Positions 1 to 55,799 of a DNA stretch of 55,799 bases are shown piece by piece (the first letter of the stretch is position 1; each line of letters begins with the position of its first letter). Source of the DNA: Acidimicrobiia bacterium (GTDB lineage Bacteria; Actinomycetota; Acidimicrobiia; Acidimicrobiales; Poriferisodalaceae); assembly GCA_022824805.1 (NCBI GenBank), contig JAJDZE010000170.1, positions 1 through 55,799 on the forward strand, in the 5' to 3' direction. The notes beneath the pieces were generated by a model. That model was not told the DNA's origin, searched no databases, and was given only the letters and a program-made list of their open reading frames with translations. Position numbers and translations under genes: made by a program.

Positions 1-1
1 C

Positions 2-205
2 GCCGACATCGCCGACCCCGACCAGCCCCACCAGCACCTCACCGCCCCACGCGCCCTGCGAGAACTCGACCGCATCCGCCAAGTCCAGCTCGCCGCCGAC
101 CACAACCGCATCACCCTCACCACCCGACGCAGCCCCCTCCAAGCCCAAATCCTCGCCGCCACCCAAACACCCACCCGAACCTGGGACAAAGCCCAAATCC
201 ACTAG
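2..205 (+). pseudogene. Transposase C-terminus (edge-truncated)
   Basis: An open frame enters from the left edge and ends at TAG 203-205 after 67 residues. It is rich in Arg, Gln and Thr. The stretches ALRELDRIRQVQL and PLQAQILAATQTPTRTWDKA resemble the C-terminal tail of IS1634/IS4-type DDE transposases in actinobacteria. No catalytic residue is inside the window, so neither family nor intactness can be settled. It sits next to toxin-antitoxin and restriction remnants, which fits a mobile-element-rich island. Confidence 0.45.
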
Positions 206-489
206 CCCCGGCCACCGCCAGCGCCGATGTAGTGAAAACACCAACCCGCCGCGCCCCCGCTGACCAGCACAAACACAAAACACCCGCCAAATTCGGGTCC
301 GATACCGAAATCTGGCCGCGGTGCTGTTGGCGAGCGACTTCGTTGGTTGCTTGCCCGAAGCCCCGAGCGACCTGGCGGCCGACCATCGCCGGTAGCTGAC
401 CGAGTCTCCGGCCGTCAACGAGACGTCGGTTGACGCCCCGTGCTGCATCTGCTGGAGCGGGTGCGCCCCACCGGCAATACGTTGGGCGA

Positions 490-735
490 GTGGACGCGAT
501 TTCAATTCGACAGCTTCGGAGGGATGCGGACGACGTCGTGGACAGGGTGCGGGCGGGTGAACGGCTCATCGTGACGCGGGCGGGGCGGCCGATCGCCGAG
601 CTGCGCCCGCTGCCTCGACGGGCGCTCGACGCAGCGACGTTGCTTGAGCGGTGGCGACACCTCCCGAGCGTTGATCCGAAGCGCTTGCGCGCCGATGTCG
701 ATGACGTGCTGGAAGCGTCGCTGCAGTGGCGATGA
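490..735 (+). CDS. Phd/YefM-type antitoxin, orphan
   Basis: Encodes about 81 residues from GTG 490, which gives the typical opening (M)DAISIRQLRRDADDVVDRV. An upstream ATG at 430 would add 20 untypical residues. The ISIRQLR...V..GERLIVTRAGRPIAEL pattern is the DNA-binding half of Phd/YefM antitoxins. These proteins neutralise a VapC- or Doc-type toxin and repress their own operon. The variable C-terminus (RHLPSVDPKRLRADVDDVLEASLQWR) would be the toxin-binding arm. The toxin frame that overlaps its stop codon is broken, so this is probably an orphan antitoxin. Confidence 0.75.
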   Translation: MDAISIRQLRRDADDVVDRVRAGERLIVTRAGRPIAELRPLPRRALDAATLLERWRHLPSVDPKRLRADVDDVLEASLQWR

Positions 736-802
736 TGCTGACGCCTACTGAGCATTCGTAACCGCTGACGATGAGTACGACGAGGCGCACGGCGTAGCGT
801 GA
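732..802 (+). pseudogene. VapC-like toxin remnant (internal deletion)
   Basis: The stop codon of the antitoxin overlaps ATGATGCTG (732-740), the usual position for a PIN-domain toxin start. That frame reads MMLTPTEHS and stops. From 752, one frame over, AFVTADDEYDEAHGVA followed by TGA 800-802 resembles the last residues of VapC toxins (VTAD...Y..AH). The simplest reading is a toxin gene that has lost nearly all of its middle. The match is short, so this rests largely on position and on the two end motifs. Confidence 0.4.
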
Positions 803-806
803 GCCG

Positions 807-926
807 GTGCCTGCTCGGGATGCGAAGGCGTTGGTGCAGAAGCTGTGGGACTTCTGCGATGTGCTGCGTGATGACGGTTTGTCCTATGGCGATTATTGTG
901 AGCACTCTGGGGATGTCGCGATCGAT
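807..926 (+). pseudogene. hsdM: hsdM 5' fragment (type I methylase N-terminus)
   Basis: From GTG 807 the frame reads PARDAKALVQKLWDFCDVL followed by RDDGLSYGDYCEH. This is the conserved N-terminus of type I restriction N6-adenine methylases (Q.LW..C..LRDDGVSYGDY). Homology stops near position 905, just before the left end of the IS21 element at 927. The catalytic part is found beyond the IS element at 3230-4219. Roughly 100 residues that normally join the two parts are missing, so the gene suffered a deletion as well as an insertion. Confidence 0.75.
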
Positions 927-948
927 GCTCAGCGAAAGTCGCGGTGGG
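927..948. repeat. IS21 left terminal inverted repeat
   Basis: Reads GCTCAGCGAAAGTCGCGG and onward. It matches the reverse complement of 3187-3208 at about 17 of 21 positions (GCTCA, GAA and CGCGGTGG are shared). The exact outer base is uncertain. Confidence 0.65.
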
Positions 949-977
949 ATCGTGGGTGCTGGCTTGGTGGGGTGAGG

Positions 978-1766
978 CTAGCGGGTGCTCGGTTGGGTGG
1001 GCTGGGTGGCGGTGATCTGGAGGCTGTCGTGTTCGCGCAGGCGCCAGCTGGGTCCTCGGATGTTGAACACGATGGCGTTGTGCATGAGTCGGTCCAGGAT
1101 GGCTGCGGCGATGACGGGGTCGCCGAAGATGTCGCCCCAGTCGGGCAGTCCTCGGTTGGTGGTGACGATGGTGGGGTGGCCTTTTTGGTAGCGGGTGTTG
1201 ACGACCTCGAAGAACCAGGCGGCTTCGGCTTGGGTCTTGTGCCTGATGAGGCCGACGTCGTCGATGACGAGCACTGTGGGGGCGGTGTAGGCCTTGATCT
1301 TGGTGGAGGCGTTGCCGTCGTGGTCGGCTCGCAGGAGGGTTTTGACCATGGCGTCGGCGGTGCTGAAGTAGCCGCGGTAGCCGGCTTCGACGGCGGCGAT
1401 GGCCAACGCGACGGCGAGGTGGGTCTTGCCGCAGCCGGGCTGGCCCAGGAACAGGACCGGTCGTTGCTCGTCGATGAAGCGCAGGGTGGCGAGGTCGGCG
1501 ACGAGCTTGGGGTCGATCGAGGGCTGGAAGTCGAAGTCGAAGTCCTCGATGCGGCGGTGGAACGGGAAGCGGGCGTAGCGCATGCGCGCGGCGAGGCGCC
1601 GGTCGCGGTCTGCTGAGGCTTGGATGGCGACGAGCCGGGCCAGGAACTCGATGTGGGTCCAGTCCTCGGTTCGGGCTTGGTCGGCGAGGCCGGCGAACGA
1701 GGCGGCGGCGGCGTCGAGTTTGAGGTAGCCGAGGTCGGACTTGATCTGCTCATAGAGACTGCTCAC
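978..1766 (-). CDS. istB: IstB, IS21 transposition helper ATPase
   Basis: A 262-residue AAA+ ATPase of the IstB/DnaC type, which assists the IstA transposase in target capture. The Walker A motif is GQPGCGKT (about residues 108-115) and the Walker B motif VLVIDD (about 165-170). The N-terminal LARLVAIQ..RDRRLAARMRYARFP segment is the family's helical domain. The start overlaps the end of istA by 4 bp, which suggests translational coupling. The length is normal and the gene looks intact, so the element may still be active. Confidence 0.93.
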   Translation of the reverse strand: MSSLYEQIKSDLGYLKLDAAAASFAGLADQARTEDWTHIEFLARLVAIQASADRDRRLAARMRYARFPFHRRIEDFDFDFQPSIDPKLVADLATLRFIDEQRPVLFLGQPGCGKTHLAVALAIAAVEAGYRGYFSTADAMVKTLLRADHDGNASTKIKAYTAPTVLVIDDVGLIRHKTQAEAAWFFEVVNTRYQKGHPTIVTTNRGLPDWGDIFGDPVIAAAILDRLMHNAIVFNIRGPSWRLREHDSLQITATQPTQPSTR

Positions 1767-3082
1767 TGGTGGGCCTCTGGGTGTTCGTCGACGACGTGGG
1801 GGTAGCGCTGGGCGAGGTCGACGGGGTCGACCTCGAAGCCGTCGCCGATGTCGAGCTGGCAGGCGGGCTCGGGGCTCGTGGTGATCAGCCGCAGCACCGG
1901 CCCGCCGGGCCGGTCGGTCATGGCTGCGGTCTGTGCTGCGTGGCGATGCGCGGGGTCCCAGACCTCGACGTGACGGCCGGCGACAAGGGTGTGGGTGGCC
2001 ACGAGGCGGCCGGCCCAGCGCACCTCGACGACATTTGAGTCCACGCCTCGGCGGATCTCGACGCGCTGGCCCAGGGTCTCGGGCGGGACCGAGTAGCGGG
2101 CGCCGTCGATGGACACGAACGGCACGATGTTGTGCACGCGGCGGGACTCGACGTAGTCGGTGTCGAACCGGTCCGCCGGGGGCGGCGACAAGAACGGCAG
2201 CTCGATCACGGCCCGATCGGCGGGGCGGGCGCCGGTCGTTCTCGATTCGACGGCATGCACGTTCGCGTCCAGCCAGACCGCCGCTCGATGGTTGAGCTCG
2301 TCAAGCGAGGCGGGGATGCCCTGGGCCTCGATCTCGGGCAGAAACGTTTGCCGGAGCTGGCGGAACGGCCGCTCGACCTTGCCCTTGCGCTTCGCGTCGC
2401 CGGCCTTGCACGGGGTGATCTTGGTGCCGTGATGTGCAGCAAACGCGACCGTCGGCGGATGCAGCACGAACCGGCGCCCCTGCGCCGACCCCAGCGCCCC
2501 CATCCGATCCGTGCGGCACGCTGCGGGGACCCCGCCGACGGTCTCGAAGAACCGGACCATGCCCTCAAAGGTGTGCTCACGGTCCTCGCTCGTGGTGAAC
2601 CACCAGACCCGCTGCCGGGACCAGCACATGATCATCCCGAAACACCGCAACGGCCCGCTCCAGCCCCACCGGCGCGCCCAATCATCGAGATGGCAGAAAT
2701 CGAACTGGGCCTCCTCGCCCGGGTCGGTGTGAATCGGCACCGACACCCGATCCGCAGCCCGGAACCGAGGCCCCCGGATCCGGCGCAGCTCCCGGGTCAC
2801 CGTCGAATAGCCCCCCGAGAAGCCCTCAGCCGCCAAACAGCGGAACACGCTGATCCCCAACAAGCGAGGATGATCACCGATCAGCCCCCGCACCCTCTCG
2901 GACCAAAAGGCGTTCATCACCTTCGCCTCATCAGGCACCGGCCGCCTCGCCGGCGGCGACCCCTGCTTCAGCCGCTTCGAGATCGTCGCCGGATGCCAAC
3001 CGGTCTCCGCCGAGATCTCCTCCAACGTCCAACCCTGCTCGCGCAGGTCCTTGATGTTCACGTAGGTCTCCTGGTTCATCAT
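1763..3082 (-). CDS. istA: IstA, IS21 DDE transposase
   Basis: A 439-residue transposase starting at MMNQETYVNIKDLREQGWTL. This start (3082, or the adjacent ATG at 3079) has GGAG about 10 nt upstream, and the 31-residue upstream extension is untypical. The N-terminal HTH lies at about residues 8-40 (EEISAETGWHPATISKRL). The DDE core includes EEAQFDF and CRTDRMGA, and the last acid lies in KGKVERPF. A C-terminal Mu-type domain follows (GARYSVPPETLGQRVEIR). It acts with IstB on the terminal repeats. Confidence 0.93.
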   Translation of the reverse strand: MMNQETYVNIKDLREQGWTLEEISAETGWHPATISKRLKQGSPPARRPVPDEAKVMNAFWSERVRGLIGDHPRLLGISVFRCLAAEGFSGGYSTVTRELRRIRGPRFRAADRVSVPIHTDPGEEAQFDFCHLDDWARRWGWSGPLRCFGMIMCWSRQRVWWFTTSEDREHTFEGMVRFFETVGGVPAACRTDRMGALGSAQGRRFVLHPPTVAFAAHHGTKITPCKAGDAKRKGKVERPFRQLRQTFLPEIEAQGIPASLDELNHRAAVWLDANVHAVESRTTGARPADRAVIELPFLSPPPADRFDTDYVESRRVHNIVPFVSIDGARYSVPPETLGQRVEIRRGVDSNVVEVRWAGRLVATHTLVAGRHVEVWDPAHRHAAQTAAMTDRPGGPVLRLITTSPEPACQLDIGDGFEVDPVDLAQRYPHVVDEHPEAHQ

Positions 3083-3186
3083 GGAGAGCGACTCCTCCAG
3101 CGCAGTCGATGCTTGGTCGCTCGACACGCTGGAGGAGTCACCGCTCCCAAAGGCGGATAGGCAAAGCCAGGCCACACGACCCCGAC

Positions 3187-3208
3187 ACCACCGCGCAATT
3201 CAGTGAGC
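3187..3208. repeat. IS21 right terminal inverted repeat
   Basis: The reverse complement begins GCTCACTGAATTGCGCGGTG and pairs with the left end at 927-948. It lies about 105 bp upstream of the istA start and 21 bp before the resumed hsdM sequence. Confidence 0.65.
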
Positions 3209-3229
3209 GCAGAACGCGACTACCGCTGA

Positions 3230-4219
3230 GCGCTCACACCTCGGGCGCTCATCAATGCCATCGTCGATGTGATGCGGCCCGAGCCCGGCCACCGCATCTG
3301 CGATCCGGCGTGCGGCACCGGCGGGTTCTTCTTGGGCGCGTACCGGTCGATCGTCGAGCGGCACTCGCCGTTGGAGCCCGACCAGGCCGAGCACTTGCGG
3401 TCGGGTGCGTTCACGGGTTGGGAGATCGCTGATCTGCCGGCGCGGCTGTGTGCGATGAACATGTTGCTGCACGGCATCGAGAGTCCCGAGTCGGACTCGC
3501 CGATCGTGGTGGACGATGCTTTGCGGGACTTGCCGGGCAGGCCGTTCGACATGGTGCTGACCAATCCGCCGTTCGGCCGGTCGTCGTCGGACAGCTATGA
3601 GCGGGAGGATTTCTGGGCGACGACCCGCAACAAGCAGCTCAACTTCGTCCAGCACGTCGTGAGCCTGCTGCGCATCGGCGGCGACGCAGCCGTGGTGGTT
3701 CCCGACAACGTGCTGTTCGAAGCCGGAGCGGGCGAAACGATCCGCCGACGGCTGCTGGCCGACTGCGAGGTCCACACGCTGCTGCGCCTGCCGACGGGGA
3801 TCTTCTACGCCCAGGGTGTCAAGGCCAACGTGCTGTTCTTCCGCCGCCGCGAAGGCGCCGCCGAGCCGTGGACCCGCGAGTTGTGGGTGTATGACCTGCG
3901 CACCAACAAGCACTTCACGCTCAAACAGAACCCGCCCACCAGGACTGACCTGGACGACTTCGTCTCCTGCTACCGCGCCGACGCCCGCCACAAGCGCACC
4001 GAGTCCGAACGGTTCAAGCGCTACGCCTACGACGAGCTGATCGCCCGTGACAAGGTCAGCTTGGACTTGTTCTGGCTGAGAGACGAGAGCCTCGAAGACG
4101 CCGACAACCTGCCGCCCCCCGACGTCCTCGCGGCTGAGATCGCCGAAGACCTCGAAGCCGCCCTCGCCGAGATCCAAGCCCTCGCCGACAGCCTGACGCG
4201 TACTGCCGAAGCCGAGTGA
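3230..4219 (+). pseudogene. hsdM: hsdM catalytic and C-terminal fragment
   Basis: Homology resumes right after an in-frame TGA (3227-3229) with LTPRALINAIVDVMRPEPG, the region just before the SAM-binding motif. Motif I is DPACGTGGFF and motif IV is TNPPFG. Conserved downstream blocks (LNFVQHVVSLLRIGG, AVVVPDNVLFE, LLRLPTGIFYAQGVKANVLFF) and the C-terminal helices are all present up to TGA 4219. A truncated protein might start at an internal ATG, but it would lack the N-terminal domain needed for HsdS and DNA binding. No hsdS or hsdR follows, so the system is dead. Confidence 0.9.
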
Positions 4220-4423
4220 GTCGCCGCCGGCCGCGAGCCGCGTGGCTTCCGTCGGATGGTCGTGGCCCTGTCGTCGGCAGCGGAAGCCGCGTACCCTCGT
4301 CAGGGATTCTTGTAACACCCCTGGTGCACGCTGGAGTTCGTGCACTTGCCGACGAGTCGCTGTGCTGAGCGACGCACAGGTCGACAAGTCGTCCGACCGT
4401 CCATCTGCCGAAGGGAGGGGATC

Positions 4424-4698
4424 GTGAGTGACCGCACCGGCATCGAGTGGACCGAAGCGACATGGAAGCCGATTGGGTCAGAGACATACGTGAGCAGTGC
4501 GCCGCGGCAGAGGTCGCGTTCTTCTTCAAGCAGTGGGGCGGCCGCACACCCAAAGCTGGCGGACGTGAGCTGGATGGCGGTCTATACAGCGCACTGCCCG
4601 GGCCTCGGAAGTCCTCGGGCCGTGTGCCCGTCAAAATCAACCGAGTGATTCGTTCTGCGGCTCATGGCTCATCTTCGACTCCTGCGCGGGGTCTGTAG
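4424..4698 (+). pseudogene. DUF5131 (phage Gp37/Gp68-like) gene, internally deleted
   Basis: The start GTG 4424 follows a strong GGGAGGGG ribosome site and reads VSDRTGIEWTEATWKP, the signature N-terminus of DUF5131 proteins. At about 4463 the sequence jumps, in another frame, to WVRDIREQCAAAEVAFFFKQ followed by WGGRTPKAGGRELDG, the signature C-terminus of the same family. Some 150-200 residues between these ends, including the expected Cys cluster, are missing. DUF5131 proteins occur in phages and defence-like loci. This copy is certainly non-functional. Confidence 0.75.
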
Positions 4699-4816
4699 AT
4701 CGGCTGGTTGACGTTGATCCTCTGCCGATGAGCCTGGTACCTGAGGCCTGAGGTCGTACGAGCCGTCCCGAGTCGTGTTCGCGGTGGCTCGGACGACACA
4801 ATTCCTTCTCGGCATA

Positions 4817-4855
4817 CATATCGCACATATCAAACTGTATGATATGTGCGATATG
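4817..4855. promoter_or_regulatory. Perfect 15-bp inverted repeat over an ATPase start codon
   Basis: CATATCGCACATATC (4817-4831) and GATATGTGCGATATG (4841-4855) are exact reverse complements separated by 9 nt. The patch is AT-rich inside GC-rich DNA. The preferred start codon ATG 4853 is the last three bases of the right arm, and another in-frame ATG (4844) is also inside it. It could be an operator, possibly for the ATPase's own C-terminal winged helix, or an RNA hairpin hiding the start codon. The symmetry is seen directly; the function is inferred. Confidence 0.6.
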
Positions 4856-5911
4856 TCTCCTCAGTTGCTCAGCCGGAGGCCCTTGACGGCATCGGCACGT
4901 GATCAGCAGTTTTTTGTCGCTGGTTCGGAACTGGACCGGCTGCGCGGGGCCGTGAAGTTCGGCCTGAACGTCCACGTCGGCGGCGGCCCCGGCTCGGGCA
5001 AGACCACGCTGTTGCGCCGTATTGAGCACGAGTGCGGTAGTGCGGCAGTCTTCGTCAGGGCTGAGCCGTCGTCCTCCACGACAACCTTGCTCGATGAGGT
5101 TGCGCGCGCAATCAGGCAGCCAGACGACTATCGCCCTTCGAGACGGCCTACAGGCACGGAACTCGATGTGCGATACCTCGAAGACGTGCTCAGCCACGCG
5201 ATCGACAGCTGGGGCGATGAATCCGAACCACCCGAAGTGGTGCTCGTGGATGGAGCGGTCCGCGAACACCTGCACGTGCTGTTTGGCCGGTACCGCGATG
5301 CGCTGTGGGAACTGCCGCTGACGTGGATTGTCGCTAGCAGGCTCGCGAGCCCGCCGCGGCCTGCCGATGCGTTCTTTGATCGATCCATCCAACTTGATCC
5401 GTGGCCTATTCGCCGCATCCAGCGCCTCATCGAGACGCGGATGCCCGACTGGTCTGTCGGATGGTGCGCGGATGTGGCGGCGACTCTGGGGCCGGCCACT
5501 CCGACGCAAGCGCTCTTGGACTTGCAATCGCTCGCTCTCGGTGGAGACCAGACCGCGCTGATTGCTGCTTTGGCAGATGATCGATCACAAGTCGCTGAGT
5601 TGCCTGTTCGGCTGCGCAAATTCTATGCGGCACTCTGTCAAGCAGGGCCGACTCATGCTGGTGATGAGTGGCTGCTCGAAACAGCGGGCGTCACCAGGTC
5701 GAGAGTCGTGCACTGGCTCAAGGAACTCGAGGCGCTCGGGCTTGTGGAGGCCGAAAGGGACGGCCGTCGGGTGAACTACACGGCGCGTCGTTACTCCTAC
5801 TTGTCGAAGCTGCTCGGAAATCAGGCTGCCAGCCGAGCCGCTTCCGACCAAGATGCAGTTCGCAGTGTGGTCGAGGCATCCCGAGCAGTTGCTGAGGCCG
5901 AGCCGTTCTGA
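4853..5911 (+). CDS. P-loop ATPase with C-terminal winged helix
   Basis: From ATG 4853 it encodes 352 residues. Walker A is GGGPGSGKTT (about 43-52). A Walker B-like strand VVLVDG (about 129-134) lacks the usual acidic residue after the Asp. The C-terminal about 70 residues (RKFYAALCQAG...LLETAGVTRSRVVHWLKELEALGLVEAERDGRRVNYTAR) form a winged helix. The layout recalls Orc/Cdc6-like or STAND regulators, but I do not recognise the family. No Shine-Dalgarno precedes 4853, so leaderless translation or an upstream start (GTG 4775) is possible. The next ATPase gene follows after 14 bp. Confidence 0.7.
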   Translation: MSPQLLSRRPLTASARDQQFFVAGSELDRLRGAVKFGLNVHVGGGPGSGKTTLLRRIEHECGSAAVFVRAEPSSSTTTLLDEVARAIRQPDDYRPSRRPTGTELDVRYLEDVLSHAIDSWGDESEPPEVVLVDGAVREHLHVLFGRYRDALWELPLTWIVASRLASPPRPADAFFDRSIQLDPWPIRRIQRLIETRMPDWSVGWCADVAATLGPATPTQALLDLQSLALGGDQTALIAALADDRSQVAELPVRLRKFYAALCQAGPTHAGDEWLLETAGVTRSRVVHWLKELEALGLVEAERDGRRVNYTARRYSYLSKLLGNQAASRAASDQDAVRSVVEASRAVAEAEPF

Positions 5912-5925
5912 AGGGCCCCAGGAAC

Positions 5926-6927
5926 ATGACTCTGTCGTTGGAAGCACTCGCCGACGCGTACGCATTCGAGAGCAGTCCGAGGCGCGCGGACCTCGGCGTG
6001 CTGCACGTTCCGTTCGACGAGCTGACTGGCAGCAACAGGACCGAGGCTCGACTGGATGCGTCAGCTCGACGACATGAGCCCATCGCCTTGATCGGCGCAA
6101 GCGGTTGCGGCAAGTCGAGCGTTATCGCCCATGTGCTCGGGCCGACCGCGGAGGGTGTCGTGCCGGTGTACGTCCCGCTGGTCGCCGCACCATCCCAGAC
6201 CGTTGACACTCCAGAGCATCTGGCAGATCATCTGCTGGCGACTCTCGTCCGACTTGCTGGCTCGACTGGCGAGCAAGTCGAGCGGGACTTGGCGGATACG
6301 ACAACCGTCACGACCCGGGTGCGCCGTGGTCGTGCCGGTTACGCAGGCCGGTGGATTGGTGCGGATGTCGCTGCCGAGGTACTGCACCAGGCGCAGACTG
6401 AGAGGAACGCCACGCTCGCTGACAAGACCGATGCTCTGGCTCAGATACTCGACACGGTTGCTGACGGGCACCTTGTGCCGGTGATCGTGTTCGACGACAC
6501 CGACCGATGGCTCAGTTACGAAAGCGTTGAGTTGGTTGCAAAGTTCTTCGCAGAGGGTGTCCGGTGGCTCTTGGAACTTCCCGCCGCGCTTGTCGTGGCG
6601 GTGCACCCTCGCTACTTCGCGACCACGTCACCGGCTGAGTTGCTGGGCTACCTAGACACGCGCATCGACATCCCCAGCTTGGAATCGGCAAGTGCCGTCG
6701 ACGCGATCTTGCGCAGGCGAATCGAGACGATCGTCGGTGCATCCGGCACGAGTCTGACTGAAGTTCTCGCCTCAGGCGCATCGGACGCGGTGCTCGCGGT
6801 GTACCGAGAGTCCGGTTCACTCCGGCGGGCACTTCAGGTGTGCCACACCGCACTGCACGATGCCCTGAGCGATGGTGCGCAAGTGATCAGCGCCCGCCAC
6901 GTCGTCGCAGCGGCAAGTGCCGGATGA
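5926..6927 (+). CDS. P-loop ATPase, partner of the upstream ATPase
   Basis: Encodes 333 residues from ATG 5926, preceded by CCAGGAAC as ribosome site. Walker A is GASGCGKS (about 57-64) and Walker B is VPVIVFDDTDRW (about 185-196). The remainder is helical AAA-like sequence (SLRRALQVCHTALHDAL near the end) with no recognisable effector domain or membrane segment. The 14-bp spacing to the upstream ATPase implies one operon and joint action. Both genes are intact while every other non-IS gene around them is broken apart from an orphan antitoxin. Their role is unknown to me. Confidence 0.7.
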   Translation: MTLSLEALADAYAFESSPRRADLGVLHVPFDELTGSNRTEARLDASARRHEPIALIGASGCGKSSVIAHVLGPTAEGVVPVYVPLVAAPSQTVDTPEHLADHLLATLVRLAGSTGEQVERDLADTTTVTTRVRRGRAGYAGRWIGADVAAEVLHQAQTERNATLADKTDALAQILDTVADGHLVPVIVFDDTDRWLSYESVELVAKFFAEGVRWLLELPAALVVAVHPRYFATTSPAELLGYLDTRIDIPSLESASAVDAILRRRIETIVGASGTSLTEVLASGASDAVLAVYRESGSLRRALQVCHTALHDALSDGAQVISARHVVAAASAG

Positions 6928-6971
6928 CACATGCGTGGGCAAGCTGGATGGGCTCGGCTCAGGCAGCGTGG

Positions 6972-7085
6972 TCAACGCCGACGTATTGCAATCACGGCCG
7001 CGGCGTCTCTTGACAGCACGACGACGGTTCGCCGGCCGCTTGGTTCGCCCAGATCGCCCCAGTAGATCTCGCTGCGGGCTACCAC
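6972..7085 (-). pseudogene. Truncated MazF/PemK-like toxin
   Basis: From GTG 7085 on the minus strand the frame reads VVARSEIYWGDLGEPSGRR then TVVVLSRDAAAVI. This matches the first beta-strands of MazF/PemK endoribonuclease toxins (GE.WW.DLG.P.GR.PVVVLSRD). It then ends in AIRRR and TGA (6972-6974) after 37 residues, about a third of the normal length of about 110. The start overlaps the stop of an antitoxin-like frame, the normal operon layout. It cannot be an active toxin. Confidence 0.6.
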
Positions 7086-7192
7086 GGGGGCGCTGTCTCG
7101 GCCGCCAGCCGCGTCGCTGCCTCGACGAGAGTTCGATCTTGGGGCTCACGGCGATACGCAGCGACCAATTCGGTATCCGCGGCGGGCTGGTA
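7079..7192 (-). pseudogene. Antitoxin C-terminal remnant (MazE-like partner)
   Basis: A minus-strand frame reads DTELVAAYRREPQDRTLVEA then ATRLAAETAPPW and stops at TAG (7079-7081), overlapping the toxin GTG at 7083-7085. ALV.AY...P.DR...EA..LA....PPW is the familiar C-terminal arm of small antitoxins encoded just before MazF-like toxins. There is no start codon and no DNA-binding N-terminus. The frame runs into the start of the sulfotransferase gene on the opposite strand, so its 5' part has been lost. Confidence 0.5.
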
Positions 7193-7206
7193 CGTTGACC
7201 GGCCGT

Positions 7207-8460
7207 ATGCCTGATGACACCGATGCACTTGCCTCAATGCACGAACGGTTCACCCGGCCTGACTGGGTGCGGCGCATCAACTACATGGGCGACTCGATCG
7301 GAGGGCGTCCGCAGGACTTGGTGCCCATCGAAGCCGGCGAGCTGCTGAAGCTGGCCACGGCCTCGCTCGGCGGCATGCCGGCCGGCGACCTGAACGATCC
7401 CGGATGGCAGCCTCGCTTTGAGTCGCTGGTCGCCGCAGTCAACAACGCACCGTTTCATGTCCTCGGCCGGCTGATGACCAAGCAGGAGCTGCTGCGCTCG
7501 CTGCGCACCCGGCTGCTCCTCACGGCCGCGATCGACGCTGCGCCCGAGATCACCGCCGAACCCGTACGCGCGCCGGTGATGATCGCAGGCCCCGCCCGTT
7601 CGGGCACGTCGATCCTGTTCGAGCTGCTCGCCCTGCATCCAGACCTGCGTGCCCCGATCGCTGCCGAGGCGCTGCACCCGGTGTCGCTGCCCGAAGCCGG
7701 CCTCGCCGATGCGCGCTCGATGGGGGAGTGCGAGCAGGACTTCTGGGCCGACATCCAGCCCGAGCTGCTGGCGATGCATGAATTCCGAGCCGACCTGCCG
7801 GTCGAGTGCATTACCCTCACCACCGGCAGCTTTGCGGGCTTCCACTGGAATCTGTTCGGTCCGATGGAGGGATGGATTGCCGACCCTGCGGTGAACTACG
7901 ACTACGAGCGGCAGATCCTCCAAGCCCTCCAGCACGGTCGGGGTCCCACCCGGTGGGCACTCAAGACGCCCGGCCACCTGTTCACGATGCCGCAGCTGTT
8001 CGACGCCTTCGACGATGCCTGGGTGGTGCAGACCCACCGCGATCCCGCTCGCGTCATGTCCTCGGTCGCGAGCATCACCTCCATCGTTCAGTGGACGCGC
8101 ACCGACGAGGTCGACGTGGCGGGGAACACCGAGTTCGTGCATGCGGCGTTCGCCGCCGCTCTCAACGACTCGGCCGACCTGCGCACATCTGGCGCTGTTC
8201 CGGCCGATCGCCTCGTGGACGTTCACTACACCGAGCTCGTCAGCGACCCGACGGCGGCATTGGGCAACGCACTGGAGCAGATGGGTCTGCCCTTCAGCGA
8301 CAGTTATGCCGCCGCCGTGCTCGATTACCTGGCGCACAAGCCGAAGGGAAAGTACGGCGTTCATCGCTACCAGCCTGAGGACTGGGGCGCTACGGCTGAG
8401 GGCCTGCGCGCCGCAACGGCCCACTACATCGAGTACTTCGGCGTCGCGCAAGAAGGCTGA
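7207..8460 (+). CDS. Sulfotransferase family protein
   Basis: A 417-residue enzyme of the Sulfotransfer_3 type, which transfers a sulfonate group from PAPS to an alcohol or amine. The 5'-phosphosulfate loop is GPARSGTSILFELLALHP (RSGTS at about 131-135). The 3'-phosphate-binding region follows downstream (WVVQTHRDPARVMSSVASI). ATG 7207 is chosen over TTG 7195. The substrate cannot be read from the sequence; actinobacterial homologues act on lipids, glycans or small metabolites. It stands alone between two minus-strand loci. Confidence 0.85.
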   Translation: MPDDTDALASMHERFTRPDWVRRINYMGDSIGGRPQDLVPIEAGELLKLATASLGGMPAGDLNDPGWQPRFESLVAAVNNAPFHVLGRLMTKQELLRSLRTRLLLTAAIDAAPEITAEPVRAPVMIAGPARSGTSILFELLALHPDLRAPIAAEALHPVSLPEAGLADARSMGECEQDFWADIQPELLAMHEFRADLPVECITLTTGSFAGFHWNLFGPMEGWIADPAVNYDYERQILQALQHGRGPTRWALKTPGHLFTMPQLFDAFDDAWVVQTHRDPARVMSSVASITSIVQWTRTDEVDVAGNTEFVHAAFAAALNDSADLRTSGAVPADRLVDVHYTELVSDPTAALGNALEQMGLPFSDSYAAAVLDYLAHKPKGKYGVHRYQPEDWGATAEGLRAATAHYIEYFGVAQEG

Positions 8461-8583
8461 GCCAGCCTCGAAGGCCCCCGCGAGTCGCCCAGATCGCCGG
8501 CGAGGCCTCAGCCGGCGAAGGTGTTCACGAGAGGTTGGCAGCGGTCGAGGAAGCGGGCCAAGCCGATCTTCATGCCGGCTGGC

Positions 8584-9867
8584 TCACTCGGCGCGCTGGG
8601 TGCCGACCTTCAGCTCCCGGAAGGGGCTGGTGGTGTCGATGCCGGGCTCCTTGGGCAGGCCCAGCACACGCTCGCCGACGATGTTGCGCATCACCTCGTC
8701 TGAGCCGCCGGCGATGCGCATCGCCGGGAAGCCCAGCACGTACCCGGCCCACGAGAACGTGCCCCATTCGCCGGAGTCGACCACCAGCTTGGGGCCGATG
8801 GTGTCGGCCACGAACTCGCATGTGGCGTTCATCTGGCGGATCAACCCCATCTTCGACAGCGACATCTCGGGACCGGGGGTCTTGCCGGCGCGCAGCGCAT
8901 CCATCGTGCGCTGGTTCGACCAGCCCAGCACCTTGCCGTGGGTGTAGATCTCGGCGAGCTTCTGGCGACTGAGCGCATCGCCGCTCAGGCCGTAGTGGGC
9001 GGCCATCGCGGACAGCTTGGTGAAGCTGCCTCCGCCGGTGCCGCCGCCCGAGCCGCCGCCGATCGCGGCCCGCTCGTTCATCAGCGTGGTCAGCGCCACG
9101 CCCCAGCCTTGGTTCACCTCGCCGAGGCGGTGCGAGTCGGGCACGCGCACGTCGGTGAAGTACACCTCGTTGAAGTTGGCCCCGCCGGTCATCTGCCGCA
9201 GCGGGCGCACCTCCACGCCGGGGGCCTTCATGTCCACGAGAAAGCCGGTCAGGCCCTGGTGCTTGGGCAGGTCGAAATCGGAGCGGGCGATCACCTCGCC
9301 GATATCGGAATAGTGCGCGCCCGAAGTCCAGACCTTCTGGCCGTTGAGGATCCACTCCTCGCCGTCGCGCTCGGCCCGCATCTGCAGGCTCGCCAGGTCT
9401 GAGCCGGCACCCGGTTCGGAGAACAGCTGGCAGCCCACGATGTCGGCCCGGTACATCTGGGGCAGCACATCGGCAGACACGTCGGGCTGGGCGTGGGCGA
9501 GGATGGTGGGGGCCACCATCCCCAGGCCGATGCCGAAGAAGCCGCCGTCAGGCGTGTCGAACTGGCTCTCGAGCTGGCCCCAGACTCGCTCGAACTTGCG
9601 GGGCATGCCGCCGCCGCCCAATTCGGCCGGACCGCTGATCCAGCCGAAGCCGGCGTCGTACTTGGCGGCCCGCCACTCCTTCGACGCCTCCAGCTCGGCG
9701 CGCTCGCGCTCGCGGTCGATCTCCTCGAAGAGCGCTGCATTGTCGGGACCCTCGCCCCAGACGAACTCGCGCCGCTCGGCTTTGCGCTTGGCATTGGCCT
9801 CCAAGAATTCCAGTGCCTCAGCAGCGAACTGCTCCTCGGTGATCTCAGCGGTGTCGGCAGCGGCCAT
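8584..9867 (-). CDS. Acyl-CoA dehydrogenase
   Basis: A 427-residue FAD-dependent acyl-CoA dehydrogenase, which oxidises acyl-CoA to enoyl-CoA. Blocks seen are QLFSEPGAGSDLASLQMRA (FAD/substrate loop), WILNGQKVWTSGAHYSDIG, VPDSHRLGEVNQGWGVALTT and the C-terminal R-I-A-G-G-S-D-E-V-MRNIVGERVLGLP. The ATG at 9867 has AGGAG six bases upstream and is preferred over ATG 9885. A glycine-rich stretch (GGGSGGGTGGGSFTK, mid-protein) is unusual for the family but is also met in steroid or side-chain acyl-CoA dehydrogenases. Acyl chain specificity is unknown. Confidence 0.92.
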   Translation of the reverse strand: MAAADTAEITEEQFAAEALEFLEANAKRKAERREFVWGEGPDNAALFEEIDRERERAELEASKEWRAAKYDAGFGWISGPAELGGGGMPRKFERVWGQLESQFDTPDGGFFGIGLGMVAPTILAHAQPDVSADVLPQMYRADIVGCQLFSEPGAGSDLASLQMRAERDGEEWILNGQKVWTSGAHYSDIGEVIARSDFDLPKHQGLTGFLVDMKAPGVEVRPLRQMTGGANFNEVYFTDVRVPDSHRLGEVNQGWGVALTTLMNERAAIGGGSGGGTGGGSFTKLSAMAAHYGLSGDALSRQKLAEIYTHGKVLGWSNQRTMDALRAGKTPGPEMSLSKMGLIRQMNATCEFVADTIGPKLVVDSGEWGTFSWAGYVLGFPAMRIAGGSDEVMRNIVGERVLGLPKEPGIDTTSPFRELKVGTQRAE

Positions 9868-9990
9868 GTCGGGCTCCTGTGTCATGCAAGGAAGGCGGAA
9901 TATCCGGGATACGAGCAGCCCCAAGCTAGCGACTTATGTGTCTGCGAGACCGTGTTGGGGACATACCGATCCGCGGTCGAACCCATTGTT

Positions 9991-10125
9991 TCCCGCTCTT
10001 GTTCGCTTCGCTCACGGGCCGCTCGGGCCACGGCTTCCCGCTCTTGTTCGCTTCGCTCACGGGCCGCTCGGGCCACGGCTTCCCGCTCTTGTTCGCTTCG
10101 CTCACGGGCCGCTCGGGCCACGGGC
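9991..10125. repeat. Family B repeat: three tandem 45-bp copies
   Basis: Units at 9991-10035, 10036-10080 and 10081-10125 are nearly identical. Each begins TCCCGCTCTTGTTCGCTTCG and ends CTCACGGGCCGCTCGGGCCA plus CGGCT. The block ends in GGGCTCAGCCTCT, the same ending as the copy inside the amidase gene at 18363-18511. It fills much of the 280-bp gap between the acyl-CoA dehydrogenase start and the NifU-N-like gene. The 45-bp period is a multiple of three, and the minus strand is open through it. No spacers separate the units, so it is not a CRISPR array. Confidence 0.9.
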
Positions 10126-10147
10126 TCAGCCTCTAGGCTCATCGGCC

Positions 10148-10438
10148 ATGGGTCAGCCCGTTCGAGTAGCAGAGCGACCGTCGTCGGTCCGTGTGGGCAC
10201 GGTGCAGTTCGAGACCAACCGCCCGCTGACCGGGGCGGGCCACCGCTACTACAACATCGCCGAAGATGCCGCCAGCGCCGAAGACCCGGCCGACCTGCTG
10301 GCGTGGCGTCTGTTCCAGCGTGGCGGCGTCGACCACGTGCACGTGTACGGCAACGTGGCCACCATCGACCTCTCCCGGGGCCACACCTCCGACGGCATCG
10401 CCGAACTCATCGAAGAGCTGTTCGCCCACTACCGCTAG
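10148..10438 (+). CDS. NifU N-terminal-like (Nfu_N) small protein
   Basis: A 96-residue protein from ATG 10148. The pattern VQFETNRPL..GHRYYNIAEDA..DLLAWRLFQRGGVDHVHVYGNVATIDL resembles the Nfu_N/scaffold N-terminal domain, where residues for P-L-tail, YY.I..A and VT.V.V..N are conserved. No CxxC iron-sulfur-binding domain is attached, so it may be a partner or regulatory module rather than a scaffold. The start follows the family B repeat block by 22 bp. A cupin gene follows 14 bp downstream, suggesting one transcript. Confidence 0.7.
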   Translation: MGQPVRVAERPSSVRVGTVQFETNRPLTGAGHRYYNIAEDAASAEDPADLLAWRLFQRGGVDHVHVYGNVATIDLSRGHTSDGIAELIEELFAHYR

Positions 10439-10452
10439 CTACTGTGGCGCGT

Positions 10453-10719
10453 ATGACCGAAGACGAGTTCCGTTCCGAGCTGGCAGCGCAGGGCTATGGC
10501 GAACCGCGCGACGCCGAGTTCGAGCCTCACGCCAATGGCGAGCTTCACAGCCACGAGTTCTCCGCCATGGCGATGGTGACCAGGGGCGAGTTCCGGCTTG
10601 GGCTGGAGGACGAGACCCGGGTCATGGGAGTGGGCGACTGGTGCGTGGTGTCCGCCGGCACGCTGCATAGCGAGAAATCGGGTCCAGTCGGCGCGACCCT
10701 GCTGGTCGGCACGAAATAG
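10453..10719 (+). CDS. Small single-domain cupin
   Basis: An 88-residue protein, long enough for one cupin barrel. The first metal-binding motif is visible as HANGELHSHEFSAMAMVTRGEFRL (G..H.H....E-like region) and the second as GDWCVVSAGTLHSE (G-D...P-like position, then H). It therefore probably binds a metal ion. The substrate or ligand is unknown. It lies 14 bp downstream of the NifU-N-like gene and is probably co-transcribed with it. Confidence 0.75.
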   Translation: MTEDEFRSELAAQGYGEPRDAEFEPHANGELHSHEFSAMAMVTRGEFRLGLEDETRVMGVGDWCVVSAGTLHSEKSGPVGATLLVGTK

Positions 10720-10793
10720 CTCGACGCAGCTCGATTCTGCCAACGCGTCGCTGCGGCGGCAGGCGACGAGCACGGGCACCGACAACGGCGGTA

Positions 10794-10819
10794 AACAATC
10801 GTTTTTGGAGACGATTGTT
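10794..10819. promoter_or_regulatory. Inverted repeat upstream of imuA'
   Basis: AACAATCGT (10794-10802) and ACGATTGTT (10811-10819) are exact 9-bp inverted repeats separated by 8 nt, ending 16 bp before the imuA' start. It does not carry the GAAC-N4-GTTC core seen before dnaE2. It may be an operator or an RNA hairpin; no function is proven. Confidence 0.4.
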
Positions 10820-10835
10820 CGTCTAGTCTGTCGCG

Positions 10836-11678
10836 ATGGCAGTACAGCTGCGTCGTACCGTCGGCGCATTGGACACAGCCGGCTCTCGTGGGGTCGGCGC
10901 ATTGGACATAGCGCATGCAGCGGACATCGGGCACAGCAAACGGCTGCTGCCCGTCGCTGACGAATTGACACCGCTGCTGACCCAGCCGGGGCTTGTCCCC
11001 GGGACGGTGCTGGCTGCCCACGGCTCAGGAGCGCTGACTCTGGCAACGGCCTTTGCGGCGGAGGTCTCGCGTACGGGCGGATGGGTGGCTGCGGTGGGGT
11101 TGGGGCGCATGGGTGTCTCGGCGGTGGCGGAACGGGGGGCATCGCTGGACCGGTGGGCCTTCGTGGACGAACCCGGCAGCGACGCAGCTGAAGTGCTGAA
11201 TGCCCTGATCGGCAATGTCGACGTGATCCTGCTGGCTGGGAGCGTGCGGCTGGCGGCTGCCCACAGCCGACGCCTGCGCACCCGATTGCGGGAGCGCGGA
11301 ACCGTGGTGATCGAGGTCGGCGCATCGGGCACAGCCGGCGCTCGTGACCTCGGCGCATCGAACACAGCCGGCGCATTCAGTCCAGACGTGACCATGACGG
11401 TGGAACGTGCTGCGTGGACCGGTCTCGGTCTCGGGCACGGCAGGCTGCGGGAACGCCGAGCCGAGGTGGTTGCTGCGGGCCGCGGTGCAGCGTCGCTGCC
11501 GCGACGAGCCGTCCTGTGGCTGCCCGATGCCAACGGGCACATCACCGCCGTCCGCGGTGCGATCAGCACCGTTTCCTGGCCTGCTCAGGCCGCATCTGCC
11601 CAGGACGGCATCTCGATAGCCGACACCTCGGGAAGCGGTGACGATGCCGTCGTCTCCCTGCAGCGCCGTGCGGGATAG
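10836..11678 (+). CDS. imuA': ImuA'-like mutasome protein with family A repeats
   Basis: A 280-residue RecA-fold relative encoded directly before imuB, as in actinobacterial imuA'-imuB-dnaE2 mutasomes for translesion synthesis. The degenerate P-loop region is VLAAHGSGALTLATAFAAEV, followed by VDVILLAGSVRLAAAHSRRLRTRLRERG. Two stretches are built from an 11-residue repeat (TAG.RGVGAS/L-x): near the N-terminus (about residues 9-32) and at about 160-180. The repeats interrupt otherwise family-like sequence in frame. Its end overlaps the imuB start by 41 bp. Confidence 0.75.
   Translation: MAVQLRRTVGALDTAGSRGVGALDIAHAADIGHSKRLLPVADELTPLLTQPGLVPGTVLAAHGSGALTLATAFAAEVSRTGGWVAAVGLGRMGVSAVAERGASLDRWAFVDEPGSDAAEVLNALIGNVDVILLAGSVRLAAAHSRRLRTRLRERGTVVIEVGASGTAGARDLGASNTAGAFSPDVTMTVERAAWTGLGLGHGRLRERRAEVVAAGRGAASLPRRAVLWLPDANGHITAVRGAISTVSWPAQAASAQDGISIADTSGSGDDAVVSLQRRAG
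10860..10930 (+). repeat. Family A repeat in imuA' 5' end
   Basis: GTCGGCGCATTGGA occurs at 10860-10873 and again at 10892-10905, linked by CACAGCCGGCTCTCGTGGG. A weaker relic continues to about 10930. The unit length is 32-33 bp and reads as VGALDTAGSRGVGALD in the protein. Confidence 0.8.
11314..11375 (+). repeat. Family A repeat inside imuA'
   Basis: GGTCGGCGCATCGGGCACAG followed by CCGGCGCTCGTGACCTCGGC and a partial second unit. It reads VGASGTAGARDLGASNTAG in frame, between a hydrophobic strand (TVVIE) and the downstream family sequence. Confidence 0.85.
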
Positions 11679-13455
11679 CCACGACAGCCGGGCCGGCCTG
11701 GCCAGCCACGACGAACCTGCCGGTATCCCGCCGCGGATGCTGGCAGCGGAGGTCGGGAACTGGTCTGCTGTGGCAGCAGGGTTCGACCCGGCCACACCAG
11801 CGGCGGTGGTCTCCGCCGGGCGCATCACCGCCGTCACGCCTGCGGCTGCTGCTGCGGGGATACGCCCAGGAATGCGTCGCCGCCAGGCTCAGACGGAATG
11901 TCCCGTCTTGGAGCTGGCCGAACACGACCCCGATCTCGACGCGCGCTGTTTCGCCCCCGTGGTTGCTGCGCTGGAAGACCTGACGCCGAGAGTCGAAGTG
12001 CTGGCACCCGGTTGCTGCGTTGTCGCCACACGAGGCCCCTCGCGCTACTACGGCGGAGACGAGGCGCTGGCGGAACTGGTGCATCGCACCGTCACTGAAG
12101 TGTTGGCCAGCGAACTAGGCACAGCCGGCGCTCGTGGTGTCGGCGCATCGAACACAGCCGGCACGTACGACCCAGCATCATCTGTCAGCGTCGGCATCGC
12201 CGACGGCTTGTTTGCCGCTGGCCTTGCTGGGAGGGCGGCGTCGGCCCGAACCCCGTCAATGCCGGTGCTGGTGGTGGCCCCCGGCAGCAGCGCTGCGTTC
12301 CTGGGCGGGCTGGGTCTGAGGACGCTGGCTGAGGAATGCTCCCTGCTGACGGGCTGTGCAGCCGATGGGACGACGGATGACCTGATCAGCATGCTGTGGC
12401 AGCTGGGCTTGCGCACTCTGGGCGACCTTGCGGCACTGTCGGTGGGAGACCTCGTCGGCAGGTTCGGCACGCAAGGGGAGTGGATGCACGCACTGGCCAG
12501 CGGGCGCGACCCTCGCCTGAGCCAGCCTGCCACCGCTCATCCTGATCTCAGCGCTGAAACCGAGATCGACCCGCCCGCGGATCGGCTCGACACGGTGGCC
12601 TTTGCCGCGAAGTCTCTGGCAGATCAGCTCGACGCCCAGTTGGCCCGGGAGGGCCAAGCACTGGTGTGCGTGGAGATCAGCGCCGAAACCGAGCACGGTG
12701 AGACCACCAGCGGGCGGTGGCGCCACGGATTCCGCTTCAGCCCGCCCGATCTGGTCGACCGTGTGCGCTGGCAGCTCGACGGCTGGCGCAGTGCCAAGGG
12801 CCGCAACAGCCCCACCGGCGGCATCTCGTTCATCCGGCTGCGGGCGGTCGAGACGCTTCCCGATGAAGGGCGCCAGCTCGGTTTCTGGGGCGGCCAGTCC
12901 GAGGCGGACGAGCGGGCCGAGCGAGCGCTGCAGCGAGTTCAGACCTTGGTCGGCTTCGACGGGGTCACCGTTGGTCGCCTGGGCACTGGCCGCCGCTTTG
13001 CCGATCTCGAGCAGCGCCTCCCGTTCGGCACAGCCGGTCCTCGTGGGGTCGGCGCATCGAGCACAGCCGGTCCTCGTGGGGTCGGCGCATCGAGCACAGC
13101 CGGTCCTCGTGGGGCCGGCGCATCGGATACACCCCCGTGGCCAGGACGGCTGGGCGCGCCGGCCCCTGCGGAGGTGCTGGCCGAGCCCGAGCCGCTCATG
13201 GTGCTCGATGCGAACGGCGACCCGGTGGGCGTGAGCGGCAGGGCACAGCCCAGCGCGCCTCCGGCCATGCTGCGCCGGGCCGATGGGCGCACCAGTCGCA
13301 TTGCCGCGTGGGCAGGGCCATGGCCGCTGGACGAACGCTGGTGGAGCACACAGCCGCGCCGTCAGGCACGGTTCCAGCTGGTGCTCGACGACGGCACCGC
13401 CCATCTCTGTGCCGTCGAGGGCGGTCGCTGGCAGCGCGAAGCCACCTACGACTGA
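11638..13455 (+). CDS. imuB: ImuB, catalytically inactive Y-family polymerase-like protein
   Basis: A 605-residue ImuB, the hub that links DnaE2 and ImuA' to the sliding clamp during error-prone lesion bypass. Palm-like blocks are present (AAVVSAGRITAVTPAAAAAG, MRRRQAQTECP, EHDPDLDARCFAPVVAALE, RGPSRYYGGDEAL) but the acidic triad of active Y-family polymerases is not evident, as expected. The fingers/HhH region includes LGLRTLGDLAALSVGDLVGRFG. Family A repeats lie in frame at about residue 160 and, as three 11-residue copies (TAGPRGVGASS), at about 465-497. GTG 11638 overlaps imuA'; ATG 11644 is an alternative. Confidence 0.88.
   Translation: MTMPSSPCSAVRDSHDSRAGLASHDEPAGIPPRMLAAEVGNWSAVAAGFDPATPAAVVSAGRITAVTPAAAAAGIRPGMRRRQAQTECPVLELAEHDPDLDARCFAPVVAALEDLTPRVEVLAPGCCVVATRGPSRYYGGDEALAELVHRTVTEVLASELGTAGARGVGASNTAGTYDPASSVSVGIADGLFAAGLAGRAASARTPSMPVLVVAPGSSAAFLGGLGLRTLAEECSLLTGCAADGTTDDLISMLWQLGLRTLGDLAALSVGDLVGRFGTQGEWMHALASGRDPRLSQPATAHPDLSAETEIDPPADRLDTVAFAAKSLADQLDAQLAREGQALVCVEISAETEHGETTSGRWRHGFRFSPPDLVDRVRWQLDGWRSAKGRNSPTGGISFIRLRAVETLPDEGRQLGFWGGQSEADERAERALQRVQTLVGFDGVTVGRLGTGRRFADLEQRLPFGTAGPRGVGASSTAGPRGVGASSTAGPRGAGASDTPPWPGRLGAPAPAEVLAEPEPLMVLDANGDPVGVSGRAQPSAPPAMLRRADGRTSRIAAWAGPWPLDERWWSTQPRRQARFQLVLDDGTAHLCAVEGGRWQREATYD
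12118..12163 (+). repeat. Family A repeat inside imuB (N-terminal half)
   Basis: GGCACAGCCGGCGCTCGTGG followed by TGTCGGCGCATCGAACACAG. It reads GTAGARGVGASNTAG and is nearly identical to the copy at 11314-11375 in imuA'. Confidence 0.85.
13029..13127 (+). repeat. Family A repeat: three tandem 33-bp units in imuB
   Basis: Units at 13029-13061, 13062-13094 and 13095-13127. Each starts CACAGCCGGTCCTCGTGGGG and ends GGCGCATCGAG or a close variant. The encoded 11-residue unit is TAGPRGVGASS. The third unit has diverged slightly (GPRGAGASD). It lies in the linker before the C-terminal domain of ImuB. Confidence 0.92.
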
Positions 13456-13490
13456 GCAGCAGGGAGCGGGGCGCGCCAGGGCCAACCCCC

Positions 13491-14987
13491 TCAGTTGCCG
13501 TTGGTGGACCAGTGCCAAGGCTCGCTCGGCAGGTTGAACAGGCGATAGCTCGCAGCGTTGGCCGCCAGCCACCTGAATGCCGTCGAGTTGCGGCTGTTGA
13601 CCGACCGGCCATTGTGGACGAAGTCGATAGCGAGACCGCGCTCGTGCATGGAACGCCCGGGCCGGGCCGTGGGCGGCCGGCACTGGTACGAGGGCTTTTG
13701 CCAGATCGCCCATTCGCTCGTCCCGCAGTGCGCCCGCCGAAGCGCGATCTGCGACGCCGCGCTGCGGTAGCCGCCGCCGGACAGCCTGATGCCGTCACGG
13801 GCGGCGTGCGCCAGCAGGTTCGTCACGTTGTCGGCAATCGACTCGTGCACTTGGATTCCGCCGACCCAGGTGAGTTCGCTGCGGTCGAAGTCGTTGCTGA
13901 TCGGCTGTCCTGCAGTGCCTTCCCGCCGCCGTTTGGCTTCCTGTTCTGCCTGCCACTTGCGGCATCGTTCTTCATCGCTGCGGCGCTTGAGCTCGGTGCT
14001 GATTCGTTGCTGCTGGCTGATGGCGCCGGCGATCTGGCTGGTCGTCTCGGCGACATCCGCAGCAGCGTCGGCATCCCACTCCTCCAGCACCGTTTGCTCG
14101 AACAGCAGCTTGTCGAGTCGATTCTCCAGTTCTTCGAGTACGACCGCTTCCTGTTCCACGGCGTCGAGGAGGTCTTCAAGCGCCCGTGCAGACTCCTCGC
14201 GGCGGATGTCGCGCAGCTCTTCGGCTCGCTGGAATTCGCGCACTGCGAGCTCAGCGTCCACCCCCAAGGCTCGCAGCTGGTCGCCGGTGACGGTGAGGTC
14301 GCCCAGCGCGGCGCCAATCAGCACTCGGATGCGGGCAGCGTCGTAGATGTCCCCGGTGCGTACCAAGCCATAGGAACCTTCCACTGAGGCGTCGTGGCCG
14401 ACATATGTCTGCACGATGAGTTCCACCACCCGTTCGCCCAGTTCGGCGTGCTGAGCATCGAGCGCCAGGACACGCTGGATTCCGGCTTCGACGGAGGCTT
14501 CGGCCGCGGCGAGTTCGAGTTCGGCCTGGTCGAGATCGGCTCGTTGTTGGTTGACGAGCAGCTTGAGCTGATCGGAGGTTTCCAGCACCTCGTTGACATC
14601 GGCGGTGGCGAGGTCGACTTGGTCAACCTTGGCGAGCACGGCAGCCTGTGCTTCCTCGCGGGCGCGCTTTTCCTCGTCGAGTTCCGCCTCGAGTGCCGTC
14701 TGTTCCTGCTCCAGCTGCTGTCGACGCTCTCGCAACTCGGCGTCGGTTGCGCCGGTTTGTGTGGCGCTGGTGCGCGCCACCCGTCCGCATAGACGCGACA
14801 TTTCTGCATCGGATGGCTGCGATTGGGCACCCCCGGCTGCGAGCGGCATGACGCTGATGACGAGGGCGAACGCGATCGCAGCAGCTGCACGGCGCACGAC
14901 GCTGCGACGCCCAGTGGCAGGGCGTGCCGCGCTGGGGCGTGCCGTGGTGGGACGCGATTGCCGCTGTGAACCTTCTCGCTGTCGCAC
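13491..14987 (-). CDS. Secreted D,D-carboxypeptidase with long coiled coil (VanY/LAS type)
   Basis: A 498-residue protein. A basic N-terminus and hydrophobic helix (AAAAIAFALVISVMPLAAGG, ending about residue 54) form a signal peptide. Residues about 80-350 are predicted coiled coil (LRERRQQLEQEQTALEAELD and similar). The C-terminal LAS-type metallopeptidase domain shows SGGGYRSAASQIALRR, SMHERGLAID (zinc His and Asp) and EPWHWS (zinc His). It should trim peptidoglycan outside the membrane. The GTG start lies directly against a family B repeat, leaving no clear Shine-Dalgarno. Confidence 0.88.
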   Translation of the reverse strand: MRQREGSQRQSRPTTARPSAARPATGRRSVVRRAAAAIAFALVISVMPLAAGGAQSQPSDAEMSRLCGRVARTSATQTGATDAELRERRQQLEQEQTALEAELDEEKRAREEAQAAVLAKVDQVDLATADVNEVLETSDQLKLLVNQQRADLDQAELELAAAEASVEAGIQRVLALDAQHAELGERVVELIVQTYVGHDASVEGSYGLVRTGDIYDAARIRVLIGAALGDLTVTGDQLRALGVDAELAVREFQRAEELRDIRREESARALEDLLDAVEQEAVVLEELENRLDKLLFEQTVLEEWDADAAADVAETTSQIAGAISQQQRISTELKRRSDEERCRKWQAEQEAKRRREGTAGQPISNDFDRSELTWVGGIQVHESIADNVTNLLAHAARDGIRLSGGGYRSAASQIALRRAHCGTSEWAIWQKPSYQCRPPTARPGRSMHERGLAIDFVHNGRSVNSRNSTAFRWLAANAASYRLFNLPSEPWHWSTNGN

Positions 14988-15028
14988 CTGTCGTTTCCCG
15001 CTCTTGTTCCCTGTGCATCACGTATGTG
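14988..15028. repeat. Family B repeat copy at the carboxypeptidase start
   Basis: CTGTCGTTTCCCGCTCTTGT followed by TCCCTGTGCATCACGTATGT. It matches the first part of the copy inside the amidase (18363 onward) at about 36 of 41 positions. It ends exactly at the GTG start of the downstream minus-strand gene, so it replaces the normal leader. Confidence 0.75.
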
Positions 15029-15155
15029 CCCAAGGTACCGATGGGTTCTCGGCTGTGGGTGTCGCCCGCAGAGACTCTCAGTCGGCTCTCAGCTTGATTG
15101 CGCCTGGGCGATGCCGCTGGCCGGATAGTCCGAGGGCGGAACGGGCTGCGTGCCG

Positions 15156-16007
15156 CTACTCGTCGACCACCCGGTTGCGGAGGACGCCGATGCCCCGAAC
15201 TTCGAATTCGATCTCGTCGCCCGCAACCAGCCAGCGCGGCGGGTCGTGCGAACCGCCAGTGCCCTCGGGCGATCCGGTGGCGATGACGTCACCAGGATCG
15301 AGCGGCATCACCCTTGACAGGTACGAGACGATCTCGGCAACCGAGAAGATCATCTCGCTGGCGCCGGCCCGCTGGCGTTCCTCGCCGTTCACCCGGCAGA
15401 TCACTTCCAGCTCTGCGGGGTCGGCGATCTCGTCGGCGGTCGTGATCCACGGACCCATCGAACCGGAGCGGTAGAAGTTCTTGCCGGCGGCCACGCTGTG
15501 GCGCTGCCAGTCGCGCACCGAGCCGTCGTTGAGCACCGAGTAGCCGCCGACGCAGTCGAGGGCGTCGGCCACCTCGATGTGACGCCCGGCCCTGCCGATC
15601 ATCACCGCGAGCTCCACCTCGTAGTCGAACTGGATCGACACCGACGGCCGCACGAGATCCTCGCCGTGGGCCACCAGCGTGCCGGGCGGCTTGTTGAAGT
15701 ACACAGGCTGCGCGGGGGCCTGCACGTTGCCGCCCAGCGGGTACTTCTTGTGGTAGTTGGCCCCTGCGCACAGCATGCGGGCACCAGGATCGACCGGCAC
15801 GGCAAACGCGACCTCGTCCCACGTCACCGAGACAGGCACCCCCTCGAGGGTCGCCGGATCATCCAGGGCAGCGGCGACGGCGTGGCCGATGCTGGCGATC
15901 GGACCGCCGCCTGCATCGAGACCGTCGAGCTGCGCCACGCCGTCGTCAGATGCCACGCCGACGTGAGTCGAACCGTCGCCGGCACGGGTGTAGCGCAGCA
16001 GTTTCAC
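15156..16007 (-). CDS. Fumarylacetoacetate hydrolase (FAH) family protein
   Basis: A 283-residue FAH-superfamily enzyme, which hydrolyses C-C bonds or decarboxylates/hydrates 2-oxo acids in catabolism. Family blocks are MLCAGANYHKKYPLGG, VYFNKPPGTLVAHGEDLVRP, the metal-binding FDYEVELAVMIGR, NDGSVRDWQ, GKNFYRSGSMGPW and the C-terminal VMPLDPGDVIATGSPEGTGG. It opens a minus-strand series with two amidases, hinting at catabolism of amide- or ring-cleavage-derived acids. The exact substrate is unknown. Confidence 0.9.
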   Translation of the reverse strand: MKLLRYTRAGDGSTHVGVASDDGVAQLDGLDAGGGPIASIGHAVAAALDDPATLEGVPVSVTWDEVAFAVPVDPGARMLCAGANYHKKYPLGGNVQAPAQPVYFNKPPGTLVAHGEDLVRPSVSIQFDYEVELAVMIGRAGRHIEVADALDCVGGYSVLNDGSVRDWQRHSVAAGKNFYRSGSMGPWITTADEIADPAELEVICRVNGEERQRAGASEMIFSVAEIVSYLSRVMPLDPGDVIATGSPEGTGGSHDPPRWLVAGDEIEFEVRGIGVLRNRVVDE

Positions 16008-16077
16008 GGCGCGTCACGGTACTGGTTGCGCGCCCGTGGGCTGGGGCGGGCCAACGCCCTCGCAGGGCGCCGGAGAC

Positions 16078-16587
16078 TCACTCGCTCGCCGTTCGGCGCA
16101 AGGGCTCGCCGCCGGCGGCGCGAATCGTGCCCTCGAACCTGTCGAGGTCGGTGCCGCTCACATGGCCTGTCCAAGGCTCGCCGACACCGCTGTCGTCGAG
16201 AGGCGCCTCCACGCATACCTCCACCCGGGGACTGTCGGTGCGCAGCACCAGCGTGGCATCGCTGCCCGAGCTCCAGCGGGCGACGACCGCCGCTCGGCGG
16301 AAGCTGATGTCGGCCAGCACGAGACCGCCGTCGGTGGCCGCCAGCAGGCGTTGCACGTTGAACAGGAGCTGGTGAGCGACCACTGCGGCCACGATCACCA
16401 GCCAGCCGATGCCCCACGCAATCGCCAAGCCGGCCCCGATCGCGAATGCGGCGACTCGCGCGATCATGATGCGCCGGTGTGCTCGGGCAGTCTCGGCGTC
16501 GGTGACGACCACGGCACTGCGCACGCTGACACCCAGTTCGCCGAGCAGCTCCACCGCCCTTTCGAGGGCTCGGTCGGCCGGATTCAC
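16078..16587 (-). CDS. Small membrane protein, unknown function
   Basis: A 169-residue protein. Two hydrophobic segments near the middle (VAAFAIGAGLAIAWGIGWLV and VIVAAVVAHQLLFNV) form a hairpin, and both ends are soluble. The C-terminal part is beta-rich (GGLVLADISFRRAAVVARWS, DATLVLRTDSPRVEVCVEAP). No family is recognised. It lies 10 bp from the amidase encoded at 16598-18151 and upstream of the FAH gene in the same direction, so it is probably part of that operon. Confidence 0.6.
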   Translation of the reverse strand: MNPADRALERAVELLGELGVSVRSAVVVTDAETARAHRRIMIARVAAFAIGAGLAIAWGIGWLVIVAAVVAHQLLFNVQRLLAATDGGLVLADISFRRAAVVARWSSGSDATLVLRTDSPRVEVCVEAPLDDSGVGEPWTGHVSGTDLDRFEGTIRAAGGEPLRRTASE

Positions 16588-16597
16588 GGCGCGCCGA

Positions 16598-18151
16598 TCA
16601 CGGCAGGTCGACCAGCGAGATGAAGCCGCCGGCGTCGGCGATCTGCTGGGCCACGGCGAGCAGGAGATGCTCGCCTCCGTGCGCGGCGTGCAGCTGCACC
16701 CCCAGCGGCAGTCCGTCGGCGTCGAGCGCTGTCGGCAGCGAGATGGCCGGCTGCCCAGTGATGTTGGCCTGGTTCACGAAGGTCGCCAGCTCGGCGATCC
16801 GTCTGGCGCCGTCGGTCGGATCAGACAGGTAGCCGAGAGGCGGTGTCACGTCGGCGAGCACAGGCGTCATCAGCAGGTCGAAGCCGCGCCGGCGTCCGGC
16901 GTCCGGCGTTGGCGTGGAGGCAGCGGCTGCCCCCGAGGCGGTGGCGCCGATGTCGCGAACCGAGTTCCAGAACGTCATGACGCGCCTGCGCCAGCGGGCG
17001 AGCTCTTCGAGCGCCTGCACGTATGCGGAGGCAGGCAGCGATGTGCCCAGCTCCGCCGACCACCAGTTGGCCGGCTCGACGTCGTCGGGCGTCATCGGGC
17101 GTCCCAGCCGTTGCGCCCAACCTGCGAGCTCGGTTGCCATGCCGACCGTGCGCACCACAATCGTGTGGTCGGCGGGTTCGGGGCTGAACCAGCCGTCGGG
17201 CGCCGTGTCCGGCTCGATGCGGTGACCGAGCCGGGCGAGCAGGTCGGCAGCCTGCTCGACAGCCCGTCGCACCGGCGGGCTCGCACGCCCGCGGTTGCCC
17301 GTCGACACCGCGATGCGCAGCGATGGCGGCGGGACGGCCAGTGCGTCGGCAAACGACTCGCCCGGGCCGAGCGGGGGAGCGATATAGGGATCGCCCGGCG
17401 CGGGTCGGCTGATGATGTCGAGACACCGTGCGGCGTCGCGCACCGTCCGGGTGAGCATGCCGTCCACCGCAAAGCCGCCGCGGTGCTCGCCGAGGCGCGG
17501 CGCGGTCGAGACCCGGCCGCGGGTCGGCTTCAGCCCCACCAGGCCGCACGCAGCCGCCGGAACCCGGATCGAGCCACCCCCGTCGTTGCCGTGCGCGACC
17601 GGCACGATGCCTGCAGCCACGGCGGCCGCCGAGCCTCCGCTGGAGCCACCGGGCGAGCGGTCGAGCGACCACGGGTTGGCCGTGGCGCCGTACGTATCGG
17701 GCTCGGTGGTGATGGTGGTGCCGAACTCGGGTGTGTTCGTGCGTCCCACCGAGATCAGCCCGGCGCCGCTCAGCAGGCCGTAGAGATGGCTGTCGAGCGT
17801 GCCTTGCCAGCCCAGCTCGGCCAGGAAACGGGCACCGGCGTGGTGGAACTCGCCGGCCTGCTCGCAGCCGAGGTCCTTAATCGCCATGGGCACGCCGTCG
17901 AACGGCACCCCGACGCCAGACAGGTCGTCGAGCGCATCGCCGCCGGCCCGTCGCCGCGACCAGCGCCGCGCCGATGCTGCGGCCTCTGCCAGCGCCCGCT
18001 CCGGGCGAGGGTGGATCACCGCGTTCAACGCCGGATTCAGCCGCTCCATGCGGTCGAGCGCAGCCTGCATCGCCTCGGCGGGGTCTGCCTCGCCCGCGGC
18101 AAATGCCTGCGCCAGAGCCGTGGCATCGGCGAAGCGGCCGTCAGCAGACAC
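16598..18151 (-). CDS. Amidase (amidase-signature family)
   Basis: A 517-residue amidase-signature hydrolase. The catalytic Ser-cisSer-Lys triad is visible: the Lys in PMAIKDLG (about residue 90) and the Ser-rich core [14 protein letters not shown] followed by [10 protein letters not shown]. The C-terminal block is [20 protein letters not shown]. It is a paralogue of the adjacent gene at 18187-19836 and is encoded 35 bp downstream of it. Unlike that paralogue it has no repeat insertion in the [13 protein letters not shown] loop. It acts on an unknown amide. Confidence 0.92.
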
Positions 18152-18186
18152 AGCTCAGCCTGTCCGACGCCCCGGCGGCCGGGGAG

Positions 18187-19836
18187 TCAGTCGCTGCCGG
18201 CCCACAGGCTCGGCATGCGGCCCGCCCACGGCGCCGCTCGCTCGAGCTGGGCCGCCAGCGAGAGCAGCATCTCCTCGCTGGCATGCGCACCCACGAACTG
18301 CACGCCCACGGGCAGATCCTCTGAGAACGTACGCGGATTGGCGCGCCTTCTCGTCGAGTCGCCTGTTGTCTCCCGTTCGTGTTCCCCGTGCATCATGTGA
18401 TTGGGCTCACGGGCCGCTTGGGCCCCGGCTTCGCCCTGTGCTGCCCGCTCTTGTTCCCCATCTCCATTCGATATGGGCTCACGGGCCGCTCGGGTCCGGG
18501 GCTCAGCCTCTGGCGCCCAATGCAGGGGCACCGACATCGCCGGCTGGCCGGTCACGTTGAACTGCGGCGTGAACTGCAGCAGGTCGTTCAGCCGGCCGCG
18601 GCCGGTTTCGGGATTGCGCAACTCGCCGAGACGAGGCGGCGGCTCGGCCATGATCGGTGACACCAGCACGTCGTGGTCAGCCCACCATGCGGCGAGCCGC
18701 CGCGTCCAGGCATGGCACCACTCCAGCGCCGAGACGTACTGCGTCCCGCTGACCTCGCGCCCGATGTTCAGGAGTGCCCACGTGTCTCCCTCCACATCGG
18801 CACGGCTCATGTTGCGGCCCAAGGCCTCCTCGAGACCAGCAAGCATGACGACGTTCTGCGCAGCAACGATCGTGCGGAAGTGCTCGAAGAACTCTGCGTG
18901 GAACATCTCGCCCGGTGCCGAGTAGCTGACGTGGTGTCCGAGGCTCTCCAGCAGCTCCCCGGCGTTGGTGACGGCCTGGCTGCATTGCGCGTCCACCGGG
19001 CCCCAATCGGAATGCGGGCACAGTCCGATCCGGAGCGTCTGAGGTTCGCGCGCCGCCGCGGACTCGAACGTGCCCGACGGCGGCGGCGCCCAGTAGGGGT
19101 CGCCGGGCCACGGCCGGCTGATGCCGTCGAGCACTCGGGCACTGTCGCGCACGCTGCGGCTGACGACACCGTCGACGCTCCAGCCGGCCCAGCCGTCTCC
19201 GGAATCGGGACCCAGCGACACCCGGCCCCGGTTCGGCTTCAGCCCGAACAGCCCGCAGTTTGCGGCGGGAACACGGATCGAGCCGCCCCCGTCGTTGGCG
19301 TGGGCGATGGGCACGATGCCCGCGGCCACCGCTGCGGCTGAGCCGCCGCTGGACCCGCCGGTCGAGTGGCCGGTGTTCCAGGGGTTGGCTGTCGGTCCGT
19401 ACGCCAACGGCTCGGTCGTGATGGTGAGGCCGAATTCAGGCGTGTTCGTGCGGCCGAAGTTCACCAGTCCCAGCTCAGCGAACATCGTGGCCAGGTGAGC
19501 GGTGCTCGGTGCCGCGTACCCGGCCTCTTTGAGCGCAGCGTTGCCGGCGTGGTACGGCTGTCCTTGCGTGGTGCAGGTGAGATCCTTGGTGAGGAACGGG
19601 ACGCCTGCCAGCGAACCGCCTGTCTCGCCGGCGCTGCGTGCGGTGTCGAGCCGTTCGGCCGCACGGCGGGCGCTGTCGTCGAGCCGTCCGATGATGGCGT
19701 TGATCTCCGGGTTCACCCGGTCTGCCCGGGAGATGGCCGCGTCGAGCAGTTCGACCGCCGACGCTTCGCCTGAAGCGAACATCTCGGCGGTGGCCACGCC
19801 GTCAGGCAGGTTTCCGGCGGGTGATGTCTCAACCAT
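18187..19836 (-). CDS. Amidase carrying an in-frame repeat insertion
   Basis: A 549-residue amidase-signature enzyme with the Lys of VPFLTKDLTC, the [14 protein letters not shown] core and [10 protein letters not shown]. After TGQPAMSVPLHWA, where the paralogue simply has a short ALDADG loop, about 50 extra residues rich in Arg, Glu and His appear (REPISNGDGEQERAAQG, NHMMHGEHERETTGD). Normal sequence resumes at SEDLPVGVQFVGAH. The insertion is encoded by family B repeats (18363-18511 and flanks). It lies on a surface loop in the family fold, so activity may survive. Confidence 0.9.
   Translation of the reverse strand: MVETSPAGNLPDGVATAEMFASGEASAVELLDAAISRADRVNPEINAIIGRLDDSARRAAERLDTARSAGETGGSLAGVPFLTKDLTCTTQGQPYHAGNAALKEAGYAAPSTAHLATMFAELGLVNFGRTNTPEFGLTITTEPLAYGPTANPWNTGHSTGGSSGGSAAAVAAGIVPIAHANDGGGSIRVPAANCGLFGLKPNRGRVSLGPDSGDGWAGWSVDGVVSRSVRDSARVLDGISRPWPGDPYWAPPPSGTFESAAAREPQTLRIGLCPHSDWGPVDAQCSQAVTNAGELLESLGHHVSYSAPGEMFHAEFFEHFRTIVAAQNVVMLAGLEEALGRNMSRADVEGDTWALLNIGREVSGTQYVSALEWCHAWTRRLAAWWADHDVLVSPIMAEPPPRLGELRNPETGRGRLNDLLQFTPQFNVTGQPAMSVPLHWAPEAEPRTRAAREPISNGDGEQERAAQGEAGAQAAREPNHMMHGEHERETTGDSTRRRANPRTFSEDLPVGVQFVGAHASEEMLLSLAAQLERAAPWAGRMPSLWAGSD
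18363..18511. repeat. Family B repeat insertion inside an amidase gene
   Basis: Two imperfect family B units in tandem. GGGCTCACGGGCCGCT recurs at 18403 and 18475, and TGTTCCCC or similar follows a CCCGCTC/GTTCGTG core. The end GGGGCTCAGCCTCT matches the end of the intergenic triplet near 10136, and the beginning matches 14988-15028. The frame stays open throughout. Confidence 0.85.
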
Positions 19837-19912
19837 GGCCGCAACGTAGTTCGGTTGCCGGCCGGGTGAGAGTTCGGGCTCAGGGGCTGAGGCCAGAGGC
19901 GAAACCGTTGGC

Positions 19913-19928
19913 GAGAACTTGCGTTCTC
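19913..19928. promoter_or_regulatory. LexA-type SOS box 1 upstream of dnaE2
   Basis: GAGAACTTGCGTTCTC is a perfect interrupted palindrome with the GAAC-N4-GTTC core of Gram-positive LexA boxes (CGAACRNRYGTTYG). It lies 44 bp upstream of the dnaE2 start. SOS control of dnaE2 is well established in actinobacteria, so this is the expected operator. Confidence 0.7.
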
Positions 19929-19944
19929 AAAAACTGTTGTTCTG

Positions 19945-19958
19945 TGAACCGTCGTTCG
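19945..19958. promoter_or_regulatory. LexA-type SOS box 2 upstream of dnaE2
   Basis: TGAACCGTCGTTCG matches the GAAC-N4-GTTC core and all but one base of the extended consensus. It is centred about 31 bp downstream of box 1, close to three helical turns. It ends 13 bp before the GTG start, where bound repressor would block transcription initiation. Confidence 0.65.
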
Positions 19959-19971
19959 TTAGTGTCGTGCC

Positions 19972-22900
19972 GTGGGTTTCACGAATCCGGGAATTCCCTG
20001 GAGCGAGCTGGAGCGACGGTTGTCCGACCGGCCGCCGTTTCCGGGCTATGGCCAGAGCCTCGCTGCCGACGGCGGGCGGGTCGAGCCAGTCGCCCGACCG
20101 CGGCCGGCGGGGCTCACGGTGCCGTACGCGGAGCTGCACGCCCATTCCAACTTCAGCTTCCTGGACGGGGCGTCGAGCCCGGGCGAGCTGGTGCAAGAGG
20201 CAGTGCGGCTGGGGCTCGAAGCGATGGCGCTGACCGATCACAACGGGTTCTACGGGGTGGTCCGCTTCGCGGAGGCTGCCGCCGAAGCCGGGCTGCCGAC
20301 GGTCTTCGGCACTGAGCTGACGCTCGACGCGTATGGCGCCGACGGGCTGACGCTCGACGCGTATGGCGCCGGCAGCTCGGCGCCTTCCAAGCGCGGGCGA
20401 ATGCCGCGGGCACGCCCTGAGCGCACCGGATGTGCCGACCCTGTGGGCTCTCACGTGGTGGTGCTGGCGCGTTCGCCGGCGGGGTACGCCGCGCTGGGCG
20501 AGCTGATCTCGGCAGCGCAGATGGCGGGCTGCAAGCACGCTCCGCGCTTGAGCACCGGCGAGTTCCTCGCAGCCGCAGCGGCACACCGCGACGAGTGGGC
20601 GATCCTCACCGGGCACCGCAAGGGCGCCGTCCCCGCAGCGCTCATGGCCGAAGGACCCGGCGGCGGGCCACGCGCTGCATCCGCTCAGCTCGACCGTCTC
20701 ATCTCCGCAGCCGGGCGTCACAACGTCTTCGTCGAGCTGTGGGACCACGGCCACCCGCTCGACAGCGACCGCAACGACGCGCTGGCCGAACTGGCTGTGC
20801 GAGCCGGCGTCGAGCCGATCTGCACCAACGGCGTCCACTACGCCACCCCCGCCGGGCGGCGGCTGGCTGCCGCCCTGGCTGCTGTGCGAGCCCGGCGCAG
20901 CCTCGACGAGCTGGACGGCTGGCTGCCGCCGGCAGCGACAGCGCACGTGCGATCCGGTGCCGAGCAGGCCCGCCGGTTCGCTCGCTGGCCGGGTGTGGTG
21001 AGTGCTGCCGCGCAGCTCGGTCGCGACTGCGCATTCGATCTGTCGCTGGTTGCGCCCAACCTGCCGCCGTACCGCTGTCCCGACGGTCACGACGAGATGT
21101 CGTACCTGCGGCACCTCGTGGCTCAGCGGGCACAGCGGCGGTACGGCACCCCTGAGAGCGAGCGGGTGCCGGGGGCGTGGGCGCAGCTCAATCACGAGCT
21201 CGACCTCATCGAGCAGCTCGGCTTCGCCGGCTATTTCCTGGTGGTGTACGACATCGTGTCGTTCTGCCGCAGCCGCGACATCTACTGCCAGGGCCGCGGC
21301 TCGGCCGCGAACTCGGCGGTCTGCTACGCGCTCGGCATCACCAATGTCGACTCGGTCGATCTGGGGCTGCTGTTCGAGCGCTTCCTGTCGCCCGAGCGCG
21401 ACGGGCCGCCCGATATCGACATCGACATCGAGAGCGGTCGCCGTGAGGAAGCCATCCAGTACGTGTACGAGCGCTACGGCCGTGCTCACACAGCGCAGGT
21501 GGCGAACGTCATCACCTACCGGGCGCGCTCGTCGGTGCGTGACATGGCCCGGGCCCTGGGCTGGGAGCCCGGCCAAGCCGATGCCTGGTCGAAGTCACTG
21601 GACAGGCACAGCCCCGGTGAGGCCGGCATTCCCGCCGACGTGGCAGAACTGGCCGCTGCGCTCGAAGGGGCGCCGCGCCACCTCGGCATCCACTCGGGCG
21701 GCATGGTCATCTGCGACCGGCCGGTGACCCATGTCTGCCCCACCGAATGGGCCACCAAGGCAGACCGCTCGGTGCTGCAGTGGGACAAGGACGACTGCGC
21801 AGCAGTCGGGCTGGTGAAGTTCGACCTGCTCGGGCTGGGAATGCTGTCGGCCCTGCACCACGCCGTCGACCTGATCGCTGACGCGCATCACACGAACATC
21901 GACATCGGCATGCTGCCCCAGGAAGACGAGGTCTACGACATGCTCTGCCGCGCCGACAGCATCGGCGTCTTCCAGGTGGAGTCACGCGCCCAGATGGCCA
22001 CCCTGCCGCGGCTGCGCCCTCGCTGCTTCTACGACTTGGTGGTGGAGGTCGCGCTCATCCGCCCCGGGCCCATCCAGGGCGGCTCGGTGCATCCCTACAT
22101 CCGGCGGCGCAACGGCACCGAGCCGGTCACCTACCTGCACCCCCTGCTGGAGAACTCGCTCGCCAAGACGCTGGGCATTCCGCTGTTCCAGGAGCAGCTC
22201 ATGCAGATAGCCATCGACGTCGCCGGGTTCACACCCGCCGAAGCCGACGAGCTGCGCCAGGCCATGGGCTCCAAGCGGTCCCGCGAGCGGATGGGCCGCT
22301 TGCGCGAGCGCCTGTTCAGCGGCATGGCCTGCAGGGGGCTGGTCGGCGATGTGGCCGAGCGGGTCTGGGAGAAGATGGTCGCCTTCGCCGATTACGGCTT
22401 CCCCGAGAGCCACTCGGTGTCGTTCGCTCACCTGGTGTATGCCTCGTCGTGGATCAAGCTGCACTACCCGGCAGCGTTCTGCGCAGCGCTGCTGAACGCG
22501 CAGCCGATGGGGTTCTACTCGCCGCACTCGCTGTGCCAGGACGCTCGCCGTCACGGGGTGGTGGTGCATTCGCCCTGCATCAACCTGTCCTCCGAGACAG
22601 CCACGCTGGAGTTGTGCGATGCCTCCACCGGCGGGATGGCTGTGCGGCTGGGGCTGTCATCGGTGCGGGAGGTGGGCGATGAGCTTGCCGAGCGGATCGC
22701 CGTCGGTGGCCCCTACAGCAGCATGGAAGACCTTCGGCGCCGATCCGGACTGAGCCCCCAGGCGCTGGAGGCGCTGGCCGTCGCGGGAGCGTTCGACTGC
22801 TTCGGGCTGCCGCGGCGCGAAGCGCTCTGGGCGGCCGGGGCTGTGCACCAAGGAGGCTCGGACCGGCTCGCGGGGGTCGTGACCGGTGCTGAGTCACCGC

Positions 22901-23322
22901 CGTTGCGACGCATGTCAGCAACCGAGACCGCTGCCGCGGACCTGTGGGCCACCGGGGTAGCCCCCGACGGGCATCCGACGAGGTTCCTGCGAACCGAGCT
23001 GGCCGCTGCGGGGGTTCGCACTGCCGCGGAACTGCTCACGTGCCCACCGGGCAAGATCCGCGTTGCCGGCTTGGTGACGCACCGCCAGCGGCCCATGACG
23101 GCCGGCGGCACGACGTTCCTGAATCTCGAGGACGAGACGGGCTTGGTGAACGTGGTGGTGTCGCGGGGATGCTGGCAGCGGTACCGCTCGGTTGCGCGCG
23201 GCATGCCGGCGCTGATGGTGTCAGGCCGCCTCGAGCGTCATGAGAATGCGGCGAACGTGATCGCCGAGAGAATCGAAGCTCTCGATGTGCCTGCTTCGGT
23301 GGCGAGCCGCGACTTCCGCTGA
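19972..23322 (+). CDS. dnaE2: Error-prone DNA polymerase III alpha subunit DnaE2 (ImuC)
   Basis: An 1116-residue C-family polymerase that performs SOS-induced mutagenic lesion bypass with ImuA'/ImuB. The N-terminal PHP domain shows YAELHAHSNFSFLDGAS and ALTDHNGFYGVVRF. The catalytic palm shows QGRGSAANSAVCYALGIT, PDIDIDIESGRR and VKFDLLGLGMLSALH. A C-terminal OB fold follows (VAGLVTHRQRP...FLNLEDETGLVNVVV). GTG 19972 is used and two LexA boxes precede it. Within the PHP domain a 30-bp direct repeat and a further Arg/Pro-rich stretch (SSAPSKRGRMPRARPERTGC) lengthen the loop between ELTL and HVVVLARS. Confidence 0.95.
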   Translation: MGFTNPGIPWSELERRLSDRPPFPGYGQSLAADGGRVEPVARPRPAGLTVPYAELHAHSNFSFLDGASSPGELVQEAVRLGLEAMALTDHNGFYGVVRFAEAAAEAGLPTVFGTELTLDAYGADGLTLDAYGAGSSAPSKRGRMPRARPERTGCADPVGSHVVVLARSPAGYAALGELISAAQMAGCKHAPRLSTGEFLAAAAAHRDEWAILTGHRKGAVPAALMAEGPGGGPRAASAQLDRLISAAGRHNVFVELWDHGHPLDSDRNDALAELAVRAGVEPICTNGVHYATPAGRRLAAALAAVRARRSLDELDGWLPPAATAHVRSGAEQARRFARWPGVVSAAAQLGRDCAFDLSLVAPNLPPYRCPDGHDEMSYLRHLVAQRAQRRYGTPESERVPGAWAQLNHELDLIEQLGFAGYFLVVYDIVSFCRSRDIYCQGRGSAANSAVCYALGITNVDSVDLGLLFERFLSPERDGPPDIDIDIESGRREEAIQYVYERYGRAHTAQVANVITYRARSSVRDMARALGWEPGQADAWSKSLDRHSPGEAGIPADVAELAAALEGAPRHLGIHSGGMVICDRPVTHVCPTEWATKADRSVLQWDKDDCAAVGLVKFDLLGLGMLSALHHAVDLIADAHHTNIDIGMLPQEDEVYDMLCRADSIGVFQVESRAQMATLPRLRPRCFYDLVVEVALIRPGPIQGGSVHPYIRRRNGTEPVTYLHPLLENSLAKTLGIPLFQEQLMQIAIDVAGFTPAEADELRQAMGSKRSRERMGRLRERLFSGMACRGLVGDVAERVWEKMVAFADYGFPESHSVSFAHLVYASSWIKLHYPAAFCAALLNAQPMGFYSPHSLCQDARRHGVVVHSPCINLSSETATLELCDASTGGMAVRLGLSSVREVGDELAERIAVGGPYSSMEDLRRRSGLSPQALEALAVAGAFDCFGLPRREALWAAGAVHQGGSDRLAGVVTGAESPPLRRMSATETAAADLWATGVAPDGHPTRFLRTELAAAGVRTAAELLTCPPGKIRVAGLVTHRQRPMTAGGTTFLNLEDETGLVNVVVSRGCWQRYRSVARGMPALMVSGRLERHENAANVIAERIEALDVPASVASRDFR
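20317..20376 (+). repeat. 30-bp direct repeat in the DnaE2 PHP domain
   Basis: CTGACGCTCGACGCGTATGG plus CGCC occurs at 20317-20340 and again at 20347-20370, with a 30-bp period. It encodes LTLDAYGADG twice, in frame. This looks like a recent local duplication at an insertion-tolerant loop. Confidence 0.85.
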
Positions 23323-23349
23323 GCACGGCCTCACGCGGCGAGTGCTGCC

Positions 23350-24387
23350 TCAGCCCAGCGGGCGGCCGAAGGGCAGTTCGTCTTGCCAGGTCTGCAGAAA
23401 CGACTCGGCTCGGTAGCAGGCGGCCATGAACGGTCCGTCGTCGTGGCCGGCTGTTTCGGACATGACGGCGTTCACCGTGTCGGCCGTCGCCGAACGCAGG
23501 TCGTCGTGCGTGAGCACAGGATCGGCCCACCAGCCCAATGCCGGACCCGCGGCAGCCACGAAGTCGGCCGCAACCGGCGTGCCGGCTGCGCGCAGCACTG
23601 CCAGGGCCTTGGATGACACCGCGGCTGGCGAGAAGGCGACCACCGGCGTAGAACCGGCCATCGAAGCGCCGTCGCCCGACATCGCACCGGGCTTCGAGCC
23701 GCAGAACAGCACGTCGACGTCGTCCTTCCAGACCGTCCACGGCTTGGCCGGCTCGCCGTCTCCCGACAGTGTTGCCACGCACATCTCGCCGTCTGCCAGC
23801 CAGGCCTCCGCAAGCGCCACCGGGTCGAGCTGGCCATTTGCACAACCTTTCGCGGTGGCTATGCGCGTAATGGCCGCCCCCTGCGCAGCAGCCTCGCGTG
23901 CGATGCCCAGTCCCGCCGGGCCGAATCCCTCGATAGCGATGCGCTTGCCGTCGAGACCGCCGAGCAGGCCGGCTGCCGCTGCAGCAGCACCGACCCCGAC
24001 GAGCTCATGGTTGAACGAGATGCCGTCGCGATCGTCGTTGCCGATGAGATTGCGCTGATCGTGGGCCAGCACTGGTGCGAGCAGCTCGGCATCGAGCCGC
24101 AGACCCGGGCTGGTCGACAGGCGTCCGCTCGAGAAATCGTCGGCCAGCTCGGTCGCCAGCGCCTCCACGGCGCCGTCGGCATCGGAAGGATCGGACTTCA
24201 GGCCGATGCTGGCGCCGCTGCGCTGCTGCTCGAGCGTGGCGAAAACGTAGGTCAGATGTCGCACCAGCATGGTCGCGTTGCCGGGGATCAAACGGCTTCC
24301 GAGGCGAGCCTCCCCGACGTAGTGCTGGGCACCGGGCAGGTCGAAGATGACGAAGCCGGGTGTTGATTCGAGTTGGCGGGTCTCCAC
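23350..24387 (-). CDS. Glu/Leu/Phe/Val dehydrogenase-like protein
   Basis: About 345 residues from GTG 24387 (an ATG at 24417 is an alternative). The N-terminal VIFDLPGAQHYVGEARL followed by HLTYVFATLEQQRSG resembles amino-acid dehydrogenases. The Rossmann segment is LDGKRIAIEGFGPAGLGIAR (GxGxxG-like), followed by DVDVLFCGSKPGAMS. The catalytic Lys region typical of GluDH/LeuDH is not clear, so an NAD(P)-dependent oxidation of an amino acid is only likely. It is divergent from the thioredoxin-fold lipoprotein gene, with a 93-bp shared upstream region. Confidence 0.7.
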   Translation of the reverse strand: METRQLESTPGFVIFDLPGAQHYVGEARLGSRLIPGNATMLVRHLTYVFATLEQQRSGASIGLKSDPSDADGAVEALATELADDFSSGRLSTSPGLRLDAELLAPVLAHDQRNLIGNDDRDGISFNHELVGVGAAAAAAGLLGGLDGKRIAIEGFGPAGLGIAREAAAQGAAITRIATAKGCANGQLDPVALAEAWLADGEMCVATLSGDGEPAKPWTVWKDDVDVLFCGSKPGAMSGDGASMAGSTPVVAFSPAAVSSKALAVLRAAGTPVAADFVAAAGPALGWWADPVLTHDDLRSATADTVNAVMSETAGHDDGPFMAACYRAESFLQTWQDELPFGRPLG

Positions 24388-24480
24388 GCGCCAAGTCTGC
24401 CATCGCCCGCCCAGCACGCCCCGGGCAGGGCTGCATGGCCGCGTCGGGCGGGGTCGGCGCCGTGCCTAGCCTTGACGGCG

Positions 24481-25167
24481 GTGCGACGAGCGGCGATGTG
24501 TCTGTGTGCGGTGCTGCTGGCTGCAGCATGCGGCGGAGACGATGCTTCAGAGCCCGCCGCGACCAGCGCCGCTGCTGCAACGACGGCACCGAGCGGTGCT
24601 GCGCCCGCCGCGACTGACGCCGCTGCCGCGACTACCGCACCCAGCGGTGCTGCACCCGACCGAACGCAGGTCTCCGGCACGGCCTTGCCGCAGTTCGAGC
24701 AGATGGAAGACGATCCGGCTGTCGGCCGCCAAGCGCCGGTTGTCGTCGGCGCCGATCTGCTGACCGGTGCCGAGGTTCGCATCGAGAGCCAGGGGCGCCC
24801 GATGGTGGTGGCCTTCTACGCCCACTGGTGCCCGCATTGCCAGAACGAGGTGGAGGAGCTCACCGGCTGGCTCGAGACGAACGAGCTGCCCGCCGGTGTC
24901 GACTTCTACGCGGTGTCGGTCCTCGAAGACGCCACACGCGGCAACCACCCGCCGGAGAAATGGCTGCGCGACGAAGGCTGGCAGCACCCCGTCGTGGCCG
25001 ACACCCCTGCGATGTCGGTCGTCGACGCCTTCGGCCTCGTGTCGGTGCCGTACCTCGTCGCCGTCGATGCCGACAACGAGGTGGTGCTGCGGTTCGCCGG
25101 CAACATCCCGGGCGGCGCGCCCGAGCTGGCGGCCTTCTTCACCACGCTGCTTGAACCAGCCTCATAG
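24481..25167 (+). CDS. Thioredoxin-fold lipoprotein (TlpA/ResA-like)
   Basis: A 228-residue protein from GTG 24481. The signal peptide ends in the lipobox LLAAAC, so it is lipid-anchored outside the membrane. A low-complexity Ala/Thr/Pro linker follows (TTAPSGAAPA repeated). The thioredoxin-like domain has FYAHWCPHCQNEVEEL, with active-site CPHC, and the cis-Pro region VSVPYLVAVD. It is probably a thiol-disulfide oxidoreductase that reduces or matures exported proteins. Homology does not show whether it serves cytochrome c maturation. Confidence 0.85.
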   Translation: MRRAAMCLCAVLLAAACGGDDASEPAATSAAAATTAPSGAAPAATDAAAATTAPSGAAPDRTQVSGTALPQFEQMEDDPAVGRQAPVVVGADLLTGAEVRIESQGRPMVVAFYAHWCPHCQNEVEELTGWLETNELPAGVDFYAVSVLEDATRGNHPPEKWLRDEGWQHPVVADTPAMSVVDAFGLVSVPYLVAVDADNEVVLRFAGNIPGGAPELAAFFTTLLEPAS

Positions 25168-25248
25168 AGGGCCCGAACGGCGCGACACAGATGCCACAGC
25201 GGGCGCACTAACGCGCGCATTCACCGGTGAGGCTGCCACCCTTGGCGT

Positions 25249-26595
25249 ATGGCCGAGGGCGATTCCGCGCCGCGCCGCGCCCCGAGACGCACCAGCACGG
25301 CAACCCGGCGCGTCGTTGCCGGGGCAGCGCGCGGGCGGTCAGCCGGCCGCGCACTGCTTCGTCCGGTGGTACGGCTGCACCCGCTGGGGTTTCTGCGGGG
25401 CCTGCTCGGCCCCGACGTCACCGGTGCTCGCCAGAGCCTCTCGGCGCTCGCCGTCAGCAGCCTGACGGCCACTGCGGCCGGTGTGCTGCTCGCAGCCGTC
25501 ACCGGAACGCTCGAGCGCCTGCCAGGCCTGCTGGTGCTGGTTCCTGCCGCCATCGGCATGCGGGGCGACATCTTCGGCGCCCTCGGCAGCCGTCTCGCCA
25601 CCACCATTCACGCGGGCACCTTTCGGGCCACGGCTCGCCGCGACACGATCGTGGGCCAGAACGTCATCGCCGCGGCGGTGCTGACCTTGGTGACAGCGGT
25701 GGCGCTGGGCGTGATGACCAAGGTGCTGGCCCCGGTGTTCGGGCTCGCCGGCATCATCGGCATCACCGATCTCATCGTGGTGTCCGTCGTGGGGGCCGAG
25801 CTGGCCTCGGTGGTCGTGCTGGTGGTGACGCTCGGGCTCGCAGCAGTCTCCACCCGGCGCGGCTGGGACCTCGACAACGTCAGCGCGCCACTCATCTCGG
25901 CGGTCGGCGATGTCGTCACGCTCCCTGCCCTGTTCCTGGCGAGCTATCTCGTGGGGATCACCGCGCTCACACCGCTCGTCGCGGTCGCCAGTGTCATCGG
26001 AGCAGTCGCCGCCACGGCCTGGGCATGGCGTTCGGGGCTGGAGCAGCTCTGGCAGATCGTGCGCGAGTCGATGCCCGTGCTGTTCGTCGGCGGTTTCGTG
26101 CTCATCATCGCCGGCGTCGTGATCGAGCACCGTCTCGAAGACTTCATCGACAAGCGTGCGGTGCTCATCCTGGTGCCGGCCTGCCTGGCCGCCGCCGGCG
26201 CCATCGGCGGCATCCTGTCGAGCCGGCTGTCGAGCAAGCTGCATCTGGGCGTCATCGAGCCCCGGGCGCTGCCGCAGCGAGGCGCCCGCCTCGACATCCT
26301 GTTCGCCTTCACGCTGACCGTTCCGGTGTTCGTGCTGAACGGCCTGCTTGCGCACGTCTTCGCCACGGTGTTCTCGATGTCGACGCCGGGCCTGCTGCGG
26401 CTCGTGGCGATCTCGCTGATCGGCGGCATGATCGCAACAGCCTTGGCGGGTGCCATCGCGTACTACGGCACGGTGGTCGCAACCCGGGTCGGCGTCGACC
26501 CCGACACCTACGGCATCCCCCTCGTGAACAGCACTGTCGACTTGGCCGGCGCCGCAGCGCTCGTGCTGGCCGTCAGCTGGGTGGGCCTGTCGTGA
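25249..26595 (+). CDS. MgtE-type divalent cation transporter (tandem TM domain)
   Basis: A 448-residue membrane protein with about ten hydrophobic segments arranged as two homologous halves. Equivalent motifs are LVLVPAAIGMRGDIFGALGSRLATTIHAG (about residues 95-125) and LILVPACLAAAGAIGGILSSRLSSKLHLG (second half). This is the SLC41/MgtE membrane domain duplicated. The cytosolic N-domain and CBS domains of classical MgtE are absent. The PhoU/TrkA-C gene immediately downstream probably encodes its cytoplasmic regulator. Mg2+ is the expected ion but is unproven. Confidence 0.85.
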   Translation: MAEGDSAPRRAPRRTSTATRRVVAGAARGRSAGRALLRPVVRLHPLGFLRGLLGPDVTGARQSLSALAVSSLTATAAGVLLAAVTGTLERLPGLLVLVPAAIGMRGDIFGALGSRLATTIHAGTFRATARRDTIVGQNVIAAAVLTLVTAVALGVMTKVLAPVFGLAGIIGITDLIVVSVVGAELASVVVLVVTLGLAAVSTRRGWDLDNVSAPLISAVGDVVTLPALFLASYLVGITALTPLVAVASVIGAVAATAWAWRSGLEQLWQIVRESMPVLFVGGFVLIIAGVVIEHRLEDFIDKRAVLILVPACLAAAGAIGGILSSRLSSKLHLGVIEPRALPQRGARLDILFAFTLTVPVFVLNGLLAHVFATVFSMSTPGLLRLVAISLIGGMIATALAGAIAYYGTVVATRVGVDPDTYGIPLVNSTVDLAGAAALVLAVSWVGLS

Positions 26596-26726
26596 CTGGC
26601 CCGATGCGATCGCCTGTCGTGAATTCCTTCCTCGCCCCTCTGCCGCTGTGCCTACGCTTGGCGCAGCGGCGTCATCGTGTCCCCGAGCTGAACGGAGCCC
26701 GTCGCGTCGCTCGCTGACGATGTGCA

Positions 26727-27974
26727 ATGCGATCAGACCCTGAAGACAAACCTCGAAACCTGAAATCCATGCTCTCCGAGGCCAAGGACGCCTCTGAGCT
26801 CATGGTCGATCTTGCCTACGCCGCGCTCTATTTCGATGACGAGGGCATGGCCGATGCCGTCTTGGGCCTCGAGGAGGACATGTCTGCCCTCGTGCACGAG
26901 ATGCGATCGCTGGCGATGCTGGCCGTTCGGCACCCGCGCGAGGTAGACGGCATGAGCTCGGTGCTGCAGGTGGTGTCTTCGATCGAGCAGATCGCCAATG
27001 CGGCGGTCGACATCTCCAAGATCGTGCTGCATCACTTGGGCATCCCACGCGCGCTCATCGTGGACCTGGCGCAGGCCGCCGAGGTCTCACACCGATTGGT
27101 GGTGGCAGAAGGCAGTCACCTGGCCAACCGGCCGCTGCGAGACATGGAGCTGCCCGTGGCGGTCGGCATGCGCGTCGTCGCCATCCAGCGAGGCCGTCAC
27201 TGGCTGACCGACATCGGCGGCGACAGCATCGTGGAACCGGGCGACGTGCTGTTCATGCGCGGCGACCCGGCGGGCATCGTGCGGTTGCGAGAGCTGGCGG
27301 CCATGGAGCGCTGGAACCCTCCCGAACCCGACGAAGCGCAGGTGCTCAGCGACCTCGACCGAGCGGTGGACACGCTCGTCGAGATGAAGAACCTGTCTGA
27401 GGCGGCGATCGGGCTGGCCTACTCGGCACTCGTGCTGCACGACCTGTCGCTCGCTCGCGAGGTGCGGTCGATGCAGGAACGGCTCGACGGCATGAAGGTG
27501 TCCATGCAGACGTGGGTGCTGCGTGCGGCGGCAGAGGCCGACGTGGCAGGGACCGACCCGGCGGGGCTGCGTGGTCTGCTGCATGTCGCCGAAGCTGCCG
27601 AGGACATCGGCGACCAGGCGCGCAACATTGTCTCGCTCGTGCTTGAGGACGAGGACATTCACCCGGTGCTCGCGCTCGCGCTCGGCGACACCGACGATGT
27701 CGTCGTGCAGGTGCCCGTGGCGCCCGGTTCACAGGCCGACGACTCGACACTCGGGTCGCTCGGGCTGGCGGTCGACCCCGGCTATCACGTGCTGGCCATC
27801 CGCCGCGCCGCCAGCTACATCTACAACCCGCCCCGCACCGTGCGGCTGTGGGTGGGCGACGAGCTGCTCGCGTCGGGTCCGGAGGAAGGCCGTGACCGCT
27901 TCGCTGCCGTTTGCGGCTACTTGATGGACATCGACGAGGAAACCGGCCACATCGAACTGACACCGGTCGATTGA
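26727..27974 (+). CDS. Duplicated PhoU-TrkA_C (RCK-C) regulatory protein
   Basis: A 415-residue soluble protein with two repeats. Each repeat is a PhoU-like helical bundle (about residues 8-100 and 205-300) followed by a TrkA_C domain: GMRVVAIQRGRHWLTDIGGDSIVEPGDVLFM at about 150-182, and GYHVLAIRRA...VRLWVGDELLASGP near 350-380. TrkA_C domains bind small ligands such as nucleotides and regulate K+ or other ion channels. The gene is 131 bp downstream of the MgtE-type transporter, so it is inferred to control that transporter. No N-terminal NAD-binding TrkA_N domain is present. Confidence 0.85.
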   Translation: MRSDPEDKPRNLKSMLSEAKDASELMVDLAYAALYFDDEGMADAVLGLEEDMSALVHEMRSLAMLAVRHPREVDGMSSVLQVVSSIEQIANAAVDISKIVLHHLGIPRALIVDLAQAAEVSHRLVVAEGSHLANRPLRDMELPVAVGMRVVAIQRGRHWLTDIGGDSIVEPGDVLFMRGDPAGIVRLRELAAMERWNPPEPDEAQVLSDLDRAVDTLVEMKNLSEAAIGLAYSALVLHDLSLAREVRSMQERLDGMKVSMQTWVLRAAAEADVAGTDPAGLRGLLHVAEAAEDIGDQARNIVSLVLEDEDIHPVLALALGDTDDVVVQVPVAPGSQADDSTLGSLGLAVDPGYHVLAIRRAASYIYNPPRTVRLWVGDELLASGPEEGRDRFAAVCGYLMDIDEETGHIELTPVD

Positions 27975-28046
27975 CCGCCGAGATCATGATCGGAGTCGCC
28001 GGACGGTCGGCCAGCACAGTGCTGACACCGGTAGCTTGACCGCCGA
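27957..28046. repeat. 25-bp direct repeat around a stop codon and next start
   Basis: CTGACACCGGT...TTGACCGCCGA occurs at 27957-27981, spanning the PhoU gene's stop codon, and again at 28022-28046, ending at the A of the next start codon. The copies match at 22 of 25 positions with a 65-bp period. It probably reflects a short tandem duplication that created the intergenic region. Confidence 0.75.
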
Positions 28047-28903
28047 TGTCGCAGGACCCGGGACTGTCAATTCTCGCGGTGCACGCTCACCCCGACGACG
28101 AAGCGTCGAAGGGGGCGGGCACGGTCCGCCGGTATGCCGACGAGGGCATCCGCACCACGCTCGTGTGCTGCACCGGCGGCGAGGAAGGCGACATCCTGAA
28201 CCCGGCGATGGACCGGCCCGAGGTGAAGCAGAACCTCGCCGAAGTCCGGCGCGCCGAGCTCGACGCGTCTGCGGTCGAGATCGGCTACGACGAAGTGGTC
28301 ATGCTGGGCTATCGCGACTCAGGCATGCCCGATACCGAAGCCAACGCCCATCCCGGCGCCTTCGCCAATGCCGACCTCGACGAAGCGGTCGCAAGGCTCG
28401 TGACCGTGATCCGCCGGGTGCGCCCGCAGGTCATCCTGACCTACCCGCTGGTGCAGTCGCGCTACCCCCATCCCGATCACCTGCAGGTCACCGCCATCTG
28501 CGTTCCGGCCTTCGCCCACGCCGGTGAACCGGCCTGGCGCCCCGAGTGCGGCCCTGCGTTCACGCCCATGAAGATGTATGCACCGGTGTGGTCGCACAAG
28601 CGCATGTTGCTGACCCACCAGGCCTTCTTGGATCTCGGGCACGAGTCGCCGTTCGACAAGAAGTGGCTGGGGCGACCCGGCCGGGACGACCGCATCACTG
28701 CGGTCATCGAGGTGAACAACGCGGTGCGGCGCAAGGCGCTGCTGGCCCATGCCACCCAGGTCGATCCCGACTCGCCTTTCTGGTTCGGCCTGCCCGACGA
28801 TGTCGCTGACTCGATCCATCCCTACGAGGAGTACATGCTGCTCGAGTCGCGCATCGCAACCGAGCCGATGGAGCATGACCTGTTCGCAGGGCTGCGCCCA
28901 TGA
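28046..28903 (+). CDS. mca: PIG-L deacetylase, mycothiol S-conjugate amidase-like
   Basis: A 285-residue zinc hydrolase. The zinc site is AVHAHPDDEASKG (His-Pro-Asp-Asp-Glu, about residues 13-18) with a third ligand in YPHPDHLQVTA. Length, TGGEEGDILNPAMD and the long C-terminal region (TQVDPDSPFWFGLPDD) fit mycothiol conjugate amidase, which cleaves mycothiol adducts in detoxification. The related MshB deacetylase is an alternative. The following SCP2-like gene overlaps by 4 bp (ATGA), so the two are translationally coupled. Confidence 0.85.
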   Translation: MSQDPGLSILAVHAHPDDEASKGAGTVRRYADEGIRTTLVCCTGGEEGDILNPAMDRPEVKQNLAEVRRAELDASAVEIGYDEVVMLGYRDSGMPDTEANAHPGAFANADLDEAVARLVTVIRRVRPQVILTYPLVQSRYPHPDHLQVTAICVPAFAHAGEPAWRPECGPAFTPMKMYAPVWSHKRMLLTHQAFLDLGHESPFDKKWLGRPGRDDRITAVIEVNNAVRRKALLAHATQVDPDSPFWFGLPDDVADSIHPYEEYMLLESRIATEPMEHDLFAGLRP

Positions 28904-29253
28904 GCTTTCTCGACGACGAGTTCCTTGCGGCGTGGGCCTGCGCCGGCCACGAGCCCCTGGGGAACGTGTCGGGCACCGTCGTGATGAAGACCGCCGGCGG
29001 TCCCGACGGCAAAGCCGCCGTGAGCCTGATCTTCGAATCCGGCGTGCTGACATCTGCGTCTGCGGGGACTGCCCGGGGTGCTGATCTGACCCTGGAGGCC
29101 CCGTGGCAGCTCGCGGCCGATGTGGTCTGCGGCGATGCCGATCCCGCCCGCTGCTACATGGCCGGCGATCTCAAGGTTTCCGGCGACATGGCGCTCTGGC
29201 TGGAATTGCTGCCGGCCTGGCGGGCCACGGGTTCGCTGGGCTCGCCGAGCTGA
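28900..29253 (+). CDS. SCP2-like sterol/lipid-binding domain protein
   Basis: A 117-residue single-domain protein. The pattern G.VVMKTAGGPDGKAAVSLIFESG followed by ADLTLEAPWQLAADVVCGDADPARCYMAGDLKVSGDMALWLELLP matches the SCP2 fold, which forms a hydrophobic pocket for lipids or acyl-CoA. The start overlaps the mca stop, suggesting co-translation. Its ligand and link to mycothiol chemistry are unknown. Confidence 0.7.
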   Translation: MSFLDDEFLAAWACAGHEPLGNVSGTVVMKTAGGPDGKAAVSLIFESGVLTSASAGTARGADLTLEAPWQLAADVVCGDADPARCYMAGDLKVSGDMALWLELLPAWRATGSLGSPS

Positions 29254-29269
29254 GCGGCGCCGGGCTCGC

Positions 29270-30115
29270 TCAGCCGGCGCTGGATCGCTGCAACTGGCGC
29301 AGTGCTCGATATCCCACCAGCCGGATCTCGCTGCGCTCGATATGGGCACGCAGCTCCGCGTTGTCACGCAAGTGGAGCAGGTCTTCCACGCGTGATCCCC
29401 ATTGGGCAGTCAGCGACCGCAGCTCCGGCAGATCGGCCGCCGGTTGGAGCTGCAACTCGGTCACTCCCGGTTCGAGCGAGTCGAGCAGCGCTTCGATGCG
29501 CCGGTAGCGCCCCATGGCCCCTGGCGCGATGCGGAGCACCCGATCCGGGGTCACGACACCTTCGGAACCGAGCAGATCCTCAGCGGGGAATCCGAGCTGA
29601 CGCCGGGCGTCGCTGGAGATCAGCCGCACCGGCAACCCGAACTCCACTGCCAGCTCGAGGTACACGTCGAAGAACTCGGGGCGCACGCTGAGCACGTCGA
29701 GGTGACTGTCGAGGTGCGTGACGTCGAAGCCCCACAGGATCGCCCGCTCGATCTGTGCCCGGCATTCCCGCCGCACCTCGTCGAGGTCGGCGTGGTCCCA
29801 CACATCGCCCACCGTGCTGGGCATCCCGCCGTTGCCGTCGAGCAGCGACGGGCCGTAGGTGATCGGCCCCCACCGGTACAACTCGAACTCGCAGTTCAGC
29901 GTGAGCGCGACCCCGATGTCCTCGCCCCGGAACCTCGCTGCTGCCTCGCGTGACCACGGGCACGGCACGAGCAGCGTTCCCGTGGTTGCCAGACCGTCTC
30001 GCAAGGCGGCGTAGACGCCTTCATTCATGGCGTGGCAGCCGCCGAGTCCGGCCGCGCTGATGATCAGCAGTCTGTCGTCGGGGCCGTATCCGAGCCGCTG
30101 GGACAGCGGTGCCAC
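29270..30115 (-). CDS. ChbG/HpnK (YdjC) family protein lacking key metal ligands
   Basis: A 281-residue protein of the YdjC/ChbG carbohydrate deacetylase family. Recognisable blocks are CHAMNEGVYAALRDGLATTG, YRWGPITYGPSLLD, FDVTHLDSHLDVLSVRPEFF and GLPVRLIS. The family's metal-binding TGDDLG/NADDFG motif is replaced by ISAAGLG. The His of DIGVGLHLTLT is Thr here (DIGVALTLNCE). Only the THLDSH histidines remain. It is therefore probably a pseudoenzyme, or one with altered chemistry. GTG 30115 is the only reasonable start. Confidence 0.75.
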   Translation of the reverse strand: MAPLSQRLGYGPDDRLLIISAAGLGGCHAMNEGVYAALRDGLATTGTLLVPCPWSREAAARFRGEDIGVALTLNCEFELYRWGPITYGPSLLDGNGGMPSTVGDVWDHADLDEVRRECRAQIERAILWGFDVTHLDSHLDVLSVRPEFFDVYLELAVEFGLPVRLISSDARRQLGFPAEDLLGSEGVVTPDRVLRIAPGAMGRYRRIEALLDSLEPGVTELQLQPAADLPELRSLTAQWGSRVEDLLHLRDNAELRAHIERSEIRLVGYRALRQLQRSSAG

Positions 30116-30124
30116 ACCGACACG

Positions 30125-30826
30125 CTAACTGCCCCCTTCGAGTTGCCGGTTCGGGCCGCCGCAGTCGGCCCAGATCCCCCTGCCGGCAGCGCGAGCGTCG
30201 GCTTGCGCATCGTCGAGCACGGCTCGGTGCTGCGTGTTCGGCTCGAAGTGCAAGGTGCCGGCGTAGCCGTCGAGCACGAGGTAGCGATTGACGAACAGGC
30301 CGTCGGCGGCCCGGTACACGTACGCCAGCAGCCGGTCGTAGCGGTCATAGAGCTCGACGTCGCGCTGCAGCAGCACTTCGGTGCCAGGCGGGAGCAGCTC
30401 GGACGTCCGCTGCGTGGCAGCATCGCCGCCGCATTCGGCGGGCAGGTAGCCGCCGGTCTTCTCGGGAGTGTCGATGCCGAGAAACCTCACGGTCGTGCGG
30501 CGCCCGCCGAGGTCGACGTCCATCGTGTCGCCGTCGATCACCGTCAGTACGACAGCGTTCGGCTCCAGCGCCGCCGCCTCGACCTCCGGCATGGCAGCCG
30601 ATTCCGGAGAGTCTGCGGTTGCCCTGCCATCGGCTGCCGCCGCCTCTGTGTCAGAAGGCGCAACAGTCGCTTCGTCGGATGGGCCGAAGTACTGCCAACC
30701 GGCCCAAGCCGCCGCACACGCTGCTGCGAAAGCGCCCATGCGCACCGCTGCGCGACCGCGCCGGCGAGCGTCATGAGGGCGTGAATCGCTCTCCAACCCG
30801 CCGTCACCCCGCTCGTGAGCGGCCAC
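30125..30826 (-). CDS. Membrane-anchored thermonuclease-family nuclease
   Basis: About 233 residues from GTG 30826 (GTG 30745 or ATG 30739 are alternatives). One hydrophobic segment (AVRMGAFAAACAAAWAGWQYF) is followed by an acidic Ala-rich linker. A staphylococcal-nuclease-like domain follows: VLTVIDGDTMDVDLGGRRTTVRFLGIDTPE, then DRYDRLLAYVYRAADGLFVN and the C-terminal W-A-D-C. The catalytic Asp/Arg/Glu positions (DGDT, RFLGIDTPE, YDRYDR) are present. It should cut DNA or RNA outside the cell. It lies 29 bp after a thiolase gene. Confidence 0.85.
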   Translation of the reverse strand: MAAHERGDGGLESDSRPHDARRRGRAAVRMGAFAAACAAAWAGWQYFGPSDEATVAPSDTEAAAADGRATADSPESAAMPEVEAAALEPNAVVLTVIDGDTMDVDLGGRRTTVRFLGIDTPEKTGGYLPAECGGDAATQRTSELLPPGTEVLLQRDVELYDRYDRLLAYVYRAADGLFVNRYLVLDGYAGTLHFEPNTQHRAVLDDAQADARAAGRGIWADCGGPNRQLEGGS

Positions 30827-30855
30827 GCCGGGCGGTGGCTGCGACGGGGCGTTGA

Positions 30856-32049
30856 TCAGAGCCGCTCGATGATGGTGCCGGTGCCCAGCCCGCCGCCGCA
30901 GCACATGGTGACGAGCGCGGTGTTCTTGTCGGCCCGGTGCAGCTCGTGTACCGCCTTGGTCAGCAGGATCGCACCGGTGCCGCCCAGCGGATGACCCAGC
31001 GCGATCGCGCCCCCGTTGGGGTTGACCCCGTCCATGTCGGGGTTCACCTCGCGTTGCCATGCCAGCACGACCGATGCGAATGCCTCGTTGATCTCGACGA
31101 TGTCGATGTCGGACATCTGCATGCCATTGCGCTCGAGCAGGTAGTTGGTGGCCTCGATCGGACCGGTCAGCATCAGCACCGGGTCGCTGCCGACCAGGCA
31201 GGTGTCGACGATGCGAGCCAGCGGGCGAAGGCCCAGCTCGCTGGCACGGCCGGCGCGCATGAGCAGCACCGCTCCCGATCCGTCGCTGATCTGCGACGAG
31301 CTGCCCGCAGTGTGCACGCCGCCGTCCATCACCGGCGAGAGCCCGGCAAGGCCTTCCGCCGTGGTGGGCCGGATGCCGCCGTCGCGCACGACATGGCGGA
31401 CGTCGTCGGTGGGCTTGCCGTCTTCGTCGAGCACCGGCGCGTCGATCTCGACGATCTGTGTGGCGAAACGGTCTTCGGTCCAGGCCCGGGCGGCGTTGTT
31501 CTGGCTTCGCAGGCCGTAGGCATCGCATTCTTCACGGCTGATGCCCCACTGCTTGGCCATCAGCTCGGCGCCCTGGAACTGCGTCGTGTACTCGTAGTGC
31601 TCCTTGTAGCGCGACGTCGCAGTGCGCTGGCCCTTCTTGTAGCTCGATCCCATCGGGTTGCGCGTCATCGACTCGACGCCGCATCCGATCGCCGAATCGA
31701 CCACGCCGCTGCGAACGAGGCCGTACGCCAGCGTCGTTGCCTGCTGGCTCGACCCGCACTGCGCATCCACCGTGGTCGCAGCCACCGAGAGCGGGAAACC
31801 GGCGCCCAGCCATGCGGTGCGGGCGATGTTGGCCGTCTGCTCGCCGGCCTGGCTGACGCATCCGCCCACGAGCTGACCGATGCCGGTCGGGTCGACCCCG
31901 GTGCGCTCCATCAGCGAGGTCAGCACGTCGCTGAGCAGATCAGACGGATGGATGCCGCTGAGGTCGCCGCCGCGTCGGCCGACGGGGGATCGGACGGCGT
32001 CGACAATGACGATGTCGTCGGGATGCTGGTTCACGGATGCGCTGCTCAT
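30856..32049 (-). CDS. Thiolase (acetyl-CoA acetyltransferase)
   Basis: A 397-residue thiolase starting at MSSASVNQHPDDIVIVDAVR. The acyl-binding Cys lies in TTVDAQCGSSQQA (about residue 90), the second His in NPNGGAIALGHPLGGTGA, and the proton-donor Cys in VTMCCGGGLGTG. NEAFASV is also conserved. It performs thiolytic cleavage or condensation of 3-ketoacyl-CoA. The sequence style resembles actinobacterial side-chain or steroid thiolases, but the substrate is not decided. The next gene upstream is a small hypothetical on the same strand. Confidence 0.93.
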   Translation of the reverse strand: MSSASVNQHPDDIVIVDAVRSPVGRRGGDLSGIHPSDLLSDVLTSLMERTGVDPTGIGQLVGGCVSQAGEQTANIARTAWLGAGFPLSVAATTVDAQCGSSQQATTLAYGLVRSGVVDSAIGCGVESMTRNPMGSSYKKGQRTATSRYKEHYEYTTQFQGAELMAKQWGISREECDAYGLRSQNNAARAWTEDRFATQIVEIDAPVLDEDGKPTDDVRHVVRDGGIRPTTAEGLAGLSPVMDGGVHTAGSSSQISDGSGAVLLMRAGRASELGLRPLARIVDTCLVGSDPVLMLTGPIEATNYLLERNGMQMSDIDIVEINEAFASVVLAWQREVNPDMDGVNPNGGAIALGHPLGGTGAILLTKAVHELHRADKNTALVTMCCGGGLGTGTIIERL

Positions 32050-32122
32050 GGCCGGCACTGTACTTGCGCCCCCGTACTGCCCGCCCAATGGCTTGGCCGG
32101 CACTGGCCTGTCGCGGCCGGCA

Positions 32123-32293
32123 TCAGGCGGCGTGCAGATCGATTTCGGGCGGGCGTGCCGTGGCGGCCAGCGCCGCCCGCGCCCGCGCGACTCCCCGCAG
32201 GCCTTCCTGACGGGTCGCCCGGTTCAGCCGGTGGGGCATCCGGCTGGTTGACACGAGCCGGAGCTGAGGTGCGATATCAAGCTGTTCTGCCAT
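32123..32293 (-). CDS. Small basic hypothetical protein
   Basis: A 56-residue frame from ATG 32293 (MAEQLDIAPQLRLVSTSR, ending ATARPPEIDLHAA). It is Arg/Ala-rich with the core LNRATRQEGLRGVARARAALA. It fills the middle of a 353-bp gap between the thiolase and the LLM oxidoreductase. It resembles short helical proteins often predicted in this lineage, but I do not know a function. Coding status is plausible, not certain. Confidence 0.45.
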   Translation of the reverse strand: MAEQLDIAPQLRLVSTSRMPHRLNRATRQEGLRGVARARAALAATARPPEIDLHAA

Positions 32294-32402
32294 GTGCCCA
32301 GTGTGATCAGGGGGTGTGACACGAATAGCCCCAGTGCGCCTGCCGCGCACAGCGAAGCAGCCGCACGGAATAGTCTCGCCGCCGCTCACTAGCCTGCGCG
32401 CC

Positions 32403-33389
32403 GTGACCGACCATCGACACGACTGGCGCTACGGCATCACCGTTCCCTTCGGCGATCCCCTTCACGCCCAGGCCGACCTCTACAGGGAATTCGCAGATCT
32501 CGGCTACACCGAGTTCTGGAGCTCGGAGGCCGACGGCACCGACGGCTTCACCCCGTTGGTGCTGGCCAGCCAATGGGTGCCCGAGGTGCGGCTGGGCATC
32601 GCCATCATCCCGGCCTTCACCCGTGGCCCGGCGTTGCTGGCCCAGCAGACGGCTGCCATCTGCGAGGCGGCGCCGGGCCGCTTCGCCATGGGCATCGGGG
32701 CATCGTCCAACGTCATCGTGGAACGCTGGAACGGCATTCCCTTCGACGAACCGTTCAAGCGAACGCGTGACACCGCTCGATTCCTGCGCCAGGCGCTCAC
32801 CGGCGAGCGGATCAGCGAGACCTACGACACGTTCAATATCCAGGGATTCCGCCTCGGCCGCCCGCCCGAAGTGCAGCCGCCGATCCTGCTGGCAGCCCTG
32901 CGACCCGGCATGCTGCGGCTGGCCGGCAGCGAGGGCGACGGCGCCATCATCAATTGGCTCTCGGCCGACGACGTCGCCACCGTCCGTCCCTACGTCGATG
33001 AGGGCGGTGACGGCAAGGAGGTGGTCGCCCGGATCTTCGTGTGCCCCAATCCCGATGCCGACGTGGCTCGGGCCGGCTTCAAGCGGGCGATCGCCGCGTA
33101 CCTCAATGTTCCCGTCTATGCCGAGTTCCATCGCTGGCTCGGCCGGGGCGAGCTGCTCGCCGCCATGTGGGAGCGATGGTCTGAGGGCGACCGGCGAGGG
33201 GCGCTCGAGGCCATCGATGACGACCTCGTCGACGAGCTGCTGGTGCATGGCCCGCCGGAAGCCTGCCGGGAGCACATCGACCGCTATCACGCGAACGGCG
33301 TCGACGTGTCGGCCATCTCGATCATGCCGTTCGGCGGCATCGACCCCGTCCAGGCCGCCCGCGACCTCGCACCCGCAGCCCGGCGCTAG
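32403..33389 (+). CDS. LLM-class flavin-dependent oxidoreductase
   Basis: A 328-residue luciferase-like monooxygenase-fold protein, probably using F420 or FMN. Blocks are DWRYGITVPFGDPLHAQADL, ADLGYTEFWSSEADGTDGFTPL, VRLGIAIIPAFTRGPALLAQ, GRFAMGIGASSNVIVERWNG and PPILLAALRPGMLRLAGSEGDG, in the family order. GTG 32403 is the start that yields a normal-length N-terminus. It leads a plus-strand series with an enoyl-CoA hydratase, a Rid protein, a MaoC-like dehydratase and an acyl-CoA dehydrogenase. Confidence 0.9.
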   Translation: MTDHRHDWRYGITVPFGDPLHAQADLYREFADLGYTEFWSSEADGTDGFTPLVLASQWVPEVRLGIAIIPAFTRGPALLAQQTAAICEAAPGRFAMGIGASSNVIVERWNGIPFDEPFKRTRDTARFLRQALTGERISETYDTFNIQGFRLGRPPEVQPPILLAALRPGMLRLAGSEGDGAIINWLSADDVATVRPYVDEGGDGKEVVARIFVCPNPDADVARAGFKRAIAAYLNVPVYAEFHRWLGRGELLAAMWERWSEGDRRGALEAIDDDLVDELLVHGPPEACREHIDRYHANGVDVSAISIMPFGGIDPVQAARDLAPAARR

Positions 33390-33455
33390 CCCAACCCGGG
33401 ACAACAGGGCCGCGTAGTCTCGCGAACAACCGGCGGCACCACACGAGGAGCAACC

Positions 33456-34244
33456 ATGGACTTGGCAACGATCACCTACGAAGTGCGTGACGGCGTCGCG
33501 CATGTGCGGTTCAACCGACCGGAGGGCGCCAACGCCGTCAACCCCCAATTCTCTCGCGAGCTGCGGGCCGTCATGCTCGAGATCGAATTCGATGACGCAG
33601 TCAAGGCCGCGTCGGTCACCGCGGAAGGCCGGGTGTTCTCCGCAGGCGGCGACCTGAAGGAGTTCCACGCGGCGGGCGACGGCCTGCCCCAGCTGGCGTC
33701 GGACATGGTCATCGACCTTCACGCAGCGATCAACAAGATGAACCGCACGCCCAAGCCGTTCGTTGCGGGCGTGGGCGGCAGCGTCGGCGGGGCAGGCATG
33801 TCGCTGGCCGCCTCGTTCGACCTGGTGATCGCGGGCGAGTCCGCGAAGTTCACCATGGCCTACACACGGGCCGGCGTGACGCCCGACGGCACCTCGTCGT
33901 ACTTCCTGGCGCGCCACATCGGGCTGCGCCGGATGCTCGACCTCACGCTCACCAACCGCGTGCTCTCTGCGCCCGAAGCCGAGCAGTGGGGCCTGGTCAA
34001 CCGGGTGGTGCCCGACGACGAGGTCGACGCTGCCGCCGCCGAGCTGGCCCAGTCGCTGGCCGACGGCCCGGCATGGGCGCTGGGCCACGCCAAGCGGGTG
34101 ATCTACAACGGCATCGACTCGCCGCTCGAGCAGGCAGGCGAGTTCGAAGGCAAGACGATCACCGACGCCATGCTGACCCACGACGGCCGCGAAGGCATCG
34201 CCGCGTTCGTGGAACGGCGCGCGCCGAACTTCACCGGCAGCTAG
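33456..34244 (+). CDS. Enoyl-CoA hydratase/isomerase
   Basis: A 262-residue crotonase-fold protein. The CoA/oxyanion hole region reads RVFSAGGDLKEFH and the second oxyanion motif GVGGSVGGAGMSLAASFD. The usual hydratase catalytic Glu lies near YTRAGVTPDGTSSYFLARHIG; here the Glu is not conserved (Thr/Pro-Asp-Gly), as in several isomerase-like or non-hydratase crotonases. GAGGAGCAACC precedes the ATG. It is co-directional with the acyl-CoA genes downstream. Confidence 0.9.
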   Translation: MDLATITYEVRDGVAHVRFNRPEGANAVNPQFSRELRAVMLEIEFDDAVKAASVTAEGRVFSAGGDLKEFHAAGDGLPQLASDMVIDLHAAINKMNRTPKPFVAGVGGSVGGAGMSLAASFDLVIAGESAKFTMAYTRAGVTPDGTSSYFLARHIGLRRMLDLTLTNRVLSAPEAEQWGLVNRVVPDDEVDAAAAELAQSLADGPAWALGHAKRVIYNGIDSPLEQAGEFEGKTITDAMLTHDGREGIAAFVERRAPNFTGS

Positions 34245-34255
34245 GAGCACGAACC

Positions 34256-35380
34256 ATGCCCCCCCAGGAGATCACCGCCGAGCCATTCCCCTGGCTGGAC
34301 ACCAGCCGGTATTCGTTCTCTCAGGGCATCGACGCTTCGGGTGCCGCATGGCTGGCGGGGCAGACCGCCGGCGCGTACGACGCCGAGTCGGGCCGGGTGG
34401 CGGTGCGCGGCGACGGCGCCGAGCAGGCCGCCGTGTGCTGGGCCAAGGTGGAAGCGGTGCTCGACGCAGCCGGGCGAGACGTCAGCGACTGCTCTGAAGT
34501 GACCGAGTACATCACGGTGGCCGGGGCGCCTGAACGCGACGCGATTGCGGCCCAGCGGCCGCACAGCCTGGGCTCGGCGGGGGGCGGCGTGCGCCCCTCG
34601 ACATTCATCGTGGAGTCGCTGGTGCGGCCCGAGGCGCTGGTGGAAGTAGAGGTTGTCGCCGGGCAGGTGGACGGCTTGGTGCATGTGCCCCAGGTGCTGC
34701 CTGTCGACGACGACGGCAATGCGGTGCTGGCGGGCGATTTCGTCGGCCAGTGCGAGTGGGTGCTCGAAGAAGCCGGCCGCAGGCTCGAGCCCCACGGCAT
34801 GGACCTGAGCAACGTCGTACGAATCGTGCAGCAGACCACCGCGGCCACTCGCCGCCGGTACAACGAGACCGCGGAGGCACGCCGGCGCCTGCTCGCACCG
34901 CAGTTTCCGTCATCGACGGGGTTGCTGATGCCTGAGCTTGCCCATCCCGGGGCGCTCGTAGCGCTCGACGTGTGGGCGTCTGCCCATCCCAAGACGGTGG
35001 TGCCCTACTTGGCCGACGCCTATTCGTCGCTCACCTTCAGCCCCGCCGTGGAGGCCGGCGGGCTGCTGTTCGTCTCCGGCACCACGGCGTTCAATCTCGG
35101 CACTGGCGAGACCGTCGCCGAGGGCGACATCGGCGGGCAGGCCGAGTTCGTCTACGGCGAGATCGCAGCGATCTGCGAGATGGCGGGAACCTCCATCGAC
35201 AACTTGGTCAAGACCGTCGAGTACGTGACGCCCGACGGCATCGACGGCTACCGGGCCGTCGGCGAGGTGCGCCAGCGCGTGCTGGGCCGACCGTTCCCCG
35301 CCTCGACTGGTGTGGTGGTGTCGGGGCTGCTGAGCCGCCGGTGGCTGATCGAGGTGGTAGCCGTCGTCTCGATGCCCTGA
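34256..35380 (+). CDS. Triple-domain Rid (YjgF/UK114) protein
   Basis: A 374-residue protein formed of three tandem Rid-like domains, at about residues 15-135, 140-250 and 255-374. Each has the GxTAxD / LAGQTAGAYD or VSGTTAFNL motif, a helical EQAAVCW/GQCEWVL/GGQAEFVYGEI segment and a closing V.E..VVS-type strand. Single-domain Rid proteins deaminate reactive enamines. The catalytic Arg of RidA appears only in the first domain (GGVRPSTFIVES); the second and third have SSTGLL and ASTGVV there. AGGAGCACGAACC precedes the ATG. Confidence 0.75.
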   Translation: MPPQEITAEPFPWLDTSRYSFSQGIDASGAAWLAGQTAGAYDAESGRVAVRGDGAEQAAVCWAKVEAVLDAAGRDVSDCSEVTEYITVAGAPERDAIAAQRPHSLGSAGGGVRPSTFIVESLVRPEALVEVEVVAGQVDGLVHVPQVLPVDDDGNAVLAGDFVGQCEWVLEEAGRRLEPHGMDLSNVVRIVQQTTAATRRRYNETAEARRRLLAPQFPSSTGLLMPELAHPGALVALDVWASAHPKTVVPYLADAYSSLTFSPAVEAGGLLFVSGTTAFNLGTGETVAEGDIGGQAEFVYGEIAAICEMAGTSIDNLVKTVEYVTPDGIDGYRAVGEVRQRVLGRPFPASTGVVVSGLLSRRWLIEVVAVVSMP

Positions 35381-35400
35381 AGCCGGGCCCGAGCGTTCCC

Positions 35401-36459
35401 ATGACGCAGCTGCTGACCCCCGAAGTGCGCGCTGCGCTCGGCTCGACGTACACCTATGCGGCACCCGAACCGCTCAGCCGAGCCTCCATCCGCTATTTCG
35501 CGTTGGCCATCGGCGCCGACCCGCAGCGCTGGCGCGACGAGGCACCGCCGACACTGATCTGCGAGACGGCACAGCTGACCGGGCGCGCAGTTCCCGACCG
35601 GAACTCCTATCTCGGGCACACGTGGGAACTTCCGCTGCCCGTGCCATGCGCCATGTTCCGGGGTGGCAACGACTACCGGTTCGAACGGCCTGCCCGCTTC
35701 GACGACGTCATCACCACAACGTGGACCTTGACCGACGCGACAGAGCGTCGCGACCGCGCCGGCGGCACGCTGCTGCTGGCAACCGCGAAGGCCCGCTATT
35801 CGACCGGCGACGGGCTGCTCGCGACCAACACCGAGACCATGATCTTCCGGCCGGTCGACCCTGCGGCAGACGACCCCGCCTCTGCCACGCCGCCAGCAGC
35901 CAGCCAGAGCACGCGAGACCCGAAAGCGCAGACGGGGGAGCGATCCCAGGACCCGGCGCCGGACGCAACGACGTCAAACGCCGAACCCGCGGCGAGCGCC
36001 CCGGACACCGCTGGTGTCGCTGACTCTCTCGGCGTCCCTGTTGTTCACGAGCCGCTGCCTCGAGAGCGTCTGATTCCGAGCCGGGCCATCGGGCCGCTGC
36101 GCCGACACATCGCGCTGGCCGACATGGTCGCCTACGGCGCCGCCACCTGGGACTGGCATCGCCTGCACTACGACGAGGCGCACGCCCGCCTGCTGGGCGC
36201 TCCCGCGCCGCTGGTCGACGGCCAGATGCTGGGCGCGCTGCTGGCTGAGTGCGTGCTGCGGGCCGCAGGCCCCGGCGCCCGGCTGGTCCGGCTCGCGTAC
36301 CGCAATCGTGCGCCCGTGCGCGCCGGCGAAACAGTGGTCTGCTCCGGCACGATCGCCACCTGCGACGATGCGGGCTTCAGCATCGACCTGTCGGTCTCGG
36401 TCGGCGCCCGGCTGGTCGTCGCCCCGGCGTTCGCCCAGCTCGCCTGGACCGCCGGCTAG
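35401..36459 (+). CDS. Two hot-dog domain MaoC-like dehydratase
   Basis: A 352-residue protein with two hot-dog modules joined by a linker rich in Pro, Ala and Thr (about residues 160-210). The N-terminal half matches the FAS1-type dehydratase region (SRASIRYFALAIGADPQRW, CAMFRGGNDYRFERPARFDD). The C-terminal half carries the MaoC-type HRLHYDEAHARLLGAPAPLVDGQ, in which His and Asp are the hydratase residues. It probably hydrates an enoyl-CoA. It lies 20 bp after the Rid gene and upstream of an acyl-CoA dehydrogenase. Confidence 0.85.
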   Translation: MTQLLTPEVRAALGSTYTYAAPEPLSRASIRYFALAIGADPQRWRDEAPPTLICETAQLTGRAVPDRNSYLGHTWELPLPVPCAMFRGGNDYRFERPARFDDVITTTWTLTDATERRDRAGGTLLLATAKARYSTGDGLLATNTETMIFRPVDPAADDPASATPPAASQSTRDPKAQTGERSQDPAPDATTSNAEPAASAPDTAGVADSLGVPVVHEPLPRERLIPSRAIGPLRRHIALADMVAYGAATWDWHRLHYDEAHARLLGAPAPLVDGQMLGALLAECVLRAAGPGARLVRLAYRNRAPVRAGETVVCSGTIATCDDAGFSIDLSVSVGARLVVAPAFAQLAWTAG

Positions 36460-36569
36460 CCGTCCGAGCCGAGGATCCGGACGCCTACGCAGTCACATGG
36501 GACCGCGTCCAACAGTTCCCGAAGCGGGCTGAGACCTAGCATCGGGCGCCGACGCAAGGGGGCACAAAC

Positions 36570-37736
36570 GTGGATTTCTCCATGAGCGACGAGCAGGCGC
36601 TGATCGTCGAGACCGTTCGGCGCTTCGTCGAGAGCGAGATCATCCCCCTCGAGGCCGACCTCGACCCCGACGCCGGCGAGCTCGAGCCCGACGATGCGGC
36701 CCGGCTCACGCAGATGACCCGCGACATGGGCTTCTACGGGCTCGACATTCCCGCGGAGTACGGCGGGCCGGGTCTCGACACCACCACCCGCGCGCTCATG
36801 GCCATCGAGATGTCCAAGCACCGGGCTGGGCTCTACAACCCCTGCTACGGGGTGTTCGGCGGCGCAGGCCTGGCGCAGCTCTACGAGGCCACCGACGAGC
36901 AGAAGGAGCGCTGGCTCTACCCGACGCTGCGCGGCGAGAAGATGGGCTGCTTCGCCCTGACCGAGCCGTCGGGAGGGTCCGACCCCGGCCGGGCCATCCG
37001 CACCCGGGGCTACAAGGATGGCGACGAGTGGGTGCTGAACGGCTCGAAGCTGTTCATCTCCGGTGCCGACAAGGCCGACTACGCGCTGCTGTTCGCCCGC
37101 ACGTCAGACGATCCGGGGCGCAACGGCGTCACGGCGTTCATCGTCGACACCGACACGCCCGGGTTCAACGTGCGCCGGGTGGTGCACACCCTGCGGGCCA
37201 CCCGCTACGCCACCGAGCTGGAGTTCACCGACATGCGGGTGCCCGAGACCCATGTGCTCGGCGAGGTGAACGGCGGCTTCGGCATCGCCAACGACCGCCT
37301 CAGCCGCCAGCGCATCCCGTACGCGGCGGGCTGCTTGGGGCCGGCGATCATGGCGCAGGAGATGGCGATCGACTGGGCCCGCAGCCGCGAGACGTTCGGA
37401 TCGATGCTGGCCGAGAAGCAGGCGGTGCAGTGGATGATCGTCGACAACGAGATCGACATCCGCCACGGCCGCTGGTGCGTGCTCGAAGCCGCCCAGAAGG
37501 CCGACCGCGGCGAGCGCTTCCGCACCGAGGCCGCGATGGCCAAGCTCGTCGCCTCCGAGGCCGCCGGGCGGGTGGTCGACCGCTGCATCCAGATCCACGG
37601 CGGCATCGGCGTCACCAAGGACCTGCCGCTGGAGCGCTGGTACCGCGAGCTGCGCATCCGCCGGATCGGCGAGGGCCCCAGCGAGGTGCAGCGGCTGATC
37701 ATGGCCCGCGACATCCTCGGCGGCAGCTTCAAGTGA
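36570..37736 (+). CDS. Acyl-CoA dehydrogenase
   Basis: A 388-residue flavoprotein of standard length. Blocks are MDFSMSDEQALIVETVRRFV, FALTEPSGGSDPGRAIRT, WVLNGSKLFISGADKADY, VPETHVLGEVNGGFGIANDRLSRQRI, IHGGIGVTKDLPLERWYRELRI and RIGEGPSEVQRLIMARDILG. GTG 36570 is the start. It ends a plus-strand operon (32403-37736) devoted to acyl-CoA processing. The chain specificity cannot be read from sequence alone. Confidence 0.95.
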   Translation: MDFSMSDEQALIVETVRRFVESEIIPLEADLDPDAGELEPDDAARLTQMTRDMGFYGLDIPAEYGGPGLDTTTRALMAIEMSKHRAGLYNPCYGVFGGAGLAQLYEATDEQKERWLYPTLRGEKMGCFALTEPSGGSDPGRAIRTRGYKDGDEWVLNGSKLFISGADKADYALLFARTSDDPGRNGVTAFIVDTDTPGFNVRRVVHTLRATRYATELEFTDMRVPETHVLGEVNGGFGIANDRLSRQRIPYAAGCLGPAIMAQEMAIDWARSRETFGSMLAEKQAVQWMIVDNEIDIRHGRWCVLEAAQKADRGERFRTEAAMAKLVASEAAGRVVDRCIQIHGGIGVTKDLPLERWYRELRIRRIGEGPSEVQRLIMARDILGGSFK

Positions 37737-37776
37737 GCGAGCCGGACAGCGGGGCCGGCGAGCCGGCTCGACCGCG

Positions 37777-39936
37777 TCAGGAGCTGTTGCTGCCGAACCA
37801 TCCTTCGTGCAGGCGGAGGTAGATCCCCGACTCCATCAGGTCGAGCAACGCGAGATTCAGGCGCTCGCGCAGCTCGGCATTGTCCTCGTTGATCATCAGG
37901 CCGTAGCGGACGCGCTGAAAGTCCGATCCGGCCGTGACGAAGTCACCGCCGCCCCGGTGCGAGACGTAGTAATGCAGCACCGGGGCATCGAACACGACTG
38001 CCTCGACCTCGCCGTCCGTGAGCAGCTCGTAGGCCTCCTCGACGTCTTCGACGACGACCGGGCCGACACCGATCGTGGGCAGGTAGCTCTCACCGGCCGA
38101 GTGCTCGACGGTGGCGACTCGCCGACCAGCAAGATCCGACGGTCCCGATATCTCCGACCGCAGCTCATTGACCGCCAGCGATGATGCGATGGCCGCTGTG
38201 AAGCTGGCGAAGACCAGTGTTCCCAAGGAGATCCACAGCAGCGCGAACAGCCGGCCTCGGGTGCCGCGTGCCACCTTGTCGCCGTAGCCCACGGTGCTCA
38301 TGGTCACGACCGACCAGTAGAAGGAATCCCAGATTCCCCTCCGGTACGGCACGGCGAAATCGGGATTGTGGCGGCGTTCGAGCAGCCAGATCAGGTGAGC
38401 GGCGATGAGCACGGCCAGCGCGAAGACCGCCAGCAGCCACGGCAGGTCTGATGACGCGATTGCCGTGAAGAACGTTGCGATCCGGTCGCCGATGTTGCGG
38501 GAGGAATCGGCGGTCGTCAGGATGGCCAGACCCGAGTCGAGCACCGGCACCGAGAAGTCGATGTCCCGCTCGCGATGGCCCGTGACCGCCGTGCCGCCGA
38601 GGCCGACATGGGCGACGCCGCGGTGGATGTCGTCGATCTGCTTGGCGATCGTGTCCACCGCGTAGATCTCAGCCTCCATGCCCAGATCCGCCGCGAGCAG
38701 CTTGATCAGCTCCACTTCGAAACCGCTGTAGGCGCCGTTGGAGTAGATCACGAACGGCGGCAGGGCGCGGGCTGCGACGGAGAGGGTGCCGCCCGCCGGG
38801 GCGTCATCGCCGCTTGGTGACACGCCGACGGCAGCGGGATCCGCGGTGCGGATCCACTCGTGCACCGTTGCCAGGTTGGCCTGAATCCACTCTGCGGCGT
38901 GACGGCGGATGTCGGCAGGGTCGCCGCCCTCGGTGATCATGCGGGCGTTCTGCGCGGAGATGTCCTCGAGCGGTATGACGACCTGCTCCAGCAGCGTCCG
39001 CACGGCCGGGTTGGCATCAAGAAAGCTCGTGTTGGCGACAGCCCGGATGTCGTTGGGGGGCCAGCCGGTCTGGCACGGGTCGCCGGCGCAGCCGTCTATT
39101 CCCGCGACGAAGGTGCGGTCGACCGCGGCGGCTTGGTCGCGGGGCAGGGAGGGGAATGGCGTTTCGAGCCACACCACGTCGATGCCTGGCACGAGCTCGC
39201 CGACCGTCCAGTTCGGTGTCCACGTGAAGTACAGCACCGGCTCACCGGCTCGTTGGCGGGCGATGGTCTCGGCGATAAGCGGCGAGTAGTCGCCTTGGAT
39301 GTGCTCGACCGTGTCGGTGAGTCCGTACGCGTCGAGATGGTGATCAATGGTCCGTCCGCACGACCAGCCGATGTTGCAGCCCACCAAGTCCGCTCTGCCG
39401 TCGGCATCGTGATCGAACAGCGCCGCTATGGACGGGTCGGCGAGATCACCCAGATTGGTGATGCTGTGCGCCGCAGCGGTGCCGGCATCCACGAAGTAGC
39501 CCTGCAGCGCGCCGTCGTCGACGGCAGTGCCGACCACTTCCACGGCAGCGTCGGGGGAGATGTAGACATCGTGCAGCGGGAACCAGCCGCTGACCCACAG
39601 ATCGACGTTGCCGGCGGCGGCCTCCTCGTAGAACTCAGCGTTGTCCATGGTGACCGGGCCATCCGCTCGGTAGCCGAGCCGCTCGAGCAGCAGCCGAAGC
39701 ACCTCTGCCTGGAACCAGCCGGTGTCCCAGGTCGGACGCGCGATGCGGACGACGGGCTCTTCGGCGGTCGTCTGCGCCTGCGCCGCTGAGGCCATTCCCA
39801 TGAACGATCCGGCGAGCAGCACCGCTGTCGCCAAGCGTGCCGCGCTCCGGCGCGGCCCGATGCCGGCACTGCGCCTGCGCGCATGTGGGCTCTGCGGGAT
39901 CGCTACTGGCCAAGAGCGGCAACGGCGCCCCTTCAC
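37777..39936 (-). CDS. ProX/OpuAC betaine-binding domain fused to an iGluR-type K+ channel
   Basis: About 719 residues from GTG 39936. A signal segment (about 30-54) precedes a glycine-betaine-binding-type domain (about 60-350: RIARPTWDTGWFQAEV, LWVSGWFPLHDVY, CNIGWSCGRT). Then comes an ionotropic glutamate receptor layout: S1 (about 382-475, SGFEVELIKLLAADLG, RERDIDFSVP), TM1 (about 498-519), pore helix and K+ filter TVGYGD (548-553), a helix ending FASFTAAIASSLAV (compare SYTANLAAF), and S2 (about 590-711, VVFDAPVLHYYV). It should be a membrane ligand-gated K+ channel with an extra external osmolyte-binding module. It is divergent from a BCCT transporter. Confidence 0.88.
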   Translation of the reverse strand: MKGRRCRSWPVAIPQSPHARRRSAGIGPRRSAARLATAVLLAGSFMGMASAAQAQTTAEEPVVRIARPTWDTGWFQAEVLRLLLERLGYRADGPVTMDNAEFYEEAAAGNVDLWVSGWFPLHDVYISPDAAVEVVGTAVDDGALQGYFVDAGTAAAHSITNLGDLADPSIAALFDHDADGRADLVGCNIGWSCGRTIDHHLDAYGLTDTVEHIQGDYSPLIAETIARQRAGEPVLYFTWTPNWTVGELVPGIDVVWLETPFPSLPRDQAAAVDRTFVAGIDGCAGDPCQTGWPPNDIRAVANTSFLDANPAVRTLLEQVVIPLEDISAQNARMITEGGDPADIRRHAAEWIQANLATVHEWIRTADPAAVGVSPSGDDAPAGGTLSVAARALPPFVIYSNGAYSGFEVELIKLLAADLGMEAEIYAVDTIAKQIDDIHRGVAHVGLGGTAVTGHRERDIDFSVPVLDSGLAILTTADSSRNIGDRIATFFTAIASSDLPWLLAVFALAVLIAAHLIWLLERRHNPDFAVPYRRGIWDSFYWSVVTMSTVGYGDKVARGTRGRLFALLWISLGTLVFASFTAAIASSLAVNELRSEISGPSDLAGRRVATVEHSAGESYLPTIGVGPVVVEDVEEAYELLTDGEVEAVVFDAPVLHYYVSHRGGGDFVTAGSDFQRVRYGLMINEDNAELRERLNLALLDLMESGIYLRLHEGWFGSNSS

Positions 39937-40029
39937 GCGAACTACGTTAGGGCTTGGCCCGCGAGACAGTCGCCGGCTTGAATCGGAACTGTCCGGGGCC
40001 TTCCTTCGGGGGAACACAGGGGGTCCAAC
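39937..40029. promoter_or_regulatory. Divergent promoter region of the osmolyte locus
   Basis: Only 93 bp separate the start of the ProX-channel fusion (minus strand) from the BCCT gene (plus strand), so both must be controlled from here. ACAGGGGG lies just before the BCCT ATG. No clear palindrome or -10/-35 pair was identified. Confidence 0.4.
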
Positions 40030-41856
40030 ATGGACGAAGACCAAGAAAACGTGGCCGTAGACCCGCGCATTCATCGAAGTCCCGACGACACGGACATCGA
40101 CCTCACCGAGGCGACACTCGCGTTGCACGATTGGGAGGAAGAGGAAGAGCGCCGACGCGATGAGGCGATTCACAACCGCCAGCCGCTGCAGGGTCTGCAG
40201 ATTGATCCGGACATCGATTTCTACCCCGAGGTTGCCGACCGGGAGCCGGGCGACCGCAACATCGTGCGCGCCGGTTTCGACATCCATCCGCAGGTGACGT
40301 TCTGGTCGTCGGGAATCCTGCTGGTGTTCATCCTGCTGTCGATCTTCGTCGACGGCACCCAGGATGTGTTCAGCTCGATTCTCGACTTCATCAACGAGAA
40401 GCTCGGCTGGTTCTACATCCTCGACTTCAACATCTTCCTGATAGTGGCGATCTATTTTGCGTTCAGCAGGTACGGGAAGATCAAACTGGGCGGCCCGTTC
40501 GCCCTGCCGGAGTTCTCCACGGTCTCGTGGTACGCGATGTTGCTCTCGGCGGGCTTGGGCATCGGGCTGATGTTCTGGGGAGTTGCCGAGCCGATCTTCC
40601 ACTTCATGTCGCCGGCTCCGTTCTTCGAAGGCGTCGAGGCCGGAACCGGCGCGGCAGGCCAGGCAGCGCTCGCGACCACCTATCTCCACTGGGGGGTTCA
40701 CGGCTGGGCCCTCTATGGGCTGGTCGCGCTGGCGCTGGGCTTTTTTGCCTACAACCGAGGTTTGCCGCTGACGTTCCGCTCGATCTTCTATCCGATCCTG
40801 GGCAAGAAGATCTACGGCACATGGGGCAACGTCATCGACATCCTGACGGTCATGGCCACGCTGTTCGGGTTGGCCACATCGCTCGGCTTCGGTGCGAGCC
40901 AGGCCGCAGCGGGCTTGAACAAGCTGTTCGGGCTTCCCGACGAGCAATGGTTCCAGGTGCTGCTGATCGTCGGCATCACGGTGCTGGCGACCATTTCGGT
41001 GGTTGCCGGGCTCGACGCCGGCGTGAAGCGACTGAGCGAGCTGAACATCTGGCTGGCCGGCGCGTTCTTGATCTTCGTGCTGCTGGTCGGCCCGACGCTG
41101 TTCATCTTGTCGTTGTTCACCCAGAGCGTCGGAAACTACATTCAGGTCCTGCCGGAGTTCGCATTCTGGAATGCGGCCTTCACTGAGACGCAATGGCAAG
41201 CGTGGTGGACCATCTTCTATTGGGGATGGTGGATCTCGTGGTCGCCATTCGTCGGGATGTTCATTGCCCGCATCTCCAAGGGCCGCTCGGTGCGCGAGCT
41301 GCTCTTGGGCGTGATCGTCCTGCCGTCGATCCTGTGCTTCTTGTGGATGGCGGTCTTCGGAGGCTCTGCCATCCACCTGCAGCAGAATGGGCTGCGCGAC
41401 GTGGCAACCGCAGTGAACGAGAACGTCGCGACCGCCCTGTTCGACATGCTGGAGTCGTTCCCGCTCACCGGCATCGTCTCGTTCGTCGGCGTGCTGTTGT
41501 TGGTGTCGTTCTTCGTGACCTCGTCGGATTCGGGCTCGCTGGTCGTCGACCATCTCACCTCCGGCGGCAAGCTGGACTCGCCGAAGCCCCAGCGGGTCTT
41601 CTGGGCGTGCATGGAGGGCGCGGTGGCGATTGCGCTGCTGATCGGCGGCGGACTGAGCGCCCTTCAGACCGCGGCAGTCTCCATCGGACTGCCGTTCGCG
41701 CTGATCCTGCTGATCATGTGCTGGAGCTGCAAGAAGGCGTTCGATGAGGAATTGGACTTGCTCGAGAGCCACTACGACGAACAGATCTTCCGATCCCAGC
41801 ACAGCGGATTGATCGCTACGGCCAAAGAACGTCTTCAGCAAGGACCGAAGAAGTGA
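40030..41856 (+). CDS. BCCT-family betaine/carnitine/choline transporter
   Basis: A 608-residue secondary transporter with a charged cytoplasmic N-terminus of about 85 residues and about 12 membrane segments. Signature motifs are SAGLGIGLMFWGVAEP (substrate/Na+ region of TM3), HWGVHGWALYGLVALALGFF, the GWWISWSPFVGMFIARISKG core of TM8-9, and VTSSDSGS in TM11. It imports glycine betaine or a related compatible solute for osmoprotection, probably with Na+. An acidic tail (EELDLLESHYDE) may act in osmosensing. It is encoded next to a betaine-binding protein and the channel fusion. Confidence 0.93.
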   Translation: MDEDQENVAVDPRIHRSPDDTDIDLTEATLALHDWEEEEERRRDEAIHNRQPLQGLQIDPDIDFYPEVADREPGDRNIVRAGFDIHPQVTFWSSGILLVFILLSIFVDGTQDVFSSILDFINEKLGWFYILDFNIFLIVAIYFAFSRYGKIKLGGPFALPEFSTVSWYAMLLSAGLGIGLMFWGVAEPIFHFMSPAPFFEGVEAGTGAAGQAALATTYLHWGVHGWALYGLVALALGFFAYNRGLPLTFRSIFYPILGKKIYGTWGNVIDILTVMATLFGLATSLGFGASQAAAGLNKLFGLPDEQWFQVLLIVGITVLATISVVAGLDAGVKRLSELNIWLAGAFLIFVLLVGPTLFILSLFTQSVGNYIQVLPEFAFWNAAFTETQWQAWWTIFYWGWWISWSPFVGMFIARISKGRSVRELLLGVIVLPSILCFLWMAVFGGSAIHLQQNGLRDVATAVNENVATALFDMLESFPLTGIVSFVGVLLLVSFFVTSSDSGSLVVDHLTSGGKLDSPKPQRVFWACMEGAVAIALLIGGGLSALQTAAVSIGLPFALILLIMCWSCKKAFDEELDLLESHYDEQIFRSQHSGLIATAKERLQQGPKK

Positions 41857-41887
41857 CCGGCCGCACAGAGCAGCGAGGAGACAGGAA

Positions 41888-42853
41888 ATGACAAAGCAAC
41901 GACGCAGAAGTCTGGTTTTGGTCGGTGCCGTGGTCGGGCTGGTGCTCGTCGCCCTCGTGGTGATCTTCACGAGCGAAGAGGAAGAGGGCACGGTGCGGAT
42001 CGCCCGAGCCAACTGGGAAAGCGGCTATGCACAGGCGGAGATTTACGCAGCGCTCATTGAAGAGCTGGGCTACGAAGTCAGCGATCCGTCCGAGCACGAA
42101 CTCGGACCGCTCAACTTCTATCCCGCACTGAGGACCGGCCAATACGACCTGTGGGCCAACGGATGGTTCCCCAACCACGACATCTTCCTCGACTACGAGA
42201 CGGCCGCAGGGTTGTCGAGCGACGACGATATCGAAGCGGTCGGGACCCAAGTGGGCGGCGGAGGCCGGGAGGGGTACCTGGTCGACAAGGCCACCGCCGA
42301 CAGGCTGGGCCTGAGGTCGATGAGCCAGCTGTCCGATTCGGCAATTGCCGCCGAGTTCGACACCGACGGCGACGGCACCGCCGACCTGTACGGATGCAAC
42401 GCGGACTGGGGATGTGCCCAGATCATTAACGGCCACATCGCCGACAGCGACTGGGGCGCCAATGTGGAGCAGGACTCGGGCAACTACAACGACCTCATCG
42501 GCGAGGTGCGAGCCCGCGTCGATTCCGGCCAGCCGGTGCTGTTCTACGGCTGGACGCCGAACTGGACCTACACCGTTCTCACTCCCGGTGAGAACGTGGT
42601 GTGGCTGGACTCCGCGTTCGAAGTGAACGACATCCGGGCCGTCGCCAATGCCGATTTCCTGGACAGCCATCCAGACATTCGCAGCCTGCTCGAGCAGGTC
42701 AAGATCGATCTTGGGTGGATAGCGACACAGAACGAGCGGATGGCCGCGGGTGACTACACCCAGGAGCACATCCGTGCAGACGCATCGCAGTGGATCGAGG
42801 AGAATCGGGCCAAGGTCAACGGCTGGCTCGAGAACGCACGGGCGGCGTCCTAG
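41888..42853 (+). CDS. Membrane-anchored glycine betaine-binding protein (ProX/OpuAC type)
   Basis: A 321-residue protein with an uncleaved-looking N-terminal anchor (LVLVGAVVGLVLVALVVIF, about 10-28) and an external OpuAC domain. Shared motifs with the fusion protein are RIARANWESGYAQAEI, YDLWANGWFPNHDIF, GCNADWGCAQI and PVLFYGWTPNWTYTVLTPGE, whose aromatics suit a quaternary-amine cage. It starts 31 bp after BCCT. No ABC permease or ATPase gene lies nearby, so it may deliver substrate to the BCCT carrier or act as a sensor. Confidence 0.9.
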   Translation: MTKQRRRSLVLVGAVVGLVLVALVVIFTSEEEEGTVRIARANWESGYAQAEIYAALIEELGYEVSDPSEHELGPLNFYPALRTGQYDLWANGWFPNHDIFLDYETAAGLSSDDDIEAVGTQVGGGGREGYLVDKATADRLGLRSMSQLSDSAIAAEFDTDGDGTADLYGCNADWGCAQIINGHIADSDWGANVEQDSGNYNDLIGEVRARVDSGQPVLFYGWTPNWTYTVLTPGENVVWLDSAFEVNDIRAVANADFLDSHPDIRSLLEQVKIDLGWIATQNERMAAGDYTQEHIRADASQWIEENRAKVNGWLENARAAS

Positions 42854-42867
42854 CAATGACGGAAAGA

Positions 42868-42905
42868 CGTCGGCTTGGCAGCCCCCCCGGGTTGCCAAGC
42901 CGACG
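42868..42905. terminator. Hairpin terminator, probably bidirectional
   Basis: CGTCGGCTTGGCA (42868-42880) and TGCCAAGCCGACG (42893-42905) are perfect 13-bp inverted repeats around a 12-nt G/C loop. It sits 15 bp after the betaine-binding protein gene and 36 bp before the end of the convergent gene at 42941. No T-run follows on either side, so termination strength is uncertain. Confidence 0.75.
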
Positions 42906-42940
42906 ATGCGTTGCCTGCCGCTGTGGGCTGAGCGTCAGCC

Positions 42941-43276
42941 TCAGGACGGGTTGAGACGGCCGACTCGGGCTGCCTCAGCCCGCTGTGGTTCGGGCAGCTC
43001 GCCATGGTCGGCGAGGTGCAGCATCAGCAGCTCATCCCAACGGCTGCGGTAGTTGGACGTGAACTCGCAGCGGAACTGCGTGGCGCTGCCGTCGTGCTGT
43101 TGCATTTCCCGCCGGAGCGCAGACTGCATGCCGAACGGCTCACGCGCACCGGCGTAGCCCACCGACAGCACCTCGCCCTCGTCGCCGGCCACGTGGTACA
43201 CGCCGAGCTGCGCCGGCAGCGCATCGATAGCTGCGTCTTCGAGCCGCTGCCACGGCTTGTCGAGTCGGATTCCCAT
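42941..43276 (-). CDS. Small hypothetical protein, possibly GIY-YIG-like
   Basis: About 111 residues from ATG 43276 (MGIRLDKPWQRLEDAAIDAL). The core LGVYHVAGDEGEVLSVGYAG is reminiscent of the first strands of GIY-YIG domains (GVY.V....VL.VGYAG), and FGMQSALRREMQQHDG plus a conserved SRWDELLMLH follow. No catalytic Arg/Glu pair is clear. Function is not known. It is convergent with the osmolyte locus and lies 76 bp downstream of the amidohydrolase gene. Confidence 0.55.
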   Translation of the reverse strand: MGIRLDKPWQRLEDAAIDALPAQLGVYHVAGDEGEVLSVGYAGAREPFGMQSALRREMQQHDGSATQFRCEFTSNYRSRWDELLMLHLADHGELPEPQRAEAARVGRLNPS

Positions 43277-43352
43277 CTGGCGATGCCTCTCAGGCTGGGG
43301 TTGTGCGGCCGCCGTGCGAATGCGTCGGTCGGCGCGGCGTTTGCCTCGGGGG

Positions 43353-44540
43353 CTATGCGGCAGCTGCCGCAACTGGCACCTCGGCGACGGCCGTGCCCAT
43401 CAGGTCTTCGAAGTTCAGCCGGAAGAACCGCTCCTGCACGTCAGCGGGCAGGTGCTCCACCTCGCGGTCGAAGCGCCGCAGCGGGTTCCGCCCGCCCTCC
43501 ACATGGGGATAGTCGGAGCTGAACATGCAGATCTCCGGTGCGGTGTTCTCGATGATCCAGCCGGTCGGCTCGGTGGGATACGGGGTGACTCGCACTTGGC
43601 GGTGCACGTACTCCGAGGGCCGCAGGCTGAGCTTGCCGAGCCGCTGCTCGTGCCGCTCGAAGGCGTCGAACGCGGCTTCGAGCTGGCGCATGAAGCCCGG
43701 CACCCACACGGCGCCCAGCTCGATCACGCCGATCTTCAGCTCCGGAAAGCGCTCGAGCACGCCGTCGAAGATCAGCATCGACAGCGCCTGCAGCGGCGCA
43801 GCCGAGATCGCCATGTACGACACCGAGCGGAAGTTCTCGCCGCCTCCGTGGAAGTCGGGCTCGGGCGGCAGGCCGTTGTTGCGGTGCTGGGGCGGCATCA
43901 CCAGGTCGGGCGTGGCCACATGCATCACCACCGGGATGCCGGCTTCCTGAGCGGCCGCCCAGACGGGGTCGAAGCCGACGTGGCTGTGGGCGTGGAGCTT
44001 CGGGATGCGGTTGGGGATCAGCAGCGCCGCCGCGCCGTCATCGATGGCCTGGCGGGCATGCGGTGCGGCTCGTTCGATGTCCTGCAGCGGCATCGAGCAC
44101 ACCGGCAGCAAGCGTGGATCATCCGAGCAGAACGCGATCTGGGCCCGGTTCGCAGCGGTTGCTGCGGCATAGGTGAGGGCGGGCTCGGCGGTGTGCTCCA
44201 TCTCCTCGATGAGCGTGTTGGGCATCGAAGGGAAGACGAGCTGGCTGGCGAAACCCAGGTCGTCGAGCGCTTGGGACCGATCGGCGGGATCCCACGCGCC
44301 GGGGGCGATGTAGCCCTTGCGCAGCATCACCTCGGCCGCAGCGCCGGCGCGGAACTCCGGGTCGGCCTGGCGGGCCCGGGCCTTCTCGATGTCCGCGAAC
44401 GCCTGGTCGTTGTCGCCGATGGAGAAGTGGTCGAGCGCGTACCGCGCCACTTCGGCCGAAGCGAACGGCTCCAGCCATTCCGGCGGCTCCATGGTGTGCG
44501 CATCCGCGTCGTGAATGATCCTGTCCTCGACATAGGCCAT
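43353..44540 (-). CDS. Metal-dependent amidohydrolase (amidohydrolase-2 type)
   Basis: A 395-residue TIM-barrel protein. The metal motif is DADAHTMEPPEWL, the barrel His is in PVVMHVATPD, and the C-terminal metal Asp is in EICMFSSDYPHVEGGRNPLRRFD. Other shared blocks are QLVFPSMPN and PELKIGVIELGAVWVPGFMRQLE. Members decarboxylate or hydrolyse aromatic or carboxylic substrates. AAGGAGAG precedes the ATG at 44540. No catabolic partner gene adjoins it, so the substrate is unknown. Confidence 0.9.
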   Translation of the reverse strand: MAYVEDRIIHDADAHTMEPPEWLEPFASAEVARYALDHFSIGDNDQAFADIEKARARQADPEFRAGAAAEVMLRKGYIAPGAWDPADRSQALDDLGFASQLVFPSMPNTLIEEMEHTAEPALTYAAATAANRAQIAFCSDDPRLLPVCSMPLQDIERAAPHARQAIDDGAAALLIPNRIPKLHAHSHVGFDPVWAAAQEAGIPVVMHVATPDLVMPPQHRNNGLPPEPDFHGGGENFRSVSYMAISAAPLQALSMLIFDGVLERFPELKIGVIELGAVWVPGFMRQLEAAFDAFERHEQRLGKLSLRPSEYVHRQVRVTPYPTEPTGWIIENTAPEICMFSSDYPHVEGGRNPLRRFDREVEHLPADVQERFFRLNFEDLMGTAVAEVPVAAAAA

Positions 44541-44662
44541 GGCGGTCCCCTTCTCTCCTTGCGGCGCATTCGACGATACTGGCGACTCCCGGCAACGTTC
44601 CGAACTCGGATCGGCCCCGACCAGGCGTTCGCAGGCGGTCAGGCTCAGATTGGGTTCGCCGC

Positions 44663-45865
44663 TTAGGTTGACGTAGGCAGCAGGAACGCTGACATCAGGT
44701 CCACCCGAGCGCGGATGCCCTCGGTTGAGACCTCAATGAGTCCCGCATCTTCGAGCCGGTTGAGGTCGCGAGCCAGCGTTCGCGGCCCAGTGCGCGCGTA
44801 CATCTGCGCCAGTTGCGGCGTCAGACCGCCGATATCTGACCGTGGAACTCTCGCTGCAGGCTCCAATGCCATCACCAGTGTGCGTTGGCGCTCCGACGCC
44901 GGGCTCGTCGGGAACCGGGCCATCGTCTGCGCGACGTAGCTCTGCCAAGCAAGACCCAGGTGTTGCGCTCTCACAGCCGCCGAGTGCTCGACGAGTCCGT
45001 CCACGAGCCCTTCGATGCCGTATTCGAGGAAGCCCAGGACGTCCCGTTCACGGCTGGCCGCAGCGAGCCGTGCGTAGTACCGGTCACGCGTGAGGTTGAA
45101 GTGATTGGCCATCAGATTCGCCGCCGCGAGCGGGACCATCCCCGATCTCGCGAGGATCACGTACTCGAGCAGCCGCGCGGTTCGGCCGTTGCCATCGGCG
45201 AACGGGTGGATCCAGGCGATGTACAGGTGCGCGAGGAGAGCGCTCAGCACGGTGCGAGCGAAGACATCGCGGTGCTCGTCGCTCTCGCTGCTGGTGGGTC
45301 GGAAGTCGTCGCCGTCGAGCCAGGCAGCCAGCCGTTCGAGCAGATGCCAGCAGTCGCGTGCCCCAGGGCCTACGTAGGGGCCGACGACGACTGAATGCGT
45401 GCGGATGGTGCCCGGCGCCGATGCGGCGTCAGGATCGACGCTGTTGAGCACCCATCGATTCAGGTCGCAGATCAGTTCGGCGCTCAAGTGGAAGTCGCCA
45501 TCTTCCATCACCATGTCGTCGAGTCGTTCGAACGCTTCGAGGACGTTGCGGACCTCACGTTCCTGGTAGGCGCGGGACTGGGGTGCGGTGAACTCCCCGG
45601 CGGAAATGCTCTGTACCTGCTCGACGGTCAGGGTGTTGCCCTCGATGGCAACCGTGGCGTGGGCGCCACGGATGAGAGCATGTTGGTGCAGCGCCTCAGC
45701 AACTGGCGGGGCGAGGGGCGTTCCCGAGAGTTCGGCGCACCGTGCGTATGCCTCGCCGATTTTCATCCACGAGCGTGCGCCAAGACGGCTGGCGACACTC
45801 GCATCGAAGTCGATCCACGGATGGGTGTCGGTGTATTCGCGGGCCTCGTCGCGGCCGGTTACCAC
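44663..45865 (-). CDS. Fic-domain protein with C-terminal winged helix
   Basis: About 400 residues from GTG 45865. The catalytic Fic motif is HPFADGNGRTARLLEY (mid-protein), which transfers AMP or another nucleotide to a hydroxyl side chain. An N-terminal autoinhibitory motif TVAIEGN (S/T-x3-E-G/N) marks a class II Fic protein that restrains itself. The C-terminal LTPQLAQMYARTGPRTLARDLNRLEDAGLIEV segment is a winged helix. The target protein is unknown; no separate antitoxin is needed or seen. Confidence 0.9.
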   Translation of the reverse strand: MVTGRDEAREYTDTHPWIDFDASVASRLGARSWMKIGEAYARCAELSGTPLAPPVAEALHQHALIRGAHATVAIEGNTLTVEQVQSISAGEFTAPQSRAYQEREVRNVLEAFERLDDMVMEDGDFHLSAELICDLNRWVLNSVDPDAASAPGTIRTHSVVVGPYVGPGARDCWHLLERLAAWLDGDDFRPTSSESDEHRDVFARTVLSALLAHLYIAWIHPFADGNGRTARLLEYVILARSGMVPLAAANLMANHFNLTRDRYYARLAAASRERDVLGFLEYGIEGLVDGLVEHSAAVRAQHLGLAWQSYVAQTMARFPTSPASERQRTLVMALEPAARVPRSDIGGLTPQLAQMYARTGPRTLARDLNRLEDAGLIEVSTEGIRARVDLMSAFLLPTST

Positions 45866-46005
45866 GATGCTGCCTGATGTCGGGTGGGCATCAGTGCAGT
45901 GTAATGGGCTGTGATTTGCTATCGACCCCTTGTTTTGACCGATTTGCTGTCCAGCAGATTGTCGCTTTGATTGACTGTTGCGGCCGCTCGCGGGGCGGTG
46001 CGTGG

Positions 46006-46935
46006 TCAGTTCTTGTGGAGTTCGGGGTTGATGCCTTCCCAGCGGCTCGGGTCGGCGACTCGCATCTCTATGGCGCCGCTGACGCTGTTGCGGATGAGCA
46101 GCATCCCCGAGTGCCCAGAGATGTCGCGGCCCTTCACCACTGAGCCGTCGGGCAGTGTGATCCGGCTGCCTGCGGTGACGTAGAGGCCGGCTTCCACCGT
46201 ACAGTTGTCGCCCAGCGCGATGCCGATGCCCGAGTTGGCGCCGAGCAGGCAGTGCTCGCCGATCGACACTCGCTCCCTGCCGCCGCCCGACAGCATCCCC
46301 ATGGTGGAGGCGCTGCCGCCGAGGTCCGAATGCGCCCCGATGACCACGCCCGCCGAGATGCGGCCTTCGACCATGGCAGGGCCGAGCGTGCCGGCGTTGA
46401 AGTTGACAAAGCCCTCGTGCATGACCGTGGTGCCGTCTGCCAGGTGGGCGCCGAGCCGCACCCGGTCGGCATCGCCGATGCGGACGCCCTGGGGGATCAC
46501 GTAGTCGACCATGCGAGGGATCTTGTCGACCGCCGTCACGCTGACAGGGTGGCCGAGCGCCGCAGCCGCTGTGCGCAGATCGTCGACCCGTTCGGGCAGC
46601 ACCGGCCCCGCACTGGTCCACGCGCAGTTGGTCATCAAGCCGAACATGCCGTCGAGATTGGCGTCGTGAGGTTGGATCTCGCGCCGGCTCAGCAGGTGCA
46701 GCCGCAGGTACGCATCAGCCAGGTCCGCCGGCGGAGCATCCAGATCGTCGATCGTGACGGTGACCGACTCGCACATATTCACGCCGAGCTCGACCGCCAG
46801 GCACGACCGGGCCGGCGGCGAGTCCTCCGTCGCTCCTTCCGGAAACCAAGCGTCCAGCCGAGTTCCTGTAGCGGCGTCCACATAGCTGTGCCCGACTGCG
46901 CTGATGCTGCCCGAGTTGCTCCCCGATGTATTCAC
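46006..46935 (-). CDS. dapD: Tetrahydrodipicolinate N-succinyltransferase DapD
   Basis: About 309 residues from GTG 46935 (VNTSGSNSGSISAVGHSYV). It is an actinobacterial-type DapD, which succinylates tetrahydrodipicolinate in lysine and meso-diaminopimelate synthesis. Left-handed beta-helix hexapeptides are visible (MVEGRISAGVVIGAHSDLGG, RVSIGEHCLLGANSGIGIAL, NCTVEAGLYVTAGSRI). The substrate-binding MLSGGGRERVSIGEHC and GDADRVRLGAHLADGTTVMH match the family. It is divergent from the nitronate monooxygenase gene over a 75-bp gap. Confidence 0.88.
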   Translation of the reverse strand: MNTSGSNSGSISAVGHSYVDAATGTRLDAWFPEGATEDSPPARSCLAVELGVNMCESVTVTIDDLDAPPADLADAYLRLHLLSRREIQPHDANLDGMFGLMTNCAWTSAGPVLPERVDDLRTAAAALGHPVSVTAVDKIPRMVDYVIPQGVRIGDADRVRLGAHLADGTTVMHEGFVNFNAGTLGPAMVEGRISAGVVIGAHSDLGGSASTMGMLSGGGRERVSIGEHCLLGANSGIGIALGDNCTVEAGLYVTAGSRITLPDGSVVKGRDISGHSGMLLIRNSVSGAIEMRVADPSRWEGINPELHKN

Positions 46936-47010
46936 CTGCGCATCCTGCCACCGCAGCACTCCAACCCGTCGCCGAAGCGGAGCATCCTCGTTCGCCGGTA
47001 GTTTCGGGGC

Positions 47011-48147
47011 ATGAAGACACCTGTGTGCGAGATGCTGGGCTGCGACGTTCCGATCGTTGCATTCACCCATTGCCGGGACGTAGTGGCGGCGGTGACCAAG
47101 GCGGGCGGCTTCGGCGTGCTCGGCGCAGCCGGTCACACGCCCGAACAGCTCGACATCGACATGGGATGGATCACCGACGAGGTGGGCGACCGGCCCTTCG
47201 GCGTCGACATCATCGTGCCCGCAAAGTACGAGGGCAAATCTGAGGGCGAGCTGTCGGTCAAGGACCTCAAGGCCATGATCCCGCCGGCGCACCGCGACTT
47301 CCTCGACGACATGATGGAGCGCTACGACGTGCCGCCGCTGCCGGCCGACGACAAGCCCGGCGCCATCGCCGGCGACGCCGAGCCGCCCATGACCTACGCC
47401 CAGGCCGTGCCGCTCATGGACGTGGCGTTCTCGTACCCGATCCGGCTGGCGGTGAATGCGCTCGGCCCGCCGCCGCCCGACATGATCGCCCGGGCCCACG
47501 ACAACGACGTGCTGGTGGGCGCGCTGGCCGGCAAGAAGGTGCACGCCGAGCGCCACGTCGCCGCAGGCGTCGACATCGTCATCGCCCAGGGCCATGAGGC
47601 CGGCGGCCACACCGGCGACATCGCCACGATGGTGCTGGTGCCCGAGGTGGTGGACGCCATTGCACCGGTGCCGGTACTGGCAGCCGGCGGCATCGGCAAC
47701 GGCCGCCAAGTCGCAGCCTCGCTGGCGCTGGGCGCCCAGGGCGTGTGGTGCGGGTCGGTCTGGCTCACCACCCAAGAGGCCGAGACCCACCCCGTCGTGA
47801 AGGAAAAGTTCTTGGCCGCAGGCTCGTCTGACACGCTGCGCTCACGCTCTCGCACGGGCAAGCCGGCCCGCCAGCTGCGCTCGGCATGGACCGACGAGTG
47901 GGAGGGTGAGAACTCGCCGGGAACGCTCCCCATGCCGCTGCAGCCGATGCTGATCGGCGCCGCCAGCCGCCGCATCGACCGGGCCGCCATGAACCCGTCC
48001 AACACGGGCGCGGTGGAGCTGGCCAACTACTTCGTCGGCCAGGTGGTCGGGCAGCTCAACGAGTCGATCTCGGCCACACGGGTGGTGGAGGAGATGATCA
48101 GCGAGTATCTCGACGTCATGGAGCGCTTCGAGCAGCTCAACGCCTGA
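47011..48147 (+). CDS. Nitronate monooxygenase family flavoenzyme
   Basis: A 378-residue FMN-dependent TIM-barrel protein. FMN and catalytic blocks are GGFGVLGAAGHTPEQL, VDIVIAQGHEAGGHTGDIATM (with the catalytic His) and PVPVLAAGGIGNGRQVAASLALGAQGVWCG. It oxidises alkyl nitronates, or acts as a related reductase. An 80-residue stretch (SVKDLKAMIPPAHRDFLDDM) before TYAQAVPLMD is longer than in short NMO proteins. It lies 43 bp upstream of a short-chain dehydrogenase, probably one transcript. Confidence 0.9.
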   Translation: MKTPVCEMLGCDVPIVAFTHCRDVVAAVTKAGGFGVLGAAGHTPEQLDIDMGWITDEVGDRPFGVDIIVPAKYEGKSEGELSVKDLKAMIPPAHRDFLDDMMERYDVPPLPADDKPGAIAGDAEPPMTYAQAVPLMDVAFSYPIRLAVNALGPPPPDMIARAHDNDVLVGALAGKKVHAERHVAAGVDIVIAQGHEAGGHTGDIATMVLVPEVVDAIAPVPVLAAGGIGNGRQVAASLALGAQGVWCGSVWLTTQEAETHPVVKEKFLAAGSSDTLRSRSRTGKPARQLRSAWTDEWEGENSPGTLPMPLQPMLIGAASRRIDRAAMNPSNTGAVELANYFVGQVVGQLNESISATRVVEEMISEYLDVMERFEQLNA

Positions 48148-48190
48148 GTGCGAGCCGCAGCCCAGGCAATCTCACAAGAGGGGGACAGAC

Positions 48191-49075
48191 ATGGAGACCA
48201 TGACCGGACGCGTCGCGGTGGTGACCGGGGCCGCATCGGGGATCGGCAAGGCCCTGGCACTGGGCTTTGCCGGCGAGGGCGCCAACGTGGTGCTCGCCGA
48301 CATCGAGGAGGAGCCGCTGCGTGCAGCCGAGGCCGAGGTCGCCGGCCACGGTGTCGAGGCGCTGGGCGTCATCACCGATGTGACCAGTGCCGACTCGGTG
48401 GGCGCGCTGGCGCAGGCCACCATCGACCGCTTTGGCGCCGTGCACATGGTGTGCAACAACGCCGGCGTCGGCGGGGGAGGGCTGATCCGCAACCAGCAGC
48501 TCGTCGACTGGAAGTGGGTGGTGGACGTGTGCCTGTGGGGCGTGATCCATGGGGTCCACCACTTCCTGCCCCACCTCATCGAGGCCGAGGAATCGCACAT
48601 CATGAGCACCGCCTCGGTGGCAGGGCTCATGTCGGTGCCCGGGCTCGGCCCCTACAACGCCGCCAAGTACGGCGTGGTGGCGATCATGGAGACGCTTCAC
48701 CTCGAGATGCAGCGCGACCGCAACGCCGACGTGGGCGTGTCAGTGCTGTGCCCCGGCGTGGTGCGCACCAACATCGCCACGGCCCAGCGGAACCGGCCCG
48801 AAGAGCTGCGCCGCGAGCGCCGGCCGCGCCCCGAGGGGGAGGCGCCGTCGGAGACCGCCGATGCCCGCCGCCGCAACGCCAACATCGCCGCCGCGCTGGA
48901 GCGGGGCATGGATCCTTCCGAGGTCGCGGCCAAGGTGATCGAGGCCATGTACAAGCGACGCTTCTGGGTGCTGTCGCACCCCGAATTGCTGGTCGAGGTC
49001 AATCACCGCAACCAGCAGCTCGCCGACCTCGAGAACCCCACGATCTACACGAGCTTCACCGACGGCGAACAGTAG
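48191..49075 (+). CDS. Short-chain dehydrogenase/reductase
   Basis: A 294-residue SDR. The NAD(P)-binding motif is VVTGAASGIGKALALGF (about residues 10-26), then DVTSAD and NNAGVGGGG. The catalytic residues are Ser in MSTASVAGLMS and Tyr-x3-Lys in YNAAKYGVVAI. AGAGGGGGACAGAC precedes the ATG. A C-terminal helix-rich tail (RRRNANIAAALERGMDPSEVAAKVIEA) is usual for actinobacterial members. The substrate is unknown. Confidence 0.93.
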   Translation: METMTGRVAVVTGAASGIGKALALGFAGEGANVVLADIEEEPLRAAEAEVAGHGVEALGVITDVTSADSVGALAQATIDRFGAVHMVCNNAGVGGGGLIRNQQLVDWKWVVDVCLWGVIHGVHHFLPHLIEAEESHIMSTASVAGLMSVPGLGPYNAAKYGVVAIMETLHLEMQRDRNADVGVSVLCPGVVRTNIATAQRNRPEELRRERRPRPEGEAPSETADARRRNANIAAALERGMDPSEVAAKVIEAMYKRRFWVLSHPELLVEVNHRNQQLADLENPTIYTSFTDGEQ

Positions 49076-49149
49076 CGCACGCCCTGCGTCGCACACGTGC
49101 CCGTACCCGATCTGGGCCGCACTGCGACAGAATCCGCAGCCGGGTTGAC

Positions 49150-50049
49150 TCAGCGGTTGGCGACCAGCATCTGGACGGGGAGCTCGTCGTCGGGCGGCGC
49201 CGGACGCAGCGCCCGAATCAGCGCGCGCCCCAGCATCACCACGAAGAGGATGACGACGGCCGTCAGCGCCATGGATGCACCGCCCGCGAGACGGAAGTGG
49301 TAGCTCGCCAAGAGCCCCAAGTAGACGGCCACAGCGCCGATCAGCACCGCCGTCGTCATCATCAGCGGCACTCTCCGCACCAGCATCGAGGCAGTCGCTG
49401 GCGGCGCGATCAGGAACGCGAACACCAGAAGGCTTCCTACAGCCTGGAATGATCCGACGATGGAGATGGCGAGCAGTGCCATCAGCACGCCCTGCGTGAG
49501 CTTGGGCCGCAATCCCGCCATCTCGGCTTGAACTTCGTCGAAGGTCATGACGAAGAATGCGCGGTAGAAGAAGACCGCCGTGCCGATGGACACCACGGCG
49601 ATCACCACCTGGCGGATGAGGTCAGCAGTGCGGACGCCGGTGATCGAGCCGAACAGGAAACGGTCGATGTCGCCAGCGCCTGCGCCGGCGCCCGACGACA
49701 TGATGACGACGGCGAGCGCCAGGAACCCGACGAACAGCACGCCCGTCGACGTTTCCTCCGACAGCGGCGAGACGCGCGGAATGGCGCCGATGGCGCCGAC
49801 CATGACAATTGCTGCCGCGAGTGCGCCGAGGCCGGTGTCGAATCCGAGGATGAACGCGAGTGCGATGCCCGGCAACACGCCATGCGCGAGTGCGTCGCCA
49901 AGGAAGCTCATGCCGCGCAGGACGACCCAGGTGCCCACGACCGACGTTGTGGCCATCGCCAGCAGGCCTGCGGCGAGTGCCTTGGTCATGAACGGATTGG
50001 TCGTGAACGGCTCGATCCACCACGCAGCGGGATCGGTGAAGATGGTCAT
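49150..50049 (-). CDS. znuB: Zinc/manganese ABC transporter permease (ZnuB/MntB type)
   Basis: About 299 residues from ATG 50049 (GTG 50055 is possible), with eight or nine hydrophobic segments. ABC-3 family signatures are FLGDALAHGVLPGIALAFILG, ETSTGVLFVGFLALAVVIMS and the C-terminal VGSLLVFAFLIAPPATASMLV. It forms the membrane channel for high-affinity Zn2+ (or Mn2+) import with the binding protein gene 63 bp upstream and the ATPase encoded divergently at 51360. Zinc is favoured by the neighbouring Fur/Zur gene and CDF exporter. Confidence 0.9.
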   Translation of the reverse strand: MTIFTDPAAWWIEPFTTNPFMTKALAAGLLAMATTSVVGTWVVLRGMSFLGDALAHGVLPGIALAFILGFDTGLGALAAAIVMVGAIGAIPRVSPLSEETSTGVLFVGFLALAVVIMSSGAGAGAGDIDRFLFGSITGVRTADLIRQVVIAVVSIGTAVFFYRAFFVMTFDEVQAEMAGLRPKLTQGVLMALLAISIVGSFQAVGSLLVFAFLIAPPATASMLVRRVPLMMTTAVLIGAVAVYLGLLASYHFRLAGGASMALTAVVILFVVMLGRALIRALRPAPPDDELPVQMLVANR

Positions 50050-50112
50050 GCCCACGCATCTGACTGTTGCGCGACCGCCTGCAACCCGGGGCGCGGCTCA
50101 GCCGCACGCCGA

Positions 50113-51243
50113 TCAGCCGTAGGCATTCAGCGCGTCCGAGATCACCCGAGCGTTGTGCAGCAGCAGGCCGATCAGGGTGTCGCCGGTCTCACCGGCCGGT
50201 GCCAGGCTGCCCGTCAGCAACGGGACGACTGCCACGTTGCCGGCTGCCGTCGCGAGCGCCTGTGCGTCGTCGTCGGCGCTGGTCGTCTCCGAGAACACCG
50301 CCGGCACGCCCTCGTGCTCGATGATCTCTGCCAACTCGGCAAGTTCGGCCGGGTTCGCCTCGGCTGCGGTCGTGTTCGCCGGAATGACGGTGCCGATGAC
50401 CTCGAAGCCGTAGCGGTCGGCGAAGTAGCCGAGCGAATCGTGGTTGGTGACGAGGATGCGGCGCTCGTCGGGGATGGCCGAGATGATCTCGAGCATTTGC
50501 GCATCGGCGTCCACCATTGCCTGCCGGTACGACTCGAGGCAGCCCCGCACCAAGTCGGCATCGGCACCGGCATCGACGAGGGCGTCGGCGAGCGCCGGCA
50601 GAGCGTTGGCCACCTTCTGCAGGTCGAACCAGATGTGCGGATCGGCGCCGCCCTCTTCGTGATGGTCGTCTTCGCCTTCGTCCTCGTCGTGCCCGTCGTC
50701 TTCGCCTTCGTCGTCGTCGTGCCCGTCGTCTTCGCCTTCGTCGTCGTCGTCGTCGTCGTGGCCGTCGTCTTCGTCTTCGCCGTGACCGTGGCCGTGCGCC
50801 GCCGCGATGTCGAACTCGATGGTCTCGATGTGATCGCCGAGCTCGAAAATCGGCGTGCCGGCTTCAGCGACGGCCTCGAGCGTGTCGTGGAGCGATTCTT
50901 CGAGTCCGAGCCCGTTGGCGATCACCAGATCCGCGTCATCCATGGTCTCGCGGTCACGCAGCGACGGCTCAAATGTGTGCGGGTCGCCGCCGGGCGGGAT
51001 GATCGTGGCAATGGACACGCTGTCATCACAGCCGACATTGCCTGCGACATCGGCCCAGATGCCCGTGGTCACCACCACCGAGGGCGCCTCCGAAGCGGAA
51101 TCTGCGCCAGCCCCTGCATCAGGGTCGGCCTCGTCGGCGCTCGTGCCCGTGCATGCGGCCACAAACAGCACGGCCGCTGCGGGCACGGCCTTCCACCTGC
51201 GTCGGTGGAAGAAACGTCGATGGGAAGCGGTTCCGAAGTTCAT
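50113..51243 (-). CDS. znuA: Zinc-binding lipoprotein of the ABC importer (ZnuA type)
   Basis: A 376-residue protein with AAAGGAG before the ATG and a lipobox ending VAAC. Metal-ligand regions of the cluster A-I fold are present (PGGDPHTFEPSLRD, DPHIWFDLQKVANAL, NHDSLGYFADRYGFE). Between them lies a 50-residue His/Asp/Glu loop (HGHGHGEDEDDGHDDDD and repeats) typical of zinc-specific members. The loop is encoded by a tandem repeat at 50669-50764. It delivers Zn2+ to ZnuB. Confidence 0.93.
   Translation of the reverse strand: MNFGTASHRRFFHRRRWKAVPAAAVLFVAACTGTSADEADPDAGAGADSASEAPSVVVTTGIWADVAGNVGCDDSVSIATIIPPGGDPHTFEPSLRDRETMDDADLVIANGLGLEESLHDTLEAVAEAGTPIFELGDHIETIEFDIAAAHGHGHGEDEDDGHDDDDDDEGEDDGHDDDEGEDDGHDEDEGEDDHHEEGGADPHIWFDLQKVANALPALADALVDAGADADLVRGCLESYRQAMVDADAQMLEIISAIPDERRILVTNHDSLGYFADRYGFEVIGTVIPANTTAAEANPAELAELAEIIEHEGVPAVFSETTSADDDAQALATAAGNVAVVPLLTGSLAPAGETGDTLIGLLLHNARVISDALNAYG
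50669..50764 (-). repeat. 30-bp tandem repeat encoding the zinc loop
   Basis: Three units of 30-36 bp at 50669-50698, 50699-50728 and 50729-50764. They encode DDGHDEDEGE-like decapeptides in ZnuA. The copies share TCTTCGCCTTCGTC cores and differ by insertion of extra GTC codons, so slippage probably tunes loop length. Confidence 0.8.
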
Positions 51244-51277
51244 CGCTCGCTCCTTTGGCAGGGCGCAAGTCTCGCGA

Positions 51278-51294
51278 CTGATATTGGGTATCAG
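51278..51294. promoter_or_regulatory. Candidate Zur operator between znuA and znuC
   Basis: CTGATATTGGGTATCAG is an interrupted palindrome (6-bp arms, 5-nt spacer) that resembles the TGATA-N5-TATCA form of many Zur boxes. It lies 35 bp upstream of znuA and 66 bp before the znuC start. A Fur-family gene lies downstream in the same island. The assignment rests on symmetry and context. Confidence 0.55.
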
Positions 51295-51359
51295 AACCAT
51301 TATTGCATATCGCGCGTACTTGAGAACTAGGATTGGGCCAGTACAAAGCGAGGCCGCCT

Positions 51360-52241
51360 GTGTTCCATCTCCGCGATGTGCGCGTCTCGTTCGGCTCATG
51401 CCACGTGCTCGAGACCGGTGATCTGCGTCTCGATGCGCCCCAGACCGTCGCGCTGATGGGCGCCAACGGCAGCGGCAAGACGACGCTGCTGCGGGTGCTC
51501 AGCGGACTGCAGCCGCCCACCTCCGGCACGATGGAGGTGCAGGACGGCATCAGTGTCGGGTATGTCTGCCAGCATCACCACCCGCACGCCTACATGCCGA
51601 TGCTGGTGTCCGAAGTGCTGGCGATCGGGCGCTACCGCAAGCGAGGGCTGATCGGCCGCTTGCGCCGCGGCGACAAGGCCTTGATCGGCGCATCCGCTGA
51701 GCGGCTCGATGTGGCGCGTCTTCGCAACCGCGCGTTCGGGGAGCTGTCGGGCGGACAGCGCCAGAGAGTCATGGTGGCGATGGTGCTGGCCTCGGAAGCC
51801 GACTGCCTGCTGTTGGACGAGCCGATCACGGGCCTCGATCTGCCCAGCCAGTCGACCATTCTTGAAGTGATCGAGTCGGAACGCAGGGCCGGACGCCTCG
51901 TGGTGATGTCGACGCATCACCTGCAGGAGGCCCGTCGCTGCGATCGCGTCGTGCTCGTCAAAGGCATGGTGCTGGCCGACGGCACCCCCGACGAGGTGCT
52001 GCGCGACGTGAACATGACAGCGGCCTTCGGCGGGAGCGTCGTCGCCGACGCCAGTTCCGGTGAAGAATTCGTCCTTGAGAACCATCATGCGCACGGGGCC
52101 GACGATCATCGGCGAGGGCCGCGTGCCGGGGCGAACTCAGGCGCGCATGTCGGACACCACGGCCATCACCATGACCACGACCATGGCAATCACTATGCGG
52201 ATCACGGTGCCGAAGGCAACGAGCGTGTGCACCTGCACTGA
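51360..52241 (+). CDS. znuC: ABC transporter ATPase with His-rich tail (ZnuC type)
   Basis: A 293-residue ATPase from GTG 51360 (TTG 51333 is an alternative). Walker A is GANGSGKTTLL, the ABC signature LSGGQRQRVMVAM and Walker B CLLLDEPITGLD. The family-typical Q-loop is VCQHHHPHAYMPM. The C-terminal 40 residues add a His cluster (VGHHGHHHDHDHGNHYADHG), unusual for a cytoplasmic ATPase and able to bind zinc. It is transcribed away from znuAB, so the three importer subunits rely on one divergent control region. Confidence 0.88.
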   Translation: MFHLRDVRVSFGSCHVLETGDLRLDAPQTVALMGANGSGKTTLLRVLSGLQPPTSGTMEVQDGISVGYVCQHHHPHAYMPMLVSEVLAIGRYRKRGLIGRLRRGDKALIGASAERLDVARLRNRAFGELSGGQRQRVMVAMVLASEADCLLLDEPITGLDLPSQSTILEVIESERRAGRLVVMSTHHLQEARRCDRVVLVKGMVLADGTPDEVLRDVNMTAAFGGSVVADASSGEEFVLENHHAHGADDHRRGPRAGANSGAHVGHHGHHHDHDHGNHYADHGAEGNERVHLH

Positions 52242-52301
52242 TGGCTGCGAAGCGGGGCGCTGCGACATCGCGGCGGCACCGATGCTCACAGGTGCGTCCT
52301 G

Positions 52302-52766
52302 ATGGCACCTGGCGCCACAGCTGAAGTCGAGGATGTTCACCGCGAGGCGGCCCGGTGCCTGGCGGCAGTGGGGCACCGCTACACCCGAGGTCGACGCGGC
52401 TTGGTCGCCGTGCTTGCATCTGCGAGACGACCGCTCACGCTGCCTGAGATCGTCGCGGCCGCAGCCGATCTGCCGCAGAGCTCGGCCTACAGGCACCTTG
52501 CATCGCTGGAGGTGGGCGGTGTTGTCCGCCGGATCAGCGTCGGCGCCGATCGGGCGCGTTTCGAACTGGCCGAGCCGCTGCTGAGCCACCACCATCACCT
52601 GATCTGCGTCGCGTGCGGCGATGTCGGCGATGTACACCTCGCCGGCGCCCTCGAGGAAGCGGTCGATGCGGCGCTGGATGCCGCAGCCCGAGAAGTTGGC
52701 TTCACTCCTTCCCATCACGTCTTGGACCTGTACGGTCGCTGCTCGAACTGCACCGGAGACTCCTGA
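52302..52766 (+). CDS. zur: Fur-family regulator, probably Zur
   Basis: A 154-residue repressor. The N-terminal winged helix is RYTRGRRGLVAVLASARRPLTLPEIVAAAADLPQSSAYRHLASLE. The metal-sensing half shows LLSHHHHLICVACGDVGDV and the C-terminal CSNC that, with CxxC, forms a structural zinc site. Fur-family members with zinc importer neighbours are usually Zur. It is encoded 60 bp after znuC in the same direction. Confidence 0.88.
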   Translation: MAPGATAEVEDVHREAARCLAAVGHRYTRGRRGLVAVLASARRPLTLPEIVAAAADLPQSSAYRHLASLEVGGVVRRISVGADRARFELAEPLLSHHHHLICVACGDVGDVHLAGALEEAVDAALDAAAREVGFTPSHHVLDLYGRCSNCTGDS

Positions 52767-52851
52767 GCGGGACCAGGGCGAACTGGGTCCGCAGTGTCCG
52801 GTCGGCTGTTAGTATTCTCAGAACGTTCTCAACAAACCTGAGGAGCCTGAG

Positions 52852-53019
52852 ATGTCCGAACATGTGCACAGCGACGCCTGCTACGACCATCCCGAGCACA
52901 CACACGCAGATCACGCAGATCACTGCAGCGACGAGAGTCACACGCATGCTGATCACGAAGATCACTGCGATATCGCGGAGCACGTCCACACGGAGGAGTG
53001 CTGCCAAGCCGCTGCCTAG
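52852..53019 (+). CDS. Small His/Cys-rich metal-binding peptide
   Basis: A 55-residue peptide starting at ATG 52852, with a strong GAGGAG six bases upstream. It contains 13 His and 5 Cys (for example HPEHTHADHADHC, HADHEDHC and EECC near the end) and no hydrophobic core, so it is probably an unstructured zinc buffer or chaperone. Its TAG overlaps the GTG of the exporter gene (TAGTG), implying translational coupling. It resembles the His-rich N-terminus of that exporter and may derive from a duplication of it. No known family is recognised. Confidence 0.75.
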   Translation: MSEHVHSDACYDHPEHTHADHADHCSDESHTHADHEDHCDIAEHVHTEECCQAAA

Positions 53020-54278
53020 TGGCTGGCTCAGACGCCGGCTCATCGTCCGGCGCACATTCCGACGGCTGCGAGCACCGGGAGCACACACACGCCGAGGCGT
53101 GCGCTCACGTTCACAGCCACGACCACGATGACCATCACGGCGAGCATGGCCGTGATGGTCACGCGCATGCTCACGGGCACGATCACGCTGATGACGGCCA
53201 TGACCACGGGCATGATCACGACCATGGCCATGACCACCACGATCACGGCCATGACCACGGCCACGGTCATCATCACCACGGCCATGACCACCATGACCAT
53301 GACCACCATCACCATCACGACCTTCGGGAGGTCTCGCGCCGCAGCCTGAAGTCGGCACTCATCATGACCACCACGTTCATGGTGGTGGAGGTCGTCGGCG
53401 GCTTGCTTTCGGGCAGCCTCGCGTTGGTGGCCGATGCGGGCCACATGCTGACCGACAGCGCCGCGATCGGCTTGGCGCTGTTTGCGACATGGATCGCGTC
53501 ACGCCCCGCGTCTGCCGAGCGGACATACGGCTGGGAGCGAACCGAAGTGCTCGCCGCCGCGGCCAACGCGCTGTCGCTTTGGCTCATCTCGGCCTGGATC
53601 GGTTGGGAGGCGTATCACCGGATAGAGCAGGGTCTGCGCGGCGATCCCGCCGACATCGAAGGCGGCTGGGTGCTGCTGGTAGGCGGCATCGGCCTGCTGG
53701 TCAACGTGGTGGCGGCGTGGATGCTGCACGGCTCGTCGGGGCACAGCCTGAATGTCGAGGGAGCGCTGCAGCACGTCATTGCCGACATCATGGGCTCGGT
53801 CGCAGTGATCATCTCGGCGGTGCTGATCCTGCTGTTCGAGTGGTGGTGGATCGATCCGGTGCTCAGCGTGCTGATCGCCCTGCTGATCCTGGCCAGCTCG
53901 TGGAACCTGATGGTGTCGATCTTCGACGTCCTGATCGAGGCGACTCCCGAGGACTTGGACGTGTACGCGTTGAGCGCTGATCTCGAGGATGTCCCCGGCG
54001 TGACGATTGTCCACGACATCCACGTGTGGACCGTCACCTCCGGCTACGTGTCCATGACAGCGCACATTCTGATTGATCCCGATCACAGCGGAGAGCGCAG
54101 TGAGATGCTCAGCGAGCTCACGCGAATCGTGAAACAGGAATACGGCATCTCCCACGTCACGCTCCAGTTGGAAACCTCGGCGTCAGACTGCAGCGAGAAT
54201 CACCATTTGGACCACCTCGTCGCCCGCAGGCACGTGCGCAAGCGCCGAAAGCTCCCCACCTTCGGTCATTCGCACTGA
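53019..54278 (+). CDS. CDF zinc exporter with extended His-rich N-terminus
   Basis: A 419-residue cation diffusion facilitator. The first about 110 residues hold roughly 40 His (HGHDHADDGHDHGHDHDHG and similar), followed by six membrane segments. The transport site is DAGHMLTDSAA (TM2) and HVIADIMGS (TM5), the H-D/H-D quartet of zinc exporters. The C-terminal cytoplasmic domain reads EDVPGVTIVHDIHVWTVTSG. GTG 53019, overlapping the peptide gene's stop, gives this N-terminus. It expels excess Zn2+ by proton exchange, opposing the adjacent importer. Confidence 0.93.
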   Translation: MAGSDAGSSSGAHSDGCEHREHTHAEACAHVHSHDHDDHHGEHGRDGHAHAHGHDHADDGHDHGHDHDHGHDHHDHGHDHGHGHHHHGHDHHDHDHHHHHDLREVSRRSLKSALIMTTTFMVVEVVGGLLSGSLALVADAGHMLTDSAAIGLALFATWIASRPASAERTYGWERTEVLAAAANALSLWLISAWIGWEAYHRIEQGLRGDPADIEGGWVLLVGGIGLLVNVVAAWMLHGSSGHSLNVEGALQHVIADIMGSVAVIISAVLILLFEWWWIDPVLSVLIALLILASSWNLMVSIFDVLIEATPEDLDVYALSADLEDVPGVTIVHDIHVWTVTSGYVSMTAHILIDPDHSGERSEMLSELTRIVKQEYGISHVTLQLETSASDCSENHHLDHLVARRHVRKRRKLPTFGHSH

Positions 54279-54285
54279 GCCGGGC

Positions 54286-54792
54286 TCAGGAGCGGGCCTG
54301 CTCGTCGGTCACGATGGGCGGCTCGGTCGACCAGGGGAAGTTGATCCACAGGTCGGTGCGCTGCCACACCCAGTCGCAGTTGACCGTCGACCACGGCTTC
54401 TCGTACAGCACCGCTGTGCGCACGCTGCGCACCCTCGGCAGGCAGAAGTCGTACACCAGCTTGAGCGTGTGGCCGGTGTCGGCCACGTCGTCGGCGATGA
54501 GGATGTCGGAGTCGCGGTGGTCGACGAGGTCGGGCGTGGGCGGCAGCATGATCGGCACCTGCAGGCGCTCGTCGACGCCGGTGTAGTACTCGCAGTTCAT
54601 GACGTAGATGTTCTTGACCGACAGGGCGTAGCCCAGCGAGCCGGCGCAGAACAGCCCGCCCCGTGCGATCGCCAGGATCATCTGGGGCCGGTAGCCGTCG
54701 TCGGCGACCATCTGTGCCAGCTCCCGCACGGCAACGCCGTAGCGCTGCCAGTCCATCACCTCGCGTTCCTCAGCGTCCGTTGCCTCGCTCAC
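54286..54792 (-). CDS. Purine phosphoribosyltransferase-like protein
   Basis: A 168-residue type I phosphoribosyltransferase. The PRPP-binding motif is DILIADDVADTGHTLKLV, preceded by the flexible region with LAIARGGLFCAGSLGYAL. Size and ILAIARGGL...DVADTGHTL fit xanthine/guanine or hypoxanthine phosphoribosyltransferases that salvage purine bases. Members of this short clade are sometimes regulatory. It is convergent with the zinc exporter gene over an 8-bp gap. Confidence 0.85.
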   Translation of the reverse strand: MSEATDAEEREVMDWQRYGVAVRELAQMVADDGYRPQMILAIARGGLFCAGSLGYALSVKNIYVMNCEYYTGVDERLQVPIMLPPTPDLVDHRDSDILIADDVADTGHTLKLVYDFCLPRVRSVRTAVLYEKPWSTVNCDWVWQRTDLWINFPWSTEPPIVTDEQARS

Positions 54793-55001
54793 CCGTCCTC
54801 CCAGTACGCCTCAGGTCGGCCTCAGCCTTCCTCGCCCCGAACCTAGGCGCGCGTTACCGTGCGTTCCCGCGATACCTGCACTATTCCGTTTCCTTTAGGG
54901 GTACCAACGAGTGTTCGTGGCAGTGCTGTGACCTGCGGTTTTGTCTCATGGCAGGTTGGTCTCGGCACTATTCCCGCACTATTGGAGGCGAAGCTGTCTC
55001 G

Positions 55002-55799
55002 CTAGGTGTTGTCCAGTACCCAGGATGCACCGCGACCGTATCCCTCAACACGAACGAGACCGAGATCACGCAGCCGAACCAGTAACTCCCGCGCTTCAGC
55101 GACGTCGATGCCAAGAGCTGCAGCGAGTTCCCCCCGTGCTGTGGGTCCATCTGCCAATGCTGTAAGCGCCGCTGCCTCTGCACCAGTCACTATCAGGCTC
55201 ATCCCGTCGGAACCCAGCCAATACCCTCGCCTCGGCACGCTGCAGGTGACCGAAGCGCTGGTGGCTCGAAAGACCGGGCGGCCGAGACCGGCCTCGGCAC
55301 ACAGCCTCACCATTCGCAGCGTCCCCGAGCCGAGCTGCTCCACGACGCCCCTCCTGTAGAGGCAACCGAGCATGTTCGGATTCCATGGGAGCGACGAGTG
55401 GGGGGCATAGAGATCTGCTGGCGTGAGTCCGAAGCGCAGCTGGCCGGGCGAATGCACTTCGAGTCGGTCCGTGAAGACGTGGACTTGCACGAGCCCGGAG
55501 ATGGCGTAGTCGCGGTGAGCGAACGCATTTGCGAGCGCTTCGCGTACGACCGCGCGTGGTATCTCCGGCCCAGCTTCGGCCTGCAGGTCGCCGCTGATCC
55601 GAACTCGCTGGTGAAGATGCTCTTCGCAGAACGCCATCGCCTTGCGCAAGGATGCGTACACGTTGCCTTCCACGAGAGCATCATCTCGAAGCTCCTCGGC
55701 GATTTCCGTGCCGTTGACGGCCACGAGCCGGCAGCCGAGTGCTGGGAAGATGCCGCCGAGGGCTTCGACGCGCCCGAAGAGGGCGATGGCGCCGCGGTT
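55002..55799 (-). CDS. AlbA/Schlafen-type ATP-binding regulator, 5' end outside window
   Basis: At least 265 residues. The frame continues past the right edge (NRGAIALFGRVEALGGIFPA), so the N-terminus is missing. Shared blocks with the RecG-C/AlbA_2 (putative transcriptional regulator) family are AVNGTEIAEELRDDALVEGN, PRAVVREALANAFAHRDY, LEVHSPGQLRFGLTPADLY and NPNMLGCLYRRGVVEQLGSGT. The GHKL-like ATP-binding half is followed by a C-terminal winged helix (TALADGPTARGELAAALGID). Such proteins regulate transcription or RNA processing. Its target is unknown. Confidence 0.8.
   Translation of the reverse strand, partial: NRGAIALFGRVEALGGIFPALGCRLVAVNGTEIAEELRDDALVEGNVYASLRKAMAFCEEHLHQRVRISGDLQAEAGPEIPRAVVREALANAFAHRDYAISGLVQVHVFTDRLEVHSPGQLRFGLTPADLYAPHSSLPWNPNMLGCLYRRGVVEQLGSGTLRMVRLCAEAGLGRPVFRATSASVTCSVPRRGYWLGSDGMSLIVTGAEAAALTALADGPTARGELAAALGIDVAEARELLVRLRDLGLVRVEGYGRGASWVLDNT

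Follow-up and report, generated by a model that had tools for sequence, protein, structure and literature searches.

A single intact gene in an Acidimicrobiia bacterium joins a ProX/OpuAC betaine-binding domain to a complete GluR0-type S1-TM-pore-TM-S2 K+ channel. The gene is divergent from a BCCT transporter gene and a gene for a second, membrane-anchored ProX-like protein (ProX2). The best reading (probability about 0.6) is a betaine-modulated, or betaine/amino-acid co-gated, K+ channel working with Na+/betaine uptake, although gating by betaine is inferred. The window, i.e., the whole analyzed stretch of 55,799 nucleotides, was contig JAJDZE010000170.1 of assembly GCA_022824805.1 (positions 1 to 55,799). 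Loci and genomes from the surveys are designated below by L and G numbers, respectively.

Structure and integrity of the fusion gene

The fusion had been proposed in a sequence-only reading, and its coordinates were confirmed (Table 1). The gene lies on the minus strand and has no internal stop, while the plus strand of the same stretch holds stops in that frame. GTG at 39936 is a candidate start codon, but the open frame runs on upstream and the start is not settled. In Pfam searches, OpuAC (PF04069, E 4.8e-45, 155 bits against a cut-off of 21), SBP_bac_3 (residues 390-715, E 8.9e-22), Ion_trans_2 (507-587, E 6.2e-15), and Lig_chan (504-605, E 6.5e-12) were found, all above gathering cut-offs. 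No match to PF01094 was found up to E 0.1. In NCBIfam, the protein scored as the ProX equivalog PRK11119 (338 bits against a cut-off of 215). The closest solved chains were E. coli ProX (1r9l, E 2.5e-62, query residues 73-365) for the N-terminal part and the Nostoc iGluR ligand core (2pyy) for S1/S2. The S2 match ended at residue 717 of 719, and only two transmembrane regions (501-519 and about 563-592) were found by hydropathy, besides a low-confidence N-terminal helix of a probable signal peptide.

Table 1. Features of the fusion gene and its divergent neighbors
Position	Strand	Feature	Basis
37777..39936	-	Fusion gene: ProX/OpuAC domain + GluR0-type K+ channel, 719 aa	Single ORF; Pfam and NCBIfam
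39772..39936	-	Residues 1-55: Arg-rich stretch and hydrophobic segment ending AQAQ, probable signal peptide	Sequence; low-confidence helix 31-46 in the model
38881..39750	-	OpuAC/ProX betaine-binding domain, residues 63-352, Trp prism W118, W191, W239	Pfam; solved chains; alignments; predicted structure
38512..38784	-	S1 half of amino-acid ligand-binding domain, residues 385-475, Arg R455	Pfam; solved chains; alignment
38380..38436	-	TM1, residues 501-519	Hydropathy; helix 498-523 in the model
38278..38295	-	K+ selectivity filter TVGYGD, residues 548-553	Alignment
38155..38262	-	TM2 / gate helix, residues 559-594, with iGluR-like SFTAAIAS	Alignment; model; hydropathy
37786..38154	-	S2 half of ligand-binding domain, residues 595-717, Asp D650	Pfam; solved chains; alignment
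39937..40029		93-bp gap between the divergent fusion and BCCT genes (shared promoter region inferred)	Coordinates
40030..41856	+	BCCT transporter, 608 aa, six aromatic substrate residues kept	Pfam and NCBIfam; solved chains; alignment
41888..42853	+	Second ProX-like protein (ProX2), 321 aa, single N-terminal hydrophobic anchor, no channel	Pfam and NCBIfam; hydropathy; alignment

Structure prediction (AlphaFold) was confident for the N-terminal domain alone (pLDDT 86.5, pTM 0.81). Its best Foldseek match was ProX with glycine betaine (TM 0.86/0.88, 38% identity), ahead of choline-, DMSP-, and TMAO-binding proteins. The full-length model was weak (pLDDT 64.5) and too poor for domain contacts, although it matched ProX and iGluR LBD/TMD chains.

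To see whether the fusion recurs, a pattern-seeded scan was run on a collection with one genome for each of 84,980 species, and 45 loci were obtained (relatives without the six peptide patterns would be missed). One frame spanned both halves in 39 of the 45 (L028 and L040 among them are truncated). Of the other six, L035 has a frame break inside the pore region, L041 has one between the halves at a run of seven A, L038 is cut at the contig end, and L043-L045 match only the OpuAC part, near the C-terminal end of 657-662-aa frames, and were dropped as non-fusions. L041 was the only candidate for a two-gene homologue; no ATG or GTG was seen for its second half near the junction (a TTG start is listed), and a sequencing or assembly indel is the simplest inference. 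GC at third positions was flat over the junction in the window (0.80-0.89 in eight blocks). The two outcomes that the sequence-only reading had named as counting against the fusion, a join artefact and homologues consistently encoded as two genes, thus did not occur.

Distribution and conservation

Fusion holders included Acidimicrobiia, two records titled Deltaproteobacteria (placed in Myxococcota in the tree analysis), and Cyanobacteria (Halomicronema, Leptolyngbya). Domain content and order were the same in the window and in five fusion relatives scanned. Alignments A1 (31 rows) and A2 (11 rows) were chosen from the window and the 45 loci, and A3 had 27 rows (16 fusion, 8 ProX2, 3 Symploca). 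With a profile of the channel half (A2), 95 of 395 genomes of the window's class matched at E 1e-10. Of these, 28 have the fusion-type channel (E 1.4e-165 or better), and 27 of the 28 loci show the OpuAC part, in open frames of 692 aa or more, the last being cut by its contig end. Eleven further genomes carry weaker matches (E about 1e-94 to 1e-43) in frames of 257-488 aa, too short for the fusion, and the remaining 56 have only partial matches of E 5e-17 or worse and were not counted. In 396 genomes of the phylum, 10 matched at 1e-30: five are fusions (G000, G075, G1306, G1160, and G1170, the last three outside the window's class), four are plain, and G1369 has a remnant. In 386 cyanobacterial genomes, 69 matched, of which 2 are fusions (one being G395, on which the sample was centered), and the others have frames of at most 437 aa. 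In 297 genomes of the phylum of L036, 17 matched and only the chosen center is a fusion, the others having frames of 252-503 aa. The plain channel is therefore the rule in the cyanobacterial and L036-phylum samples, while the fusion is the commoner form in the window's class; the surveyed genomes overlap those of the 45 loci. In longer plain frames (L126, L143, L144), the extra residues looked by eye, without a family scan, like out-of-gene reading.

Conservation was assessed in an alignment of 40 rows (the window and 39 loci), many of which are near relatives, so that counts are not independent events. The three tryptophans that align with the ProX betaine prism are W118 (38 of 38 rows with a residue), W191 (39 of 39), and W239 (37 of 39, 2 Phe), and the carboxylate-binding His is H122 (34 of 38, 4 Gln). 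In L041, outside this alignment, the W239 position is Arg. The prism and the role of the His are described for OpuAC (PMC2861598), and the three tryptophans were mapped to what are probably the prism residues of ProX (W65/W140/W188) through the alignment with the solved chain. S1 Arg R455 is kept in 40 of 40 rows, S2 Asp D650 in 39 of 39, TVGYGD in 40 of 40, and the gate FTA in 39 of 39. The roles of the Arg and Asp for glutamate are stated in PMC2950845. The S1 Arg had been placed in RERDIDFS by the sequence-only reading; however, the residue that aligns with the binding Arg is R455 (in GHR), not R457 (6 of 40 rows).

A single origin of the fusion was not shown. In a FastTree tree of the channel half (67 rows), 6 plain channels fell inside the fusion clade, and in the OpuAC tree (47 rows), 5 cyanobacterial non-fusion ProX domains did so. 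An IQ-TREE quick mixture tree of the channel half (66 rows, one short row dropped) put the 22 fusions on one side of a branch with support of only 17. The scatter over three phyla, with rarity in two of them, suggests transfer between lineages.

Gene neighborhood and the BCCT carrier

The neighboring BCCT and ProX2 genes, not mentioned in the sequence-only reading, are the strongest functional evidence. Of 36 fusion loci with at least 5.5 kb on both sides (window not counted), 33 hold a BCCT match. The exceptions are two cyanobacterial loci (L035, L146) and L040, where the gene is truncated; L037/L147 shows no BCCT as far as its contig reaches, so the transporter is not always beside the fusion. 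In 32 of the 33, the ProX2 relative is there too, and in L036 another OpuAC protein takes its place. The layout is divergent in most, co-directional (BCCT-ProX2-fusion) in L011, L012, and L023, and convergent (fusion facing ProX2 and BCCT) in L029, L031, L150, L151, and L152. In L036 and L041, the order is BCCT, an OpuAC protein that neither ProX query finds there, and the fusion; in L036, the last two overlap by 13 bp if the first ATG is used.

Genes outside the trio are not kept: of 45 loci (flanks of about 6 kb, some shorter), only L002, the closest relative, retains the acyl-CoA dehydrogenase, the MaoC-side ORF, and the amidohydrolase. As a control, flanks of about 1.5 kb were compared, and ProX or BCCT was seen at 20 of 27 fusion loci but at 0 of 49 plain GluR0-like loci, 4 of which were re-read with wider flanks and showed none either. 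Shared ancestry alone would keep other neighbors too, so the trio is most simply held together by function. No ABC permease was found among the six window neighbors scanned, whereas L035 has an NMT1-type ABC set beside it.

The BCCT protein matched its family with 628 bits. Its nearest solved relative was the trimethylamine carrier TmaT (504 bits, against 322 for BetP), and it scored below the NCBIfam betaine cut-off (554 against 650), so the substrate may differ from glycine betaine. Four of the aromatic residues are reported to be conserved only in carriers of quaternary-ammonium compounds, and Met105 in the pocket is not seen so in BetP and CaiT (PMC11708041). All six aromatic residues (W/W/Y/W/W/W) are kept in every BCCT row with a residue (39 or 38 of 39), and the Met105 position is Leu in 28, Ile in 4, and Met in 7 of 39 rows (Leu in the window). 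The Leu in the window weakens trimethylamine as the sole substrate, and a betaine-like substrate is likely, but the substrate is not settled.

Proposed function and relation to known channels

In the proposed working, outside betaine closes the ProX clamshell on top of the channel, which, alone or together with an amino acid in the S1/S2 clamshell, opens or sensitizes the K+ pore, while the BCCT carrier imports betaine with Na+. Synechocystis GluR0 gives K+ uptake activity in E. coli and affects cell volume in KCl upshock, and bacteria are stated to first take up K+ with glutamate and later shift to compatible solutes while releasing potassium glutamate (PMC13099474). A betaine sensor stacked on an amino-acid sensor and encoded with a betaine-type carrier fits that switch. 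Na+/betaine symport, as expected for the BetP type, brings in positive charge, and K+ leaving through a betaine-opened channel would restore the membrane potential and remove the K+ that betaine replaces. The ligand, the link from binding to gating, the direction of K+ flow, the Na+ coupling, and the physiological role are all inferred; no binding, gating, or current has been measured. The window's genome also holds two neighboring TrkH-type matches, so K+ release would have a counterpart in uptake. The suggestions of the sequence-only reading that external osmolytes tune the K+ conductance and that two ligands bind are supported in that both binding modules keep their recognition residues, but they remain inferences.

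Other readings were considered less likely. The ProX domain might only assemble or stabilize the tetramer of an amino-acid-gated channel, as the invariant S1/S2 residues and the involvement of the eukaryotic iGluR N-terminal domain in assembly (PMC2924276) would support, but a betaine pocket kept in nearly all rows is not expected for a mere scaffold, and BCCT and a second ProX are linked. It is also unlikely that the fused domain is mainly a tethered binding protein that hands betaine to the BCCT, with the channel providing counter-charge or an anchor. Both ProX proteins do lie beside the BCCT and ProX2 has its own anchor, but BCCT carriers do not seem to use binding proteins, L035 and L146 have no nearby BCCT, and ProX2 already exists for such a role. 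Sensing of another methylated solute (choline, proline betaine, trimethylamine N-oxide, DMSP, carnitine) for carbon or nitrogen scavenging is doubtful as well: the lower-scoring structural matches and the TmaT-like carrier point that way, but ProX is clearly the best match by sequence and fold, and the Met special to the trimethylamine carrier is Leu or Ile in 32 of 39 rows. An artefact, for which only the frame break of L041 speaks, is refuted by recurrence in records of three phyla; many genomes of the class survey are the same as those of the 45 loci.

Group 1 prokaryotic iGluRs such as GluR0 (PMC2950845, PMC13099474) share the S1-TM-pore-TM-S2 order, the K+ filter, the S1 Arg and S2 Asp, and the lack of a fourth TM, but GluR0 has no N-terminal domain (PMC11479355). 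E. coli ProX shares the fold, prism, and sequence, but here the domain is fused to a channel and encoded beside a secondary carrier. Animal and plant iGluRs/GLRs also have a clamshell N-terminal domain before the S1/S2 domain and pore, and a SYTANLAAF-like gate, but theirs is of the LIVBP/ANF type (PF01094, PMC2924276), and the protein studied here has no M4 helix and has a K+ filter; the layout is inferred to have arisen separately. BetP and TmaT share the six aromatic residues with the neighboring BCCT, but neither appears to be encoded with a binding protein or channel. The 2010 survey of prokaryotic iGluRs found 22 channels, 12 with a K+ filter, and its printed domain list has no betaine-binding domain (PMC2950845); 23 prokaryotic iGluRs were found in 971 genomes in PMC2924276. 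No paper on such a fusion was recognized by title or start of abstract among the top-ranked open-licence papers, and the combination and the trio appear undescribed, while the channel and sensor types themselves are known. The ProX profile scores far above its cut-off on the whole protein, so such channels are probably filed as transporter parts.

A more far-reaching possibility, held only tentatively, is that bacteria evolved, independently of animals, a two-clamshell ionotropic receptor, i.e., a coincidence detector in which betaine and an amino acid jointly gate a K+ pore. It would be built into a three-part osmolyte-exchange system with a BCCT symporter and a tethered binding protein, possibly the first BCCT served by one.

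The finding goes against the stated view that bacterial GluR0 lacks an N-terminal domain and that such a domain was a later, eukaryotic development (PMC11479355), and it gives an apparently separate origin of the stacked-clamshell receptor layout. The protein would probably be the first ligand-gated K+ channel tied to betaine sensing, with genetics that predict its job: a channel and a betaine-type carrier kept together in two phyla.

A shortened relative of the fusion and OpuAC domains in Symploca

Beside a BCCT and a ProX2, a shortened relative of the fusion was observed in genome G1369 (locus L145), in which S1 runs almost straight into the TVGYGD region, and the OpuAC domain and first TM are missing. 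This reflects either a deletion or an assembly fault in an 87% complete genome. In Symploca (loci L043, L044, and L045), OpuAC domains lie near the C-terminal end of 657–662-aa frames, and these are perhaps permease-binding-protein fusions.

Coordinates of additional features in the window and in other loci
Location	Positions	Strand	Feature
L145 (G1369)	1498-2271		Shortened relative of the fusion
L036	4898-5818		Free OpuAC protein
L041	4839-5759		Free OpuAC protein
L035	236-5751		Leptolyngbya genes that the fusion follows
Window	44663-45898	-	Fic/DOC family protein near the trio
G000 (window's genome), C207	28130-29242		ProX-like stretch, 35% identical to the fusion's ProX part
G000, C35	50515-51564		ProX-like stretch, 37% identical to the fusion's ProX part

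Variation in neighboring genes

The two further ProX-like stretches of the window's genome are located elsewhere than the fusion. In Leptolyngbya (L035), the fusion follows a glutamine synthetase-like gene, a CobW-type gene, and an NMT1-type ABC transporter set instead of a BCCT. In the Myxococcota/Deltaproteobacteria loci (L036 and L041), the free binding protein beside the BCCT is an OpuAC protein that was not found there by the ProX2 query, so the same slot seems filled by a different relative.
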